64,000 bases of DNA from Stenotrophomonas sp. WZN-1 (GTDB taxonomy: Bacteria; Pseudomonadota; Gammaproteobacteria; Xanthomonadales; Xanthomonadaceae), in contig NZ_CP021768.1 of the NCBI RefSeq assembly GCF_002192255.1, forward strand, positions 2,870,001 to 2,934,000, given 5' to 3'. The position numbers and the translations under genes were made by a program. This document shows positions 1 through 64,000 of this stretch, in pieces. A model generated the notes under the pieces. That model did not search any database and was not told the origin of the DNA. It saw only the letters and a list, made by a program, of their open reading frames with translations. Within the stretch, counting starts at the first letter, position 1. Each line of letters begins with the position of its first letter.

Positions 1-1
1 G

Positions 2-973
2 CTGCGCATCGGCTGCGTGCTGACCCTGCTCAGCTTCGCGGTCTTCCTGCTGCCGCTGCCGCAGCCGTGGATGTACCCGGCAATGGTGGTGTTCTGCCTC
101 TTCTACAACGCGGTCATGCCGCAGTTCGAGTCGATCACCCTCACCCACCTGGGCAACGACAGCCATCGCTACGGGCTGATCCGGGTCTGGGGCTCGCTCG
201 GCTTCATCGCCGTCGTGACCCTGTTCGGCTGGCTGATCGAAGGCGACGGCACGGCCAGCCGCGCCGGGCTGCTGCCGTGGATGATGCTGCCACTGTTCGC
301 GCTGCTGGTCGTCTCGGCCTTCAGCAACCACTACGCACGCGGCATCGGCAAGACCGACGGCGACGCCAGCGGCTTCTGGCAGATCGTGCGCCGCCCGCCG
401 GTGCTGGCGTTCTTCCTGGCTGCTTTCATGGAGCAGCTGTCATTCGGTCCGTACTACACGTTCTTTTCGGTCTACATGGACCATCATGGCTACCGCACCT
501 CCACCCTGGGCTTGTTGTGGACCATCGGCGTGGTCTTCGAAGTAGGCGTGTTCTTCACCATCGGCCGCTTCTTCCGCCGCTATGACGCCAGCTGGATGCT
601 GCTGATCGCGCTGGTCAGTTCCTGCCTGCGTTGGGCCGTGACCGCACTGTTTCCGGAAAACCTGCCGGTGATGCTGCTGGCACAGACCGCGCACGCGCTG
701 GGCTTTGCGGCGTTCTTCGCTGCAGCGATGCAGATGCTGGCGACCTACTTCCCCGGTCGCCTCAATGGGCATGGCCAAGGGCTGCTGTACGGATTCTCGT
801 CCGGCGTCGGTGGCGTGCTCGGCGCACTCATTGCCGGCCAGCTGTGGAAGATCGACGACGGCCGCACCGCATTCCTGGCCGGCAGCGGCTTCGCCCTGAT
901 TGGCGCACTGCTCTGCTTCTTCGCATTGAGCCTGCCGCTGATCCGTGCGCGACACAGCACCCGCCCCCTCTGA
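2..973 (+). CDS. MFS transporter, 3-phenylpropionate/nucleoside-permease-like (5' end missing)
   Basis: The reading frame is open from the left edge, so the N-terminus lies outside the window and 323 residues are visible. They form at least eight hydrophobic helices. The segment YGLIRVWGSLGF follows a proline-containing helix (NAVMPQFES), which is typical of the MFS_1_like/HcaT group of proton-coupled permeases in the inner membrane. The substrate cannot be read from sequence. The gene ends in a hairpin shared with the convergent DUF2058 gene. Family assignment is fairly sure; the HcaT analogy is only at subfamily level. Confidence 0.8.
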   Translation: MRIGCVLTLLSFAVFLLPLPQPWMYPAMVVFCLFYNAVMPQFESITLTHLGNDSHRYGLIRVWGSLGFIAVVTLFGWLIEGDGTASRAGLLPWMMLPLFALLVVSAFSNHYARGIGKTDGDASGFWQIVRRPPVLAFFLAAFMEQLSFGPYYTFFSVYMDHHGYRTSTLGLLWTIGVVFEVGVFFTIGRFFRRYDASWMLLIALVSSCLRWAVTALFPENLPVMLLAQTAHALGFAAFFAAAMQMLATYFPGRLNGHGQGLLYGFSSGVGGVLGALIAGQLWKIDDGRTAFLAGSGFALIGALLCFFALSLPLIRARHSTRPL

Positions 974-977
974 CGAG

Positions 978-1000
978 AACGCCGGGCGACGCCCGGCGTT
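978..1000. terminator. Bidirectional hairpin between convergent genes
   Basis: A perfect 10-bp stem (AACGCCGGGC with its complement) around a GAC loop lies 5 bases after the transporter stop and 21 bases from the stop of the convergent DUF2058 gene. The T-run is short in both directions, so it is at best a weak intrinsic terminator. Confidence 0.55.
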
Positions 1001-1020
1001 TCAATCATCCTGCAGGCCCT

Positions 1021-1701
1021 TTACCAGACCAGGTCGTCCGGCACCTGGTATTGCGGGTCCGCGTACGGATCTTCCTCGGCCGGCGCATTCGGGTCGACCT
1101 TAAGCGCCACTGATGCGGCGAACACCGCCTCGGACTGCGCCAGCACCTCGGCGGTCACCAGCAGGTAGCGGCCATTGAGCTGGACCACGCCCAGCTCACC
1201 GGCGTTGAGCGCGGTCAGCTGTTCGGCGGTCACATAGATGCGCTTGATCTTGCCGCCGTACGGGAAGTGGCGGGCAATGTCCGCCGCTTCGGCATTCAGG
1301 CCCTTGTCCTTCAGCAGTTCTTCCAGCTTGGCCTTGGCCTCGCGGCGCACACGCGCTTCTTCCTGCTTCAGGCGCTCGGTCTCGATGCGCTCTTCCTTTT
1401 CCTTCTGCGCGCGGATGGCATAGGCCTTGGCCAGGTCCATCTCTTCGGCGCTGCGCGGCTTGCGCGGGCCCTGCTGGCCCGGGCCACGCGACTGGCCGGG
1501 CTTGCCCGGGCCGCCATGGCCATGCCCACGACGCTCGCCGGGCTTGTGCTCGCCCTTGCCAGCGCCCTGCGGCTTTCCATTGCCGTTGCCACCCTTGCCC
1601 TGCGGGCGGCCATCACGGCGGGGGCCATCATTCTTGCGCTCGGGCTTGGGCGCAGGCTTGAAGCCCAGGCCCATCAGCTGGTCGCGGAGGGTATCGCTCA
1701 T
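1021..1701 (-). CDS. DUF2058 family protein (YaiL-like)
   Basis: 226 residues. It begins MSDTLRDQLMGLGF and continues into a long Lys/Arg/Gly/Pro-rich low-complexity segment (about 15-85), then a charged helix (about 85-130) and a compact C-terminal domain ending QYQVPDDLVW. This is the layout of the DUF2058/YaiL family of small cytosolic basic proteins of unknown function. The basic N-terminal half suggests nucleic acid or ribosome contact, which is inference only. The gene sits 10 bases downstream of slyX and probably shares its transcript. Confidence 0.85.
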   Translation of the reverse strand: MSDTLRDQLMGLGFKPAPKPERKNDGPRRDGRPQGKGGNGNGKPQGAGKGEHKPGERRGHGHGGPGKPGQSRGPGQQGPRKPRSAEEMDLAKAYAIRAQKEKEERIETERLKQEEARVRREAKAKLEELLKDKGLNAEAADIARHFPYGGKIKRIYVTAEQLTALNAGELGVVQLNGRYLLVTAEVLAQSEAVFAASVALKVDPNAPAEEDPYADPQYQVPDDLVW

Positions 1702-1711
1702 AGGATTCGGA

Positions 1712-1954
1712 TCAGTAGTGCGGCGGCGGCGGTTCGCTCGCCGGATCGGAAGAATTCAGCGCGTTGCGGACCTTGCCCAGGTCTTCCAGCAGCACGCGCA
1801 GCACGTCGGCGTTGCGCATGCCCTGCATGCGGGCATCGGCCAGCGCATCGCTCAGTTCGGCCAGCGCCTGTTCCTGGAAGGACACGCGCATTTCCAGTTC
1901 GACCAGGCGCGCTTCCAGCGCCTGCTCGCGTTCGGTTGGCAGCAGATCAGACAT
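1712..1954 (-). CDS. slyX: SlyX family coiled-coil protein
   Basis: 80 residues from the start [11 protein letters not shown]. The protein is almost entirely a heptad-patterned helix followed by a disordered tail ending in PPPHY, which is the hallmark C-terminus of SlyX. I chose this ATG over the upstream in-frame one because it matches the family length. It overlaps the last 8 bases of ugd, so translation is likely coupled. SlyX has no established molecular function. The name is phenotypic, from linkage to slyD in enteric bacteria. Confidence 0.85.
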
Positions 1955-3296
1955 GCAGCGAGCGCCCCCGGCCAATGCCGTAATACGCCAGGCCCGCTGC
2001 TTCCACGTCCGCCGGCTCGTACAGGTTGCGGCCGTCGAACACCACCGCGTCCTTCAACTGCTCACGCAACTTCTGGAAATCGGGGCTGCGGAACTGCTTC
2101 CACTCGGTAACCACGACCAGTGCATCAGCGCCCTGCAGCGCCTCGTTGGCAGTGCTGCAGAACACCAGGTCATCGCGTTCACCGAAGATGCGCTGCGACT
2201 CGTGCATCGCTTCCGGATCGTAGGCACGCACCGTCGCACCGCCTTCCCACAGCTGCGCCAGCAGGCGACGGCTGGAGGCTTCGCGCATGTCGTCGGTGTT
2301 CGGCTTGAACGCCAGGCCCCACACGGCAAAGGTCTTGCCACGCACGCCTTCGTCCTCGCCCTTGTCGTAATGGCGCTGGATCAGGGCGAACAGATGGCCC
2401 TTCTGCGCATCGTTGACCGCTTCCACCGCGTTCAGCAGTTTCGGCTCCAGGCCGGCCTGCTGCGCGGTGCGGGCCAGCGCCTGCACATCCTTGGGGAAGC
2501 ACGAGCCGCCGTAGCCGGCGCCCGGGTAGATGAAATGCCAGCCGATGCGCGGATCCGAGCCGATGCCCTGGCGGACCTGCTCGACATCGGCACCGACACG
2601 TTCGGCGATGTTGGCGATTTCGTTCATGAACGAGATCTTGGTCGCCAGCATCGCGTTGGCGGCGTACTTGGTCAGCTCGGCCGAACGCACGTCCATTTCC
2701 ACCACGCGGTCGTGGTTGCGGTTGAACGGTGCATACAGGCGCCGCATCACCGCCACCGACTCGGCGCTGGTCGCACCGATGATGATGCGATCCGGGCGCA
2801 TGCAGTCGGCAACGGCGTCGCCTTCCTTCAGGAATTCCGGGTTGGACACCACGTCGAAGGCGATGTCGGCACCACGTACCGCCAGCTCTGCGGCAATGGC
2901 GGCACGCACCTTGTCGGCGGTGCCCACCGGCACCGTCGACTTGTTGACCACCACGGTCGGCACGCTCATGTGCCGGCCGATGGTGCGGGCCACGGCCAGC
3001 ACGTACTGCAGATCGGCGCTGCCATCTTCGTCCGGCGGCGTGCCGACGGCGATGAACACGACCTGGCCGTGGTCGATCGCGGCCGCGGCATCGGTGGTGA
3101 ACGCCAGCCGCGAGGCGGCGTGGTTGGCCTTCACCATCGGTTCCAGGCCCGGCTCATAGATCGGGATGATGCCCTGGTTGAGGCCATCGACCTTGGCCTG
3201 GTCGATATCGACGCAGACCACCTGGTGGCCGACGTCGGCCAGGCAGGTACCGGTCACCAGCCCTACATAACCGGTACCGAAAATCGCAACGCGCAT
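1947..3296 (-). CDS. ugd: UDP-glucose 6-dehydrogenase
   Basis: 449 residues, full length. It oxidises UDP-glucose twice with NAD+ to UDP-glucuronate, the precursor for exopolysaccharide, LPS and other glycans. The N-terminal Rossmann motif is [10 protein letters not shown] (7-16), followed by the [10 protein letters not shown] segment (120-129). The catalytic cysteine is Cys266 in [11 protein letters not shown], and [11 protein letters not shown] (210-220) follows the family pattern. It lies 23 bases downstream of the FKBP gene and runs into slyX. Nothing is missing or odd. Confidence 0.97.
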
Positions 3297-3319
3297 GTCC
3301 GTGCAGGCTCCGTGGTCGC

Positions 3320-4297
3320 TTACGGCAGGACGCCCAGCAGCTCGACGTCGAACGTCAGAGTCGCGTTCGGGCCGATCGGGCCACCCGGGGTACCGTTCTC
3401 ACCGTAGGCGAGCTCGCCCGGGATCCAGAAGCGGTACTTCGAACCGACCGGCATCAGCGCGACGCCTTCGGTCCAGCCCTTGATCACCTGGTCCAGGCCG
3501 AACTCGGCCGGCTGGCGACCGTAGGAGCTGTCGAACACAGTGCCGTTGAGCAGCTTGCCTTCGTAGTTCACGCGCACCTTGCTGCTCGGCAGCGGACGCT
3601 CGCCGCTACCCGGGCGGATGATCTGGTACTGCAGGCCCGACGAGGTGGTCACCACGCCCGGCTGGGTCTTGTTCTTGGCCAGGAACGCGTTGCCTTCCTC
3701 GCGGTTGGTCTGCGCGGCGGCAGCAGCCTTGGCCTGCATTTCGGCCTGCTTGCTGCCCATGAAGGCCTGGATGGTGGCGGTCGCGTCAGCTTCCGTCATC
3801 TTCGGCTGACCCTTGCTCAGGCCGGTGCTGATCGCGTCAAACAGCGAGGCGACGTCGATGTCGTCCTTCAGCTGTGCCAGCGACGGGCCGACCGAGTAGG
3901 AACCGATCATCTGCGACACTTTGACGCGATCGACCTTCGGCGGCTGCGAACCCGGGGCCATGCCGGGCACCTGCTGGCCGCTGCGGGCCATCACGACCTG
4001 GCGCAGCGCGGCATCGGTGGCCTTGGCCTGTTCCTGGGTGATCTGCGGCTGCAGGCCTTCGAACGAACGCTCCACGGCGGTGCGCAGCGCGGCCACATCG
4101 ATCTCATCGGCGATCGGGGTGAACGACTTGGCGACATCAAGGCCGATGGCGTAGCCGAGCTTCTGCTTGGGGGAATTCAAGGTTGTGGTCTCCTTGGCGG
4201 CTGCGGGGGCAGCCGGTTGTTGCGACAGAGCGACACCCGAAGTGCCCATCGCCAGAATCAGAACCGACGCCGCGGCGCCGCGCATTCCCATCTTCAT
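3320..4297 (-). CDS. FKBP-type peptidyl-prolyl cis-trans isomerase, exported (Mip/FkpA-like)
   Basis: 325 residues from the second of three clustered ATGs. I chose this start because an AGGA lies 9 bases upstream, whereas it abuts the first ATG directly. Residues 1-26 look like a cleaved signal peptide (basic start, hydrophobic core, ALSQQ). An FKBP_N dimerisation region with paired helical blocks (about 40-190) precedes a C-terminal FKBP domain (about 215-325) carrying [33 protein letters not shown] and LAYGENG. It should act as a periplasmic or outer-membrane-associated foldase, as Mip does in other pathogens. The virulence link is inference. Confidence 0.93.
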
Positions 4298-4393
4298 TCG
4301 CTGCATTCCTGGAAGTGTCTGGGCGCCGACGTCGGCGCGAAAAGAAACATTGTCGCACGCATGCCCGGGATGTCGAGGCATCCGTGCTGGATA

Positions 4394-4981
4394 TCAATGT
4401 GTGGCGGCGGCGGCCAGCGCCTTGTCGATGGCCGCGGTCAGCTGCGGATCGTCCGGCGTGACCTTGCTGGCGAACTGGGCGATGACCTTGCCATCGCGGC
4501 CAACCAGGTACTTGTGGAAGTTCCAGCCCGGCGCCACACCGGTGGCTGCGGTCAGCCGCTGGTACAGCGGCGTGGCGTCCGCACCGACAACGTGCACCTT
4601 CTCGAACATCGGGAACTTGACGCCGTAGGTAAGCGTGCAGAAATCCTGGATCTGCTTCTCGTCACCCGGTTCCTGGCCCTTGAAATCGTTGGACGGGAAA
4701 CCGAGCACGGCAAAGCCGCGGCCGGCATAACGCTTCTGCAGCGCCTCCAGGCCTTCGTACTGGGGGGTATAACCGCATCTGCTTGCGGTATTGACCACCA
4801 GCAGCACCTGCCCGTGGTAGCGCTGCTGCAGGTTGACCTGCTGCTTGCTGGCCAGCGGGCGATAGTCCAGGTCCAGCAGATCGGCCGCCAGCACATGAGC
4901 GGAACCGGCCAGGCCGGCCACCAGCAGGGTCAGCAGGGACAGGCCGCGCAGGCGGCGCGGGGAAACGGTCGACAGGGGCAT
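4394..4981 (-). CDS. Exported Cys-type glutathione peroxidase family protein
   Basis: 195 residues with an N-terminal hydrophobic signal (about 9-33, ending AHVLA). The peroxidatic Cys69 is in NTASRCGYTPQY. The other tetrad members are Gln103 (GQEPG) and Trp153-Asn154 (PGWNFHKYLV). The usual FPCNQF block is changed to FPSNDF, removing the second conserved Cys and one Gln. Thiol-dependent hydroperoxide reduction in the periplasm is likely, but the reductant may differ from that of the cytosolic paralogue at 48832-49311. The start is chosen because it begins the signal peptide; I see no strong ribosome-binding site. Confidence 0.88.
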   Translation of the reverse strand: MPLSTVSPRRLRGLSLLTLLVAGLAGSAHVLAADLLDLDYRPLASKQQVNLQQRYHGQVLLVVNTASRCGYTPQYEGLEALQKRYAGRGFAVLGFPSNDFKGQEPGDEKQIQDFCTLTYGVKFPMFEKVHVVGADATPLYQRLTAATGVAPGWNFHKYLVGRDGKVIAQFASKVTPDDPQLTAAIDKALAAAATH

Positions 4982-5348
4982 CAGGAGTGGTCCGCGGTAG
5001 CCATTCACAAGGCCCGGCCACTGCCGGCCGGGAATCGGCCGAACTATAGCACCGGGCTCCGGCGCCCCTGATGGCACAGGCCTACCCGGGCTTTACGCGG
5101 CGTGGCGAATGCGCTGCCCGGGTGCGATCGACGATGCAGTGATGACATAGCATGGACATCACTGAATGGAAGGCAGGGCTTGATTGGCCCGCACGATAAT
5201 TTTATTTCCCTTTAAAATCAAATGGATAATTGGATATTTCAGCGATTTGACCACCCGTGCCATCAGTTGGGGACGGCAAGGGGTTGCACGTAGGCGTGCC
5301 GGTGTTATAGTTGCATACAACACCAGTCACCTGAGACAGGGGGAAGCC
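4982..5348. other. Intergenic region with a local AT-rich patch
   Basis: 367 bases without a convincing gene between divergent transcription units. About 5195-5265 is strikingly AT-rich for this genome (for example ATAATTTTATTTCCCTTTAA). The right end holds the operator-promoter described separately. An in-frame upstream start at 5184 for the next gene would read through the AT patch and lacks a signal-peptide start, so I do not use it. Confidence 0.5.
5302..5325 (+). promoter_or_regulatory. YtrA-type operator over a -10 element
   Basis: The 24-bp element has the layout GGTGTTATA-N6-TACAACACC, an imperfect palindrome with outer arms GGTG-N16-CACC. It overlaps a good -10 hexamer TATAGT (5307-5312) with TTGCAC (5285-5290) 16 bases upstream. 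The operon encodes a YtrA-type GntR repressor, so autoregulation at this site is the natural reading. A GGTG-N16-CACC site has, to my recollection, been described for the Xanthomonas YtrA regulator. Confidence 0.7.
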
Positions 5349-5585
5349 ATGAACGCCCGGATCCGTCGCAACCTCACCGCACCCGCGGCCGCTGCTGTTT
5401 CGACCCTGATCGTGCTGGCCTGGCTGGCCATGCCAACCGCCCCCGCCTCCACCGACAGTGCGCAGGACGCATCCGTTCCACCGGCCGGGAACGCCGATCC
5501 TTCCCCCCCTCCCCCGCGTCGGCTGCACAGCTCCCTGTCCATGCCGTATTTCTCGTTCGCACAGCCGCTGACCCCACGGAGCTGA
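5349..5585 (+). CDS. Small exported protein of unknown function
   Basis: 78 residues. The N-terminus (MNARIRRNLTAP) is basic and leads into one hydrophobic segment (about 13-32), then a Ser/Pro/Asp-rich disordered tail ending FAQPLTPRS. It is either a single-span membrane protein or a secreted peptide. The ATG follows GGGGGAAGCC, a usable ribosome-binding site. It is the first gene of the GntR-ABC operon, only 2 bases before the regulator, which suggests a role as an accessory or signal for that transporter. I do not recognise a family. Confidence 0.65.
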   Translation: MNARIRRNLTAPAAAAVSTLIVLAWLAMPTAPASTDSAQDASVPPAGNADPSPPPPRRLHSSLSMPYFSFAQPLTPRS

Positions 5586-5587
5586 AT

Positions 5588-5947
5588 ATGAGCGACATCC
5601 AGTGGAGCGACGGCGCTCCCATCTACCGTCAGTTGAAGGAGCGCGTGATCGCCATGATGCTCGACGGAATCCTCAAGCCGGGCGATGCCCTGCCTTCGGT
5701 GCGCCAGGTGGCCGCCGACTACCAGCTAAACCCCATCACCGTTTCGCGCGCTTACCAGGAACTGGCCGATGAAGGCCTGGTCGAGAAGCGCCGCGGCCTG
5801 GGCATGTTCATGACCGAGCAGGCGGCCACGCAGCTTCGCAGCAGCGAGCGCGAGCGCTTTCTCAACGAAGAATGGCCGGCGGTGCTGGAGCGCATCCAGC
5901 GCCTGGGCCTGAGCCTCGACGAATTGCTGCCCCAGGGGAACGTCTGA
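5588..5947 (+). CDS. GntR family regulator, YtrA subfamily
   Basis: 119 residues. A winged helix-turn-helix fills residues about 8-75 (PIYRQLKERV, LPSVRQVAADYQ, VSRAYQELADEGLVE, RRGLGMFM). A short helical dimerisation tail of about 40 residues follows and there is no effector-binding domain. That short architecture defines the YtrA subfamily, whose members repress neighbouring ABC transporter operons. Its stop overlaps the next start (TGATG). The probable operator is 5302-5325. Confidence 0.92.
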   Translation: MSDIQWSDGAPIYRQLKERVIAMMLDGILKPGDALPSVRQVAADYQLNPITVSRAYQELADEGLVEKRRGLGMFMTEQAATQLRSSERERFLNEEWPAVLERIQRLGLSLDELLPQGNV

Positions 5948-6822
5948 TGAATAGCACTGCAAGTGAACCGGTCATCACCGCCCGAGGCCTGCGTAAGGCC
6001 TACAAGACCACCGTGGCCCTCGACAATGCCAGCTTCAGCATTCCGAGCGGGCGCATCGTCGGCCTGATCGGGCCCAATGGCGCCGGCAAGACCACCGCGC
6101 TGAAGGCCATCCTCGGCCTGACTTCGGTGGAAGGTGAGCTGAGCGTGCTCGGCCGCGACCCGCGGCTGCACCGCGACGAGCTGATGAACGACATCTGCTT
6201 CATTGCCGACGTCGCCGTGCTGCCGCGCTGGCTGAAGGTCCGCGAGGCGATCGATTTCGTGGCCGGCGTGCACCCGCGCTTCGACCGTGCCCGCTGCGAG
6301 CGCTTCCTGGCCAACACCAAGCTGCAGCCGAAGCAGCGCGTGCGCGAACTGTCCAAGGGCATGATCGTGCAGCTGCACCTGGCATTGGTGATGGCCATCG
6401 ATGCCCGCATCCTGGTGCTGGACGAGCCCACCCTGGGCCTGGACATCCTGTACCGCAAGGAGTTCTACCAGCGCCTGCTGGAAGACTATTTCGACGAACA
6501 GAAGACCATCATCGTCACCACCCACCAGGTGGAGGAGATCGAGCACATCCTCAGCGACGTCATGTTCATCCGTGATGGCCGCATCGTGCTCGATGCAGAA
6601 ATGGACGATGTCGGCCAGCGCTACACCGAACTACTGGTCAACGCCGACCAGCTGGAGACCGCGCGTGCGCTGAAGCCGATCGACGAGCGCAGCCTGACGT
6701 TCGGCAAGACGGTGATGCTGTTCGACGGCGTGCCGCGCGCCCAGCTTTCCACCCTTGGCGAGACCCGCAGCCCGGGCCTGGCCGACCTGTTCGTCGCCAT
6801 CATGAAGGGGACCTACGCATGA
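5947..6822 (+). CDS. ABC transporter ATP-binding protein
   Basis: 291 residues. Walker A GPNGAGKTT is at 42-50 and Walker B is LVLDEPTLGLD. The signature loop is degenerate (RELSKGMIVQ instead of LSGGQ), as seen in some bacitracin-type and YtrB-like ATPases. It should energise the permease encoded next, overlapping by 4 bases (ATGA). Co-transcription with a YtrA regulator and envelope genes suggests export of, or response to, a cell-envelope-active compound. The substrate is unknown. Confidence 0.93.
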   Translation: MNSTASEPVITARGLRKAYKTTVALDNASFSIPSGRIVGLIGPNGAGKTTALKAILGLTSVEGELSVLGRDPRLHRDELMNDICFIADVAVLPRWLKVREAIDFVAGVHPRFDRARCERFLANTKLQPKQRVRELSKGMIVQLHLALVMAIDARILVLDEPTLGLDILYRKEFYQRLLEDYFDEQKTIIVTTHQVEEIEHILSDVMFIRDGRIVLDAEMDDVGQRYTELLVNADQLETARALKPIDERSLTFGKTVMLFDGVPRAQLSTLGETRSPGLADLFVAIMKGTYA

Positions 6823-7847
6823 ATGCCGTCAACCACCCCGTCAGCCCGATGGGCACCCTGCGCTGGCTGCTCAAGCGCGAGTACTGGGAGAACCGTGGCG
6901 GTTTCCTGTATGCGCCGCTGATCGCCGGCCTGATCTCGCTGGTGATGAGCACCGTCGGCATCGCCTTCGGCCTGTTTGCGCTGAACCGTGCAGCGCGCAA
7001 CGGCGCACTGCATGTCGACGGCGAGAGCGTGAACATCAACGGCCTGGACCTGGCCCTGCTGACCCGCGACATCAGTGCCAAGGACCTGACCGACCTCGGC
7101 AACGGCCTCGACCTGACCCTGGTACTCAGCTCGGCCTGGCCGTTCCTGGTGTTGGCCTTCGTGGTGTTCTTCTACTGCCTGGGCGCCCTGTACGACGACC
7201 GTCGCGACCGCAGCATCCTGTTCTGGAAGTCGCTGCCGCTGTCGGACACCCAGACCGTGCTGTCCAAGGTGATCAGCGCACTGATCGTGGCCCCGCTGAT
7301 CGCGGTGATCGCCGGCATCATCACCATGTTCGGCTTCATGCTGGTGATCAGCATCGTCGCGCTGATGCACGGTGGCAGCCCGATGACCCTGATCTGGGGC
7401 CCGGCCAGCCCGTTGACCCTGGCCGCCGGTCACCTGGCCTGGATCCCGGTCTACGCCCTGTGGGCCCTGCCCACCGCCGGCTGGCTGCTGCTGTGCTCGG
7501 CCTGGGCCCGTACCAAGCCGTTCCTGTGGGCAGTGATGCTGCCGCTGTTCGCTGGCGTCATTGTCAGCACCACCAAGGTGATGCCGCTGATCGGCCTGAC
7601 CACCGGCTGGTTCTGGCAGCACATCGTCGGCCGCCTGTTGCTGGGCGGCGTGCCGGGCACCGACCTGGTGTATCGCCTCAGCGCCGAGGAAGGCACGCGC
7701 CGCGATCTCGAATCGGTGGTCAGCCTGATGTCGCCGGCCTCGCAGCTGAAGTCACTGGCGATGCCGGAACTGTGGATCGGTGCCGCCGTCGGTGTCGTGT
7801 TCATCGTCCTCGCCATCCGCCTGCGCAAGCGCGCCGGCGAGATCTGA
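6819..7847 (+). CDS. ABC-2 type transporter permease
   Basis: 342 residues with six or so hydrophobic helices (near 25-50, 105-130, 150-185, 205-230, 235-260 and 315-335). A periplasmic region rich in polar residues lies between helices 1 and 2. The motif YDDRRDRSILFWKSLPLSD is typical of ABC-2 permeases of the YtrC/D kind. It partners the ATPase upstream, whose stop it overlaps. Confidence 0.9.
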   Translation: MNAVNHPVSPMGTLRWLLKREYWENRGGFLYAPLIAGLISLVMSTVGIAFGLFALNRAARNGALHVDGESVNINGLDLALLTRDISAKDLTDLGNGLDLTLVLSSAWPFLVLAFVVFFYCLGALYDDRRDRSILFWKSLPLSDTQTVLSKVISALIVAPLIAVIAGIITMFGFMLVISIVALMHGGSPMTLIWGPASPLTLAAGHLAWIPVYALWALPTAGWLLLCSAWARTKPFLWAVMLPLFAGVIVSTTKVMPLIGLTTGWFWQHIVGRLLLGGVPGTDLVYRLSAEEGTRRDLESVVSLMSPASQLKSLAMPELWIGAAVGVVFIVLAIRLRKRAGEI

Positions 7848-7872
7848 TTCCATCCACCCGGAGGCACCACCC

Positions 7873-8760
7873 ATGCGTTCCCTGCTCGCCTGTTCTGCGT
7901 TGTTGCTGTTGCCGCTGTCGGCGCTGGCCGCCGATGCTCCGAACTGCAAGTTCACCGCCGCCCGCACGCTGAAGCTGGATGTGGCCGGCGCCAGGGCGGT
8001 GGTACTGGAGGTGAACCAGCATGACCTGAAGGTCGTCGCCAGCAAGGGCGGTGGCCAGCTCGATGGCCGCGCCTGTGCCTCCAGCGAGGAATGGCTGGAC
8101 CAGCTGGTGCTGGACCAGCGCAGGGAAGGCGACAAGCTGGTCGTCAGCCTGCGCCGCGACGGCCGCCACAACGGCATCACCCTGGGCAACAGCTATGCCT
8201 GGCTGGACATCCGCGGCAGCGTGCCGGACAACCTGCCACTGCAGCTGAAGGTCGGCTCCGGCGATGCCAGCGTGGACAACGCCCAGTCACTGAGCGTGGA
8301 CGTCGGCTCGGGCGACGCGATCGTTCGCGGCACCCGGGGCAGCATCCACGCAGCGGTGGGTTCGGGTGACCTGGACATCGACGGCGGCGGCTCGCTGAAC
8401 CTGCTGTCGCTCGGCTCCGGCGACGTCAAGGCGCGCAACATCGGCGGCGATGCGGTCACCGGCACTGTCGGTTCGGGTGACCTGAAGATCAGCGAAGTCC
8501 GCGGCAATGCACGGCTGGACACCGTCGGTTCCGGCGACATCGGGTTCAAGCGCGTGCAGGGCAACGTCGACGTCGGCGTGGTCGGCTCCGGTGATGTTGA
8601 TCTGTCCGACATCGGCGGCAACGTGCATGTGCGCAGCCATGGTTCGGGCGACATCCAGGTGGACGGCGTACGCGGCAGCCTGACTGTCGACCATAGCGGC
8701 AGCGGCGATGTCGGCCACCGCAACGTCAGCGGCACGGTCACCCTGCCCCGCAAAAAGTAA
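7873..8760 (+). CDS. DUF4097 family exported beta-repeat protein
   Basis: 295 residues with a signal peptide (1-20, LSALAA). From about residue 125 to the end it has nine near-regular repeats centred on GSGD, spaced mostly 18-22 residues apart (VGSGDASV, VGSGDLKI, HGSGDIQV and others). Such repeats fold as a right-handed beta-helix or stacked-strand solenoid in the head-GIN/DUF4097 family. It sits 25 bases after the permease with an upstream GGAGG. It probably acts in the periplasm or on the surface with the ABC system. Function is unknown. Confidence 0.88.
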   Translation: MRSLLACSALLLLPLSALAADAPNCKFTAARTLKLDVAGARAVVLEVNQHDLKVVASKGGGQLDGRACASSEEWLDQLVLDQRREGDKLVVSLRRDGRHNGITLGNSYAWLDIRGSVPDNLPLQLKVGSGDASVDNAQSLSVDVGSGDAIVRGTRGSIHAAVGSGDLDIDGGGSLNLLSLGSGDVKARNIGGDAVTGTVGSGDLKISEVRGNARLDTVGSGDIGFKRVQGNVDVGVVGSGDVDLSDIGGNVHVRSHGSGDIQVDGVRGSLTVDHSGSGDVGHRNVSGTVTLPRKK

Positions 8761-8790
8761 CCGCCACCGGACCGACTCGAGGGAATTGCC

Positions 8791-9396
8791 ATGAACCTGC
8801 TGCGCCTGCTGCCTGCCACCCTGCTGTGCCTGCCGCTGATCGCCTGCGGCGGCACTTCTTCCACGCCCGATAAGACCGTCGGCAAGAGCGTCGCCGAGGC
8901 CACCAGCGGCGTCGGCCAGACCGTCAAGGAGGCCATGGTCGATGCCCGCAAGGACATCACCCAAGGCAACATCAAGATCTCCGCCGACAAGCAGCCGCGC
9001 GCGGAGATCACACCGGACGGCCACCTGTTGATCGACGGCAAGGACGTACCGGCCAACGAGGCCCAGCGCCGTCGGTTGCTGGAGTATCGCGGCCACGTCG
9101 TCGCCATTGCGATGGACGGCATGGATGTCGGCCTGGCCGGCGCCAAGCTCGGCGTCAACGCTGCCGGCGAGGCACTCAAGGGCATTTTCAGTGGCGACAG
9201 CGAAGGTATCGAGAAGCGGATCAACGCCGAAGCCGAGAAGATCGAGGCCCAGGCCAAGCGCATCTGCAACCGCCTGCCGGCGATGCTGGCCAGCCAGCAG
9301 GCACTTGCGCGCGAGCTGCCGGCGTTCAAGCCCTACGCCACGATGGACCAGAGTGACGTCGACGACTGCGGCAAGGACACCGTGGTTCTGCGCTAG
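8791..9396 (+). CDS. DUF2884-type (YggN-like) lipoprotein
   Basis: 201 residues. It has a lipoprotein signal with lipobox LIAC (Cys19), an acidic helical middle and a C-terminal segment with two cysteines (RICNRLP and VDDCGKD). The arrangement KISADKQPRAEITPDGHLLIDGK resembles DUF2884/YggN periplasmic proteins. It closes the operon that starts at 5349, after a 30-base gap with a GAGGG ribosome-binding site. No biochemical role is known. Confidence 0.75.
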   Translation: MNLLRLLPATLLCLPLIACGGTSSTPDKTVGKSVAEATSGVGQTVKEAMVDARKDITQGNIKISADKQPRAEITPDGHLLIDGKDVPANEAQRRRLLEYRGHVVAIAMDGMDVGLAGAKLGVNAAGEALKGIFSGDSEGIEKRINAEAEKIEAQAKRICNRLPAMLASQQALARELPAFKPYATMDQSDVDDCGKDTVVLR

Positions 9397-9419
9397 GCCT
9401 GTGACAGATCAGCGCACCC

Positions 9420-9447
9420 GGCCGGCAGCGGCACCCCGCTGCCGGCC
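9420..9447 (+). terminator. Hairpin after the YtrA operon
   Basis: A perfect 12-bp stem GGCCGGCAGCGG with its complement around a 4-base loop lies 24 bases after the operon's last stop. No T-run follows, so Rho-independent termination is doubtful. It may instead be a REP-like palindrome. Confidence 0.4.
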
Positions 9448-9465
9448 GCAGTGCGCCAGCCGGCA

Positions 9466-9471
9466 TACAAT
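9466..9471 (+). promoter_or_regulatory. Candidate -10 (TACAAT) for the following lipoprotein gene
   Basis: TACAAT occurs 32 bases before the start codon of the lipoprotein gene, in a GC-rich region. No convincing -35 is present. Confidence 0.3.
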
Positions 9472-9502
9472 GGCGGCCCCGGACGCCCCCGAACCGAATG
9501 CC

Positions 9503-9928
9503 ATGAAGAAGTTGTTCCTGCTGCTGGCCGCCCTGCTCTGCCTGGGCCTGGTCGGCTGTGACAAGGATTATCGCAACCACCGCGCCGAGCGCGGCAAGCC
9601 CAAGATTTCCGTCAGCGAAGGCATGGTCACCGTGCGTCGCCCGCCGGCGCCGAACATCATCATCCTCGGCGATGGCTCGATGAAGGTGGACGAGATCCAG
9701 ATTCCGCTGGACGAGGCACAGAAGCAGATGCTGCAGACCATGTTCGGCAAGCTGCAGGTGCTGCGCCAGAACACCCTGGTCGCCGCTCCGGCCGATCCCA
9801 ACATGCAGCCGGTGAAAATCCAACCGCCGGAGGGCATGGAAGTAATTCCGGCTGACCTGATCCAGCGCATCCCGGAATTCAAGGATTACACCGACACGTT
9901 CGGCAACATCGTCGCCGACCGTCGCTGA
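9503..9928 (+). CDS. Small lipoprotein, related in style to the DUF2884 neighbour
   Basis: 141 residues with a clear lipoprotein signal (MKKLFLLLAALL, lipobox LVGC, Cys19). The mature part contains GDGSMKVDEIQIPLDEAQKQML, which parallels the TPDGHLLIDGKDVPANEAQRR segment of the upstream lipoprotein. The two are probably diverged paralogues. It has its own candidate -10 and ends at a strong hairpin. Function is unknown. Confidence 0.75.
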   Translation: MKKLFLLLAALLCLGLVGCDKDYRNHRAERGKPKISVSEGMVTVRRPPAPNIIILGDGSMKVDEIQIPLDEAQKQMLQTMFGKLQVLRQNTLVAAPADPNMQPVKIQPPEGMEVIPADLIQRIPEFKDYTDTFGNIVADRR

Positions 9929-9933
9929 AGAAA

Positions 9934-9955
9934 AACGCCGCCCAAGGGCGGCGTT
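9934..9955. terminator. Strong intrinsic terminator, convergent genes
   Basis: A perfect 10-bp stem (AACGCCGCCC with its complement, 2-base loop). Read on the minus strand it is followed by TTTTTCTT, so it is a proper terminator for fumC. On the plus strand it closes the lipoprotein gene with only a short T-run. Confidence 0.85.
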
Positions 9956-9999
9956 CCTGCGTGTGGTGGGGTGCGGACCTTGGTCCGCACGCCGTTCGA

Positions 10000-13090
<3,091 letters not shown>

Positions 13091-13199
13091 GGGGTTTCCT
13101 TTGCGGCGGCGGCCGCGGGCGCTGCCTGCGGCAGGCTTTACTGCAACGGCAAAAGGAACTGCAACGTCAAAGGCGGCTCTGGGTTATGCCGTGCTTGGC

Positions 13200-13314
13200 G
13201 GGGCGGGTTGGGTTCGCGGGGGACGCCGTGAACCCGTCCCTGGGGGCTTGGCCGCGGCATCCATGCCGCGGACACCCCCGCGAACCCAACCCGCCCCACC
13301 TCTGACAGTTTTCC
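13200..13314 (+). repeat. Nested palindrome unit A
   Basis: Two perfect 23-base arms (13200-13222 and 13275-13297, core TGGGTTCGCGGG) enclose a 52-base loop. That loop contains a perfect inner hairpin CCGCGGCAT-CC-ATGCCGCGG (13252-13271). The unit is followed at 13302-13314 by CTGACAGTTTTCC. The loop carries GCCGTGAACCCGTCC and TGGGGGCT, which recur in unit B in reverse orientation. Confidence 0.9.
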
Positions 13315-13355
13315 GGTGACGGATCGAAGAGCAGTGGGTTGTCGGGACGGAATTT

Positions 13356-13390
13356 GAAAGAGGGACGCGGCTTCGCCGCGTCCCTCTTTC
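13356..13390. repeat. Perfect 16-bp hairpin with TTC loop
   Basis: GAAAGAGGGACGCGGC-TTC-GCCGCGTCCCTCTTTC is perfectly self-complementary. No T-run of five or more follows on either side, and it is more than 260 bases from either gene end. A terminator role is possible but not obvious. Confidence 0.85.
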
Positions 13391-13400
13391 GTTTGTCCGA

Positions 13401-13443
13401 TGGGGTCAGATCCCTTTTCCATTGGAAAAGGGATCTGACCCCA
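13401..13443. repeat. Perfect 20-bp palindrome, GGGTCAGATCCC family
   Basis: Arms of 20 bases (starting TGGGGTCAGATCCC, tip CTTTTCC) around the loop ATT are perfectly complementary. Related copies with different tips occur near 28.3 kb and 45.9 kb. Confidence 0.9.
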
Positions 13444-13525
13444 CGAGCCCAGGAGCATGAGCAAGCGCAGCGCGCGACCCGCTTTTGCCTTGCTTTTCTT
13501 CTTCCATTCCGTGGCGGCCCCCGCA

Positions 13526-13643
13526 GGAAACTGTCAGGGGCCGGGCGGGGTGGGTTCGCGGGACCGTTGGCGCCATGGATGGCGCCATCGAGCCCCCATG
13601 GACGGGTTTACGGCGTGTCCCGCGAACCCACCCCGCCCGGCCC
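13526..13643 (-). repeat. Nested palindrome unit B (inverted relative to A)
   Basis: Perfect 26-base arms (13538-13563 and 13618-13643, core TGGGTTCGCGGG) enclose an inner perfect hairpin TGGCGCCAT-GG-ATGGCGCCA (13568-13587). On the minus strand the loop reads GCCGTAAACCCGTCC then TGGGGGCT, and CTGACAGTTTCC follows the outer stem, matching unit A. Stem differences from A are compensated on the opposite arm. Confidence 0.9.
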
Positions 13644-13818
13644 AGTCTATGAAGCCAGCGCTTTACGCGACCAGACCCCGCCACGAGGGGCTCCGCCGTT
13701 GGCCGGCCCCACCGCGACAATCCCGCGCACGTGCGCAATCCCCACGAACGGCGGACAATGGAGATCTCAGGCGGCCCGCCGCGCCGCCCCTCCCGCTTTC
13801 CGCTGCAAGGATTCCCCC

Positions 13819-15231
13819 ATGGCCGCCCGCAAGTCCTCCGCCCCCCTGATCGAAGTCACCGCCCGCCCCGGCCAGCCGCTGGGCATGGCGCCGGCCACCT
13901 TCCTGCGCGATTTCTGGCAGAAGCGCCCGCTGCTGATCCGCAATGCCTTCCCGGACTTCCAGACCCCGGTGCAGCCGGAAGACCTGGCCGGGCTGGCCTG
14001 CGAGGAAGGCGTGCTGGCGCGCCTGATCGAGCACGACAAAGACCAGGATGGCTGGCGCGTGCGTACCGGCCCGTTCCAGGAAGAGATCTTCCCCGCCCTG
14101 CCCGACCGCGACTGGACCCTGCTGGTGCAGGACGTGGACAAGTGGGACAAGGACGTGCGCGCGCTGATCGAGCACTTCAGCTTCCTGCCGCGCTGGCGCA
14201 TGGATGACGTGATGATCAGCTTTGCCGCCACCGGCGGCTCGGTCGGCGCCCACGTCGACCAGTACGACGTGTTCCTGCTGCAGGCCCATGGCCGCCGCCG
14301 CTGGCAGATCGACGCCAGCGAATCGATCAAGGGCAAGCAGCCGCCGCTGGGCTTCCGCCCGGACGTCGAACTGAAGCTGCTGAAGGTGTTCAAACCCACC
14401 CACGACTGGGTGCTGGCGCCGGGCGACATGCTGTACCTGCCGCCGAACGTGCCGCACCACGGTGTCGCCGAAGATCCCTGCCTGACCTTCTCGTTCGGCA
14501 TGCGCGCACCGGCGTCGGCCGAGCTGATCAGCGACTACCTGGACACCCTGATCGCCGATGCCGACGAGAACATCCGCTACCAGGATGCCGACCTGAAGGT
14601 GCCGGCCGACCCGAACGAAATCGACACGGTGGCGATGGCGCGGGTGATCACCGCCCTCAACGCCATCCGCATGAACGACCCGGACAAGCTGGGTGACTGG
14701 TTCGGCCGCTTCATCACCACCTACCGCGCCGCCGGTGAAGTGATGGCCCACCAGGCCGCACCAGCCGCGGAGGAAGTGGTCGAAGCGCTGGCCTCCGGCC
14801 TGCTGCTGCAGCGCCACCCGTGGGCCCGCCTGGCCTGGCGTCGGGCCAAGCGTGGCGCCAGCCTGTACGTCAGCGGCCAGGACTTCGCGCTGCCAGTGAA
14901 GGACGCGCAGCGCCTGGCTGGCGCCGAGCAACTCGACGCCGCCGCCTATCGCGGCCTGTCCGACAAGGGCCGTGCCGTGGTCCAGCAGCTGCTGGTCGGT
15001 GGTGTGTTCCAGCTGATCGACCCGAATGAGGTGTACGAGGCCGAAGACGAGGACGACGGCGAGGATGCTGTGGTGCTCGGCGAGGTCGTCGAAGGCCGCG
15101 ACCGCGTGGATGCGATCGACGCCGATGCGGTGTCCGACGATGTCCACTCCGTGACCGTGCACGACGACGGTATCGAGGTCATCGTCAACTTCGAGGACGA
15201 CGAAGAAGACGACAGCGCCGGCCGGGCCTGA
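13819..15231 (+). CDS. roxA: Ribosomal protein oxygenase, JmjC/cupin family (RoxA/YcfD-like)
   Basis: 470 residues from the ATG after a CAAGGA motif. It is an Fe(II)/2-oxoglutarate oxygenase; E. coli YcfD hydroxylates an arginine of ribosomal protein L16 (uL16). Iron ligands are His145 and Asp147 (GAHVDQYD) and His213 (VPHHGVAED), with the JmjC core at about 120-220. A winged-helix dimerisation region follows (about 280-400). Residues about 405-470 form a very acidic tail (AEDEDDGEDA, FEDDEEDDSAG) longer than that of E. coli YcfD. It is followed after 9 bases by a GNAT gene. Confidence 0.92.
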   Translation: MAARKSSAPLIEVTARPGQPLGMAPATFLRDFWQKRPLLIRNAFPDFQTPVQPEDLAGLACEEGVLARLIEHDKDQDGWRVRTGPFQEEIFPALPDRDWTLLVQDVDKWDKDVRALIEHFSFLPRWRMDDVMISFAATGGSVGAHVDQYDVFLLQAHGRRRWQIDASESIKGKQPPLGFRPDVELKLLKVFKPTHDWVLAPGDMLYLPPNVPHHGVAEDPCLTFSFGMRAPASAELISDYLDTLIADADENIRYQDADLKVPADPNEIDTVAMARVITALNAIRMNDPDKLGDWFGRFITTYRAAGEVMAHQAAPAAEEVVEALASGLLLQRHPWARLAWRRAKRGASLYVSGQDFALPVKDAQRLAGAEQLDAAAYRGLSDKGRAVVQQLLVGGVFQLIDPNEVYEAEDEDDGEDAVVLGEVVEGRDRVDAIDADAVSDDVHSVTVHDDGIEVIVNFEDDEEDDSAGRA

Positions 15232-15240
15232 GCCATCGCC

Positions 15241-16137
15241 ATGATCCGGGTCCAGCAGGTCAGCCACGCCGATGCCCACGTCGCCATTCACCAGGTGCGC
15301 CAGCAGGTATTCGTGCAGGAACAGGGCATCGCCGCCGATCTGGAACGCGATGCGCTGGATCCGGTCAGCGCCCATGTGCTGGCGCTGGACAGTGACGACC
15401 AGCCGGTCGGCACCGGCCGGCTGGCCCCGGACGGCCGCATCGGCCGCATGGCGGTGCTGGCCAGCCATCGCAGCCACGGGGTCGGCGAGGCCCTGCTGGC
15501 GGCGCTGGTCGAAGCCGGGCGCCGGCTTGGCCTGGCCGAACTGCACCTGCACGCCCAGCTGCCGGCCCGCGATTTCTATGCCCGCCAGGGCTTCCTGCCC
15601 GAGGGCGAGGTGTTCGAGGAGGCCGGCATCGGCCACCAGCAGATGCGCCGCCGGCTGGGCGCGGCCAGCGCCATCGACAACCGCGCCGAGGCGGTGGCGA
15701 TCACCACGGCCATCATCCACCGCGCCCGTCGCCAGCTCTGGCTGCACAGCCGCCAGCTGGACCCGGGCCTGCTCGACGCGGCCCCGGTACAGGCCGCCCT
15801 GCGCCGCTTCGTCACGGCCCGCCACGACAAACAGCTGCGGGTGATCGTGCACGATGCCGCCGCGATCGCCGCTGCCGGCGCGCCGCTGCTGGCGCTGGCC
15901 CAGCGCCTGCCCAGTGTGATCCAGTTCCGCGAGGTCACCGACCCGGTCGACCGTGCGCTGGCCTCGGCCTGCCTGCTCAACGATGCGGGCGACTTCTACT
16001 TTCGTCTGATCGGGCATCGGCTCGACGGCGAGGCTGGCATCGCGCTGCCAGCACGTTCGCAGCCGTTCGAGCAGCAATTGCAGCGCGTCTGGGACCGTTC
16101 GCGTGATTGCAGCGAACTGCGCGCGCTCGGCATCTGA
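15241..16137 (+). CDS. GNAT acetyltransferase fused to a DUF7931-like C-terminal domain
   Basis: 298 residues. The first 140 form a GNAT fold (QQVFVQEQGI, IGRMAVLASHRSHGVGEALL for acetyl-CoA, ARDFYARQGFLPEGEVFEEAGI), like the ElaA/YjcF group. The last 155 or so form a second domain with IIHRARRQLWLHSRQLDPGLLD and LLNDAGDFYFRLIGHRLDGEAG. That domain resembles a phospholipase D-like nucleotidyl-fold domain (DUF7931). It is in a probable operon with roxA, 9 bases apart. The acceptor substrate is unknown. Confidence 0.82.
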   Translation: MIRVQQVSHADAHVAIHQVRQQVFVQEQGIAADLERDALDPVSAHVLALDSDDQPVGTGRLAPDGRIGRMAVLASHRSHGVGEALLAALVEAGRRLGLAELHLHAQLPARDFYARQGFLPEGEVFEEAGIGHQQMRRRLGAASAIDNRAEAVAITTAIIHRARRQLWLHSRQLDPGLLDAAPVQAALRRFVTARHDKQLRVIVHDAAAIAAAGAPLLALAQRLPSVIQFREVTDPVDRALASACLLNDAGDFYFRLIGHRLDGEAGIALPARSQPFEQQLQRVWDRSRDCSELRALGI

Positions 16138-16224
16138 GTCGGCACAGCTGACCCAACCTGTCTGGAACCGGCACCGGCGGACGCGGGATGCCCGTGGTGG
16201 TGCCCCTTCGTGTCTGGTTGGGGG

Positions 16225-16230
16225 TACAAT
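16225..16230 (+). promoter_or_regulatory. Candidate sucA operon -10 (TACAAT)
   Basis: TACAAT lies 94 bases before the sucA start in the 186-base gap after the GNAT gene, within GGGTACAATTTGG. No strong -35 precedes it. The leader would be about 87 bases. Confidence 0.45.
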
Positions 16231-16323
16231 TTGGCTGTTTGAACGCGCCCGCGCAGGGCTATTCATCTTCCTGCCGGGTCCTTCTGAAGCCATACCCCAC
16301 AAAGCGAATCAACACCCTCCATC

Positions 16324-19155
16324 GTGGACAATCAACTGAAGCAGTTTGCGCAATCTTCGCAACTCGCCGGCGGCAACGCCTCCTATGTCGAGGACCTGTA
16401 CGAGCAGTACCTGGTCTCCCCGGATAGTGTCGATCCCAAATGGAAAACCTACTTCGACGGCTTCAAGGGCCGCGAAGCAGGTGACATTCCGCACTCGGCC
16501 GTCATCTCCCACATCGCGGACGCGGCCAAGGATGCGCTGAAAGCCGGCACCGGCAATGGTGCGGGCGACGAGCGCGAGCGCAATGTCGGTCGTCTGATCA
16601 CCGCCTACCGTTCGCGCGGCCACCTGGACGCCCGCCTCGATCCGCTGGGCCTGGCCACGCCGGTCAACACCCCGGACCTGGGCCTGCCGTTCCACAGCCT
16701 GTCCGATGGCGACCTCAACAGCGAGTTCAGCACCGGCGGCGTCGGCGGCCAGCCGCGCATGAAGCTGCGCGACCTGCTGGCACGCCTGAAGGCGACCTAC
16801 ACCGGCTCGATCGGTGCGGAGTTCATGCACATCTCCGAGGTCGAGCAGCGCCAGTGGATCTACAAGAAGCTGGAAGCGGCCGGTGGCAACTACCAGCTGG
16901 ACGCTGACACCCAGCGCCGCACCCTGGAGCGCCTGACCGCGGCCGAAGGCCTGGAGCGCTACCTGCACACCAAGTACGTCGGCCAGAAGCGCTTTTCGCT
17001 GGAAGGCGGCGACTCGCTGATCCCGATGATGGACACCATCATCCGCAGCGCCGGCAAGGATGGCGTCAAGGACGTGGTGATCGGCATGGCCCACCGCGGC
17101 CGCCTGAACGTGCTGGTCAACACCCTGGGCAAGAACCCGCGCAAACTGTTCGACGAATTCGAAGGCAAGTTCGAGCACGACGAGCACGCCTCGGCCGGTG
17201 ACGTGAAGTACCACATGGGCTTCTCCGCCGACGTCGCTACCGACGGCGGCCCGGTGCACCTGGCGCTGGCGTTCAACCCGTCGCACCTGGAAATCGCCGA
17301 CCCGGTCGTGGCCGGTTCCGTGCGTTCGCGCCAGGAGCGCCGCAAGGACACCGCGCGCAAGCAGGTCATGCCGATCCTGATCCACGGCGACGCGGCCTTC
17401 TCCGGCCAGGGCGTGGTCATGGAACTGTTCCAGATGTCGCAGGCCCGCGGCTTCGCCGTCGGCGGCACCGTGCACATCGTGGTCAACAACCAGGTCGGCT
17501 TCACCACCTCCAACCCGCTGGATACGCGTTCCACGCGCTATGCCACCGACGTGGCGAAGATGATCGCCGCCCCGGTGCTGCACGTGAACGGCGATGATCC
17601 GGAAGCCGTTGTGTTCGCCGCGCAGCTGGCCTTCGAGTTCCGCCAGAAGTTCGCCAAGGACGTGGTCATCGACCTGATGTGCTACCGCCGCTGGGGCCAC
17701 AACGAGGCCGACGAGCCGGCGATCACCCAGCCGCTGATGTACCAGGTGATCCGCAAGCACGCCACCACCCGCGAGATGTACGCCGAGCAGCTGGAAAAGG
17801 CGGGCGTGATTGCCGCGGGTGCCGGCAAGGCGATGGTCGATGCCTACCGCGAGAAGCTGGACGCCGGTGAAGTGACCACCGAGCTGGCCAAGGTCGAGAA
17901 GACCCCGCCGACCAGCCCGCTGTTCGTCGATTGGCCGAAGCTGCTGGAAGGCAAGCTGTCCGACCCTGTCTCGACCAAGGTCGAGAAGAACAAGCTGGTC
18001 GAGCTGGCCAAGCTGATCAACACCATTCCGGACGAAGTGCAGCTGCACTCGCGCGTGGCCAAGGTCTACGACGACCGCCGCAAGATGGCCGCCGGCGAGA
18101 TCCCGGGCGACTGGGGCTTTGCCGAGAACCTGGCCTACGCCACCCTGCTCGACGAAGGCCATGCGCTGCGCCTGGTCGGCCAGGACGTGGGCCGCGGTAC
18201 GTTCACGCACCGCCACGCGATCCTGCACGACCAGAAGACCGACAACTACTACATGCCGCTGCGGCAGCTGGTGGATTCGCCGGAGAAGGCCACCGTCATC
18301 GATTCGCTGCTGAGCGAAGAAGCGGTGATGGCCTACGAGTACGGTTTCTCCACCACCGATCCGAACACGCTGTGCATCTGGGAAGGCCAGTTCGGCGACT
18401 TCGCCAACGGCGCCCAGGTGGTGATCGACCAGTTCATCGCCGCCGGTGAAGCCAAGTGGGGCCGCATCTCCGGCCTGACCCTGCTGTTGCCGCATGGCTA
18501 CGAAGGCCAAGGCCCGGAACACAGCTCGGCGCGCCTGGAGCGCTTCCTGCAGCTGTGCGCGCTGGAGAACATGCTGGTGGTCGTGCCGTCGACCCCGGCA
18601 CAGGCCTTCCACATGCTGCGCCGCCAGCTGCACCTGACCACCCGCAAGCCGCTGGTGGTGATGTCGCCGAAGTCGCTGCTGCGCCACAAGCTGGCCGTGT
18701 CGACCCTGGACGAACTGGCCAACGGCGAGTTCCAGCACCTGATCGGCGACGCCAACGCGGACGCCAAGAAGGTCAAGCGCGTGGTGTTGTGCTCGGGCAA
18801 GGTCTACTACGACCTGCTGGAAGACCAGACCAAGCGTGGCCAGGACGACGTGGCGATCATCCGCGTGGAGCAGCTGTATCCGTTCCCGCGTGCGCTGCTG
18901 GCTGCCGAACTGAAGAAGTACGGCAAGGCCACCGACGTGGTATGGACGCAGGAAGAACCGCAGAACCAGGGTGCGTGGTACCAGATCCGCCACCACCTGC
19001 AGTTCTGCCTGGCCGATGGCCAGAACCTGCACTACGCCGGTCGCGCACGTTCGGCTTCGCCGGCTGCCGGTCACATGGCTGACCACGTCCGCGAACAGCA
19101 GCAGCTGGTCGCCGATGCACTGGTCAACCCGTTCAACGACACGTTCGCTGAATAA
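16324..19155 (+). CDS. sucA: 2-oxoglutarate dehydrogenase E1 component
   Basis: 943 residues starting at GTG (VDNQLKQFAQSSQ). It is the thiamine-diphosphate decarboxylase of the 2-oxoglutarate dehydrogenase complex. The N-terminal segment SYVEDLYEQYLVSPDSVD binds E2. The active region has MAHRGRLNVLVN, LAFNPSHLEI and the TPP motif GDAAFSGQGVVMELFQMSQ to VVNNQVGFTTS. The C-terminal third has PHGYEGQGPEHSSARLERFLQL. It is 40 bases ahead of sucB. Confidence 0.98.
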   Translation: MDNQLKQFAQSSQLAGGNASYVEDLYEQYLVSPDSVDPKWKTYFDGFKGREAGDIPHSAVISHIADAAKDALKAGTGNGAGDERERNVGRLITAYRSRGHLDARLDPLGLATPVNTPDLGLPFHSLSDGDLNSEFSTGGVGGQPRMKLRDLLARLKATYTGSIGAEFMHISEVEQRQWIYKKLEAAGGNYQLDADTQRRTLERLTAAEGLERYLHTKYVGQKRFSLEGGDSLIPMMDTIIRSAGKDGVKDVVIGMAHRGRLNVLVNTLGKNPRKLFDEFEGKFEHDEHASAGDVKYHMGFSADVATDGGPVHLALAFNPSHLEIADPVVAGSVRSRQERRKDTARKQVMPILIHGDAAFSGQGVVMELFQMSQARGFAVGGTVHIVVNNQVGFTTSNPLDTRSTRYATDVAKMIAAPVLHVNGDDPEAVVFAAQLAFEFRQKFAKDVVIDLMCYRRWGHNEADEPAITQPLMYQVIRKHATTREMYAEQLEKAGVIAAGAGKAMVDAYREKLDAGEVTTELAKVEKTPPTSPLFVDWPKLLEGKLSDPVSTKVEKNKLVELAKLINTIPDEVQLHSRVAKVYDDRRKMAAGEIPGDWGFAENLAYATLLDEGHALRLVGQDVGRGTFTHRHAILHDQKTDNYYMPLRQLVDSPEKATVIDSLLSEEAVMAYEYGFSTTDPNTLCIWEGQFGDFANGAQVVIDQFIAAGEAKWGRISGLTLLLPHGYEGQGPEHSSARLERFLQLCALENMLVVVPSTPAQAFHMLRRQLHLTTRKPLVVMSPKSLLRHKLAVSTLDELANGEFQHLIGDANADAKKVKRVVLCSGKVYYDLLEDQTKRGQDDVAIIRVEQLYPFPRALLAAELKKYGKATDVVWTQEEPQNQGAWYQIRHHLQFCLADGQNLHYAGRARSASPAAGHMADHVREQQQLVADALVNPFNDTFAE

Positions 19156-19195
19156 TCCTCCCCCTATTTAGAAGACAAACCAGGAAGCTCCCGCA

Positions 19196-20398
19196 ATGGC
19201 CACCGAAGTCAAAGCCCCGGTACTGCCCGAATCCGTCGCCGACGGCACCATCGCCACCTGGCACAAGAAGGTGGGCGACGCCGTCAAGCGCGACGAAAAC
19301 CTGCTTGACCTGGAAACCGACAAGGTCGTCCTGGAAGTGCCGTCGCCGGTCGACGGCGTGCTCAAGGAAATCAAGTTCGCCGAAGGTTCGACCGTGACCT
19401 CCAGCCAGGTCGTGGCGATCATCGAGGAAGGCGCCGTCGCTGCTGCCCCGGCTCCGGCCGCTGAAGCCGCTCCGGCTGCTACCGCTGCCCCGGCCGCCGC
19501 GGCTCCGGCTGCTGCCGCAGCTCCGGCCCCGGCTGCCAAGTCGTCGGCCGATGCACTGCCGCCGGGCGCCCGCTTCACCGCCATCACCGAAGGCGTGAAC
19601 CCGGCCGACGTCGACGGCACTGGCCGTCGCGGCGCGGTGACCAAGGAAGACATCGTCAACTTCGCCCGCAACGGCGGCGCTGGCAAGGCCGGTGGCGCAC
19701 GTCCGGAAGAACGCGTGCCGATGACCCGCATCCGCAAGCGCATCGCCGAGCGCCTGATGGAGTCGAAGAACTCCACCGCCATGCTGACCACCTTCAACGA
19801 GGTCGACCTGTCAAAGGTGTCGGCTGCGCGCAAGGAACTGCAGGACGAGTTCGTCAAGGCCCACGGCATCAAGCTGGGCTTCATGAGCTTCTTCGTGAAG
19901 GCCGCCGCCAACGCGCTGCAGCGCTTCCCGCTGGTCAACGCCTCGATCGACGGCGACGACATCATCTATCACGGCTACTCGGACATCTCGATCGCCGTCT
20001 CGACCGAGAAGGGCCTGGTCACGCCGGTGCTGCGCAACGTCGAGCGCATGTCGTTCGCCGACATCGAGAAGACCATCGCCGACTACGCCAAGAAGGCCCG
20101 TGATGGCAAGCTGAGCCTGGAAGAACTGCAGGGCGGCACCTTCACCGTGACCAACGGCGGCACCTTCGGTTCGCTGCTGTCGACCCCGATCATCAACCCG
20201 CCGCAGAGCGCCATCCTGGGCATGCATGCCATCAAGGAGCGTCCGATCGCCCAGAACGGCCAGGTCGTGATCGCGCCGATGATGTACCTGGCGCTGTCGT
20301 ACGACCACCGCATCATCGACGGCAAGGACTCGGTGCAGTTCCTGGTGGACATCAAGAACCAGCTGGAAAACCCGGGCCGCATGCTGTTCGGCCTGTAA
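19196..20398 (+). CDS. sucB: Dihydrolipoyl succinyltransferase, E2 of the 2-oxoglutarate dehydrogenase complex
   Basis: 400 residues. A lipoyl domain (1-80) carries the lipoylated Lys43 in ETDKVVLEV. An Ala/Pro-rich linker (about 82-120) leads to a peripheral-subunit-binding domain ([28 protein letters not shown], split in two here only by wording). The catalytic domain (about 165-400) ends with [16 protein letters not shown], which supplies the active-site His and Asp. A GC-rich hairpin, not a classical terminator, separates it from lpd. Confidence 0.97.
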
Positions 20399-20409
20399 GA
20401 AACCTCCCG

Positions 20410-20433
20410 CCCCTCCGCGCCCGCGCGGAGGGG
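20410..20433 (+). terminator. Intercistronic hairpin sucB-lpd
   Basis: A perfect 11-bp stem CCCCTCCGCGC/GCGCGGAGGGG with a 2-base loop, followed only by TTCTGG. Without a T-run it is more likely a 3'-end stabiliser or attenuator tuning lpd relative to sucAB. Confidence 0.55.
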
Positions 20434-20461
20434 TTCTGGTAATGCATCAAGGAATAATTCA

Positions 20462-21898
20462 ATGGCTGAACAATTCGACGTCGTCGTCATCGGTGCCGGC
20501 CCGGCCGGTTACCACGCTGCCATCCGCGCGGCCCAGCTGGGCCTGAAGACCGCCTGCATCGACGCAGCGCTGGGCAAGGACGGCAAGCCGGCCCTCGGCG
20601 GCACCTGCCTGCGCGTGGGCTGCATCCCGTCCAAGGCACTGCTGGATTCCTCGCGCCAGTTCTGGAACATGGGCCACATCTTTGGCGACCACGGCATCAG
20701 CTTCAAGGATGCCAAGATCGACGTCGAGGCGATGGTTGGCCGCAAGGACAAGATCGTCAAGCAGTTCACCGGCGGCATCGGCATGCTGTTCAAGGCCAAC
20801 AAGGTCGCTGCCTATTATGGTTTTGGCGAACTGCAGCCGGGCAACGTGGTCAAGGTCACCCAGCATGACGGTTCCATCGTCGAGCTGAAGGGCACCAACG
20901 TCATCATCGCGGCCGGTTCGGATTCGATCGAACTGCCGTTCGCCAAGTTCGACGGCGAGACCATCGTCGACAACGTCGGCGGCCTGGACTTCACCGAAGT
21001 GCCGAACCGCCTGGCGGTGATCGGCGCCGGCGTGATCGGCCTGGAACTGGGCAGCGTGTGGAAGCGCCTGGGCGCTGAAGTCACCATCCTGGAAGCACTG
21101 CCGGAGTTCCTGGCCGTGGCCGACGCCGAAGTGGCCAAGACCGCTGCCAAGGAATTCAAGAAGCAAGGCCTGGACATCCGCCTCGGCGCCAAGGTCTCCA
21201 AGACCGAGGTCACCGGCAAGGGCAAGAAGAAGGAAGTCGTTGTCACCTACACCGACAGCGAAGGCGAAAAGACCCTGACCGTGGACAAGCTGCTGGTGGC
21301 CGTTGGCCGTCGCGCCGCCACCAAGGGCCTGCTGGCCGAAGGCACCGGCGTCAAGATCAACGAGCGCGGCCAGATCGAAGTCGACGCGCACTGCCACACC
21401 GGCGTCGACGGCGTGTGGGCGGTCGGCGACTGCGTGCGCGGCCCGATGCTGGCACACAAGGGCTTCGAGGAAGGCATCGCGGTGGCTGAGCTGATCGCCG
21501 GCCTGCCGGGCCACGTCAACTTCGACACCATCCCGTGGGTCATCTACACCGAGCCGGAACTGGCCTGGGTCGGCAAGACCGAAGCGCAGCTGAAGGCCGA
21601 AGGCATTCCGTACAAGGCCGGCAGCTTCCCGTTCGCCGCCAACGGTCGTGCCGTGGCGATGATCGAGCCGGCAGGCTTCGTGAAGATCCTGGCCCATGCC
21701 GAAACCGATCGCATCCTCGGCATGCACCTGGTCGGCGCCAACGTCTCCGAACTGGTGCACGAAGGCGTGCTGACCATGGAGTTCAGCGGCTCGGCCGATG
21801 ACCTTGCCCGCATCTGCCACGCCCACCCGTCGCTGTCGGAAGTGATCCACGACGCGGCGATGGCAGTCAGCAAGCGCGCCATCCACAAGGCGAACTGA
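20462..21898 (+). CDS. lpd: Dihydrolipoyl dehydrogenase (E3)
   Basis: 478 residues. A FAD motif GAGPAGYHAA (11-20) precedes the redox-active disulfide Cys49-Cys54 in GGTCLRVGCIPSKALL. A second Rossmann motif GAGVIGLELGSVW binds NAD. The interface has the HAHPSLSEVIHD catalytic His. It regenerates lipoyl groups of SucB and, in most bacteria, of other 2-oxo acid complexes. It ends at a strong terminator. Confidence 0.97.
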   Translation: MAEQFDVVVIGAGPAGYHAAIRAAQLGLKTACIDAALGKDGKPALGGTCLRVGCIPSKALLDSSRQFWNMGHIFGDHGISFKDAKIDVEAMVGRKDKIVKQFTGGIGMLFKANKVAAYYGFGELQPGNVVKVTQHDGSIVELKGTNVIIAAGSDSIELPFAKFDGETIVDNVGGLDFTEVPNRLAVIGAGVIGLELGSVWKRLGAEVTILEALPEFLAVADAEVAKTAAKEFKKQGLDIRLGAKVSKTEVTGKGKKKEVVVTYTDSEGEKTLTVDKLLVAVGRRAATKGLLAEGTGVKINERGQIEVDAHCHTGVDGVWAVGDCVRGPMLAHKGFEEGIAVAELIAGLPGHVNFDTIPWVIYTEPELAWVGKTEAQLKAEGIPYKAGSFPFAANGRAVAMIEPAGFVKILAHAETDRILGMHLVGANVSELVHEGVLTMEFSGSADDLARICHAHPSLSEVIHDAAMAVSKRAIHKAN

Positions 21899-21909
21899 TC
21901 TGCATCCGG

Positions 21910-21934
21910 GTAGGTGCCGACCGTTGGTCGGCAC
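21910..21934 (+). repeat. SMAG-type palindrome (GTAG-tipped)
   Basis: GTAG followed by GTGCCGACC-GTT-GGTCGGCAC, a single copy 11 bases after lpd and just before the terminator. Confidence 0.75.
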
Positions 21935-21950
21935 GCGCCTGCAAACAAAG

Positions 21951-21974
21951 AACCCCGCCTCGGCGGGGTTTTTT
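21951..21974 (+). terminator. Intrinsic terminator of sucAB-lpd
   Basis: AACCCCGCC-TC-GGCGGGGTT followed directly by TTTT, a textbook stem and T-run. Confidence 0.92.
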
Positions 21975-21995
21975 GTTGACTGCGTGGGCTCGGCG

Positions 21996-22253
21996 CTACA
22001 CCTTTCCAGCGGGCTTCCTCGGTGCATCGTCGCAGATCCTGTGCTGCACCACTGTCTCGCCGACCTTCCATTCCTTCGTTACCCGGCAGTGCTCCTTCGC
22101 CTCGGGTACCGGCGAAGCCTTCGCCCCCGCAGCATTCGCTTCATCGGCACCGGCTGCCTGTTGGCGTTCCAGCCACACCGATGGCGGCGCCGGAGGCGCG
22201 GCCAGTACCGGCCCCGCAAGCAGGACCAGACCCACCAGCAGCACCGTCCTCAT
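21996..22253 (-). CDS. Small exported protein of unknown function
   Basis: 85 residues. A signal peptide (MRTVLLVGLVLLAGPVLAA, cleaved near 19) precedes a short mature region with two cysteines (EHCRVTKEW and HRICDD) that could form a disulfide. Its start overlaps the stop of the upstream membrane protein gene by 4 bases. The CRVTKEWKVGETVVQHRIC block resembles small periplasmic Xanthomonadaceae proteins without assigned function. Confidence 0.7.
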   Translation of the reverse strand: MRTVLLVGLVLLAGPVLAAPPAPPSVWLERQQAAGADEANAAGAKASPVPEAKEHCRVTKEWKVGETVVQHRICDDAPRKPAGKV

Positions 22254-22462
22254 GCAGCCACCGCCCGGCCACCGAGCAGGCGCGCCGGCAGCATGAACAG
22301 CGCGCGCAGGAAGGCGAACAGGGCTGAGAAGGTGATGCCGACCAGGCGGAACGGCAGGCTCAGCAGCCACACGAACGGCCAGGCAATCAGGGCGAGGATC
22401 GCCAGCGGCCAGCACAGCACGAACAGCAGGCACCACACGCCGAGCGCGAACAGGGTCTTCAT
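22250..22462 (-). CDS. Small two-span membrane protein
   Basis: 70 residues, hydrophobic almost throughout (two helices at about 5-35 and 40-60). The ATG follows AAGGAG with a 6-base spacer, so I prefer it to the GTG one codon upstream. It is translationally coupled to the small exported protein. No family recognised. Confidence 0.7.
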   Translation of the reverse strand: MKTLFALGVWCLLFVLCWPLAILALIAWPFVWLLSLPFRLVGITFSALFAFLRALFMLPARLLGGRAVAA

Positions 22463-22586
22463 CACGGTCTCCTTGGAGCGGCACCCTGCCGCCTGCGGAC
22501 ACCTTGGCGCCCCGCCCTGGCCGCCCGCAAACGGTTTGCGACGAAACCCGGGCTGGGGGCGATGAAACCGGTGCAGGGCCGTTGTT

Positions 22587-22675
22587 GTAGAGCCGGGCCT
22601 ACGCTCGGCTGCTCTTCGTTGCGATCACAGAAAACCCGCGCTGCGCGCGACAGCCGAGCGTGGGCTCGGCTCTAC
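22587..22675. repeat. Inverted pair of SMAG elements
   Basis: GTAGAGCCG... (22587-22610) and ...CGGCTCTAC (22652-22675) are inverted copies separated by 41 bases, each an imperfect hairpin in itself. The CTAC of the right copy contains the TAG stop codon (minus strand) of the PhoD gene. Confidence 0.85.
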
Positions 22676-24264
22676 AGGAGCTGCACTGCGCCCGGACGGC
22701 CGTGGGCCACCTGGAAGCGCGCTGCGGTACGCACCGGCGCATCGGCGCGCAGCACGCTGTCGGCGAAGCGCAGCTCGGCGTCCACGGTCTGCCGGTTCAG
22801 CTGCAGCTTCCACCAGCCACGGCGGTCGCCGTCGAAATAGCGGATATGCGGGTTCTGCGCTAACGATGGCCCGTAGTACGGCCCGTACGGCGTGTCGTCA
22901 CCACCACTGCTGATCGCCGGGGCGATGAATTCGGTGGCCACGACCGGCGCACTGGCCGCGTCGAAATCCAGCTTCAGATCGTTGACGAAAGAGGAATGCC
23001 AGTCGCCGCCCAGCACGATGGCATTGCCCTGCCCGCCCGCCTGCATCGCCTGCAGCAACCGGTTGCGTGCGGCGGGATAGCCATCCCAGGCGTCGTTCCA
23101 GAAGCGCTCGCGTGGCGTGCCGCCGTCCAGCCGCAGCTGCGCCATCAGCAGCTGCTGCACCACCACGTTCCAGCGCGTGCCTTGCGCGGCGGCCATCGAC
23201 TGCGCGAACCACGCTTCCTGGCCCACGCCGAGCATGCTCATGCGCGGGTCCAGTGCGGCATCACAGCGTGGCGACTCGCCGACGCCACAGGGATTGGCCG
23301 GGCGGAACTGGCGGCAATCGAGCAGGGTCAGCTGTGCCAGGTCGCCATAGCGCAGCCGCCGGTGCACGCGCAGGCCGCCGTTGCCCGCAGGTGTGCTGCG
23401 CATCGGCAGGTGTTCGTAGAACGCGCGATAGGCGGCCGCACGACGCACGATGAAATCCTCGGTCGATACGCCGGGCTTTTCCGGGTGGATGCCGGAGTAA
23501 TCGTTCTGCACTTCATGGTCGTCCCAGATCACCGCGAACGCGTGTGCGGCGTGCGCGGCCTGCAGATCCGGATCGAGTTTGTAAAGCGCGTACTGGTCAC
23601 GGTAGCGCTCCAGGCTCACGGTCTCGCCACTGAAGCGCTCGGCATCCAGCGCACGACCACGCGCGTTCTGCAGCGGGCTGTATTCGTACAGGTAGTCACC
23701 GGCATGCAGCACCAGGTCGACATCGCTCTGTGCGATGTCGCGCAGCACCGGGTAGTAGCCACTGTTCCAGGCCTGGCAGGTGCACAGGGCCAGCCGCAGC
23801 TGCTGCAGTGGCGTGTCCAGCAGCGGCGCGGTGCGGAAGTGGCCGACCGCGCTTTCCTCATCGCCGTCGCAGGCAAAACGGTAGTAGTAGTCGCGGCCTG
23901 GGCGCAGGCCGTTGACCTCCACGTGCACCGAGTGGGCCAGCTCGGGGACCGCGGCCGCAGTCCCCCGCTGCACCAGCCGGCGCATGCCGGGGTCTTCGGC
24001 CACGAACCAGCGCACCGGCACCGCCCGCGGCGGCATGCCGCCGCCATTGAGCGGGTCCGGTGCCAGCCGCGTCCACAACACGGCCCCCTGTGGATCCGGA
24101 TCACCGGCGGCGACACCGAGGGTGAACGGATCACGCCCCAGCCGCGGCCGTGGGCCGGCCGTGGCCGGCCCCGGCATCGCCGCCAGCGCGATCGCCGCCC
24201 CCGTGCCCTGCCACGCCATGCGCAGCAGACGACGACGGCGTTCCGGATCGACAGGCCCGCGCAT
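22672..24264 (-). CDS. phoD: PhoD-type alkaline phosphatase
   Basis: 530 residues. The N-terminus (RRRRLLRMAWQGTGAAIALAAMPGPATAG) resembles a Tat signal with a loose twin-arginine motif, as usual for PhoD. It has an N-terminal Fn3-like PhoD_N domain (LGVAAGDPDPQGAVLWTRL), then a metallophosphoesterase core with HAGDYLYEY, WDDHEVQNDY and GGDWHSSF. It should hydrolyse phosphate mono- or diesters in the periplasm. Its start overlaps the TonB receptor stop (TGATG). The stop codon lies inside a repeat. Confidence 0.93.
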   Translation of the reverse strand: MRGPVDPERRRRLLRMAWQGTGAAIALAAMPGPATAGPRPRLGRDPFTLGVAAGDPDPQGAVLWTRLAPDPLNGGGMPPRAVPVRWFVAEDPGMRRLVQRGTAAAVPELAHSVHVEVNGLRPGRDYYYRFACDGDEESAVGHFRTAPLLDTPLQQLRLALCTCQAWNSGYYPVLRDIAQSDVDLVLHAGDYLYEYSPLQNARGRALDAERFSGETVSLERYRDQYALYKLDPDLQAAHAAHAFAVIWDDHEVQNDYSGIHPEKPGVSTEDFIVRRAAAYRAFYEHLPMRSTPAGNGGLRVHRRLRYGDLAQLTLLDCRQFRPANPCGVGESPRCDAALDPRMSMLGVGQEAWFAQSMAAAQGTRWNVVVQQLLMAQLRLDGGTPRERFWNDAWDGYPAARNRLLQAMQAGGQGNAIVLGGDWHSSFVNDLKLDFDAASAPVVATEFIAPAISSGGDDTPYGPYYGPSLAQNPHIRYFDGDRRGWWKLQLNRQTVDAELRFADSVLRADAPVRTAARFQVAHGRPGAVQLL

Positions 24265-26507
24265 CAGAAGCGCACGGTTGCGGTGGCCATCACCTGCCGC
24301 GGCGCACCGACCTGCATGGTCGCCAGGCTGCGGGTCGGGTCGGCGGCGTAGGTGCCGTTGGTGTTGATCGAAGACAGGTAGCGCTTGTCGGTCAGGTTGG
24401 TCAGGTTCATCGCCACGGTCAGGTTCTGCGCCGGGCCGAGCTTGCCGAAGTCATAGGCCACCGAAGCGTTGACCAGCCAGTAGCCCGGCACCGACACATC
24501 GTTGGTGTAGGTCACGTAACGCTTGCCGATGTGGTTGGCCGACAGTCGCATGTCCCACGAGCCCGGGGTCCAGGCCAGGGTGCTGGCGAACATCCATTCC
24601 GGGGTGTCGACGGTCTTCCTGCCGCGGGTCGGCACCACGCCGTTGTTCACGTAGTCGTTGTCGTAGGTGCTGTCATTCCAGGACAGCGCGTTGGACCACG
24701 ACAGGTCCTGCATCGGCTTCAGCTGCAGCGTCGCCTCGGCGCCACGGCTGGTCACCGAACCGACGTTGGAGAACAGCGCCGGGCAACCGAGGATGCCCAC
24801 GCACTGTGCGATCGCCAGCAGGCGGTTGTCGAACGTGACGTCGTACACCGCAACCGAGGCTTCATAGCCGCGGCCGTAGCCACGCCAACCCAGCTCGATC
24901 GTGCGCGACTGTTCCGGCTTCAGGTTCTGGGCGCTGGCATCGAAGGCGGCCTGCGGCACGTTGAACGGACTGCCCACGCCCAGTGCATAGGCCGCGATGT
25001 TCCTGGCGAACGAACCGAAGATCTCATTGCCTTCGTTGAGCTTGAAGTTGAAGCCGGCCTGCGGCAGGAAGCCCTTCTTCGAGGTCAGGCTGCTGTTGTT
25101 GGCATAGCTGCCCAGCGGCGTGCGCACGCTGGTGCGGGTGTGCGGCGACTTCGCACCGATGTCGATGGTCAGCCGGTCATCGAACAGGCGGAAGCGGTCC
25201 TGCACGTAGAACTGGCGGGTGATGGTGGTGTAGCGCTGGTGCCACACGCGCTGGTCCGGGTTGCGCAGGAAGAAGTCGTCGGTGATCGGGCCGTCGATGT
25301 AGTAGAAGTTGCGCTGCACGCTGTGGCCGTTGTCCTCGTACCAGAGACCGGCTTCCAGTTCGTGGCCACCGACGTTCCAGGTGAACGCCGAGGTCACGCC
25401 GGTACGGTCGATCGCGTACTCGGTGGTGCGGATCGAGATCGGAATCTCGCGGCTGGTGCCCGGGTTGGACGGATTGGACGGGCTGAACCAGTGGCCCTGG
25501 CCACGGTTGCTGTGGTTGTAGACATTGACCTTCAACCGCATCGACTCGTTCAGGCCGAAATCGCCGGCAATGCTGGACAGGTCATCGTTGCGCAGGCCGT
25601 GGCCGGAGTAGTACGCATCCCACGGGCTGTTGACGCCGCCGCTGAATTTCCCGCGTGCCGCGGCGACGGCGCGATCCCAGTCCGGCGCGTAGTTGTCCCA
25701 GTCCCAGCCGAGGCGATCGATCATCTCCAGCGACAGGTCCTGGTAGTCCGCCTCGACGCGGCGCGACGCATTGAACAACGCGGTGATCCTGCTGTCCGTT
25801 CCGAAGTTGTAGGTGGCCTTGCCGTTGAACTGCTTCAGCTCCTGCGAGCCCTTGCCCTTCCACTTGTCGCCTTCCGAATACACGCCGGACAGGTAGGCAG
25901 CAAAGCCCTGGTGCTCACCGGTTTCCAGGCGCGCATAGCTGCGCCGCGCACTGTCACTGCCGAAGCCCTGCGCCAGCACCACGCCGTACTCGGTGGACGG
26001 ATCGATCGAATAGAACTGGAACACGCCACCGAGGTTGCTGGTGGACGGCGTGCCCAGCGCGCCGATGCCGGTGGACACTTCGGCACCACCCAGGTTCTCG
26101 CTGATCACCGCACGGCTGATGTGCAGGCCGTTGCTGTTGCCATAGGCCATGTTGCCCAGCGGGATGCCATCGAGCGTGTAGCCCAGGCGGTTCTGGTTGA
26201 AACCACGCAGGCTGATGGTGGTGGACCATTCGTAGGCGCCGGTGGCATCGGCCGACTCGAAGTGCACGCCCGGCTTGCTGGCCAGCAGCTTCAGCGGGTT
26301 GGCACCGGGCGGCAGGATCTTCATGTCCTCGGCGGTCACGCGCTGCACCTGGCGGGCTTCGCCGCGGCCGATCACCGAGATCGAATCGAGGGTGGTCGCC
26401 GACTGCGCGTCGGGAGCGGGAGCGGTTTCAGCGGCAGCGAGCGACGGCAGCGAAGCACAGACCAGCAGGGCCAGCAGATTGCGGCGAAGCGGAGCGTGGG
26501 ACGACAT
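24264..26507 (-). CDS. TonB-dependent outer-membrane receptor
   Basis: 747 residues from MSSHAPLRRN, with a signal peptide to about residue 27. A TonB-box-like stretch (SISVIGRG) and a plug domain (about 45-155: TAEDMKILPPGANP, GFNQNRLGYTLDGIPLG, ISENLGGAEVSTG) precede the 22-strand barrel. The last residue is Phe (VMATATVRF), as outer-membrane insertion requires. An upstream in-frame GTG would add 7 residues. Coupling to phoD and a possible Pho box suggests uptake of a phosphorus-containing compound. The ligand is unknown. Confidence 0.93.
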   Translation of the reverse strand: MSSHAPLRRNLLALLVCASLPSLAAAETAPAPDAQSATTLDSISVIGRGEARQVQRVTAEDMKILPPGANPLKLLASKPGVHFESADATGAYEWSTTISLRGFNQNRLGYTLDGIPLGNMAYGNSNGLHISRAVISENLGGAEVSTGIGALGTPSTSNLGGVFQFYSIDPSTEYGVVLAQGFGSDSARRSYARLETGEHQGFAAYLSGVYSEGDKWKGKGSQELKQFNGKATYNFGTDSRITALFNASRRVEADYQDLSLEMIDRLGWDWDNYAPDWDRAVAAARGKFSGGVNSPWDAYYSGHGLRNDDLSSIAGDFGLNESMRLKVNVYNHSNRGQGHWFSPSNPSNPGTSREIPISIRTTEYAIDRTGVTSAFTWNVGGHELEAGLWYEDNGHSVQRNFYYIDGPITDDFFLRNPDQRVWHQRYTTITRQFYVQDRFRLFDDRLTIDIGAKSPHTRTSVRTPLGSYANNSSLTSKKGFLPQAGFNFKLNEGNEIFGSFARNIAAYALGVGSPFNVPQAAFDASAQNLKPEQSRTIELGWRGYGRGYEASVAVYDVTFDNRLLAIAQCVGILGCPALFSNVGSVTSRGAEATLQLKPMQDLSWSNALSWNDSTYDNDYVNNGVVPTRGRKTVDTPEWMFASTLAWTPGSWDMRLSANHIGKRYVTYTNDVSVPGYWLVNASVAYDFGKLGPAQNLTVAMNLTNLTDKRYLSSINTNGTYAADPTRSLATMQVGAPRQVMATATVRF

Positions 26508-26586
26508 GGAGGCGGATTCCTTGGGCACGCTGGACGCCGAAGGGCGGCGTCGAAGGGCAGCAGCGGCGGAATCGTAGAAGCGGCGC

Positions 26587-26604
26587 GTTACATGTCATTT
26601 ACAC
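26587..26604 (-). promoter_or_regulatory. Candidate Pho box upstream of the TonB receptor-phoD operon
   Basis: On the minus strand the site reads GTGTAAA-TGAC-ATGTAAC: two 7-base half-sites with an 11-base period, the geometry of PhoB boxes (CTGTCAT-N4-CTGTCAT). Matches are partial (about 4 of 7 each). It is 80 bases before the receptor start in an otherwise featureless, relatively AT-rich gap. Context supports it more than the base match does. Confidence 0.4.
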
Positions 26605-26650
26605 GCCACATACGGAATTTTTGCGTTCCGGATGGTTTACGGGCCGGGAG

Positions 26651-26678
26651 GTGATTGCCGGCCAGCGGCCGGCATCAC
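26651..26678. repeat. REP palindrome between dnaB and the TonB receptor operon
   Basis: TGCCGGCCAGCGGCCGGCA core with GTGAT/TCAC extensions, three bases from the dnaB stop. It is related to the GTAG-tipped family but lacks the GTAG. Confidence 0.7.
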
Positions 26679-26680
26679 CG

Positions 26681-28111
26681 TTACTCGAACGAGCCGACCG
26701 AATCGTGGGCCAGGTTGTCGAAGCGGGTGTACTCGCCGAAGAACTTCAGCTTGCACGAACCGGTCGGGCCACCACGGTGCTTGCCGATGATGATCTCGGC
26801 CAGGCCCTTGTCCGGCGAGTTTTCCTTGTTGTAGTAGTCGTCGCGGTAGATGAACACGATCATGTCCGCGTCCTGCTCGATTGCGCCCGACTCGCGAAGG
26901 TCGGCCATCACCGGGCGCTTGTCGGTACGCGTTTCCAGCGAGCGGTTGAGCTGTGACAGCGCGATCACCGGCACATTCAGTTCCTTGGCCAGCCCCTTCA
27001 GCGAACGCGAGATCTCCGAGATTTCGGTCGCGCGGTTTTCGCTGTTGCCCGGCACGCTCATCAGCTGCAGGTAGTCGATCACGATCAGGCCGAGATCATG
27101 CTCGCGCTTGAGACGGCGGCACTTGGAGCGTAGCACTTCCGGCGACACGCCCGGCGTATCGTCGATGAAGATCTTGGTTTCCTTCAGCATCTTGATCGCG
27201 CTGGTGACGCGGCTCCAGTCCTCGTCTTCCAGCTGGCCGGTACGCAGGCGCTGCGCGTTGATGCGGCCATTGGAGGAAATCAGGCGCATCGCCAGCTGCG
27301 ATGCCGACATTTCCATCGAGAACACCGCCACGCCCTTCTTCGACTTGATCGCCGCGTACTCGGCGATGTTCAGCGCGAAGGTGGTCTTGCCCATTGCCGG
27401 GCGGGCCGCGAGGATGATCAGGTCGGTCGGCTGCAGGCCGGCGGTCATCGCATCGAAATCGTTGTAACCGGTCGGCAGGCCGGTGATGTTGCCGCCGTTC
27501 TCGAAGCGGTTGCGCAGCTCCTCGAAGGCATCCTTCAGCGCACCCGGCATGGCCACGAAATCGGTACGGCCGCGCGCGCCCTGTTCGGCGATGGCGAACA
27601 CGCTCTTTTCCGCCGAGGCCAGCAGCTCGCTGCTGTCACGCCCTTCGGGCTGGAAACCGTCGTTGACGATGTCGGTGCCGACCTGGATCAGCTGCCGCAG
27701 CACCGCCTTGTCACGCACGATCTCGGCGTAGGCCACGATGTTGGCCGCCGACGGCGTGGTGCTGGCCAGTTCGATCAGGTAGGCGCCGTCGCCCACCAGT
27801 TCCATCTTGCCCTGCGATTCAAACCACTCACCCAGCGTCACCGCATCGAACGGCCGTTCGCGCTCGGACAGCTCGCGGATCGCCCGATAGATCATCTGGT
27901 GATCGCGACGGTAGAAGTCGCCTTCGGTCAGCTGGTCGTTGACCCGGTCATACGCCTCGGGCGCCAGCATCAGGCCACCCAGCACCGCCTGCTCGGCTTC
28001 CACCGAATGCGGCGGTACCCGCAACTGGTCGATGCGCGACTCGTCGCGATCGCGATCGAAGCCATCACCGCGCTCTCTGCGGTTGGAACGGAAGCCGGGA
28101 CGAGCGGACAT
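26681..28111 (-). CDS. dnaB: Replicative DNA helicase DnaB
   Basis: 476 residues from MSARPGFRSNRRERGDGFDRD... onward (start chosen by family length). The N-terminal domain begins VPPHSVEAEQAVLGGLML and the RecA-like C-terminal domain has Walker A ARPAMGKTTF, IDYLQLMS as the B motif and ELNVPVIALSQLNRSLE. It is the hexameric 5'-3' fork helicase loaded at oriC. A basic 25-residue N-terminal extension precedes the family core. No intein is present. Confidence 0.97.
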   Translation of the reverse strand: MSARPGFRSNRRERGDGFDRDRDESRIDQLRVPPHSVEAEQAVLGGLMLAPEAYDRVNDQLTEGDFYRRDHQMIYRAIRELSERERPFDAVTLGEWFESQGKMELVGDGAYLIELASTTPSAANIVAYAEIVRDKAVLRQLIQVGTDIVNDGFQPEGRDSSELLASAEKSVFAIAEQGARGRTDFVAMPGALKDAFEELRNRFENGGNITGLPTGYNDFDAMTAGLQPTDLIILAARPAMGKTTFALNIAEYAAIKSKKGVAVFSMEMSASQLAMRLISSNGRINAQRLRTGQLEDEDWSRVTSAIKMLKETKIFIDDTPGVSPEVLRSKCRRLKREHDLGLIVIDYLQLMSVPGNSENRATEISEISRSLKGLAKELNVPVIALSQLNRSLETRTDKRPVMADLRESGAIEQDADMIVFIYRDDYYNKENSPDKGLAEIIIGKHRGGPTGSCKLKFFGEYTRFDNLAHDSVGSFE

Positions 28112-28408
28112 GCTGCGGTGTTTCCTGCAAAAGTGGGCCAGACGAGTGTAGGCATGCGCCGACCCCGGCGGCCATGGACAAGCCTGTGGATAAGCCGTGG
28201 AGAAACGGGGGATATCCGCCGGCGCCTGGCCAGACTGGCGTGGGGGCGTCGCACTGCCTGCGACAGGCGCCATTGCGGTGCCCGAGCAGACCATTATCGC
28301 AGATCAGGCGACCAGGGTCGGATCCCGTGCGACGCACGGGCTCTCGCCCGCTCGGCTGGATGTGGGGTCGGATCCCTCTGCGAAGCAGAGGGCGCTGACC
28401 CAGCGGTC
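28112..28408. other. Intergenic region with two palindromes of the GGGTCAGATCCC family
   Basis: 297 bases upstream of dnaB. The left part is the dnaB leader, with no clear promoter seen. The right part holds palindromes at 28315-28349 and 28365-28401, listed below. No gene is supported. Confidence 0.5.
28315..28401. repeat. Two palindromes, GGGTCRGATCCC family
   Basis: Copy 1 (28315-28349) starts GGGTCGGATCCCGTGC with complementary tip GCACGGG and a poorly matched base. Copy 2 (28365-28401) pairs GGGTCGGATCCCTCTGC with GCAGAGGGCGCTGACCC around GAA, with three mismatches. The tips differ from each other and from the 13.4 and 45.9 kb copies, yet each tip is self-complementary. Confidence 0.8.
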
Positions 28409-28969
28409 TCAATCGCCCTTGACGTGCACCGCGATCAGCGCCAGGAACCGGTCCACGTAACCCTGCAGGAACTTCTGCGTGCCCTCGTTGTGGATCGTGC
28501 CGTCGGCATCGATCAGGCCATCCTTGAAGTGGATGAACGCCTCGGGCTGGCCCAGCACGTGCATGTCCAGGAAAGCCAGGCTGTTGCGCAGGTGCTGCTG
28601 GGCCACGGCGGTACCGATCTGGCCGATGGAGGCGCCGATCACCGCCGCCGGCTTGCCGGCGAACGCACTGTCGCCGTAGGGGCGCGAGCCGATATCGATG
28701 GCGTTCTTGAGTACGCCCGGCACCGACCGGTTGTATTCGGGGGTCACGAACAGCACCGCGTCGGCGGCGCGCACCTGGTCCTTCAGCCGGGTACCCTGCG
28801 GCGGATAGTGCGCGTCGAAGTCCTGGTCGTACAGCGGCAGGTCGCCGATCTGCACGTACTGGAAGCGCGCGCGATCGCCGGCGATCTTCTCCAGCGCATG
28901 GGCCAGCTTGCGGTTGCAGGAATCCTTGCGCAGGCTGCCGACGAACACGGCGATGGTGGGGACGGACAT
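28409..28969 (-). CDS. NADPH-dependent FMN reductase (ChrR/AzoR-like)
   Basis: 186 residues with a flavodoxin-like fold. FMN phosphate binding is by GSLRKDSCNRKLA (11-23) and the ring-contact segment is TPEYNRSVPGVLKNAIDI, the signature of the FMN_red/ChrR family. Members reduce quinones, chromate or azo dyes with NAD(P)H. The native role here is probably quinone or flavin turnover under redox stress. It is monocistronic; the stop is just before the repeat pair. Confidence 0.9.
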   Translation of the reverse strand: MSVPTIAVFVGSLRKDSCNRKLAHALEKIAGDRARFQYVQIGDLPLYDQDFDAHYPPQGTRLKDQVRAADAVLFVTPEYNRSVPGVLKNAIDIGSRPYGDSAFAGKPAAVIGASIGQIGTAVAQQHLRNSLAFLDMHVLGQPEAFIHFKDGLIDADGTIHNEGTQKFLQGYVDRFLALIAVHVKGD

Positions 28970-29035
28970 CGGGACATACTCCTCACGGTGCGGGAGGCCC
29001 AGCCTAGCCGCCGGGCCCGTGCACGCCAGTGAAGA

Positions 29036-30979
29036 TCAGCTGCCCACAACGCCTGCGCGCACCTGCCGCCAATGCGCCTGCCAGGCCTGGAACATCAGCA
29101 CGTTCCACAGATGGGTATGCCACTTGCGCTGTCCTCCCAGGAACTGCTGCCACAACGGCTGCACCGCCGCCGCCGACAGCACGCCCTCACGCTCCAGCCG
29201 CGCCGGCTGCAGCAGGTCCTCGGCCCAGGGCCGCAGGTCACCCTTCAGCCAATCACTGACCGGTGCGCCGAAGCCGCGCTTGGGACGGTGCACCATCGAC
29301 TGCGGCACGTAACGGCCCAGCACGCGCTTGAGCAGCACCTTGCTGGTGGTCTCGCTGCGCTTGAAGCCCAGCGGCAACGACCAGGCGAACTCGGCCACGC
29401 GCCAGTCCAGCAGCGGCGCGCGTGCCTCCAGGCTGACCGCCATCGAGGTGCGGTCGACCTTGCACAACAGGTCGTCCGGCAGGTAGGTCACGAAATCGGC
29501 CAGCATCATCGCATCGGCCGGCGTCCCCGCGCCGTGCAGCGGATCAGCCAGGTCGTAGAAGCTGCCGGCGGCCTGCGCGCCGGGCACCGCCGCGGCCGGG
29601 TCGCGCCAGCGCGAGATACGGTTGCGGTAGACGTCGCCGATGCCACGTGCGCCGGTCTCGGCCAGCAGCGCGGCCAGGCCACCGGTCCGCGAGGCCTCGC
29701 CCTGGTGTTGCGCGCGTGTACCCATCCAACGCCGCAGCGGCCCCGGCACGCGGCCGAGCATCTGCCAGTTGCGCAGCGCGCGTACATACCGGGTGTAGCC
29801 GAAGAACAGCTCATCGCCACCGTCGCCGGACAGCGCCACGGTCACGCCCTGCCGCGCCAGCCGGGCGACCAGCGCCGTCGGCACCTGCGACGCGTCGGCA
29901 AAAGGCTCGTCGAACATCGCCGGCAACTGCGGCACTACCGCCAGTGCATCGGCGCCGCTGACGTACAGCTCGGTGTGATCGCAGCCCAGGTGAGCCGCCA
30001 GCTCCCGGGCCAGTGGTGCTTCGTCATGTCCCGAATCGGTGAAGCCGATGCTGAAGCTGTGCACCGGCTGCCCGCTCTGGGCCTGCATCAGCGCCGCCAC
30101 CAGCGATGAGTCGGTACCGCCGGACAGGAATACGCCGACCGGCACATCGGCCACCATGCGCAGCGCCACCGCGTCGCGCAGCAGCGTGTCCAGCTGCTCC
30201 TCGGCGTCCTCGATGCGGCCCTGGAAGGGTGCGGCCAGCGCAGCCTGCATGCGCGCGCGCGCATCCCAGTACGGGCGCTGTGCCTGCTCCGGGCGATGTG
30301 CCGCGGCACCTGCGGCCACAGCCGCCGCGTCCAGGCGCAGCACGCGGCCCGGCATCAGCTTGTAGCAGCGCTGGTGGATGCTGTGCGGCGCGGGAATGTA
30401 GTCGAGCCGCAGCAGCAATGTGAGCGCATCGCGGTCGATGTCGTTGTCGAACGCCGGGTGCTGCCAGAGCGCCTTCAGTTCCGACCCGAACACCAGCGTG
30501 TCGCCGGCCCAGCCGTAGTACAGCGGCTTCTTGCCGACGCGGTCGCGGGCCAGCCACAGGCAACGCTCCTGGCGGTCCCACAGCGCGATGGCGAACATGC
30601 CGTTGCAGCGCTGCAGGGTGTCTTCCACGCCCCATTGCAGGATCGCCGCCAGCAGTACTTCGGTGTCGGAATGGCCGCGGAAGGCATGCCCCAGCGGCTC
30701 CAGTTCCTCACGCAGGGCCGCGAAGTTGTAGACCTCGCCGTTGTAGGCCATCACGTAGCGGCCATCGGCCGAGGCCATCGGCTGGTGGCCCAGCGGGGAC
30801 AGGTCAAGGATGCTCAGCCGCCGATGCGCCAGCGCGATGCCCGCCTCGGCATCGACCCAGCTGCCGCCATCATCCGGCCCGCGATGGTGCAGCGCCTGGC
30901 CCATGGCCAGCGCCTGCGCCTGCAGCGCCTCGGCCGACGCCAGCGGCGCCGGCAACAACATTCCCGCCAATCCACACAT
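29036..30979 (-). CDS. asnB: Asparagine synthase, glutamine-hydrolysing
   Basis: 647 residues. Cys2 (MCGLAGM) is the glutaminase nucleophile, with HRGPDDGG, YNGEVYNF and the class II amidotransferase domain to about residue 205. The synthetase domain has the ATP pyrophosphatase loop SGGTDSS (286-292) and SGDGGDELFFGYTRY. It would form asparagine or a related amide from a carboxylate, glutamine and ATP. It starts 3 bases after the E1 fusion stop, so the two are coupled. This linkage is unusual for a housekeeping AsnB and suggests amidation of another acid. Confidence 0.88.
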   Translation of the reverse strand: MCGLAGMLLPAPLASAEALQAQALAMGQALHHRGPDDGGSWVDAEAGIALAHRRLSILDLSPLGHQPMASADGRYVMAYNGEVYNFAALREELEPLGHAFRGHSDTEVLLAAILQWGVEDTLQRCNGMFAIALWDRQERCLWLARDRVGKKPLYYGWAGDTLVFGSELKALWQHPAFDNDIDRDALTLLLRLDYIPAPHSIHQRCYKLMPGRVLRLDAAAVAAGAAAHRPEQAQRPYWDARARMQAALAAPFQGRIEDAEEQLDTLLRDAVALRMVADVPVGVFLSGGTDSSLVAALMQAQSGQPVHSFSIGFTDSGHDEAPLARELAAHLGCDHTELYVSGADALAVVPQLPAMFDEPFADASQVPTALVARLARQGVTVALSGDGGDELFFGYTRYVRALRNWQMLGRVPGPLRRWMGTRAQHQGEASRTGGLAALLAETGARGIGDVYRNRISRWRDPAAAVPGAQAAGSFYDLADPLHGAGTPADAMMLADFVTYLPDDLLCKVDRTSMAVSLEARAPLLDWRVAEFAWSLPLGFKRSETTSKVLLKRVLGRYVPQSMVHRPKRGFGAPVSDWLKGDLRPWAEDLLQPARLEREGVLSAAAVQPLWQQFLGGQRKWHTHLWNVLMFQAWQAHWRQVRAGVVGS

Positions 30980-30982
30980 GCA

Positions 30983-33262
30983 TCAGGGTTCCTGCGCCAG
31001 GTCGAGGGCGGCGCCAATCACCGCATTGTCGCTTGGAAGCCCGAACATTGCTGCCCCCGCCAGTGGCGTGTAGGTATCGGCACCACAGACCCGGCGCAAC
31101 GGCAGATGGCCGAACCCGGCCTCGACCAGCGCGGTGACCACGCCCTCCCCCACCCCGCCACTGTGCCGTCCTTCGTCCAGCACCAGCACCCGCCGAGCGC
31201 TGGCAGCCTGGGCGGCGATGAAGCCGGCGTCCAGCGGTACCAGCCAGCGCAGGTCGGCCACCCGCACCTGCCAGCCCAGCTGCTGCTCGATCGCCCGTGA
31301 TGCGCGCAATGCCATCGGCACGCCGTTGCCATAGGTATAGATCACCAGGTCGCCGGCCTCCGGCGCATAGACCCGGCCCTCGCCCGGCACCAGCGTCTGC
31401 CCCTGTGCCGGGTAGTCGAACAGCCACTGGCCATCACCCGCGTCGTGCAGGTCCTTGCTCATGTACAGCGCGATGGGCTCCAGGAACACCGCCACGCGCC
31501 CATCCACCCGCGCCAGTGCGGCCAGCGTGCGCAGCATCATCACCGCATCGTCGCCACGTGACGGGCAGCCCACTACCAGCCCGGGGATGTCGCGCAGCGC
31601 GGTGATCGAGTTGTCGTTGTGGAAGTGACCACCGAAGCCCTTCTGGTAGCCCAGCCCGGCCACCCTTATCAGCATCGGGTTGCGGTACTGGTCGTTGGAG
31701 AAGAACTGCAGCGAACACGCTTCGCCGCGCACCTGGTCGATGGCGTTGTGCAGGTACGCCAGGTACTGGATCTCCGGAATCGGCAGCATGCCCAGGTTGG
31801 CCAGGCCCTGCGCCATGCCCAGGATCATGGTCTCGTCCAGCAGGGTGTTGAACACCCGGCGTGGGCCGAAGCGGCGCAGCAGGTCCTTGGTGACGGTGTA
31901 GACACCGCCCTTCTGTGCGACGTCCTCACCGAACAGCAGGCTCTGCGGATACTTCGCCAGCAGTTCCTGCAGGGCGTGGTTGATCTGGATCGCGAGGTGG
32001 CGTGGCGCCTGCCGTTCGGGCAGGGCCTCCGCACCGCCGTACAGCGCTTCGCGCGTCCCGGCGGACACCTCGCGCCGTGCTTCGGCCTGCACCGCAGCCG
32101 GCGTATAGGGCGCAAGCGGCTCCATCACTTCGCGCAGCGATTGCAGCTTCGGGCGTCCTTCGGCATCGGCGGCGGCGGCCATGCAGCGCGCGCGCATCGT
32201 CTCGTAGGCCACCTCGATGGCGGCCGCATCCATCCAGCCCGATTCCATCGCGATCTGTGCCGAGCGCAGCAGCGGATCCTGCGCCTCGGCCGCACACAGC
32301 TCCGGCAACGCGCGCCATTCCACTTCGAAGTCGGTGCCGGCGTGCCCCATCAGGCGCGTGGTGCGCAGATGCAGGAATGTCGGCCGCCGCGTGCGCCGGC
32401 AGTGCTCCACCGCCGCCTGCACCTGCGCGTGACCGGCGGCCAGGTCGAGGCCATCGGCATGGAAATAGTCCAGCCCCGGCTGACGGCTGAAGCGTTCTGC
32501 GATCCAGCCTTCAGGTGTTTTCACCGAGATGCCCAGACCATTGTCCTCGCAGACGAACAGGACCGGCGCCGGCAACTTCTGGTAGGCCGACCACATCGCG
32601 GTGTTGAACGCAGTCTGCGCGGTCGCATGGTTGGCCGAGGCGTCGCCGAACGAGCACAGCACGATGCTGTCGGCCGGAATCGGCAGTTCGTGGCCCAGTC
32701 GCTTGCCACTTTCGATGGCCAGCGCGGTGCCCAGCGCTTTCGGCAGATGCGAGGCGATGGTCGAGGTCTGCGGCAGTACCCACAGCGGCTTGCTGCCCCA
32801 CACCTTGTGGCGCCCCCCGCTGGCCGGGTCATCGGCGCTGGCAGCAAAGGACAGCGCGGCGTCGCGCAGCGGGTCGATCCCCGGCACCTGGCGCGAGCGC
32901 TCAGCCATGAAGGCACCGGAACGATAGTGCAGGAACGCCGGATCCGTATACCGGCAGGCCCGCGCCAACAGCGCATTGCCTTCGTGGCCGGAAGAACCGA
33001 TGGTGTAGAAAACCTTGTTCTGCACGCGCAGCACGCGCGCCATCAGGTCCAGCTGGCGGCTGGCCAGCTGCGAATCGAACAGCTCGCCAAACGCGGCAGC
33101 AGTGAGCGTGCTGCCCGGCAGGATCGGCGCATCCGGCGCTGGGCGCGGGCGCGGGGTACCGCGCCAGCCACGGACCGCGTCAAGGAAATTGGCGTCGCAC
33201 ACGTCGGCGCGGTTGAGCACGCGCATGCGTGCGGGAATCGGATCTGGAACCACAGCGAACAT
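30983..33262 (-). CDS. 2-oxo acid dehydrogenase E1, alpha and beta subunits fused
   Basis: 759 residues from the ATG preceded by GGAGGGTG. The alpha half (about 50-400) has SSGHEGNALLARAC (90-103) and the TPP motif from GDA (206-208) to CEDN (238-241). The beta half (about 420-759) begins HLAIQINHALQELL with FGEDVAQKGGVY and ends in transketolase-C (GNGVPMALRAS, VLDEGRHSGG). It resembles branched-chain 2-oxo acid E1. No E2 or E3 is adjacent, so it may act as a stand-alone decarboxylase or borrow a distant E2. It is coupled to asnB. Confidence 0.88.
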   Translation of the reverse strand: MFAVVPDPIPARMRVLNRADVCDANFLDAVRGWRGTPRPRPAPDAPILPGSTLTAAAFGELFDSQLASRQLDLMARVLRVQNKVFYTIGSSGHEGNALLARACRYTDPAFLHYRSGAFMAERSRQVPGIDPLRDAALSFAASADDPASGGRHKVWGSKPLWVLPQTSTIASHLPKALGTALAIESGKRLGHELPIPADSIVLCSFGDASANHATAQTAFNTAMWSAYQKLPAPVLFVCEDNGLGISVKTPEGWIAERFSRQPGLDYFHADGLDLAAGHAQVQAAVEHCRRTRRPTFLHLRTTRLMGHAGTDFEVEWRALPELCAAEAQDPLLRSAQIAMESGWMDAAAIEVAYETMRARCMAAAADAEGRPKLQSLREVMEPLAPYTPAAVQAEARREVSAGTREALYGGAEALPERQAPRHLAIQINHALQELLAKYPQSLLFGEDVAQKGGVYTVTKDLLRRFGPRRVFNTLLDETMILGMAQGLANLGMLPIPEIQYLAYLHNAIDQVRGEACSLQFFSNDQYRNPMLIRVAGLGYQKGFGGHFHNDNSITALRDIPGLVVGCPSRGDDAVMMLRTLAALARVDGRVAVFLEPIALYMSKDLHDAGDGQWLFDYPAQGQTLVPGEGRVYAPEAGDLVIYTYGNGVPMALRASRAIEQQLGWQVRVADLRWLVPLDAGFIAAQAASARRVLVLDEGRHSGGVGEGVVTALVEAGFGHLPLRRVCGADTYTPLAGAAMFGLPSDNAVIGAALDLAQEP

Positions 33263-33340
33263 CGAACACCCTCCGTGTCGTTGCTGCATCCCGCCCGGCG
33301 TTGGCCAGGCGCTACCCTGTGGGGGTCACCTTGGTGAGAG

Positions 33341-33997
33341 TCACGCGGCCTCGAAGCGTGCGCGCACCTCGGCGGTCACTGCCGGCATCGGCAGGAAGCG
33401 CGGTTGCCCGCGCACGCGTTGCAGCCAGGCACGCAGCTCCGGGAATGGCTGCAGGCTGATTCCACCCTCGCCTGCGACGTCGGTGTAGGCGAACAACGCG
33501 ATGTCAGCGATGCCGTACCCACTGCCGGTGAACCATTGCGCTTCACGCAGATGCTGCTCCATCACCGCCAGCGCGATGGCGGCGCGCTCGTGCAGGCGTG
33601 GCAGTTCGGCACGACGCGGCGACTCAGGCGGGGTCCAGCCGCGGATGAAGCGCGCGACCGCGACGCACGGCTCGTGCGTGTACTGCTCGAAGAACATCCA
33701 GCTCAGTGCCTGCGCACGCTCCCAGCCATCGGTGGGCAGGTAGGGCGTGCCTTCGGCCAACCAGAACAGGATCGCGTTGGATTCAGTCAGCACGCGGCCA
33801 TCGTCGCGGACGATCAGCGGTACCTTGGCATTGGGATTGAGCGCGAGGAACTCAGGGGTGTGGGTCTGGCCATTGGCACTGTCCACTTCCACCCAGCGGT
33901 AGCGGCTGCCGAGCTGCTCCAGCAGCAGGCGGACCTTGTGGCAATTGCCTGACACCGACATGCCGTGCACCGTCAACGGGACGCGCTCTTCCACCAT
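33341..33997 (-). CDS. Glutathione S-transferase family protein
   Basis: 218 residues from an ATG with GGAG 6 bases upstream. The thioredoxin-fold half has PLTVHGMSVSGNCHKVRLLLEQLG (Ser near the thiolate position), NPNAKVPLIV and the glutathione-binding DGRVLTESNAILFWLA. The C-terminal helical domain contains YGIADIALFAYTDVAGEGG. It is cytosolic with unknown substrate. It lies 78 bases upstream of the E1 fusion start on the same strand and could be read in the same transcript. Confidence 0.9.
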   Translation of the reverse strand: MVEERVPLTVHGMSVSGNCHKVRLLLEQLGSRYRWVEVDSANGQTHTPEFLALNPNAKVPLIVRDDGRVLTESNAILFWLAEGTPYLPTDGWERAQALSWMFFEQYTHEPCVAVARFIRGWTPPESPRRAELPRLHERAAIALAVMEQHLREAQWFTGSGYGIADIALFAYTDVAGEGGISLQPFPELRAWLQRVRGQPRFLPMPAVTAEVRARFEAA

Positions 33998-34090
33998 TGC
34001 CTGCTCCCTCGGATCCGGCCGGCGGCCGGCTGCGTGCAGTCTGGCAAGCACGCCGGTGATTGCCAAGCGCGGGTGCAGCATGGCTACACG

Positions 34091-34163
34091 GTAGTGCCGG
34101 CCGCTGGCCGGCAATCGCATGAATCCTGCTGCAAGGAGATTGCCGGCCACCGGCCGGCAATAC
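34091..34163. repeat. Inverted pair of SMAG elements
   Basis: GTAGTGCCGGCCGCTGGCCG... (34091-34115) and the inverted ATTGCCGGCC...AATAC (34139-34163) flank a 23-base spacer. They sit just downstream of the GNAT gene. Confidence 0.8.
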
Positions 34164-34173
34164 CGGGCGACGC

Positions 34174-34716
34174 TCAGCGCGCGCGCTGCCGCCACTGTTC
34201 GCGCGACTGGCCCCAGATCTGCATCGGCTTGTCGTTGTACGGCGCTGGCAACTCGCCCATGCGCAGCAGGGTGCTGCCGAGCTTGCGTGCCACGGCCCGG
34301 GAGTTGTCGTTGTTCTCGGCGATGGTATGGATCACCTCATCCCAGCCCAGCGTGTCGAAGGCCCAGTCGATCGCAGCGACCGCCGCCTCCGGCGCATAGC
34401 CCCTGCCCCAACTGGCATGGCGGATGCCCCAACCGACCTCGGTACCCGGCCAGTCCTGCGGCTGCCACGGTCCCATCCGCCCGATCCAGTCGCCGCTGGA
34501 TTTCTCGATCACGCTGAACATCGAGAAGCCGAACAACTGCCATGCGCCGGCCAAGCTGCAGAAACCCCGCCAGGCCACCGAGGGCGGCTGCACGCCACCG
34601 AGGGTGCGCATCGTGTCCTCGTCGGCGCAGAACGCCAGGTACGGCTCGTAGTCCTCGCGCAGCAGCGGGCGCAGGATCAGCCGCTCGGTTTCGATGCGCA
34701 GGTCGAAGATGCTCAT
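34174..34716 (-). CDS. GNAT N-acetyltransferase, RimJ/RimL-like
   Basis: 180 residues starting MSIFDLRIETERLILRPL, the usual opening of Acetyltransf_3 proteins. The acetyl-CoA loop region is VGWGIRHASWGRGYAPEAA and the C-terminal half has IHTIAENNDNSRAVARKLG, both characteristic. Likely substrates are protein N-termini or small-molecule amines, not determinable here. It stands alone. Confidence 0.9.
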   Translation of the reverse strand: MSIFDLRIETERLILRPLLREDYEPYLAFCADEDTMRTLGGVQPPSVAWRGFCSLAGAWQLFGFSMFSVIEKSSGDWIGRMGPWQPQDWPGTEVGWGIRHASWGRGYAPEAAVAAIDWAFDTLGWDEVIHTIAENNDNSRAVARKLGSTLLRMGELPAPYNDKPMQIWGQSREQWRQRAR

Positions 34717-34842
34717 GCCGGCTCCATGTCGAAGGGGGCATCCATGATGGAGGATTGCTTCCCTGCGCGGATGAATATCGCCGGCTACAACGAAACGGGC
34801 CGGCATGAGCCGGCCCGTCAGGTACTGCATGCTTCGCCGGGA

Positions 34843-35688
34843 TTACTGGCGCGTGGCTGCGGCAGTGGCACCGGCGGCAGCGGTCTGCGTGACCAGCTGG
34901 CCATCGACCACCGGCAGGCGATCGCTGGCCGGCTTGTTGTCCATGCGAACGGTCTTCTCGGCGCCGTCATAGCGGTAGGTCACGTTGTAACCCTTGACCA
35001 CATCGGTGTTGCCCATGGCGATGCGGTTGCCCGGCTTGCTGGCCATGCGCATGGTGCCGGTGGTGCCGTCCTCGTTGCGATAGGTCACGTTGTAGCCGGT
35101 GACGCGGCTCGACTCCGAGGTAGCGGTCTCGGTATGGCACTGGCGCTCGGTACGGTTGACCACGCGGCCACCCACGTGGCGCTTGTCGATCTGGTTGCCG
35201 ATGAAGCCGCCGGCCACGGCACCGGCTGCGGTGGCGGCCTTCTTGCCGTTGCCGCCACCGACCTGGTTGCCGAGCAGGCCACCAACCACGGCGCCGACCA
35301 CGGTGCCGCCGACGTTGCCATCACGCTCCGGCAGGCGCTCCTGCACCGTCACGTCCTGGCAGACCTCGTGCGGGGTCTGGGTGGTGGAGGTCTCACGCAC
35401 CGGATCGGTGCCGATCACGGTGGCATACGCCTTCTGCTTTTCGGTGATCGGATCGACCTTCAGCACATCGGCGTACTCCAGGCCGCGCGGTGCGGACGGG
35501 TCGAGCTTGTCACCACGCGCGCCATCGTCGGTGGCACTGCCATCGACCAGGCGCGACTCGCCATTGGGGGTTGCGGCGCTGATGGAATCGGGCGATTTGT
35601 CGCCACTCTTCATGAAGGCGGCGGTGGCGATGCCACCGACCAGCAGCGCGCCCGCTGCGACCAGGACAGTTGTAGTTGTGCTTTTCAT
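34843..35688 (-). CDS. Glycine-zipper 2TM domain envelope protein
   Basis: 281 residues from the ATG behind AAGGAG. A hydrophobic N-terminal segment (about 7-25) anchors or exports it. Residues about 125-165 form a glycine-zipper pair (GGTVVGAVVGGLLGNQVGGG, then AGAVAGGFIGNQID), as in Rickettsia 17-kDa antigen/SlyB-like proteins. The C-terminal half has two copies of a GYNVTYRxxxG block. It probably inserts in the outer envelope. A second glycine-zipper lipoprotein is at 38394-38888. Confidence 0.85.
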   Translation of the reverse strand: MKSTTTTVLVAAGALLVGGIATAAFMKSGDKSPDSISAATPNGESRLVDGSATDDGARGDKLDPSAPRGLEYADVLKVDPITEKQKAYATVIGTDPVRETSTTQTPHEVCQDVTVQERLPERDGNVGGTVVGAVVGGLLGNQVGGGNGKKAATAAGAVAGGFIGNQIDKRHVGGRVVNRTERQCHTETATSESSRVTGYNVTYRNEDGTTGTMRMASKPGNRIAMGNTDVVKGYNVTYRYDGAEKTVRMDNKPASDRLPVVDGQLVTQTAAAGATAAATRQ

Positions 35689-35851
35689 GACCTGCTCCTT
35701 GCGGACCATCCGCAACGTTCTCGGACCAGATTGCAGCATGCGCTGCCTGAACGGAATCTCCACATTTCCTGCTCATTGCTGTAACCCATTCAGCGTCGGG
35801 AAATGCTGGGCCCGTGGTAGCGTTTGCATATCCCCAACCAGGATTCCCGCC

Positions 35852-36067
35852 ATGGCCAACCCGATGCTGCTGCCGGTACTGCAATGGGCCCGCCGGCTGC
35901 GCTACCCGACCCTGTTCAAACTCACCGCCGGCCTGTTCGTGCTGACGTTGTTCATCCCGGACCCGATTCCGTTCGTCGATGAGCTGGTGCTGGGCTTCGG
36001 CACCCTGCTGCTGGCCAACTGGAAGAGCCGCAACGCCATCACGCCCCCGCCGCTGGAACAGCGTTGA
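35852..36067 (+). CDS. Small membrane protein, DUF6116-like
   Basis: 71 residues: MANPMLLPVLQWARRLRYP followed by one or two hydrophobic helices (about 20-55) and a polar tail. It overlaps the next start by 4 bases and is probably co-transcribed with the TatD-type nuclease. The DUF6116 label is from resemblance to short Xanthomonadaceae proteins. Confidence 0.7.
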   Translation: MANPMLLPVLQWARRLRYPTLFKLTAGLFVLTLFIPDPIPFVDELVLGFGTLLLANWKSRNAITPPPLEQR

Positions 36068-36837
36068 GCGTGCTGGTCGACAGCCACTGCCATCTGGATG
36101 CCAGCGAGTTCGACCGTGACCGCGCCGCCGTGGTCGAACGTGCGCAGGCGGCTGGGGTGCGCCTGCAGGTGGTACCGGCGGTGACCGCGGCCAGCTGGCC
36201 GAAGCTGCGCGAGGTCTGCCAGCAGGCGCGGGGACTGTACCCGGCCTACGGCCTGCATCCGATGTTCCTGGCCGAGCACCAGCCCGGGCACCTGCCCCTG
36301 CTGCGCGGGTGGATCGAGCGCGAACGCCCGTGTGCGATCGGCGAGTGCGGCCTGGACTTCTTCGTCGAAGGACTGGATGCCGAGGCTCAGCAGGTGTATT
36401 TCATCGGCCAGCTGGCACTGGCCCGTGAATTCGAGCTGCCGGTGATCGTGCACGCGCGACGCGCGGTGGATGCGGTGATCGCCGCCATCCGCCGCATCGG
36501 CGGCCTGCGCGGCGTGGTGCACAGCTTTTCCGGCAGCCCCGAACAGGCCGCGCAACTGCACCGGCAGGGCTTCCTGCTTGGCCTCGGTGGCCCGCTGACC
36601 TACGAGCGCGCGCAACGGCTGCAGCGGCTGGTGCGCGAGATGCCGCTGGAACAGCTGCTGCTGGAAACCGACGCACCCGACCAGCCCGACGCCGGCATCC
36701 GCGGCCAGCGCAACGAACCGGCGCGGCTGGCGACCATTGCCCGCCATGTGGCCGCGCTGCGCGGGATGGAGCTGGACGCCGTGGCCCAGGCCACGACGGA
36801 GAATGCGCGGCGGCTGTTCGCGCTGCCCGCAATGTAA
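36064..36837 (+). CDS. TatD family metal-dependent hydrolase
   Basis: 257 residues. Metal ligands follow the family: DSHCHLD at the N-terminus, GECGLDFF, VIVHARRA, VHSFSG and LLETDAPDQP. This is a TIM-barrel (3'-5' exonuclease or deoxyribonuclease) fold. The start used is TTG overlapping the previous stop; a GTG two codons later (giving MLVDSHCHLD) is a good alternative. It is cytosolic, with a proposed role in DNA repair or DNA turnover. Confidence 0.9.
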   Translation: MSVLVDSHCHLDASEFDRDRAAVVERAQAAGVRLQVVPAVTAASWPKLREVCQQARGLYPAYGLHPMFLAEHQPGHLPLLRGWIERERPCAIGECGLDFFVEGLDAEAQQVYFIGQLALAREFELPVIVHARRAVDAVIAAIRRIGGLRGVVHSFSGSPEQAAQLHRQGFLLGLGGPLTYERAQRLQRLVREMPLEQLLLETDAPDQPDAGIRGQRNEPARLATIARHVAALRGMELDAVAQATTENARRLFALPAM

Positions 36838-36839
36838 CG

Positions 36840-36913
36840 GTAGGTGCCGGCCGCTGGCCGGCATCTGCGCCGATTCAATCATTCCGGCGTCGCCGGCCAG
36901 CGGCCGGCACTAC
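36840..36913. repeat. Inverted pair of SMAG elements
   Basis: GTAGGTGCCGGCCGCTGGCC... (36840-36864) and the inverted GCCGGCC...GGCACTAC (36892-36913) fill the gap between the convergent TatD-type gene and tcdA. Together they could fold as one long hairpin and may serve as a bidirectional terminator. Confidence 0.85.
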
Positions 36914-36915
36914 CG

Positions 36916-37743
36916 TCACGCGTCGGCGTGATCCTCGACCACTTCAGCCTTCACCTTCTTCGGCTCCAGCAGCATCTCCAGCGCCTTGCCCACCGCCGCG
37001 AAGGCGAACGCGCCGGTGATGTGGGTTGCCGCGCCCAGGCCGGCGCCACAGTCCAGCTTCAACGCCGCATCGGCGCCGAGGTTCGGGCGGAGGCCACAGA
37101 CGCTGCCATCGGCCTGCGGGTACTTCACGTTCTCCAGCGAATACACCGCCGGCACGCCGAAGTAGCGCTTGGCATTCTTCGGGAAGTTGAACTCGCTGCG
37201 CAGCTTCTTGCGGATCAGCGCCAGCATGGCGTCGTGCTCGGTGCGCGAGACATCGCGGATGCGCACCAGGGTCGGGTCGGTACGGCCACCGGCGGCGCCA
37301 ACGGTCAGCAGCGGCAGCTTGCGGCGGCGGCACCAGGCGATCGTCTCGACCTTGACCCGGAAGCTGTCGCAGGCATCGATCACCAGATCGAACCCCCGGT
37401 CCAGCAGCTCGGCCATGTTGGACACGGTCAGGAACGCCTGCACGGCATCCACCTCGATGTCCGGATTGATCGCACGGCAGCGCTCGGCCATCGCCTCGGC
37501 CTTGTTGCGCCCGTAATTGCCTTCCATCGCCGGCAGCTGCCGGTTGGTATTGGACACGCAGATATCGTCGGCATCGATCAGGGTCAGGTGGCCGACCGCC
37601 GAACGGGCCAGCGCCTCTACCACCCACGAGCCGACGCCGCCCATGCCCACCACCGCCACGCGGCTGCCCTGCAGGCGCTCGAGTGCGCCCACGCCATACA
37701 GCCGTTCGATGCCGGCGAAGCGTTGTTTGACCTGTTCGTTCAT
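36916..37743 (-). CDS. tcdA: tRNA threonylcarbamoyladenosine dehydratase
   Basis: 275 residues of the ThiF/MoeB E1-like superfamily. The nucleotide-binding motif is VVGMGGVGSWVVEALARSAVG (split by eye at 31-50), followed by DADDICVSNTNRQ and an Asp in DLVIDACDS. TcdA (CsdL) makes cyclic t6A at position 37 of ANN-decoding tRNAs with ATP. The -10 sits so close to the ATG that the mRNA may be leaderless. Confidence 0.93.
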   Translation of the reverse strand: MNEQVKQRFAGIERLYGVGALERLQGSRVAVVGMGGVGSWVVEALARSAVGHLTLIDADDICVSNTNRQLPAMEGNYGRNKAEAMAERCRAINPDIEVDAVQAFLTVSNMAELLDRGFDLVIDACDSFRVKVETIAWCRRRKLPLLTVGAAGGRTDPTLVRIRDVSRTEHDAMLALIRKKLRSEFNFPKNAKRYFGVPAVYSLENVKYPQADGSVCGLRPNLGADAALKLDCGAGLGAATHITGAFAFAAVGKALEMLLEPKKVKAEVVEDHADA

Positions 37744-37749
37744 CGGGCT

Positions 37750-37755
37750 ATTTTA
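37750..37755 (-). promoter_or_regulatory. Candidate tcdA -10 (TAAAAT), leaderless arrangement
   Basis: TAAAAT ends six bases before the ATG (TAAAATAGCCCGATG on the minus strand), so transcription would start at or next to the start codon. The same spacing is seen for nfuA. No clear -35 or ribosome-binding site. Confidence 0.45.
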
Positions 37756-37822
37756 ACGTGCAGGTGCCGGCGCCCGCAGTACGCCAGCATCGAACCCACC
37801 GTTGCATGCCCGGAGAGCCCGC

Positions 37823-38257
37823 ATGAATGCCAGCCCGCCCCGCCGCCTGTCCATCGCTCATCGCTACCTGTTCGTGCTCGGCCTGGGCCTGCTGGTCGGC
37901 CTGATCGCCACGGTGATGGTCGGCCGTGCCCTGCAGGCCCGCCGTGACCCGTTTCCGGACAGCCTCATGCAGGTGATGCAACGGCAGTCACAGCTGCTGC
38001 TGCAGGCCCAGCAGCAGAACCGCTGCAGCCTGGCCGACAGCGTTCCGCGGCTGCAGGCCATGCGCCTGTTGTCCAACGATCTGGATCTGGCCTTTCCCGG
38101 GCTGAAGGACAGTGCGCAGTTCCAGCAGCACGCCAGCCAGCTGCGCGGCAACCTCAACACGGCACTGGCCTCACCGCCAGGCGACTGCAAGGCCCTCGCC
38201 CAGGTGGTGGAAACACTGCAGGCGGACTGCCGTGCCTGCCACCAGGACTTCCGCTGA
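37823..38257 (+). CDS. Membrane-anchored cytochrome c'/c556-like protein
   Basis: 144 residues. A basic N-terminus and one hydrophobic helix (about 14-37) anchor the protein, leaving a helical periplasmic domain. A single haem-binding motif CRACH lies near the C-terminus (138-142), the position typical of class II cytochromes c. ATG is preceded by GGAGA. It may act as an electron carrier or a sensor. No redox partner is encoded nearby. Confidence 0.72.
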   Translation: MNASPPRRLSIAHRYLFVLGLGLLVGLIATVMVGRALQARRDPFPDSLMQVMQRQSQLLLQAQQQNRCSLADSVPRLQAMRLLSNDLDLAFPGLKDSAQFQQHASQLRGNLNTALASPPGDCKALAQVVETLQADCRACHQDFR

Positions 38258-38393
38258 CGCGCATTCATCCTGCAGCCGGTCAGGACACGCACGGTTGGCG
38301 CGTTGTTCACGTTCGAAAGGAGAGGATTCGTCCACCCTGCTGCATGACGCAGTACCACCCAACGCACCCGCCTTCACGGCCAGGAGACGCCCC

Positions 38394-38888
38394 ATGAAGA
38401 TCCAGCTCATCGCTGCCAGTGCCATCGCAACCCTCGCCCTGGCTGGCTGTGCCACCCCCGGCGGCTACGGTGGCGGTGGTTACAACAACGGCTACAACAA
38501 TGGCGGCTACGGCAACAATGGTGGATACAACCAGGGCCGCTGTGCCGACTGCGGCATCGTGACCCGCATCAACACCGTGCAGTCCGGCCGTACCGCCCCC
38601 AGCGCTACCGGCGCGATCCTCGGCGGCATCGTCGGCGCCGTAGCCGGCCATGAGATCTCAGACCACACCGGTGGCAGCCGCGGCAACAAGAACATCGCCG
38701 CTGCTGCAGGCGCGGTCGGTGGCGCACTGGCCGGCAACCAGATCCAGAAGAACGTGACCAGCGATACCTACGACATCAGCGTGCGCATGGACGATGGCCG
38801 CACCATCGTGGTCAACCAGCGTGACCTCGGCGGCATCCGCGAGAACACCTACGTGCGCGTGGTCAACGGCAAGGTCATCCTGCGCTGA
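38394..38888 (+). CDS. Glycine-zipper 2TM lipoprotein (SlyB/17-kDa-antigen type)
   Basis: 164 residues. Lipoprotein signal MKIQLIAASAIATLALAGC (Cys19), then a Gly/Asn/Tyr-rich stretch (about 23-48), CADCGIVTRINTVQSG and a glycine zipper (GAILGGIVGAVAGHE, AGAVGGALAGNQIQ). The C-terminal YDISVRMDDGRTIVVNQRD is typical of the outer-membrane SlyB/PcP family. It ends at a strong bidirectional terminator. Confidence 0.9.
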   Translation: MKIQLIAASAIATLALAGCATPGGYGGGGYNNGYNNGGYGNNGGYNQGRCADCGIVTRINTVQSGRTAPSATGAILGGIVGAVAGHEISDHTGGSRGNKNIAAAAGAVGGALAGNQIQKNVTSDTYDISVRMDDGRTIVVNQRDLGGIRENTYVRVVNGKVILR

Positions 38889-38910
38889 TCCGCACCGGGC
38901 CATGCGCAAA

Positions 38911-38940
38911 GAAAAAGGCCCGCTTGCGCGGGCCTTTTTC
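38911..38940. terminator. Bidirectional terminator
   Basis: GAAAAAGGCCCGC-TTGC-GCGGGCCTTTTTC gives a 13-bp stem with T-runs on both strands. It serves the convergent lipoprotein and cold-shock genes. Confidence 0.93.
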
Positions 38941-38960
38941 ATGCCGACGGGCGGCGGGTA

Positions 38961-39170
38961 TTACACCGGCTGCACCTTGTCAGCCTGCAGGCCCTTCTGG
39001 CCCTGCACGACTTCAAAGGTCACCGACTGGCCTTCCTTGAGGCTCTTGAAGCCCTGGGTCTCGATGGCGCGGAAGTGCACGAACACGTCCTCGCCATTCT
39101 GCCGGCTGATGAAGCCGAAGCCCTTTGCATCATTGAACCACTTTACGGTACCGGTCTCGCGATCAGCCAT
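38961..39170 (-). CDS. Cold-shock domain protein
   Basis: 69 residues from [16 protein letters not shown]1 (KGFGFIS) and RNP2 (DVFVHF) motifs are intact. This is a Csp-family single-stranded RNA/DNA chaperone. The start fits family length and has GGAG 8 bases upstream; the longer upstream frame is the leader. Whether it is cold-inducible cannot be told. Confidence 0.93.
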
Positions 39171-39405
39171 CTCACTAACTCCCTTTGACTCTCTCTTGTT
39201 GTTGGAAACGCCTGGTGGGCGGCTGACAAGCAAGGGGGAAGCGAGGTGCATCGATGCAGCGGATCGGGAAGATCTTGCTTCATCAGGCCACGATCCACGG
39301 TGACCTTGCCAAGCTCAGCGACTGCAACTTAACCCGCCCAAAACGAAAATGCAACTGGCAAAATCTTTCACTGTCAACCCCAAAACGGACACCATACGGG
39401 ACAGC
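39171..39405. promoter_or_regulatory. Long leader of the csp gene and divergent promoter region
   Basis: 235 bases separate the csp start from the divergent DUF456 gene. Part of it is probably a long structured csp 5' leader, as is usual for cold-shock mRNAs. No gene is supported. I cannot fix the transcription start. Confidence 0.4.
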
Positions 39406-39891
39406 ATGGGACTCTCATTCATCTTATATCTGCTAGCGGTCATTTTTGTCCTGATCGGCATCGCTGGCATCGTCCTGCCGGCCCTTCCGGGCATCCCGCT
39501 GGTGTTCATCGGACTGCTGCTGGCGGCCTGGGCCGACGGCTTCGCCCATGTCGGCTGGCCGACCCTGGTCGCACTGGGCGTACTGACCCTGCTTTCCCTG
39601 CTGGTGGACGTGCTGGCCACCGTGGTCGGCGCGCAGCGCGTCGGCGCCAGCCGCAAGGCCCTGTGGGGCACCTTCATCGGCAGCATCGTCGGCCTGTTCT
39701 TCATGCCCATCGGCCTGTTTGCCGGACCGCTGATCGGCGCCCTGCTCGGCGAGTACTGGCACACCCGGGAACTCGGCCGCTCGACCAAGGTCGGCCTGGC
39801 CACCTGGCTCGGCATCCTGCTCGGCCTGGCACTGAAACTGGCGGTGGTGATCGCGATGCTGGGCCTGTTCGCGTTCGCCTGGTTCTTCTGA
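39406..39891 (+). CDS. DUF456 family membrane protein
   Basis: 161 residues with four or five transmembrane helices and conserved glycine-rich turns (GIAGIVLPALPGIPLVF, FFMPIGLFAGPLIGALLGEY). This is a DUF456/YqgC-type inner-membrane protein of unknown function. I use the ATG at MGLSF; an upstream in-frame ATG at 39349 would add 19 polar residues that the family lacks. Confidence 0.85.
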   Translation: MGLSFILYLLAVIFVLIGIAGIVLPALPGIPLVFIGLLLAAWADGFAHVGWPTLVALGVLTLLSLLVDVLATVVGAQRVGASRKALWGTFIGSIVGLFFMPIGLFAGPLIGALLGEYWHTRELGRSTKVGLATWLGILLGLALKLAVVIAMLGLFAFAWFF

Positions 39892-40008
39892 GCCATCTGG
39901 CCTTCACGCCACGCGCACGCCGTGGCCGTGCATAACCGTGGGGCTGGCCGCGATGCGGTGCAGCCGCCACACTGTGCGATTCCCGTATCCATCGAAGGGC
40001 CTGCTGCA

Positions 40009-41163
40009 ATGACCCTCCCCACGCTGCTTCCCCGTCTGGCGCCGCTGGCGCTTGCCCTGGCCAGTGCACCGCTGGCTGCGCAGGAGTTTGCGCCCAGGGC
40101 CGACACCTCGCCGGCCGCCTGCGCGGCAATCACCACCGACGTGGCCCGCCTGGCCTGCTATGACCGCCTGTTCGGGCGTACCCCGGAGGCCACCGCCGCC
40201 GCCGATGCCGCCGCCGAAGCGGCTGCGCAGGCCCGCCGAGAAGAACGACAGACCGCGCGCGTCAGCCAGGGCGAGGAAAAGCTGCGCGAGCGGGTCAGCG
40301 ACCTGTTCCGCCCGGCGACACCGGACAGCGCGCTGGCCAACGCCGGCCGCGGTTCGCTGCTGGACAGCCGCTGGGAGCTGGCCGAAGACTCCAAGCTGGG
40401 GCCGTTCCAGCTGCGCGCCTACAAGCCGGTGTACCTGCTGCCTGCGTTCTGGACCAGCGACCGCAACACCACGCCGCATTCACCGAACCCGGCCAACACG
40501 GTCACCACGCCGCAGGTGCTGGACAGTGCCGAGCTGAAGTTCCAGATCAGCTTCAAGACCAAGATCGCCGAGAACCTGTTCGGCGACAACGGCGACATCT
40601 GGGCCGGCTACACCCAGAGCTCGCGCTGGCAGGCCTACAACAGCGAGGATTCGCGCCCGTTCCGCGAAACCAATTACGAGCCGGAAGTGATGATGGTGTT
40701 CCGCAACGGCTACTCGATCGGTGGCTGGCGCGGGCGCATGACCGGCATCAGCCTCAACCACCAGTCCAACGGACGAGCCGATCCGCTCTCGCGCAGCTGG
40801 AACCGGGTCATGCTCAATATCGGTCTGGATCGCGAGAACTGGGCGCTGGTCCTGCGCCCCTGGTACCGCATCCCGGAAAGCCGCAGCGAAGACAACAATC
40901 CGGATATCGAGGATTACATGGGCCGGGGCGACGCGACCCTGATCTGGAACCGCAACGGGCACGAGGTCGCGCTGATGGCGCGCCATTCGCTGCGCACCGG
41001 CAGCCGCTCCCACGGCGCGCTGCAGCTGGACTACGGCTTCCCGATCAGCAACCTCCTGCGTGGCCACGTGCAGGTCTTCGACGGCTATGGCGAGAGCATG
41101 ATCGACTACAACCACAAGGCCACCTATGTCGGCGTGGGTGTGTCGCTGCTGGAGTGGTTCTGA
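40009..41163 (+). CDS. pldA: Outer-membrane phospholipase A1
   Basis: 384 residues. Signal peptide 1-24, then an extra periplasmic region (about 25-115) with a short Cys-containing motif (AACAAITTDVARLACYD) and an Ala/Arg/Glu coiled coil absent from the E. coli enzyme. The 12-strand beta-barrel domain carries YTQSSRWQAYN and catalytic His251-Ser253 in LNHQSNGR, with Asn266 in SRSWNR. It hydrolyses phospholipids when outer-membrane asymmetry is lost. It overlaps the arsC-like gene by 1 base (TGATG). Confidence 0.92.
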   Translation: MTLPTLLPRLAPLALALASAPLAAQEFAPRADTSPAACAAITTDVARLACYDRLFGRTPEATAAADAAAEAAAQARREERQTARVSQGEEKLRERVSDLFRPATPDSALANAGRGSLLDSRWELAEDSKLGPFQLRAYKPVYLLPAFWTSDRNTTPHSPNPANTVTTPQVLDSAELKFQISFKTKIAENLFGDNGDIWAGYTQSSRWQAYNSEDSRPFRETNYEPEVMMVFRNGYSIGGWRGRMTGISLNHQSNGRADPLSRSWNRVMLNIGLDRENWALVLRPWYRIPESRSEDNNPDIEDYMGRGDATLIWNRNGHEVALMARHSLRTGSRSHGALQLDYGFPISNLLRGHVQVFDGYGESMIDYNHKATYVGVGVSLLEWF

Positions 41164-41504
41164 TGGACGTGACGATCTGGCACAACCCGGCCTGCAGCAA
41201 CTCGCGCGGCGCACTGAAGCTGATCCGCGATGCGGGCTTCGACCCGGTGGTGATCGAATATCTGGGTAACCCACCGGACGTAGCCGCGTTGCGCCAGGTG
41301 CTGGCCGAGTCGGCACTGAGCGCGCGTGATCTGGTGCGCAGCAAGGAAACCCGGTTCGCCGAACTCGGGCTGGAAGATGCCGACGACGCCACCCTGCTGG
41401 CAGCGATGGCCGAGCACCCGCACTTGATCAACCGTCCGGTGGTGCGCACCCCCAAGGGCACGCGGCTGTGCCGCCCACCGGAAACGGTGCTGGAGATCCT
41501 GTAA
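41163..41504 (+). CDS. arsC: ArsC/Spx family arsenate reductase-like protein
   Basis: 113 residues. The catalytic Cys11 lies in HNPACSNSRG and LVRSKE supplies an Arg, with a thioredoxin-like fold as in the glutaredoxin-dependent arsenate reductase family. No ars operon is nearby, so an arsenate role is not supported by context. Translational coupling to pldA is unexplained. Confidence 0.85.
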   Translation: MDVTIWHNPACSNSRGALKLIRDAGFDPVVIEYLGNPPDVAALRQVLAESALSARDLVRSKETRFAELGLEDADDATLLAAMAEHPHLINRPVVRTPKGTRLCRPPETVLEIL

Positions 41505-41519
41505 GCCGCCCCGCTTTTG

Positions 41520-41591
41520 GTAGAGCCGAGCCATGCTCGGCTGCGGTTCGCGTGCTGCCCATGAATGCAGCCGAGCATGGCTCGGCCCTAC
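41520..41591. repeat. Inverted pair of SMAG elements
   Basis: GTAGAGCCGAGCCATGCTCGG... (41520-41544) and its inverted partner ending CGGCCCTAC (41567-41591) lie between convergent arsC-like and GST genes. Each is an imperfect hairpin. Confidence 0.85.
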
Positions 41592-41599
41592 AGAACGGG

Positions 41600-42235
41600 T
41601 TACCGCCAGTCGGTGATGCCTTCGCGGCGGTACACCTCTGCGAACGCCGGACGGGCCTTCATCGCCGTGGCATGCGCCTTGAGCGGCGGCCAGGTATCAC
41701 TGGGCCTGGGCATGTTGCGCGACCAGCGCATCAGCATCACCAGCATGTAGTCGGCCACGCAGGGCGTTGCGCCCAGCAGGTAGGGCCCATGCGCCAGCAG
41801 GTGCGTGGCCACATGCTGCCAGGCCGCCTCCAGGCGCTGCCGCGCCATCTCGCGACTGGCCTCCACGTTTGCCTCGCCCGCCACCTCGTGCGGATAGAAC
41901 CAGGCACGATAGGCCGGCTGCAGGGTATTGGCACACCAGAACATCCAGCGGTAGGCATCACCTCGCTGCGGCGAACCCTGGGCCGGCAACAAACCGGCCT
42001 CCGGATGGCGGTCCGCCAGATACAGTGCGATCGCCGCCGCTTCGGTCAGTACCAGGCCATCAATCAGCAGCGTCGGCACCACGCCGGCGGGATTCAGTGC
42101 CAGGTACTCCGCCGACTTGTGCTCGCGCGCGTCGAAATCCAGCAGCACCAACTCATGCTCGATGCCGAGCTCGATCAGCAGCCAGTGCACCACCAGGGCG
42201 GCGGTGCTTGTCGAACCATACAGCGTCGTGCTCAT
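41600..42235 (-). CDS. Glutathione S-transferase family protein
   Basis: 211 residues. The thioredoxin half contains STSTAALVVHWLLIELG (possible Ser active residue near 10), NPAGVVPTLLIDG and LTEAAAIALYLADRHPEAGL. The helical half has VADYMLVMLMRWSRNM. It is not a close relative of the GST at 33341-33997. Substrate unknown. Confidence 0.9.
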   Translation of the reverse strand: MSTTLYGSTSTAALVVHWLLIELGIEHELVLLDFDAREHKSAEYLALNPAGVVPTLLIDGLVLTEAAAIALYLADRHPEAGLLPAQGSPQRGDAYRWMFWCANTLQPAYRAWFYPHEVAGEANVEASREMARQRLEAAWQHVATHLLAHGPYLLGATPCVADYMLVMLMRWSRNMPRPSDTWPPLKAHATAMKARPAFAEVYRREGITDWR

Positions 42236-42292
42236 GCGGCGGATCCTGTGCAGGTGGACCGGCCGATTATGCGTCCGTGCGAGGGCCGTTGC

Positions 42293-42628
42293 TCAGCCGC
42301 AGCTGCTCATGCAGGTATCGCGGCGTTCGCCACAGGACATCATCGGCGCGCGCATCGTGCAGTCATGCGCCTTCAGCTCGCAGGCGCGGCGCAGCTCGGG
42401 GTTGGCAACGTCCTTGCAGCGCTTGTCCGGTGCTGGCACCACCTGCTGTTCGCAGCTGAAGGCACTGTTGCCGGTACTGCCCTGTGCCATGCAGCTGCGA
42501 TGGCTTGCCTGGCACTGCATTCGGCACTGCGAGGACGCGGAAAAACCCGCACCTTCGTACGATGCCGGGGTGCTGCAGCCGGCCAGCGCCAGCACGATGC
42601 CAGCCATGATGGATCGATGCGGGGTCAT
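42293..42628 (-). CDS. Cysteine-rich small lipoprotein
   Basis: 111 residues from MTPHRSIMAGIVLALAGC (lipobox LAGC, Cys18). The mature part has many cysteines (CRMQCQASHRSC, FSCEQQ, KRCKD, RACELKAHDC, SCGERRDTCMSSC), which suggests several disulfides in the periplasm. No family recognised. It lies between the GST and fumarase genes on the same strand. Confidence 0.7.
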   Translation of the reverse strand: MTPHRSIMAGIVLALAGCSTPASYEGAGFSASSQCRMQCQASHRSCMAQGSTGNSAFSCEQQVVPAPDKRCKDVANPELRRACELKAHDCTMRAPMMSCGERRDTCMSSCG

Positions 42629-42705
42629 GGACACATCCAGTGTGAGTTCGTGCCGAGCCTAGCAGGCACGCGGTTGCAGGATCGTTGATCCTCGCCGCAC
42701 ACAAC

Positions 42706-42727
42706 AACGGCGCCACACGGCGCCGTT
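42706..42727 (-). terminator. Hairpin after the class I fumarase gene
   Basis: A perfect 9-bp stem AACGGCGCC with its complement around a 4-base loop, 22 bases beyond the fumarase stop. The T-run is poor, so termination is likely but weak. Confidence 0.5.
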
Positions 42728-42749
42728 GCCTGGACCGGAGCGGGAGGAT

Positions 42750-44267
42750 TTACTCCACCACCACCGGAATCTTGCCGATGCGGGCCTGCCATTCGCGCGG
42801 GCCAGTCTTGTGCACCGACTCACCGCTGGAATCCACCGCCACCGTCACCGGCATGTCCTGCACGGTGAACTCGTAGATCGCCTCCATGCCGAGGTCGGCG
42901 AAACCGACCACCTTGGCGGCCTTGATCGCCTTGGACACCAGGTAGGCCGAACCGCCAACAGCCATCAGGTAGGCGGACTTGTTGTCACGGATCGCCTCGA
43001 TCGCCGCCGGGCCGCGCTCGGCCTTGCCGACCATGCCCAGCAGGCCAGTCTGCTCCAGCACCTGGCGGGTGAACTTGTCCATGCGGGTCGCCGTGGTCGG
43101 GCCGGCCGGGCCCACCACTTCGTCACGTACCGGATCGACCGGGCCGACGTAGTAGATGAAGCGGCCCTTCAGATCGACCGGCAGCTGCTCGCCCTTGTTG
43201 AGCATGTCGACCATGCGCTTGTGCGCAGCGTCGCGGCCGGTGAGCAGCTTGCCGTTGAGCAGCAGGGTCTGGCCCGGCTTCCAGCTGGCCACGTCCTCCG
43301 GGGTGATCGTATCCAGGTCCACGCGGGTGCCCTTGGATGCGTCGTAGGTCAGCTTCGGCCAGTCTTCCAGCGACGGCGGGTCCAGCATCACCGGGCCACT
43401 GCCATCCAGGGTGAAGTGTGCATGGCGGGTGGCCGCGCAGTTCGGGATCATCGCCACCGGCAGGTTGGCCGCGTGGGTCGGGTAGTCGTTGATCTTGATG
43501 TCGAGCACGGTGGTCAGGCCACCCAGGCCCTGTGCACCGATGCCGAGTGCGTTGACCTTCTCGTACAGCTCCAGGCGCAGCTCTTCAATGCGATTGGACG
43601 CACCACGGGCCTGCAGCTCGGTGATGTCGATCGGCTCCATCAGCGCTTCCTTGGCCAGCAGCATCGCCTTCTCGGCGGTGCCACCAATGCCGATGCCGAG
43701 CATGCCCGGCGGGCACCAGCCGGCGCCCATGGTCGGCACGGTCTTCAGCACCCAGTCGACGATGGAATCGGACGGGTTGAGCATGGCGAACTTGGTCTTC
43801 GCTTCCGAACCACCGCCCTTGGCGGCGACGATGACGTCGACGGTGTTGCCCGGCACCACCTTGACGTTGACCACGCCCGGGGTGTTGTCCTTCGTGTTGA
43901 CGCGCTTGCCGGCCGGATCAGCCAGCACCGAGGCGCGCAGCTTGTTGTCCGGGTGCATGTAGGCGCGGCGCACGCCTTCATTGGCCATGTCCTCCACGCC
44001 CATGGTGGCGTCATCCCAACGCACGTCCATGCCGATTTCCAGGAACACGGTGACGATGCCGGTGTCCTGGCAGATCGGGCGGTGGCCTTCGGCGCACATG
44101 CGCGAATTGATCAGGATCTGCGCCATCGCTTCCTTCGCGGCCGGCGACTCCTCGCGCTCGTAGGCAGCGGCAAGGTTCTTGATGTAGTCGACCGGGTGGT
44201 AGTACGAGATGTACTGCAGCGCGTCGGCGATGGACTGGATGAGGTCTTCCTGCTTGATCGATGTCAC
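42750..44267 (-). CDS. fumA: Fumarate hydratase class I, [4Fe-4S]
   Basis: 505 residues from a GTG start (VTSIKQEDLIQSIADALQYIS), chosen because homologues begin here. It has the Fe-hydratase alpha and beta halves in one chain. Cluster cysteines are in PICQDTG, GWCPPGM and PNCAATRH. It hydrates fumarate and is oxygen- and iron-sensitive, so fumC at 10000-11427 would be the robust alternative under oxidative stress or iron limitation. Confidence 0.95.
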   Translation of the reverse strand: MTSIKQEDLIQSIADALQYISYYHPVDYIKNLAAAYEREESPAAKEAMAQILINSRMCAEGHRPICQDTGIVTVFLEIGMDVRWDDATMGVEDMANEGVRRAYMHPDNKLRASVLADPAGKRVNTKDNTPGVVNVKVVPGNTVDVIVAAKGGGSEAKTKFAMLNPSDSIVDWVLKTVPTMGAGWCPPGMLGIGIGGTAEKAMLLAKEALMEPIDITELQARGASNRIEELRLELYEKVNALGIGAQGLGGLTTVLDIKINDYPTHAANLPVAMIPNCAATRHAHFTLDGSGPVMLDPPSLEDWPKLTYDASKGTRVDLDTITPEDVASWKPGQTLLLNGKLLTGRDAAHKRMVDMLNKGEQLPVDLKGRFIYYVGPVDPVRDEVVGPAGPTTATRMDKFTRQVLEQTGLLGMVGKAERGPAAIEAIRDNKSAYLMAVGGSAYLVSKAIKAAKVVGFADLGMEAIYEFTVQDMPVTVAVDSSGESVHKTGPREWQARIGKIPVVVE

Positions 44268-44349
44268 GACTTGCTCGCTTGCTGGAGGCTGGCGGGGGTA
44301 ATCCGCCCATTTTACCCCCTCTGCCACCGGGGGTGCCGTTGTACATTCG

Positions 44350-44376
44350 TGTCACGTCCCTGCCCGCCGCGGCGTC
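44350..44376 (+). promoter_or_regulatory. ECF41-type promoter of the sigma factor gene
   Basis: TGTCACG (44350-44356), a 16-base spacer and CGTC (44373-44376). This matches the ECF41 consensus (TGTCACA about 16 bases before CGTC). It is 9 bases upstream of the sigma factor ATG and would mediate autoregulation, possibly with a very short leader. Confidence 0.75.
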
Positions 44377-44385
44377 CTTGCCCAC

Positions 44386-45282
44386 ATGAACGCCGAAACC
44401 GCCTTCCAGACCCACCGTCCGCGCCTGATGGCCCTGGCCTACCGCCTGCTCGGCAGCCGCGCCGACGCCGAAGACGTGGTCCAGGATGCCTGGCTGCGCT
44501 GGTCCGGCGCCGACCCGGCGGCCGTCCGCGACCCCGAAGCCTGGCTGGTCACCGCCACCACCCGGCTCGGCCTGGACCGGCTGCGCGCGGCCAAGCGCGA
44601 GCGCGCGCACTACATCGGCCCATGGCTGGCCGAACCGCTGGCGGTCAGCCTGGAGCCCGATCCCGCGCCCGGCCCGGCGCAGCTGCATGCGCTGGCCGAC
44701 GACGTCTCGGTGGCCTTCCTGACCCTGCTCGAACAGCTCGGCCCCGAGGAACGCGCCGCGTTCCTGCTGAAGGAGGCCTTTGATCACGATTACCGCGAGA
44801 TCGCCGACCTGCTCGGCCACAGCGAGGCCAACTGCCGCCAACTGGTGCACCGTGCCCGGCAACGCCTGCAGGCCGGACGACCGCGCTTCAACGCCGATGC
44901 CAGCCAGCACCGGCAGCTGCTGGCGCGCTTCATGGACGCTTCCCAGCGCGGCGACAGCGAGGCGATCCAGGCCCTGCTGCACGCCAACGCGGTACTGGTT
45001 TCCGACGGCGGGGGCGTGGTCACTGCGGCGGTCAGGCCCCTGCTGGGCGCCGAACGCATCGGCCGCCTGTTCTGGGCCATCGCCCGTCGCGGTGCGGCAC
45101 ATCCGGCGCAGCTGGGCTATGTCAACGGCGAGCCGGCGATCCTGCGCTTCATCGGTGATCGCCTGCACTCGATCACCACCATCGAAGTGGTCGATGGCCG
45201 CATCGCCAACGTGTACAGCGTGCTGAATCCGGAAAAGTTGCCGGGGGTTGTCACGAACGCAAACGGCGCGGCGTCCTTGTAG
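44386..45282 (+). CDS. ECF41 family RNA polymerase sigma factor (SigJ-like)
   Basis: 298 residues. Sigma-70 region 2 (about 8-70) and region 4 (about 108-160) are joined by WLAEPL (80-85; family WLPEP). A SnoaL-like C-terminal extension (about 175-285) carries DGGG (207-210) and NPEKL (281-285), the two motifs that define ECF41. There is no separate anti-sigma gene, since the extension regulates activity. The partner carboxymuconolactone decarboxylase gene follows, and both have the same promoter pattern. Confidence 0.93.
   Translation: MNAETAFQTHRPRLMALAYRLLGSRADAEDVVQDAWLRWSGADPAAVRDPEAWLVTATTRLGLDRLRAAKRERAHYIGPWLAEPLAVSLEPDPAPGPAQLHALADDVSVAFLTLLEQLGPEERAAFLLKEAFDHDYREIADLLGHSEANCRQLVHRARQRLQAGRPRFNADASQHRQLLARFMDASQRGDSEAIQALLHANAVLVSDGGGVVTAAVRPLLGAERIGRLFWAIARRGAAHPAQLGYVNGEPAILRFIGDRLHSITTIEVVDGRIANVYSVLNPEKLPGVVTNANGAASL
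45249..45275 (+). promoter_or_regulatory. ECF41-type promoter for the CMD gene, inside the sigma gene's 3' end
   Basis: TGTCACG (45249-45255), 16-base spacer, CGTC (45272-45275). The -10 side reads GGCGTCCTTG, identical to that upstream of the sigma factor gene. It lies within the last 12 codons of the sigma factor gene, after the NPEKL motif. Confidence 0.75.
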
Positions 45283-45318
45283 TGAAAGGCGGCCATCGTG
45301 GCCGCCGTGGAGCCGAAA

Positions 45319-45768
45319 ATGTCCGACCACGCCTCTCCCCGCGTCCCCTACACCCGCCTGGCCGCCGAAGCCTTCAAGGGCCTGCTGGCCACCAGCCAGG
45401 CGGTGCATCACAGCTCGATCGATCCGACCCTGATGGAACTGGTGTTCCTGCGCGTGTCGCAGCTCAACGGCTGCGGCTACTGCATGGACATGCACGGCAC
45501 TGCGCTGCGCAAGGGCGGCATCGAGTCGCGCAAGCTCGATACCCTGCCCGCCTGGCACGAAAGCCGCTTCTTCGATGCCCGCGAGCGTGCGGCACTGGGC
45601 TGGGCCGAGGCGCTGACCCGCTTGACCGACGGTGCGCCGTCGCAGGCGGCGTTCGATGCACTGGCGCCGCACTTCGATGAGAAGGGCATCAGTGACCTGA
45701 GCATGGGCATCGCGGTGATCAATGCCTGGAACCGGCTGGGCGCCGGGCTGCTGCCGCCGCTGCCATAA
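45319..45768 (+). CDS. Carboxymuconolactone decarboxylase (AhpD-like) family protein
   Basis: 149 residues. The thiol motif CGYCMDMH (Cys52, Cys55, His59) marks an AhpD-type all-helical peroxidase/reductase fold. This is the usual partner gene of ECF41 sigma factors (a carboxymuconolactone decarboxylase, oxidoreductase or epimerase). The gene is 36 bases after the sigma factor gene. Its substrate is unknown in general. Confidence 0.92.
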   Translation: MSDHASPRVPYTRLAAEAFKGLLATSQAVHHSSIDPTLMELVFLRVSQLNGCGYCMDMHGTALRKGGIESRKLDTLPAWHESRFFDARERAALGWAEALTRLTDGAPSQAAFDALAPHFDEKGISDLSMGIAVINAWNRLGAGLLPPLP

Positions 45769-45802
45769 CGGGGTCTGGCCGGGCGGGTTCCTGCAACGGT
45801 TG

Positions 45803-45945
45803 GTAGGTGTCGACCTTGGTCGACACGGTAGATCCACGCCGTGCGTGGATGCGGCAGGGTCGGAACCCTTCGGCACGCGAAGGGCCCTGACCCGATCCGG
45901 GCTGATGGGGTCAGAGCCCTTTGCGCCGCAAAGGGATCTGACCCC
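45803..45945. repeat. Repeat cluster: two SMAG-type and two GGGTCAGATCCC-type palindromes
   Basis: 45803-45826 is GTAG plus GTGTCGACC-TT-GGTCGACAC. 45828-45850 is GTAG plus ATCCACGC...GCGTGGAT. 45857-45893 pairs GGGTCGGAACCCTTCG with CGAAGGGCCCTGACCC. 45907-45945 pairs GGGGTCAGAGCCCTTTGCG with its near complement (one mismatch). They fill the 237-base gap before the ABC exporter gene. Confidence 0.85.
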
Positions 45946-46005
45946 GGCGCGGCCACACGGCTGCACTGACCCCCTCTGCACGCATCAGGCGCGCACAATA
46001 CGCGC

Positions 46006-47877
46006 ATGCCTGCTACCCCCACCGCTGGCGCTGCCGCCGCGAAAAAACCCAGCCTGCGCCAGCGCTTCAGGGCGATGCGCAACCTGCCACCGTTCCTGCG
46101 CATGGTCTGGAATACCAGCCCCGCGCTCACCCTGGCCAGCCTGGGGCTGCGCCTGATCCGCGCGCTGCTGCCGGTGGCGATGCTCTACGTCGGCAAGCTG
46201 ATCATCGACAGCGCCCTGCATCTGAGCCAGCACGAGGCTGGCTTCCCGCCGCTGGGCGAGGCGCTGTCCAGCGGCATGCTGAATCCGCTGCTGGGCCTGC
46301 TGGCGCTGGAATTCGGCCTGGCCATCGCCTCGGACCTGCTCGGCCGGCTGGTCAGCTACGCCGATGCCCTGCTCTCGGAACTGTTCGCCAACGTCACCAG
46401 CATCCGGCTGATGGAACACGCGGCAACGCTGGATCTGGAGGACTTCGAGGACCCGGACCTGCAGGACAAGCTGGACCGTGCGCGGCGCCAGACCATGGGC
46501 CGGATGAACCTGATGAGCCAGCTGTTCGGCCAAGTGCAGGACGCGATCACCGTGGCCAGCCTCGCCGTCGGCCTGCTGGTCTACGCGCCGTGGCTGATCC
46601 TGCTGCTGGCGCTGGCACTGGTGCCGGCCTTCATCGGCGAATCGCACTTCAACGCGGCCGGCTACAGCCTCAACTTCCAGTGGACGCCCGAGCGCCGCCA
46701 GCTCGACTACCTGCGCCAGCTCGGCGCCAGCGTGGAAACGGCCAAGGAAGTGAAGATCTACAACCTGCACCGCTTCCTGGTGGAACGCTACCGGCGCCTG
46801 TCGGTAGCGCTGTTCCAGGCCAACCGCTCCCTGGCACGCCGCCGCGCGTTCTGGGGCACGCTGCTGGCCGCACTGGGCACGCTGGGGTACTACACCGCCT
46901 ATGCCTACATTGCGTGGCGCACGGTGCGCGGCGACTTCTCGATCGGTGACCTGACCTTCCTCGCCGGCAGCTTCCTGCGCCTGCGCCAGCTGCTGGAAGG
47001 CCTGTTGATCGGATTCTCGCAGGTGGCCAGCCAGGCGCTGTACCTGGATGACCTGTTCTCGTTCTTCCAGATCCAGCCGGAAATCCACTCGCGCGAAGGT
47101 GCTGTGCGCGTGCCGCAGCCGATCCACCAGGGCTTCGTGTTCGAGAACGTCGGCTTCCGTTATCCCGATGCCGAGCAATGGGCGGTTCGCCACCTCGATT
47201 TCCAGCTGCAGGCCGGCGAAGTACTGGCCCTGGTCGGTGAGAACGGCGCCGGCAAGACCACCCTGGTGAAGCTGCTGGCGCGGCTGTACGAACCGGACGA
47301 GGGCCGCATCCTGCTCGATGGCCGCGACCTGCGCGACTACGACCTGGACGACCTGCGCGCCAACCTCGGGGTGATCTTCCAGGACTTCGTGCGCTACAAC
47401 CTCAGCGCCGGCGAGAACATCGGCGTCGGTCAGGTCGAGGCGATGGACGACCACGCGCGCGTTGCCGACGCCGCCCGCCGCGGCATGGCCGAGGAAGTGA
47501 TCGAGGAACTGCCTGGCGGTTACAACCAGCTGATCGGCCGCCGCTTCAAGCAGGGCGTGGACCTGTCCGGTGGCCAATGGCAGAAGATCGCCATCGCCCG
47601 TGCATGGATGCGCAATGCGCAGGTGATGATCCTGGATGAGCCAACGGCGGCGCTGGATGCGCGAAGTGAGTTCGAGGTGTTCCAGCGGTTCAGGGAACTG
47701 GCGGATAATCGCACCGCTGTGCTGATTTCCCACCGCTTTTCCTCGGTCCGCATGGCCGACCGCATCCTGGTGCTGGCCGATGGCCGGATCGAGGCCAGCG
47801 GCACCCATGAGCAGCTGATGGCACAGGGCGGCCGCTATGCCGAGCTGTTCGAGCTGCAGGCGGCCGGTTACCGCTGA
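46006..47877 (+). CDS. ABC transporter, fused permease-ATPase
   Basis: 623 residues. An N-terminal half with about six helices (to about 355) and a nucleotide-binding half. Walker A is GENGAGKTT, the signature is LSGGQWQKIAIARAW, Walker B is MILDEPTAALD and the H-loop follows (LISHRFSS). It is a homodimeric type-IV exporter, with the Q-loop as IFQDFVRYNLS. The substrate is not readable. It is not linked to a partner or an accessory gene. Confidence 0.93.
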   Translation: MPATPTAGAAAAKKPSLRQRFRAMRNLPPFLRMVWNTSPALTLASLGLRLIRALLPVAMLYVGKLIIDSALHLSQHEAGFPPLGEALSSGMLNPLLGLLALEFGLAIASDLLGRLVSYADALLSELFANVTSIRLMEHAATLDLEDFEDPDLQDKLDRARRQTMGRMNLMSQLFGQVQDAITVASLAVGLLVYAPWLILLLALALVPAFIGESHFNAAGYSLNFQWTPERRQLDYLRQLGASVETAKEVKIYNLHRFLVERYRRLSVALFQANRSLARRRAFWGTLLAALGTLGYYTAYAYIAWRTVRGDFSIGDLTFLAGSFLRLRQLLEGLLIGFSQVASQALYLDDLFSFFQIQPEIHSREGAVRVPQPIHQGFVFENVGFRYPDAEQWAVRHLDFQLQAGEVLALVGENGAGKTTLVKLLARLYEPDEGRILLDGRDLRDYDLDDLRANLGVIFQDFVRYNLSAGENIGVGQVEAMDDHARVADAARRGMAEEVIEELPGGYNQLIGRRFKQGVDLSGGQWQKIAIARAWMRNAQVMILDEPTAALDARSEFEVFQRFRELADNRTAVLISHRFSSVRMADRILVLADGRIEASGTHEQLMAQGGRYAELFELQAAGYR

Positions 47878-47897
47878 GAACGCCTCTCGTTCCGCCT

Positions 47898-47916
47898 AAT
47901 GAGAACCCGTCTCATT
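47898..47916. promoter_or_regulatory. Fur-box-like palindrome upstream of fpr
   Basis: AATGAGAA-CCCG-TCTCATT is an inverted repeat resembling a 19-bp Fur site. It lies just upstream of a -10 hexamer TAGAAT (47922-47927), where a repressor would block the -35. The central bases differ from the classical AT-rich core. Confidence 0.5.
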
Positions 47917-47957
47917 TGAGATAGAATCACCCCCGACGACTTCCGATAGATACGCCC

Positions 47958-48737
47958 ATGTCCTCCGCTTTTGGCGCCGAAACGGTGCTTGAGGTCCGTC
48001 ACTGGACCGACGCCTACTTCAGCTTCACTCTCACCCGCGACAGCGGTTTCCGCTTCGAGAACGGCCAGTTCGTGATGATCGGCCTGGAAACCGAGGCCCG
48101 GCCGCTGCTGCGCGCGTACTCCATCGCCAGCGCCAACTGGGAAGAGCACCTGGAGTTCTTCAGCATCAAGGTGCAGGACGGCCCGCTGACCTCGCGCCTG
48201 CAGCACATCAAGCCGGGTGACAAGGTGCTGGTCGGCAAGAAGCCTACCGGCACCCTGCTGATCAGCGACCTGCACCCGGGCAAGAACCTGTACCTGCTGG
48301 GCACGGGCACCGGCATGGCGCCGTGGCTGTCGGTCATCAAGGACCCGGAAACCTACGAGCGCTTCGAGAAGGTGATCCTCTGCCACGGCGTGCGCTACGA
48401 AAAGGACCTGGCCTACCGCGATTACTTCGAGAAGGAACTGCGTGAGCACGAATTCCTGGGCGAGATGATCGGCGACAAGCTGCTGTACTACCCGGCCGTC
48501 ACCCGCGAGCCGTTCGCCAACCAGGGCCGCCTGACCTCGCTGATGGAAAGCGGCGAGATGCAGCGCACGCTCGGCCTGCCGGAGCTGAGCCCGGAAAACG
48601 ACCGCGCGATGATCTGCGGCAGCCCGCAGATGCTGGCCGACCTGCGCAGCGTGCTCGATGCCCGTGGTTTCCAGGTTTCGCCGCGCATCGGCCAGCCGGG
48701 CCATTACGTGTTCGAGCGCGCGTTCGTCGAGAAATAA
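47958..48737 (+). CDS. fpr: Ferredoxin/flavodoxin-NADP+ reductase
   Basis: 259 residues. FAD binding RAYSIAS and NADP binding LLGTGTGMAPWLS are intact, and the C-terminus ends VFERAFVEK. It shuttles electrons between NADPH and ferredoxin or flavodoxin for Fe-S repair and redox stress. The upstream palindrome suggests iron control. An SMAG pair follows. Confidence 0.93.
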   Translation: MSSAFGAETVLEVRHWTDAYFSFTLTRDSGFRFENGQFVMIGLETEARPLLRAYSIASANWEEHLEFFSIKVQDGPLTSRLQHIKPGDKVLVGKKPTGTLLISDLHPGKNLYLLGTGTGMAPWLSVIKDPETYERFEKVILCHGVRYEKDLAYRDYFEKELREHEFLGEMIGDKLLYYPAVTREPFANQGRLTSLMESGEMQRTLGLPELSPENDRAMICGSPQMLADLRSVLDARGFQVSPRIGQPGHYVFERAFVEK

Positions 48738-48749
48738 GCCGTTGCACCT

Positions 48750-48835
48750 GTAGAGCCGAGCCTACGCTCGGCTCGTGCGCACAGCGCGCCCTCAATGTCA
48801 GTCGGAAAAGCAGCCGAGCATGGGCTCGGCTCTAC
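48750..48835. repeat. Inverted pair of SMAG elements
   Basis: GTAGAGCCGAGCCTACGCTC... (48750-48774) and the inverted AGCCGAGC...CGGCTCTAC (48812-48835) separate convergent fpr and the peroxidase gene. The right copy supplies the TAG stop of the peroxidase gene. Confidence 0.85.
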
Positions 48836-49311
48836 AGCAGCGCTTCAATCGCGCCGCGCAGCTGCTCCGGCCGGGTGGTGGGTGCAAAGCGATCCACCAC
48901 GTTGCCCTGGCGGTCGACCAGGAACTTGCTGAAATTCCACTTGATGCGGGCACTGCCGAGCAGGCCACGCTTCTCGCGCGCGAGCCACGCCCACAGCGGG
49001 TCGGCACCCTCGCCGTTGACCTCGATCTTCTCCGACAGCGGAAAGCTGACCGGGTAATCCAGCGAACAGAACTGGCGGATCTGCGCTGCATCACCCGGCT
49101 CCTGCGCGCCGAACTGGTTGCACGGGAAGCCGATCACCACCAGGCCGCGTTCGCGGTACTCCTGCCATAGCTGCTCCAGCCCGGTGTATTGAGGGGTGAA
49201 GCCGCAACGGCTGGCGACGTTCACCAGCAACATCGGCTGGCCCTGGTACCGGGCCAGCGCCTGCGGCTGGCCGTCGAGGGCACGGAAGCTGAAATCGTAG
49301 GCGGTGGTCAT
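48832..49311 (-). CDS. Glutathione peroxidase, cytosolic
   Basis: 159 residues with no signal peptide. The tetrad is intact: Cys36 (NVASRCGFTPQY), Gln70 (NQFGAQEPG), Trp125 and Asn126 (KWNFSKFL). FPCNQF is unaltered, unlike the exported paralogue at 4394-4981. Cys-type members reduce hydroperoxides, usually with thioredoxin. The stop codon is inside an SMAG repeat. Confidence 0.93.
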   Translation of the reverse strand: MTTAYDFSFRALDGQPQALARYQGQPMLLVNVASRCGFTPQYTGLEQLWQEYRERGLVVIGFPCNQFGAQEPGDAAQIRQFCSLDYPVSFPLSEKIEVNGEGADPLWAWLAREKRGLLGSARIKWNFSKFLVDRQGNVVDRFAPTTRPEQLRGAIEALL

Positions 49312-49441
49312 GATGGCGGGCAGTGGGCGGTGAATGCATGGTACCCGCGCCCGGCCCCGGCAACATGCCTTTTGACACAAGTGCGGGCGCCACCGGCCGG
49401 GTTACCCTCGGGCCCTTGTTTGCCTTACCGGAGCTTCTACC

Positions 49442-51610
49442 TTGACCACTCGACTTGCCCTTGCCGTGGCCATGTCCCTCGGCCTTGCCCTGCCCGCCTT
49501 CTCGGCCGGCGCCGCCACCCCGGCCGCCAGCACCACTGCCCAGCAGGCCAACCCGTTCTTCGCCGAAAGCCCGCTGCCGCTGCACTTCCCGCAGTTCGAC
49601 AAGATCAAGGACAGCGACTTCGCCCCGGCCTTCGACGCCGGCATGGCGCAGCAGCTGAAGGAAGTGGAGGCGATTGCCAACAACAAGGCCAAGCCGACCT
49701 TCGACAACACCATCATCGCCCTGGAAAAGAGCGGTGACATCCTCGACCGTGCGACCACCGTGTTCTTCAGCCTGGTCGGCGCCGATACCAACGACACCCG
49801 CAAGAAGCTGCAGGCCGACTACTCGGCGAAGTTCGCCGCGCACAGCGATGCGATCGCGCTGAACGGCAAGCTGTTCGCCCGCATCCAGGCGCTGTACGAC
49901 ACCCGCAGCCAGCTGGGCCTGGACGCCGAAGGCGTGCGCCTGGTCGAGAAGTACTACGACAACTACGTGCGCGCCGGCGCCAAGCTGTCCGAGGCCGACA
50001 AGGCCACGCTGAAGGCCATGAATGCCGAGCTGGCCAACCTGGGCACCAAGTTCAGCCAGAACGTACAGTCGGAAGTGAACGCTTCGGCGATCACCGTCGA
50101 CGACGTCAAGGAGCTGGACGGCCTGTCCAGGGAGCAGATCGCCGCCGCCGCCGAAGCCGCCAAGGCCCGTGGCCTGGAAGGCAAGTACGTGATCACCCTG
50201 CTCAACACCACCGGCCAGCCGCCGCTGACCAACCTGGCCAACCGCGCCCTGCGCCAGAAGATCTACGAAGCCTCGACCACCCGCGGCAGCCGCGGCGGTG
50301 AGTTCGACAACACCGCGCTGGTCTCGCGCATCATGCAGCTGCGTGCCGACAAGGCCAAGCTGATGGGCTTCCCGAACTTCGCCGCCTACAACCTGACCAA
50401 CCAGACCGCCAAGTCCCCCGAAGCAGTCAACGCGATGCTGGGCAAGCTGGCTCCGGCCGCGGTGGCCAACGCCAAGCGCGAAGCCGCCGACCTGCAGGCG
50501 ATGATCGACCAGGAACAGAAGGCCGCTGGCAAGCCGACGTTCAAGCTGGAACCGTGGGACTGGGCCTTCTACAGCGAGAAGGTGCGCCAGGCCAAGTACA
50601 ACTTCGACGAGTCGCAGCTGAAGCCGTACTTCGAGATGAAGAACGTGCTGGAGAACGGCGTGTTCTACGCCGCCGGCCAGGAATTCGGCCTGACCTTCAA
50701 GCAGCGCACCGACCTGCCGGTCTACCACGATGACGTCACCGTCTACGACGTGTTCGACGCCGACGGCAGCCAGCTGGCGATCTTCATCTTCGACCCGTAT
50801 GCACGCGCCTCCAAGCGCGGCGGTGCGTGGATGAACTCCTACGTCTCGCAGTCCAAGCTGACCGGCTTCAAGCCGGTGGTCGCCAACCACCTGAACATCC
50901 CGAAGCCGCCAGCCGGCCAGCCGACCCTGCTGACCTGGGATGAGGTGAACACCACCTTCCACGAGTTCGGCCATGCCCTGCACGGCATGTTCTCCAACGT
51001 GAAGTACCCGTACTTCTCGGGCACCTCGGTGCCGCGTGACTTCGTCGAGTTCCCCTCGCAGGTCAACGAGATGTGGGCGGACAACCCGGTCATCCTGAAG
51101 AACTACGCCAAGCACTACCAGAATGGTTCGGCGATGCCGCAGGCGCTGCTGGACAAGGTGCTGGCCGCGGCCAAGTTCAACCAGGGCTTTGCCACCACCG
51201 AGTACCTGGGTGCGGCGATGCTGGACCAGCGCTGGCACCAGATCGGCGCCGACCAGGTGCCGGCAGCCAAGGACGTGATGGCCTTCGAGCGCGCCGCGCT
51301 GGAAAAGGACGGCATCTACTACGCGCCGGTCCCGCCGCGCTACAAGACCCCGTACTTCAGCCACATCATGGGCGGCTACTCGGCCGGCTATTACGCCTAC
51401 ATCTGGTCGGAAGTGCTCGACGCCAACACCCAGAAGTGGTTCAAGGACAACGGCGGCCTGAGCCGCAAGAACGGCGACCACTTCCGCGCCACCCTGCTGT
51501 CCAAGGGCGGCAGCGTCGACGCGATGCAGCTGTTCCGCGATTTCGCCGGCCACGAGCCGCAGATCGAACCGCTGCTGGAAAAGCGTGGCCTGACCGGCGC
51601 CGGCAACTGA
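49442..51610 (+). CDS. dcp: Peptidyl-dipeptidase Dcp, M3 metallopeptidase
   Basis: 722 residues from a TTG start preceded by GGAG (8-base spacer), giving a signal peptide to about residue 24 (LALPAFSAGA). The zinc motif HEFGH is at 507-511 (TFHEFGHALHG), with the downstream Glu in FVEFPSQVNEMW. It removes C-terminal dipeptides in the periplasm. The alternative ATG at MSLGLALP is also possible. Confidence 0.94.
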   Translation: MTTRLALAVAMSLGLALPAFSAGAATPAASTTAQQANPFFAESPLPLHFPQFDKIKDSDFAPAFDAGMAQQLKEVEAIANNKAKPTFDNTIIALEKSGDILDRATTVFFSLVGADTNDTRKKLQADYSAKFAAHSDAIALNGKLFARIQALYDTRSQLGLDAEGVRLVEKYYDNYVRAGAKLSEADKATLKAMNAELANLGTKFSQNVQSEVNASAITVDDVKELDGLSREQIAAAAEAAKARGLEGKYVITLLNTTGQPPLTNLANRALRQKIYEASTTRGSRGGEFDNTALVSRIMQLRADKAKLMGFPNFAAYNLTNQTAKSPEAVNAMLGKLAPAAVANAKREAADLQAMIDQEQKAAGKPTFKLEPWDWAFYSEKVRQAKYNFDESQLKPYFEMKNVLENGVFYAAGQEFGLTFKQRTDLPVYHDDVTVYDVFDADGSQLAIFIFDPYARASKRGGAWMNSYVSQSKLTGFKPVVANHLNIPKPPAGQPTLLTWDEVNTTFHEFGHALHGMFSNVKYPYFSGTSVPRDFVEFPSQVNEMWADNPVILKNYAKHYQNGSAMPQALLDKVLAAAKFNQGFATTEYLGAAMLDQRWHQIGADQVPAAKDVMAFERAALEKDGIYYAPVPPRYKTPYFSHIMGGYSAGYYAYIWSEVLDANTQKWFKDNGGLSRKNGDHFRATLLSKGGSVDAMQLFRDFAGHEPQIEPLLEKRGLTGAGN

Positions 51611-51634
51611 TCGCCAGCGCGGTAGCGTGAAACG

Positions 51635-51664
51635 AAAACCGCCCGGTCGCCCGGGCGGTTTTTT
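51635..51664 (+). terminator. Intrinsic terminator of dcp
   Basis: AAAACCGCCCGG-TCGC-CCGGGCGGTTTT followed by further T, 24 bases after the stop. Strong. Confidence 0.93.
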
Positions 51665-51672
51665 ATTGGATC

Positions 51673-51778
51673 ATCCACGCACGGCGTGGATCTACGGGTG
51701 GGTGCCGGCCGTTGGTCGGCACGATCCTTCCGGGCCATGAACCCCGGCATCGTCCATCCACGCATGGCGTGGATCTAC
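51673..51778. repeat. Three GTAG-type palindromes
   Basis: 51673-51695 and 51756-51778 are copies of ATCCACGC...GCGTGGATCTAC in the same orientation. Between them 51702-51722 is GTGCCGGCC-GTT-GGTCGGCAC. They separate convergent dcp and cfa. Confidence 0.85.
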
Positions 51779-51784
51779 TGGCTG

Positions 51785-52900
51785 TCAACGCGGCGCCACG
51801 TACCCGCCCGGCACACCCTCCGGCGACAGCACCAGCTGCCACAACTGCGCATGGCGGCAGCGGAAGGTGGCCATCGACCCGGCCAGGTAGAAACGCCACA
51901 TGCGGCGGAAATGCTCGTCGTAACCCGCATCCAGCTGCGGCCACGCCGCTTCCACGTTGCGTCGCCAGGCCTGCAGGGTCAGGTCGTAGTCGGTGCCGAA
52001 GTTGTGCCAGTCCTCCAGCACGAAACGGCCTTCGAACGCCTTGGTGATCTGCACCGCCGACGGCAGCATCGAGTTGGGGAAGATATAGCGCGCAATCCAC
52101 GGATCGGTGCGATGCCGGGAGATGTTGGTGCCGATGCTGTGCAACAGCAGCAGGCCGCGCGGCGACAGGCAGCGCTTGGCCACTTCGAAGAAACTGCCGT
52201 AGTTCTTGTCACCGACGTGCTCGAACATGCCGATCGAGAAGATCGCATCGAACGGTTCGTCCAGTTCACGGTAATCCTGCAGGCGGATCTCGATCGGCAG
52301 GCCCGCACACAGTTCGCGGGCGAACTCGGCCTGCTCCTGCGAAATGGTCACGCCTACTCCGCTGACACCGTAGCGCTCGGCGGCGAACTTCAGCGCTTCA
52401 CCCCAGCCGCAACCGATATCCAGCACGCGCTGGCCCGGGCGCAGGCCCAGCTTGCGGCAGACCAGGTCGAGCTTGGCTTCCTGCGCTGCATCAAGGTCAT
52501 CAGCGTTGCGCCAATAGCCGCAGCTGTAGACCAGGCGCTGGCCGAGCATGGCCTGGTAGAGATCGTTGCCCAGGTCGTAATGGCGGCGACCGACTTCGTA
52601 GCTGCCCTGCCCCGCCTGTAGGTTGAACAGGCGCGCCTTCAGCGCGTCTGCCACTTCGCGCCAGCCGTGCACCCGTTCGTCCAGGTGCGCCTGCATCAGG
52701 TGGACGAGGAATTCATCCAGGACGTTGGCATCCCACCAACCCTCCATGTAGCTCTCGCCCAGGCCGAGCGAGCCGTGGCCCATGACCCGCGCGAAAAAGC
52801 GCGGGTCATGCACCTGGATGTCCTGTGGCTGGGTGCCGCCGATGCGGACCCCGGCCTCGTGGAGCAGGCCGGTGACCCGCTCCTGCAACCCTGTATCCAC
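51785..52900 (-). CDS. cfa: Cyclopropane-fatty-acyl-phospholipid synthase
   Basis: 371 residues from GTG with AGGAGG upstream. The N-terminal lipid-binding region precedes the SAM-binding motif LDIGCGWGEALKFA. The catalytic core has ISIGMFEHVG-type residues (IFSIGMFEHVGDKN) and RYIFPNSMLPS. It adds a methylene bridge to unsaturated phospholipid chains for membrane stress resistance. It follows the DUF3298 lipoprotein gene by 19 bases. Confidence 0.93.
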   Translation of the reverse strand: MDTGLQERVTGLLHEAGVRIGGTQPQDIQVHDPRFFARVMGHGSLGLGESYMEGWWDANVLDEFLVHLMQAHLDERVHGWREVADALKARLFNLQAGQGSYEVGRRHYDLGNDLYQAMLGQRLVYSCGYWRNADDLDAAQEAKLDLVCRKLGLRPGQRVLDIGCGWGEALKFAAERYGVSGVGVTISQEQAEFARELCAGLPIEIRLQDYRELDEPFDAIFSIGMFEHVGDKNYGSFFEVAKRCLSPRGLLLLHSIGTNISRHRTDPWIARYIFPNSMLPSAVQITKAFEGRFVLEDWHNFGTDYDLTLQAWRRNVEAAWPQLDAGYDEHFRRMWRFYLAGSMATFRCRHAQLWQLVLSPEGVPGGYVAPR

Positions 52901-52919
52901 GCCACCTCCTCGACTGCGG

Positions 52920-53774
52920 TCAACCGCGTGCGAACAGCTCCACGTAGTCCTTGGCCACGTGCGGCAACAGCACCGCCGCCGGTACATCGGCGGTCTGGGT
53001 GCCGTCCGAGTATGGACCCACCTGGTACGGCGGGAAAACAAAGCGCAGCGCGGTGATCTGCCCCTTGTCGTCGGTCAGCGGCTGGAACTGGCTGAAATTG
53101 TCGGCCTGCGGGCCGGTACCGTCGGCGATCATGCGCGATGCGTTGCGCAGCGATTCCTGCAGCTGGGCCGGGTCCATGTCCTCGCCGCTGAGGCGCGTGG
53201 CCACGCGTTCGCGCAGCTGGTCGGCGACGAAATCGCTGATCGCCTTCCAGCCCTTGGCATCGGCCACCAGCTTTTCGGCGCTGAGCATCTGCTGATGCTG
53301 CGGCAGCCACACGAAGCGGGCCACCAGCGGTTCGCCGTGGGCGCCACCGGTGTAGCGGCTGCCATCGGCACTGACCACCACCAGCTGCGGGGTTTCCAGC
53401 AGCTTCTCAAAGCTCAGCGACAACTCGTAGGGCATGGTCGGCTTGTCGTTGCCCAGCCCGTCCAGCGCCTGCTGCAGGTCGCTGCGCGCACTCGTCGCAT
53501 AGCTCTGCAGCGCGCGGGCCAGGCCCGGATAACGGTCGATACCGGCCGGGTAGCTGATGCCCACCACTTCGCGCTCGTTGTTCTCGATCACGTCGCGCAG
53601 GTCCAGCGGCGCTTCCGTGGCCGGCGTTTCACTTGCCGCCGTCGCTTCGGCGGCGGGTGCCGCGTCGGTCGCCGGTACCGGCTCGCTTTCACGCTGGCAA
53701 CCGGCCAGCAACAGCACGCCCACCACGCCGGCCAGCGCGCTGCCGTGCAGTGGCCGGTTGTTTCCAATCTTCAT
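52920..53774 (-). CDS. DUF3298/DUF4163 domain lipoprotein (RsiV/PdaC-like)
   Basis: 284 residues. Lipobox LLAGC (Cys26), a disordered Ala/Glu/Pro linker, a DUF4163 half (ISYPAGIDRYPGLARALQ) and a DUF3298 half (VVVSADGSRYTGGAHGEPL, FQPLTDDKGQITALRFVFPPYQVGPYSDGTQTADVP, written in parts). Such domains bind peptidoglycan or lysozyme in Gram-positive RsiV. Here the role is unknown. It is in a probable operon with cfa. Confidence 0.88.
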   Translation of the reverse strand: MKIGNNRPLHGSALAGVVGVLLLAGCQRESEPVPATDAAPAAEATAASETPATEAPLDLRDVIENNEREVVGISYPAGIDRYPGLARALQSYATSARSDLQQALDGLGNDKPTMPYELSLSFEKLLETPQLVVVSADGSRYTGGAHGEPLVARFVWLPQHQQMLSAEKLVADAKGWKAISDFVADQLRERVATRLSGEDMDPAQLQESLRNASRMIADGTGPQADNFSQFQPLTDDKGQITALRFVFPPYQVGPYSDGTQTADVPAAVLLPHVAKDYVELFARG

Positions 53775-53838
53775 CGGGATCCCCTGTTCATGTTTGTACA
53801 TCATCGCCTGCCATGGCTGAAGCGTGGCCCGCTGGCAT

Positions 53839-54141
53839 TCAGCCAACGAGCAGGTCGTGGTACTCCTCGTGCCGCTGCAGGAAGGCCTCGGCGTAGGAAC
53901 ATGCCGGCACCACCTTGTACTTCTGCTCGCGGGCGAAACGCAGTGCCACACGGGTCAGCTCACCGGCGATGCCACGGCCCGCGATCGGCTCGGGTACCTC
54001 GGTGTGGGTGATGACCATGCGCTTGCGCTTGATCTGGTAGTCCAGCACCGCCAGCTGTCCTCGCACACGGGCGGTGAAGCGGTGGTTGGCCAGGTCGTGT
54101 TCGACCTCGTAGGCCAGACCGGGGGGCGTGACCGAAGCCAT
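53839..54141 (-). CDS. Small GNAT-fold protein, YjdJ type
   Basis: 100 residues. The single-domain GNAT_YjdJ family opens with a VEHDLANHRFTARV segment and has ITHTEVPEPIAGRGIAGELTRVAL for acetyl-CoA, then KVVPACSYAEAFLQRH. It is a stand-alone mini-acetyltransferase with unknown substrate. Confidence 0.88.
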   Translation of the reverse strand: MASVTPPGLAYEVEHDLANHRFTARVRGQLAVLDYQIKRKRMVITHTEVPEPIAGRGIAGELTRVALRFAREQKYKVVPACSYAEAFLQRHEEYHDLLVG

Positions 54142-54299
54142 GGAACTGTCTCCTGCGGCGACTGCGTGGATGGTGCGCAGCCGGGCGCCATGATCGCGTG
54201 AAGCCTGAACAGGGGCAAGTCCAGTCCATTCACGTCAGTTTTCGCCCCTCAAGCTGGAGGCGGGCCGGCCGCTATCGCCTATGGAGGGGTACGGCCAGG

Positions 54300-54315
54300 C
54301 TGGCACGACCCTTGC
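54300..54315 (+). promoter_or_regulatory. Consensus sigma54 promoter (-24/-12)
   Basis: CTGGCACGACCCTTGC matches the sigma54 pattern TGGCAC-N5-TTGC completely. The predicted transcription start, about 12 bases downstream, leaves a leader of roughly 24 bases containing GGAGG before the ATG at 54351. Confidence 0.75.
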
Positions 54316-54350
54316 GATCGTTGACCATGCGCACCACCGTGGAGGCTCCC

Positions 54351-54512
54351 ATGCACGCCAGCAATTCCCATTCCGATACCGACCGCGCCCTGCTGGAGGG
54401 CCTGCTGCAACTGGCGGTGGAAGGGCAGACCGAGGATCAGGATTTCCAGCGCATCGGCGAGGAAGTGTTCGCCCGCCTGCTGGATACCTACGGCCAGCAG
54501 ACCGCGGCCTGA
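54351..54512 (+). CDS. 53-residue acidic protein of unknown function
   Basis: MHASNSHSDTDRALLEGLLQ then a helix-rich acidic stretch (VEGQTEDQDFQRIGEEVFAR). No signal peptide, membrane segment or family is recognised. The start has GGAGG with a 5-base spacer and sits downstream of a perfect sigma54 promoter, which makes it more credible than its length alone. An in-frame ATG at 54327 lies at the predicted transcription start. Confidence 0.65.
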   Translation: MHASNSHSDTDRALLEGLLQLAVEGQTEDQDFQRIGEEVFARLLDTYGQQTAA

Positions 54513-54519
54513 CCCGGCC

Positions 54520-54545
54520 GGGGCGGATCGGGCCCGATCCGCCCC
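54520..54545. terminator. Perfect 26-bp palindrome between convergent genes
   Basis: GGGGCGGATCGGG followed at once by its complement, between the 53-residue gene and the rhomboid gene. No loop bases, so as RNA the hairpin would lose central pairs. Terminator function for both genes is plausible. Confidence 0.55.
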
Positions 54546-54555
54546 GCTACCCGCA

Positions 54556-55182
54556 TCAACCGCCGCCGAGGCGGAAGGTCGGGTTGGAGAGTTCGCGCAG
54601 GAAGTGGTTGAAGATGCTCGGCTGCATGGCCAGCATGAAGATCACGCCAAACGCCGCACCTGCCAGGTGCGCGCTGTGGTTGATGCGGTCGCCGCCGCGC
54701 TTGTCCATCCAGATGCTGTAGCCGACGTAGAACGCGGCATAGATGATCGCCGGTGCCGGGATGAAGAACACCAGGATGATCGACCACGGCTTGATCAGGA
54801 TGAAGGCGAACAGCACCGCCGACACCGCCCCGGACGCCCCGAGGCTGAGGTAGTTCGGGTTCTTCTGGTTCTTCAGGTAGCTGGGCAGGATCGAGACCAG
54901 CAGCGCGCCGATGTAGAACGCCGGGTAGGTCAGGTAGCTGCCGGTCAGCTGCACCATCACGCTCTCGATGAATCCCCCGAAGAAGAACAGGGTGATCATG
55001 TTAAAGATCAGGTGCGACCAGTCGGCGTGGATGAAGCCATAGGTCACCAGCCGGTCGTACTGGCGGTGACGGTCGATGGCCGGCGGCCACAGGATCAGGC
55101 GGTCGGCCAGCTTGCGGTTGTTGAACGCCATCCACGACAGGATGGCGGTGATGGCGATCAACAGCAGATTGACGGGGGTCAT
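54556..55182 (-). CDS. Rhomboid family intramembrane serine protease
   Basis: 208 residues with six or seven transmembrane helices. The nucleophile Ser117 (GASG) and catalytic His172 (AHLAGA) are present, together with the supporting HLIFN (57-61). It cleaves helical membrane substrates in the inner membrane. It lacks a cytoplasmic domain. It starts 7 bases after the stop of the POT transporter gene. Confidence 0.92.
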   Translation of the reverse strand: MTPVNLLLIAITAILSWMAFNNRKLADRLILWPPAIDRHRQYDRLVTYGFIHADWSHLIFNMITLFFFGGFIESVMVQLTGSYLTYPAFYIGALLVSILPSYLKNQKNPNYLSLGASGAVSAVLFAFILIKPWSIILVFFIPAPAIIYAAFYVGYSIWMDKRGGDRINHSAHLAGAAFGVIFMLAMQPSIFNHFLRELSNPTFRLGGG

Positions 55183-55189
55183 GTCAGGC

Positions 55190-56755
55190 TCAGGCGCTAC
55201 GGTAGTTGTCGACCATACGATAGCGTTTCGCGTACCAACCGAAAGCCAACGCCGCGACGAAGGCGAAGCCGGCGAAGAAGAACATCAGGAACGCCGCTTC
55301 GCTCAGGCCCGTGCCGGCGATCTGGTGGGTCACCGTGTCGTTGCGCACCGCCGCGTTGGACAGCAGCACCCACAGGTTGCCGATGGTGGTGGTCAGGTTC
55401 CAGAAGCTCATCACCACGCCCTTCATTGCCTGCGGCGCCTGGCTGTAGGCGAACTCCAGGCCGGTGGCCGAGACCAGCACCTCACCGAAGGTCAGCAGCG
55501 CGTACGGCAGCATCTGCCAGAAGATCGACATGGCGTTGCCGCCGTCCATCACCACCTGGATGCCACCCACCACGATCCAGGCCAGGCCACTGAAGGCGAT
55601 ACCGGCGGTCATGCGGCGCAGCGCGGTCGGCTCGAAGCCGAAGCGGCGCAGGGCCGGGTACAGCACCAGGTTGTTGAACGGAATCAGGATCATCACCAGC
55701 AGCGGGTTCAGCGCCTGCATCTGCGAGGCGGTGAACCAGCTCGGCATCTGCATCTGCTGGCCCTGCAGGACCCAGGTCGAGGCCTTCTGGTCGAACAGCG
55801 AGAAGAACGGCGTGGTCAGCGCGAAGATCACCAGCACGCGCAGCACCGAGCGCACGCCTTCCACGGCTTCGGCCGGATGCTGGCCACGGGCGCGGTCCAG
55901 CTGCAGCCAGGTGCCACCACCGATGCCGGCAAGAATGGCCACCAGCGCCAGGCACAGGCAGATCACGATGCCCAGCGAGCCGACCAGGCCGAACGAAGCC
56001 ACCGCCAGCACCAGGCCGAGCACGGCGATCACCAGGCCCGGACGGCCCTGGCCGGCCACGCGCGCGGTCAGCGCGGTGCGCACCACGTTGGCGAACGAAT
56101 GCGGATCCTTCGGCGGCAGCGGCACCAGCACGTAGCGCTTGCGGCCCAGCCAGAACACGAAGGTAGCGATGAACATCAGGATGCCCGGGATGCCGAACGC
56201 CCACTGCGGGCCCCAGTTCTTCAGCACCAGCGGAATCAGCAGCGAGGCGAACAGCGAGCCGAAATTGATGATCCAGTAGAAGGCGTCGAAGACGATCTTG
56301 GCCAGGTGCTTGTTGCTCTGGTCGAACTGGTCGCCCATGAACGAGGCCACCAGCGGCTTGATGCCGCCGGCGCCGAGCGCGATCAGGCCCAGGCCGAGGA
56401 AGAAGCCTTCGCGGCTGTTCTCGAACAGCGCCAGGCACAGGTGGCCGGCGCAGTAGACCAGGCTGAACCAGAGGATGGTGTGGTACTTGCCGAAGAATCT
56501 ATCGGCCAGCCAGCCACCGAGCAGCGGGAAGAAGTACACGCCGATCATGAAGCTGTGCATGATGTCCTTGGCTTCACCGGCACGGCCTTCCGCCGTGATT
56601 TCCTGCAGCAGCAGCGAGGTGATCAGGAACTGCACCAGGATGTTGCGCATCCCGTAGAAACTGAACCGTTCGCAGGCCTCATTGCCGATGATGTACGGAA
56701 TCTGGCGCGGCATCCTTCCTTGGCCGGCGATGGGGGCAACTGCGTCGTGGCTCAT
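55190..56755 (-). CDS. POT/PTR family proton-coupled oligopeptide transporter
   Basis: 521 residues with 14 or so transmembrane helices. The N-terminal ExxERFxYYG motif appears as NEACERFSFYGMR, and later GAGGIKPLVASFMGDQF fits the PTR2 signature. It imports di- and tripeptides with protons. I prefer MSHDAV as the start; an in-frame ATG four codons upstream also exists. It is cotranscribed with the rhomboid gene. Confidence 0.92.
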   Translation of the reverse strand: MSHDAVAPIAGQGRMPRQIPYIIGNEACERFSFYGMRNILVQFLITSLLLQEITAEGRAGEAKDIMHSFMIGVYFFPLLGGWLADRFFGKYHTILWFSLVYCAGHLCLALFENSREGFFLGLGLIALGAGGIKPLVASFMGDQFDQSNKHLAKIVFDAFYWIINFGSLFASLLIPLVLKNWGPQWAFGIPGILMFIATFVFWLGRKRYVLVPLPPKDPHSFANVVRTALTARVAGQGRPGLVIAVLGLVLAVASFGLVGSLGIVICLCLALVAILAGIGGGTWLQLDRARGQHPAEAVEGVRSVLRVLVIFALTTPFFSLFDQKASTWVLQGQQMQMPSWFTASQMQALNPLLVMILIPFNNLVLYPALRRFGFEPTALRRMTAGIAFSGLAWIVVGGIQVVMDGGNAMSIFWQMLPYALLTFGEVLVSATGLEFAYSQAPQAMKGVVMSFWNLTTTIGNLWVLLSNAAVRNDTVTHQIAGTGLSEAAFLMFFFAGFAFVAALAFGWYAKRYRMVDNYRSA

Positions 56756-56917
56756 CCTGTAAGGCATTCCTGCAAAGCGAAAGGCGCAAGGTTACCGGAA
56801 CCGGGGCTTGCGAAGCACGCTGCAGGGCTGCATGACAACGGTGCCAATCCATGGCAGGCCATCCCGGCCCTGCCGGAAGTCACGGCACCTGCACGACAAA
56901 AGCGTAAACTTATCGTT

Positions 56918-57766
56918 ATGCGCCCCCTCGCCCACGCCCGCCTCCTGCTCAGCTGTCTCTTGCTGCTGCTGGCGTTGCAGGCACAGGCCCGCCCGCAGGC
57001 GCCGACCGCCGCCGCTAGCGAGAGCGAACCCCGGCAACTGACCGTGGCCGCGCTGGAGCTGCCCAGCCGCGATGATGCGCAATGGAAGCAGCGTCGCGAG
57101 CAGGTCGCACAGCTGCTGACCGAGCTGCAGCCGGACGTGATCTCGGTGCAGCAGGTGCTGCAGCAGCAGGGCCGCAATCCGGCCTGCTGGCTGGCCAGCC
57201 GGCTGCGCTACAGCTGCGACTTCGTTACCGCCGATCCGCCCAGCCAGCCACTGCGACATGGCAACGCCATGCTGACCCGGCTGCCGGTCAGCGAGGATGG
57301 CGTGACCCTGCTGCATCCTCCCGGCACCTTCAGCGCGGCCGGCATGATGCGGCTGAAGCTGGGTGAGGCACTGGTCAACATCTATGTGGCACGGCTGCGC
57401 CCCGACCCGGACGAGGCCACCGCCCGCCAGCACCAGACCAGCGACCTGATGACCTGGATCGGCGCCACCGCCGAGGGCATGCCCAGCCTGATCGCCGGCG
57501 ATTTCTCGGCAACGACCGTCGAGCTCGTGCGTAGCACCCCGGGGTTCCAGCCGGCCCGGCGCAATCCCGGCGGTCGCGCCGAGACGCCGGCGGCCAGTGG
57601 GGGTGGCAGCAGCGGCCACGGCCTGGATGTGCTGTTCCAGGTCAAGCACTTCGGCGGCATCCGCCAGCAGCCGATCCTGCTGCCGGCAGACGGCGACCTG
57701 CCCGGCCTGCGCCTGGGCGTGATGGCGACCCTGCGCCTGCAGGGCATCACGGCGACGGCCGAATAG
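56918..57766 (+). CDS. Exported endonuclease/exonuclease/phosphatase-fold protein, probably degenerate
   Basis: 282 residues with a signal peptide (MRPLAHARLLLSCLLLLLAL, cleaved near 25). The fold elements LQPDVISVQQVLQ, GNAMLTRLP, LIAGDFSATT and GLDVLFQV follow the EEP superfamily. Expected catalytic residues are changed: QE to QQ, GDFN to GDFS, and the closing SDH is replaced by PADGD. It may be a binding protein or inactive paralogue. No ribosome-binding site is obvious. Confidence 0.7.
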   Translation: MRPLAHARLLLSCLLLLLALQAQARPQAPTAAASESEPRQLTVAALELPSRDDAQWKQRREQVAQLLTELQPDVISVQQVLQQQGRNPACWLASRLRYSCDFVTADPPSQPLRHGNAMLTRLPVSEDGVTLLHPPGTFSAAGMMRLKLGEALVNIYVARLRPDPDEATARQHQTSDLMTWIGATAEGMPSLIAGDFSATTVELVRSTPGFQPARRNPGGRAETPAASGGGSSGHGLDVLFQVKHFGGIRQQPILLPADGDLPGLRLGVMATLRLQGITATAE

Positions 57767-57783
57767 CCCCGCCTTCGGCCCAG

Positions 57784-57858
57784 GTGGGTGCCGACCTTGG
57801 TCGGCACGTTCCCACCGCGCTCGCACCATCTCCCGTGCCGACCAAGGTCGGCACCCAC
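57784..57858. repeat. 25-bp perfect inverted repeat made of two GTGCCGACC palindromes
   Basis: 57784-57808 and 57834-57858 are exact reverse complements (each GTGCCGACC-TT/AA-GGTCGGCAC with a GTGG/CCAC flank) separated by 25 bases. Each copy is itself a hairpin. Confidence 0.85.
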
Positions 57859-57892
57859 AAGGTCCTGCCCGGCGTCCAAAAGCTGGCAAACG

Positions 57893-57920
57893 AAAAGGCC
57901 GGGGTTTCCCCCGGCCTTTT
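57893..57920. terminator. Bidirectional terminator
   Basis: AAAAGGCCGGGG-TTTC-CCCCGGCCTTTT with T-runs on both strands, serving the convergent EEP-fold and sodA genes. Confidence 0.9.
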
Positions 57921-57941
57921 CAGTTCATCCCGCTAGCGCGA

Positions 57942-58553
57942 TCAGGCGATCGCTTCCTGATAACGGCGCTCGACTTCGTTCCAGTCGATGACGTTGAAGA
58001 ACGCGCCGATGTATTCCGGGCGGCGGTTCTGGTACTTCAGGTAGTACGCGTGTTCCCACACGTCCAGGCCGAGGATCGGGGTGTTGCCTTCCATCAGCGG
58101 GCTGTCCTGGTTGCCGGTGCTCTCGACCACGACCTTCTTGTCCGGGGTCACGCTCAGCCACGCCCAGCCGCTGCCGAAACGGGTCAGCGCTGCCTTGGTG
58201 AAGGCATCCTTGAACTTGTCGAAGCCGCCCAGGTCCTTGTCGATGGCCTTGGCCACGTCGCCCACCGGGTTGCCGCCAGCATTCGGAGCCATCACGGTCC
58301 AGAACAGCGAGTGGTTGGCATGGCCGCCACCGTTGTTGCGCACCGGACCCTGCAGGTTCTCCGGCAGCGACTTGAGCTTCTTCACCAGTTCTTCGACCGG
58401 CAGGTCAGCGTACTCGGTGCCTTCCAGCGCCGCGTTGACGTTGTTGATGTAGGTCTGGTGATGCTTGGTGTGATGGATTTCCATCGTCGCCGCATCGATA
58501 TGCGGTTCCAGCGCGTCGTAGGCGTAGGACAGCTTGGGCAGGGTATAGGCCAT
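57942..58553 (-). CDS. sodA: Superoxide dismutase, Mn/Fe family
   Basis: 203 residues. Metal ligands His27, the His in [11 protein letters not shown], and Asp and His in DVWEHAYY are in place. The GNQDSPL segment and the HSLFW motif favour the Mn form. It dismutates superoxide in the cytosol. A divergent promoter region of about 220 bases separates it from the barnase-like gene. Confidence 0.93.
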
Positions 58554-58772
58554 GATGCATCTCCTGATTGCGAGGGCACCCGACGGTGTCGGGCGTTGCG
58601 CGGTGAATGATGGGGACAGACCGCCAGATTACCAAGGGGGATGTAAAGGAAATTGCGTCCTGCCAGTGAGCACGACGGCAATTGTTACGCAGCAGTGACG
58701 CGACGCCGTCCTCATGCACCGTGCAGCGCACAGGCGCTACAGTGCCTGCACCACCCTCGCCCGCCCCTGCCC

Positions 58773-59225
58773 ATGCGCAACCCCCGGCTGCTGATCACCG
58801 CCATCGCCCTGCTGCTGCTCGGCCTGGTCGCCAACCATTTCCTGCAGCGGCCGCCGGCGCCGCAGTTCGCGCGCGACCTGCAGGGCACGCCCGTCGCACG
58901 CGCACCGGCCACCGCCTCGCCGGGCAAGGACAGCGGACTTCCCGCGTTCCTGCCCGCCGAAGCGCGCGCGACCATCGCCCTGATCCAGCGTGGCGGCCCG
59001 TTCCCGCACCGCCAGGACGGCAGCACCTTCGGCAACCGCGAGCAGCAACTGCCGCAGCGCGCGCGCGGCTACTACCGCGAATACACCGTCGACACCCCCG
59101 GCGCGCGTACCCGTGGCACGCGCCGCATCGTCACTGGCGGCGATCCGCCGGAGGCGTGGTACTACACCGACGACCATTACGAATCGTTCCGCAGCTTCAC
59201 CGTACCGGCCCAGGGAGCGCAGTGA
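58773..59225 (+). CDS. Guanyl-specific ribonuclease, barnase type (exported)
   Basis: 150 residues. A signal anchor (1-23) precedes a short linker. The C-terminal domain (about 62-142) matches the N1/barnase fold, with probable catalytic Glu103 (YREYTV), Arg118 (TRRIVTG) and His135 (TDDHYESF). It is an exported ribonuclease, so the inhibitor encoded next protects the cell. The stop overlaps the inhibitor start by 1 base (TGATG). Confidence 0.92.
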   Translation: MRNPRLLITAIALLLLGLVANHFLQRPPAPQFARDLQGTPVARAPATASPGKDSGLPAFLPAEARATIALIQRGGPFPHRQDGSTFGNREQQLPQRARGYYREYTVDTPGARTRGTRRIVTGGDPPEAWYYTDDHYESFRSFTVPAQGAQ

Positions 59226-59638
59226 TGAGCCACGATGATTTTGGCCTTGGCCTGCATGACATCAACAACGCCGGCGTCTACGCCATCGACAGCGACGACA
59301 TCGGCGCACTGGCCGCAGCAATGCGCGATGCCCGCCTGAAGGTGATCCGCATCGATCTGGAAGGCGTCGCGGACAAGCGCACCCTGCTCGCCCGGCTCGC
59401 CGCGCAGCTGGATTTCCCGGCCGGTTTCGGCGGCAACTGGGACGCGCTGTCGGACAACCTGCGCGACCTGCAATGGCTGCCGGCCAATGGCTACGCGCTG
59501 TTCCTGGCCGACGTGGACGCGCTGCGCGCCGGTGCCCACAGGGACTTCGACACCCTGCTGGACGTGATGGACGAGACCAGCCGTGACTGGGTCGGCCGCG
59601 ACGTACCGTTCTGGGTGTTCCTGTCGCAGAGCGCGTAA
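59225..59638 (+). CDS. Barstar family ribonuclease inhibitor
   Basis: 137 residues. The segment about 35-137 has the barstar features: VIRIDLEGVADKRTLLARLAAQLDFP, GGNWDALSDNLRDLQWL and WVFLSQ. It probably blocks the active site of the preceding ribonuclease before export. A leading 30-residue segment is longer than classical barstar. Confidence 0.92.
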   Translation: MSHDDFGLGLHDINNAGVYAIDSDDIGALAAAMRDARLKVIRIDLEGVADKRTLLARLAAQLDFPAGFGGNWDALSDNLRDLQWLPANGYALFLADVDALRAGAHRDFDTLLDVMDETSRDWVGRDVPFWVFLSQSA

Positions 59639-59647
59639 GGTCACTGC

Positions 59648-59775
59648 CCTGGTGGATGCCGCCCTTGGTCGGCCTACGCTGATGCCTGGATAGAGGCCGA
59701 CCTTGGTCGGCGCTTCCGTGCCAACCAAGGTTGGCACCTACCAAAGCGCGAGCCGGCCCTGCCAAAGCGCGAGCC
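59648..59775. repeat. GTGCCAACC-type palindromes and a tandem repeat
   Basis: 59696-59711 is GCCGACC-TT-GGTCGGC and 59718-59741 is GTGCCAACC-AA-GGTTGGCAC plus CTAC. A direct repeat of about 17 bases (core CCAAAGCGCGAGCC) follows near 59740-59775. They fill the gap after the barstar gene. Confidence 0.6.
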
Positions 59776-59803
59776 AGCCAGCGCGCGGGGCACGGCCCCC
59801 TGC

Positions 59804-61567
59804 CTAGCGGCTCCCGTTATCTTCCTGCAGTTCCTTCTTGAACGGAATGTCCGGCGGCGGTCGTGCCACGGCCGGCTGATCCTGCATGTTGGGGTTGGTC
59901 AGGCCACAGCCGCCACCGGCCTGCAGGATCGAAATGACGCAGGAGATCTTCGAGTTGGTGCCCGGCAACGGAATCTCCATCGCCTTGACGCCCTTGCGCA
60001 CCCATTCGGCCAGCAACGATTCCTGCGGCACCCAGTATTTGTCGAACGAGGTCGGTGTGTAGTCGTATGGCGGGCGCTTCAGCCAGGTGCCGGATTGCGC
60101 AATGCGCTCCTTGCTCCAGCCGTCGTTTGCCCCACCGGGCGCACCGCGCTCGGCATGGCCATCGCCTTCCTGGCCGGGCACGCGCACGCTGCCATCGGCA
60201 TTGAACAGGCCAGTGCCCTTGCCGGTAGTGCTGGCCTGGCGGGCGCCACTGCTGGCCCCGTCGCGGTTGCGGCTGGAGGAACCCCAGTCGTCGCCCTTGG
60301 CAGGCGTGGCCCAGTTGCCTGGGTTGGGCGCCGGAAGCGCTCCCGCGCTTGCAGGTGTACTGCTGGACGCTGACGGACGCGTACTGCTGCTCGCCTGCGC
60401 CGTGCTGCCCTGGGCCGCGGTTGCAGGCGCCGACGTGGCACTGCCACTGGAGGACGCCGGTGCTGCCACCGGTGCCGAGGCCACCTCACGTTCGCGCACC
60501 TGCACGTCGCGGCCGCTGGGCGCGCGCACGGCAGGCTCACGCCCGGCCACCGCCGCCATCCGCACCTGCGGATCGACGACGGCCTGCACTTCACGTTCGC
60601 GCACCTGCACGTCCTGCTGCGGCACGCGCACCTGCATTTCCGCGCTACGCAACGGCTGTGGCGCGACCGGCGCATCGACCGTACTGACTTCGCGTTCGCG
60701 CACCTGGATGTCACGCACCTGCGGCGTGCGCACGGCCAGTTCCGGAATACGCACCTGGCTTGGTGCCGGCGGCGCCTGCACCGGCTGCACGCTGCGCTCG
60801 CGCACGGCGGGTGTGCTGTCACGCGGCACGACGCTCACTTCGGTACGCGGCACACTGACCGGCGGCACCACGAAATCCGTGCTGGCCTGCGCCACTTCGG
60901 TGGCCTGGACGGGCGAAGGCGGCGGCGCGGCAACCGGCGCCGGCTCGGCTTCAGCCGGCGGTGGTGGTGGAACGCTGGCGGTCGGCGCGGATGCCGGGGA
61001 TGAGGCGGCGGCTTCGGCAGTCACCGGACGCGGCGCAGGGGCCGTGGCAGCGCCAGCCTCCTGGCCCGTCGCAACCCGACCGGCCGCCGCAGCAGCAGCC
61101 ACGTCGGCGCCCGGCTGATCGCCACCGCCTTCCTGCGTCGCGCGGCCGACGAACTCCACCTGCACGCGCTCGCCTTCGGCGCCCTCTTCATCCGGAGCGG
61201 TGGTACGGATCACCGCCACCCAAAGCAACAACACGAAGAACAGCAAGTGCAGCAGTGCACTGACCAGTGCCGAGGTCCAGCGCATCCAGCGCTGGTCGCG
61301 CGGCGCGGCGTCCCAGTCCTGCCAGAACAAACGGCGCAGCGCCTGCCACGGCGACAGCCACGGCGACTGGCCTGGCGGCCCCGGCAGCGGGCGCGGCAGG
61401 AATACTGCGATCACCTCGCGGGCGTGGAACGGCCGCGGCAATGGCCCCAGAGAGCGCAGCCACAGCGCCCAGCCATAGGGCAGGCGCGTGGACTTCTCGA
61501 GGACAGCGCGGGGCTGCTGGCGCGCCAGCAGCAGGTCAATGAGTTGCTCGGCCCGGGTCAGAGGCAC
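59804..61567 (-). CDS. Proline/repeat-rich single-span membrane protein
   Basis: 587 residues. A cytoplasmic N-terminal part (1-97), one transmembrane helix (about 98-120), then a long periplasmic Pro/Ala/Ser region. That region has spaced repeats around VREREV (three copies plus one VRERSV), and a C-terminal globular part (about 480-587) with two cysteines (SCVISI, GCGLTN). It resembles proteins annotated as transmembrane repetitive protein in Xanthomonas. Function unknown. It starts 10 bases after the nfuA stop, so the two are cotranscribed. Confidence 0.75.
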   Translation of the reverse strand: MPLTRAEQLIDLLLARQQPRAVLEKSTRLPYGWALWLRSLGPLPRPFHAREVIAVFLPRPLPGPPGQSPWLSPWQALRRLFWQDWDAAPRDQRWMRWTSALVSALLHLLFFVLLLWVAVIRTTAPDEEGAEGERVQVEFVGRATQEGGGDQPGADVAAAAAAGRVATGQEAGAATAPAPRPVTAEAAASSPASAPTASVPPPPPAEAEPAPVAAPPPSPVQATEVAQASTDFVVPPVSVPRTEVSVVPRDSTPAVRERSVQPVQAPPAPSQVRIPELAVRTPQVRDIQVREREVSTVDAPVAPQPLRSAEMQVRVPQQDVQVREREVQAVVDPQVRMAAVAGREPAVRAPSGRDVQVREREVASAPVAAPASSSGSATSAPATAAQGSTAQASSSTRPSASSSTPASAGALPAPNPGNWATPAKGDDWGSSSRNRDGASSGARQASTTGKGTGLFNADGSVRVPGQEGDGHAERGAPGGANDGWSKERIAQSGTWLKRPPYDYTPTSFDKYWVPQESLLAEWVRKGVKAMEIPLPGTNSKISCVISILQAGGGCGLTNPNMQDQPAVARPPPDIPFKKELQEDNGSR

Positions 61568-61577
61568 GCGTCAGCGA

Positions 61578-62177
61578 TCAGGCGACGTTGCCGCGCGGAA
61601 TGTACGGCGCGTGGCCGCTGTCGTGGTCGGTCGCGTCGCGCACGGCGGTCACGCCCGGCACGCGGCCCATCAGGGTCTTTTCGATGCCCTGCTTGAGCGT
61701 CACGTCGGCCATGCCGCAGCCCTGGCAGCCACCACCGAAGCGCAGCAGCACCACACCGTCGGACGAGACTTCCTGCACAGCCACCTTGCCGCCATGCGAG
61801 GCCAACTGCGGATTGACTTCGTTCTCCACCACCCAGTGCACACGCTCGACCAGCGAGGCGGCATCACCGGGCGCTTCACCCTTGATGCGCGGCGCCTTGA
61901 TGGTCAGCTGCTGGGCACCGGCGGTGCCGGCGACGATATCGATCTCGGCACCATCGAGCCAGCCAACGCTGCCGGCGTCGACATAGAGGGTGAAACCATC
62001 GCAGTCCACCGCCCACTCGTCACCGAGCAGGTCGGTCGGTTCGGCGAATTCCAGCCGGGCATCGGCGCGCGGCGTACCGGGGTCGACCGCACTCAGGCGC
62101 ACGCCCATGCCGGGCACGCCCTCGCGTTCGATCAACTTGCGGAAATGGGTCTGGGCAGTGTCGGAGATCTGGATCAT
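61578..62177 (-). CDS. nfuA: Fe/S biogenesis protein NfuA
   Basis: 199 residues. A degenerate A-type domain (1-95) precedes an Nfu domain with the cluster motif [16 protein letters not shown]. It carries [4Fe-4S] clusters to targets under oxidative stress. It has a -10 six bases before the ATG. It is an unusual partner for the repetitive membrane protein encoded downstream. Confidence 0.95.
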
Positions 62178-62183
62178 CAGGCT

Positions 62184-62189
62184 ATTCTA
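62184..62189 (-). promoter_or_regulatory. Candidate nfuA -10 (TAGAAT), leaderless arrangement
   Basis: TAGAAT is six bases before the ATG (TAGAATAGCCTGATG on the minus strand), the same geometry as tcdA. No clear -35. Confidence 0.45.
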
Positions 62190-62267
62190 GCCAAGTAAGC
62201 GTCAGCCGCTCATTCGGTTTATACACCGTCCGGCGCATTGTTCAGTCAACACGAGGTGGAGATTCCC

Positions 62268-62618
62268 ATGGCCGACCTGATTCCACTGGCCCAGGCCCGT
62301 TGCGTGCCACGCAAAGGCAGCGACCACAAGCTCGGCGAAGCCCGCCTGGCCGAACTGCTGCCGCAGGTTCCCGGCTGGGAGCTGAGCGAGGGCGGCCAGG
62401 CGCTGCTGCGCACCTTCCGCTTCAAGAACTACTACGCCACCATGGCCTTCGTGAACGCGCTGGCCTGGATTGCCCACCACGAGGACCATCACCCGGACCT
62501 GGGCGTGCACTACGATCGCGCGGTCGTGCGCTTTTCCACCCACGACGTGGGCGGCCTGAGCGAGAACGACTTCATCTGCGCGGCAAAGACTTCGGCCCTG
62601 ACGGAGCAACTGCCATGA
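62268..62618 (+). CDS. phhB: Pterin-4a-carbinolamine dehydratase
   Basis: 116 residues. The catalytic motif HHEDHHPDL and its neighbourhood [20 protein letters not shown] mark the PCD/DCoH family. It recycles the pterin cofactor of aromatic amino acid hydroxylases. No phenylalanine hydroxylase is adjacent. The start follows GGAG with an 8-base spacer. It overlaps the next gene by 4 bases (ATGA). Confidence 0.94.
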
Positions 62619-63031
62619 ACGTACGTTTGCTGAGCCTGTCCCTGATCGCTGCGACCGGCCTGGCCGGCTGTGGCGCGTCCGAACCGCCTGCACCGCCACC
62701 GCCGCCGCCGACCGAAGTGGCCGCGGTGAAGACGCCACCGCCGCAGTACCCGCTGGAACTGGCCTGCATGGGCGTGGGTGGCACCAGCACTTTCAAGGTG
62801 ACCATCGGCACCGACGGCAAGCCGAGCGAGGTGGCGCTGCTGACCGGCGCCGGCAACCCGCAGCTGGACGAGCTGGCCAAGACCGCCGTGCAGGGCTGGC
62901 AGTTCAATGCCGCCACCCGCAACGGCCAGCCGGTGCCGGCCACCATCCAGGTGCCGGTCAGCTTCAACCCGCCGCAGCCGAAGCCGGACCAGTGCTTCGC
63001 CATCGAAGAACGCCTGCGCCGCGGCGGCTGA
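62615..63031 (+). CDS. TonB C-terminal-like lipoprotein
   Basis: 138 residues. Lipoprotein signal (LAGC, Cys19), a Pro-rich linker ([12 protein letters not shown]) and a TonB_C-like domain ([37 protein letters not shown], written in parts). It lacks a transmembrane N-terminus, so it is not a classical TonB. It is coupled to phhB, and the reason is unclear. Confidence 0.82.
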
Positions 63032-63129
63032 TCGCGCGCACCCCGACGAGGCCAGCCGACGCCCGCCTCGCCCTCGCCGCCCCGGCCCTGCCCGGGGCGG
63101 TCGTCTGTTGACCAGGATCGCGTCGGTAG

Positions 63130-63939
63130 ATGCTGCAGATTCCCCCCGAAAACATCTGGATCGCGCTGGCGGTCACCCTCGCGGCCGGCCTCGCCACCGC
63201 GATCGGCAGCCTGCTGGTGCTGTTCTCGCGCCGGCCCAACCCGCGCCTGCTGGCCTTCGGCCTGGCCTTCGCCGGCGGCGCGATGGTCTATGTGTCGCTG
63301 TCGGAGATCCTCAACAAGTCCATTGCGTCGTTCGCACTGGCCTATGGCGAGCGCACTGGATTCACCTACGGCACCCTGGCCTTCCTGCTGGGCGTGATCG
63401 TGATCGTGCTGATCGACCACTTCATTCCGAACCCGCATGACAGCCTGGACAAGCAGGACCCGGCGTTCCGCGAGAACAGCCGCGAGTACCTGAAGCGCGT
63501 CGCCCTGCTGACCTCGATCGCGATCACTGCGCACAATTTCCCGGAAGGGCTCGCAACGTTCTTCGCGACGCTGGAGAGCCCGTCGGTGGGCATGCCGCTG
63601 GCCTTCGCCATCGCCATCCACAACATCCCCGAGGGCATCGCCATTGCGGTGCCGGTGTACTTCGCCACCCAGAACAAGTTCTATGCGTTCAGCGCCAGCC
63701 TGCTGTCGGGCCTGGCCGAACCGGTGGGCGCGGCGCTGGGCTACTGGCTGCTGTCCGGATCACTGTCGCACGCCACGTTCGGCTGGGTGTTCGGGCTGAT
63801 CGCCGGCGTGATGGTGTTCCTGGCGCTGGATGAGCTGCTGCCGGCGGCCAAGCGCTATGCGAAGGGCCACGAGACGGTTTATGGACTGGTCGCAGGCATG
63901 GGCACGCTGGCGATCAGCCTGGTGTTGTTCAAGTGGTGA
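63130..63939 (+). CDS. zupT: Zinc transporter, ZIP family
   Basis: 269 residues with eight transmembrane helices. The metal motifs HNFPEG and IHNIPEG in helices 4 and 5 are intact. It imports Zn2+ (and often Fe2+ or Mn2+) in the inner membrane. It is close to the right edge but complete. A SMAG-like palindrome follows. Confidence 0.95.
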   Translation: MLQIPPENIWIALAVTLAAGLATAIGSLLVLFSRRPNPRLLAFGLAFAGGAMVYVSLSEILNKSIASFALAYGERTGFTYGTLAFLLGVIVIVLIDHFIPNPHDSLDKQDPAFRENSREYLKRVALLTSIAITAHNFPEGLATFFATLESPSVGMPLAFAIAIHNIPEGIAIAVPVYFATQNKFYAFSASLLSGLAEPVGAALGYWLLSGSLSHATFGWVFGLIAGVMVFLALDELLPAAKRYAKGHETVYGLVAGMGTLAISLVLFKW

Positions 63940-63956
63940 GCGGACCGGCAAGCCGC

Positions 63957-63979
63957 ATCCATGCTTGGCGTGGAACTAC
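63957..63979. repeat. SMAG-like palindrome near the right edge
   Basis: ATCCATGC...GCGTGGAACTAC, a diverged copy of the ATCCACGC family ending in the reverse GTAG. Confidence 0.6.
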
Positions 63980-64000
63980 TGCCCCCAGGTAACGCCAGGC

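Follow-up and report, generated by a model that had tools for sequence, protein, structure and literature searches.

A divergent, high-copy relative of TwoAYGGAY RNA in Stenotrophomonas, arranged in inverted pairs and proposed as a putative CsrA/RsmA decoy

TwoAYGGAY (RF01731) was introduced as a probable RNA of the human gut, gammaproteobacteria and Clostridiales for which cis-regulation was rated "probably not" (Weinberg 2010; accessible part of PMC2864571), and Rfam assigns it the type cis-regulatory. A paper from 2014 noted its strong matches to the CsrA-binding motif and proposed sequestration of CsrA (accessible part of PMC4333381), and the RNA is so far an orphan that is linked to this protein by prediction. 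The SELEX consensus of CsrA is RUACARGGAUGU, with the GGA preferably in a hairpin loop (PMC4347634, in the part available). CsrB, RsmX/Y/Z and RsmU, which hold or are proposed to hold CsrA/RsmA, likewise present several hairpin GGA motifs; RsmU of Xanthomonas campestris has its source in the 3' UTR of a single mRNA and lacks an Rfam homologue, and the available part of the same source reports no CsrB/RsmXYZ-type homologue in Xanthomonas (PMC7694677). A second group of neighbours consists of the SMAG/GTAG REPs and TIRYT TIRs of S. maltophilia, which resemble the repeat described here in being high-copy intergenic palindromes of the same genus that often form dimers: the REPs measure 20-40 bp and bear a short tag (GTAG or CGTC) on one hairpin side, some TIRs share GGGGWSAS, and tyrosine transposase genes are associated with GTAG REPs as well as with TIRs (available parts of PMC3733652, PMC2817692 and PMC2613905). 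Here, an apparent relative of the orphan RNA takes the form of a high-copy repeat. The literature that we searched, which lay largely outside subscription papers, held no account of these repeats as TwoAYGGAY or as CsrA-binding; the K279a TIR families described in the accessible part of PMC3733652 are a possible earlier sighting.

The window analysed comprises 64,000 nt of Stenotrophomonas sp. WZN-1 (NZ_CP021768.1, positions 2,870,001 to 2,934,000) and is part of a single 4.5-Mb contig. Units A and B lie in a gap of 728 nt that opens after a stop codon at 13090 and closes before the start codon at 13819, an extent that agrees with the gene-free island recognized in the first-pass annotation; from their protein sequences, we take the flanking genes to be purB-like (ending at 13090) and cupin-like (starting at 13819). 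Unit A, delimited with its foot at 13197..13308 by sequence, repeats and genome search, reads on the plus strand as the repeat is aligned, and its inferred RNA strand, based on RF01731 matches and wobble pairs, is the minus strand. Its outer stem joins arms at 13197..13222 and 13275..13300, and on the minus strand it carries the conserved foot CTGTCAG just 5' of that stem (13302..13308), hairpin 2 with hexaloop AUGGAU (13259..13264) and hairpin 1 with hexaloop AGGGAC, a form of ANGGAY (13236..13241). Unit B (13531..13643, delimited in the same way) has the plus strand as its putative RNA strand, on which the foot CTGTCAG (13531..13537) precedes the left arm (13538..13564), hairpin 2 with AUGGAU (13575..13580), hairpin 1 with AUGGAC (13598..13603) and the right arm (13617..13643). 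All four hexaloops were read by eye and from loop-class counts, and both outer stems were placed by repeat analysis.

In the aligned orientation, an outer stem with 23-27 pairs encloses a conserved two-hairpin core in each unit and is followed by CTGACAG, and the reverse strand of each forms a three-way junction of outer stem and two hairpins. As inverted repeats of one another, A and B extend over 118 nt, are 81% complementary and are separated by 216 nt. The loop words and the trailing CTGACAGTTT that the first-pass annotation had described as common to both are present in the sequence, and its count of 23 perfect outer pairs is correct for A, whose 26-nt arms are 96% complementary with 23 perfect pairs from the junction outward; for B, where it gave 26, the arms are 27 nt each and 100% complementary. 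On both strands of both units, all 4 folds were more stable than 200 of 200 dinucleotide shuffles (z from -6.3 to -8.2). Two smaller structures lie between the units. A perfect 21-bp palindrome at 13401-13443, GGGGTCAGATCCCTTTTCC, probably represents a TIRYT-type TIR as described in PMC3733652, because its word also flanks a Y1_Tnp gene (L060) of the genome; palindromes of this type recur in many inter-unit spacers. A perfect 16-bp hairpin with A and T flanks at 13356-13390 resembles a terminator-like hairpin directly behind purB in two more distant Stenotrophomonas loci (L426 and L427), and units A and B may flank a former purB terminator.

A scan of the window with Rfam at gathering thresholds returned 0 matches, and units A and B do not match RF01731 even at an E value of 10. 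Across the genome, scoring 150 of 282 candidates against RF01731 with E values up to 10 gave at least 20 matches, and all 20 matches listed fall on units and on their reverse strand, the best with 46.9 bits against a cut-off of 43 and the other 19 below it. The structural alignment of one copy to RF01731 covers its full length and keeps the CAAG linker and the two loops in register, and a locus from another genus (L214) scores 45.6 bits, above the cut-off. Among 119 family genomes, the cut-off was passed in 4 and matches at 0.001 occurred in 22, some being core-only and some lying in genomes without matches to our covariance model, R1; the source genome had no RF01731 match at 0.001 in this strict-filter family search. 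Because the matches listed all fall on units, the alignment is end to end and most scores are below the cut-off, we place the repeat within the TwoAYGGAY kind, as a divergent branch. Units and TwoAYGGAY share a three-way junction, a covariation-supported outer stem enclosing two same-strand hairpins that end in AYGGAY-type loops, and a CAAG-like linker; unlike TwoAYGGAY, the units reach at least 134 matches per genome, mostly in inverted pairs, have an outer stem of about 25 bp and allow a free second letter in the loop of hairpin 1. Low-scoring miRNA, C4 and Ysr224 matches were set aside as chance products of GC-rich palindromes.

With R1 (E of 0.001 or better), the repeat of about 120 nt has at least 134 matches in the genome, a lower bound that derives from 150 scored candidates out of 5100 and includes one 46-nt fragment; BLAST with unit A found at least 56 matches (40 of 105 candidates scored) and, within the genus, matches in 48 of 61 genomes, the source genome included. 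Neighbours less than 1.5 kb apart account for 92 of the 134 matches, forming 46 pairs and leaving 42 singles, at least three of which (L187, L194 and L210) gained a convergent partner in a later scan. All 46 pairs share one polarity, convergent as aligned, such that the RNA strands of paired units point outward, and 43 have 73-225 bp between their units. The spacers show no conservation and often contain REPs and a GGGGTCAG palindrome: Terminator-like hairpins occur in 16 of 43 spacers versus 1.6% of letter shuffles, and REP or TIR palindromes account for many of those in spacers. According to a home-made gene caller, with which 87 of 88 sites were annotated, 20 pairs lie between convergent, 21 between co-directional and 5 between divergent genes. 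As for the distance to gene ends, whose examination the first-pass annotation had proposed, the outer end of 88 of 133 units faces a stop codon; for 82 of them, the distance is 35-130 bp, with a median of 77. Singles in co-directional gaps have no orientation bias (13 versus 12; for 14 of 20 plus-singles, it is the non-RNA strand that the left gene would read), and hence give no sign of a fixed cis role. A terminator role was rejected, terminator-like hairpins being found in 10 of 99 gaps between stop codon and unit versus 12 of 102 behind unit-less genes.

An autonomous element enclosing a gene was likewise rejected. Of three wide pairs (868, 975 and 1442 bp), one contains a presumably aldolase-like gene, one a gene for 257 aa and one a presumed IS3-type OrfA/OrfB pair, while the pair at L330 encloses what we take to be SDR-like and DsbA-like genes. 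Such a presumed IS3-type OrfA/OrfB pair is the foreign DNA that has entered the pair at L125. In L246 and L259, foreign DNA lies inside hairpin 1 of unit A, at positions within a few bases of one another, and units may be insertion hot spots.

The first-pass annotation had taken the differences between the stems of A and B, each compensated within its own unit, as evidence of selection for folding, either as RNA or as a cruciform. These compensated differences are real and recur across the repeat family: in a MAFFT alignment of 31 copies from the genome (A1), 130 cells had changed on both sides of a pair as compared to 34 after shuffling, none of 500 shuffles reached 130, and such changes affected 24 of 40 stem pairs. 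Among 100 copies from other genera and orders (A4), 1198 cells had changed on both sides, whereas shuffles gave 350 and sliding the structure gave 160-194, with 35 of 40 pairs affected in the alignment, counts that lean towards the model structure to which this alignment was fitted; further pair types showed no excess in A4 (115 versus 120 in shuffles). Within a single orthologous site, that of unit A in 21 genomes, one pair varies between G-C, A-U and U-A, a change on one side being matched by its partner. Two copies are by themselves no proof of selection, but the family-wide covariation in the survey of copies, which the first-pass annotation had proposed, supports it; the picture that would have spoken against folding, recent duplicates with random mismatches and no covariation, does not match the survey.

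Mismatches in the outer stem indicate which strand folds. Read on the reverse strand, the genome's own copies (133 of 134 rows usable) have 65 G.U and 14 A.C mismatches, and those of other genera have 45 and 4 in 34 copies, or 46 and 4 in 36 copies when two copies from L216, which belongs to the same genus, are included (alignment A3, of which the first 37 of 43 rows were used and 36 were usable). Counted per copy, the asymmetry is 49 versus 6 in the genome and 24 versus 0 in other genera; another definition of the arms gives 58 G.U versus 14 A.C, and columns of A4 give 120 versus 20. Such an excess of G.U over A.C identifies the reverse strand as the folding strand, and it disfavours both a cruciform and repair of the arms alone, because either should yield the two classes of mismatch equally; strand-biased mutation could add to the asymmetry. 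Selection for folding is therefore upheld by covariation far above the shuffle and slide controls, by compensation at a single site and by wobble pairs, but its proposed form as a symmetric cruciform fits less well than a single folded strand, be it RNA or single-stranded DNA, since the mismatch classes are asymmetric.

The many differing stems and two near-constant loops amount to a natural experiment that fixes both the strand that folds and the points of contact that are conserved. On the unit strand, ATCCAT in hairpin 2 and TCC.T in hairpin 1 do not vary in any of the 31 rows of A1, the exceptions in hairpin 1 being one free letter and a closing letter that is G or A (rarely C). Loop counts were taken from the first 134 rows of a second alignment (A2, with 150 of 170 matches), which hold no antisense duplicate and represent 131 of the 134 units of the genome search: with the second loop left unconstrained, 123 of the 134 rows contain CATGGATG on the reverse strand, and 114 of these 123 have a hexamer of the form ANGGAY 23 nt beyond it (ATGGAC 44, AGGGAC 26, ATGGAT 21, AGGGAT 10, AAGGAC 6, AAGGAT 4, ACGGAC 2 and ACGGAT 1). 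All four letters occur at N, so that the second letter is free. A separate count found pairs of the motifs at exactly 23 nt in 109 of 134 rows, and model-found rows from other genera have agreeing loops. The stem of hairpin 1 alternates between CCC/GGG and TAC/GTA with its loop kept, and the resulting UAC-ANGGAY-GUA resembles the CsrA consensus RUACARGGAUGU. Whole modules differ between orthologous sites, making exchange among copies likely. In the 5' leader, a third GGA is present in 88 of 134 copies, a count without a control.

Ten long-form units (L130, L137, L138, L151, L155, L173, L187, L189 and L194) were read by eye; one measures 174 nt and the other nine about 207-210 nt. Their insert is a multi-hairpin domain, mostly of about 80 nt, in the loop of hairpin 1 or hairpin 2, with the RNA-strand sequence AGGAC in some of the inserted loops.

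We lean, with modest confidence, towards reading the repeat as a divergent, high-copy TwoAYGGAY RNA that occurs in inverted pairs and acts as a putative CsrA/RsmA decoy. The reverse strand (minus for A, plus for B) would encode a structured RNA of the TwoAYGGAY type, whose long outer stem, free to vary in sequence, would hold up hairpins with AUGGAU and ANGGAY hexaloops 23 nt apart; the hexaloops have the form of CsrA/RsmA sites, with GGA in a hairpin loop, and each unit could accommodate one CsrA dimer. Because the RNA strands of paired units point outward, a transcript crossing a pair from either direction would contain one RNA-sense copy. For this reading we infer transcription of the reverse strand, by read-through or from own promoters, binding of CsrA/RsmA to both loops, a decoy effect of the dispersed copies and the way in which the copies spread. 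The presence of GGA in a short hairpin loop, more than once per RNA, is a trait of CsrA-type RNAs that the units share, and the genome has one csrA gene. Searches of the genome with the PrrB_RsmZ and CsrB models gave nothing over the cut-off; a sub-threshold CsrB match (23.2 bits versus 71, E of 3e-4) on the plus strand at 1119756-1119842 of the contig might be a separate GGA-rich RNA. Unlike CsrB, RsmX/Y/Z and RsmU, each a single sRNA, the repeat comprises many dispersed small copies with two predicted sites each. Counting against a decoy are the RF01731 scores below the cut-off, the window copies without a match and the unoriented singles, as well as the pairs in other taxa whose units are sometimes just 1-20 bp apart, leaving little room for promoters between them. 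A bolder version, which we regard as doubtful, is that a repeat family turned a regulatory RNA into a genome-wide CsrA/RsmA sponge of more than 100 units, with two putative docking loops each and read-through-active pairs, such that CsrA activity would be set by read-through transcription pooled over the whole genome and not by one CsrB-like gene. If the loops bind CsrA/RsmA, Stenotrophomonas would have an unusual way of tuning this protein; otherwise, the family represents some other kind of hairpin element, one that is widely conserved.

The main rival to a decoy RNA, though in our view an unlikely one, holds that the units are mobile hairpins of single-stranded DNA, akin to REPs, TIRYT TIRs or attC sites: the reverse DNA strand would fold, an HUH-type or other enzyme would recognize the hairpins and the CTGTC foot, and the pairs would be the two ends of a small non-autonomous element. 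A G.T wobble would be equally tolerable in a folded single DNA strand, and the asymmetry of mismatches hence suits any single folded strand; the one polarity of 46 of 46 pairs is as expected of terminal inverted repeats, copies are amplified and interspersed, and the conserved foot just 5' of the hairpin recalls tagged REPs. Such an explanation accounts for polarity and spread but not for the free N in ANGGAY, which is a protein-RNA pattern; no enzyme that would serve it was encountered in this analysis, and several further observations argue against it. The proximity of units to RAYT-type genes, suggested for examination in the first-pass annotation, was not borne out: No convincing unit was found beside any of 51 distinct Y1_Tnp genes (4 of the genome itself and those of 29 + 20 loci, two seen twice), and the weak matches at Y1_Tnp loci that were read (L398, L403 and L404; five others, with E of 0.03-0.17, at L060, L094, L099, L112 and L122 fell outside that reading) are GTAG REPs. 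We therefore rejected a REP/RAYT or TIRYT origin. Unlike SMAG REPs and TIRs, the units measure about 120 nt and lack GTAG and the other tags, and, in the source genome, the Y1_Tnp gene at L060 is flanked by GGGGTCAGATCCCTTT instead of units, in contrast to genes flanked by TIRYT TIRs; the published TIR sequences belong to ORFs 1152 and 4509 of K279a, whose TIR families are the possible earlier sighting named above. Integron attC sites have conserved core sites and a linked integrase. Spacers of the pairs are without conservation, and, in all 29 testable loci from other genomes (of 32, three being too short), both flanks map to one unit locus of the source genome, with the bias towards shared sites that comes from choosing best-match loci. 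Outside the S. maltophilia group, moreover, neighbours less than 400 bp apart are convergent in 30 cases, divergent in 10 and direct in 2, as counted from a hand-typed match list that leaves out several weak or partial matches, and 7 of the 10 divergent neighbours are steps between units of longer arrays.

ERIC and NEMIS repeats provide the comparison for a still less probable explanation, that of a passive transcribed palindrome, in which a stable hairpin at mRNA 3' ends would be protective or cut by RNase III, loops would have no partner, and template switching or gene conversion would restore perfect arms. The stop codons faced by unit ends and the likely exchange of modules between copies agree with it, but arm repair alone would neither keep ANGGAY with a free N nor produce the asymmetry of G.U over A.C, relatives with unrelated arms in other gammaproteobacterial orders go unexplained, and terminator-like hairpins are, by the counts given above, about equally frequent between stop codon and unit and behind unit-less genes.

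The putative decoy RNA extends beyond the genome and the genus. A strict-filter search gave matches at 1e-6 in 35 of 149 family genomes (5 of the same genus), representing 14 of 54 genera. A scan with the core pattern matched at least 119 stretches, of which 80 are listed, and those listed include Xanthomonas, Stenotrophomonas, Shewanella, Alteromonas, Idiomarina, Marinobacter, Alcanivorax, Rheinheimera, Oceanisphaera and Methylotuvimicrobium; loop conservation in these loci is circular, as the search pattern contained the loops. Behind purB, an A unit is present in 22 and a B unit in 22 of 30 loci of the genus, according to a hand-typed list that omits a partial match in L254 and weak matches in L246 and L266; several of the remaining loci stop at contig breaks, and L265 has a remnant of A. 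Among 20 purB loci from more distant Stenotrophomonas, pairs occur in L414 and L419, one strong match each in L426 and L427, and weak matches in L430 and L418, and a short gap with no match in L422, L423, L424 and L428. This distribution implies that the site gained (or lost) units within the genus and kept them in the S. maltophilia group. The weak match in L430 (33.6 bits), which contains the words GGACGGGTTCACGGCGG, is perhaps a decayed unit. One viral contig from IMG/VR (L390) also carries the core pattern, which could belong to the host flank of a provirus.
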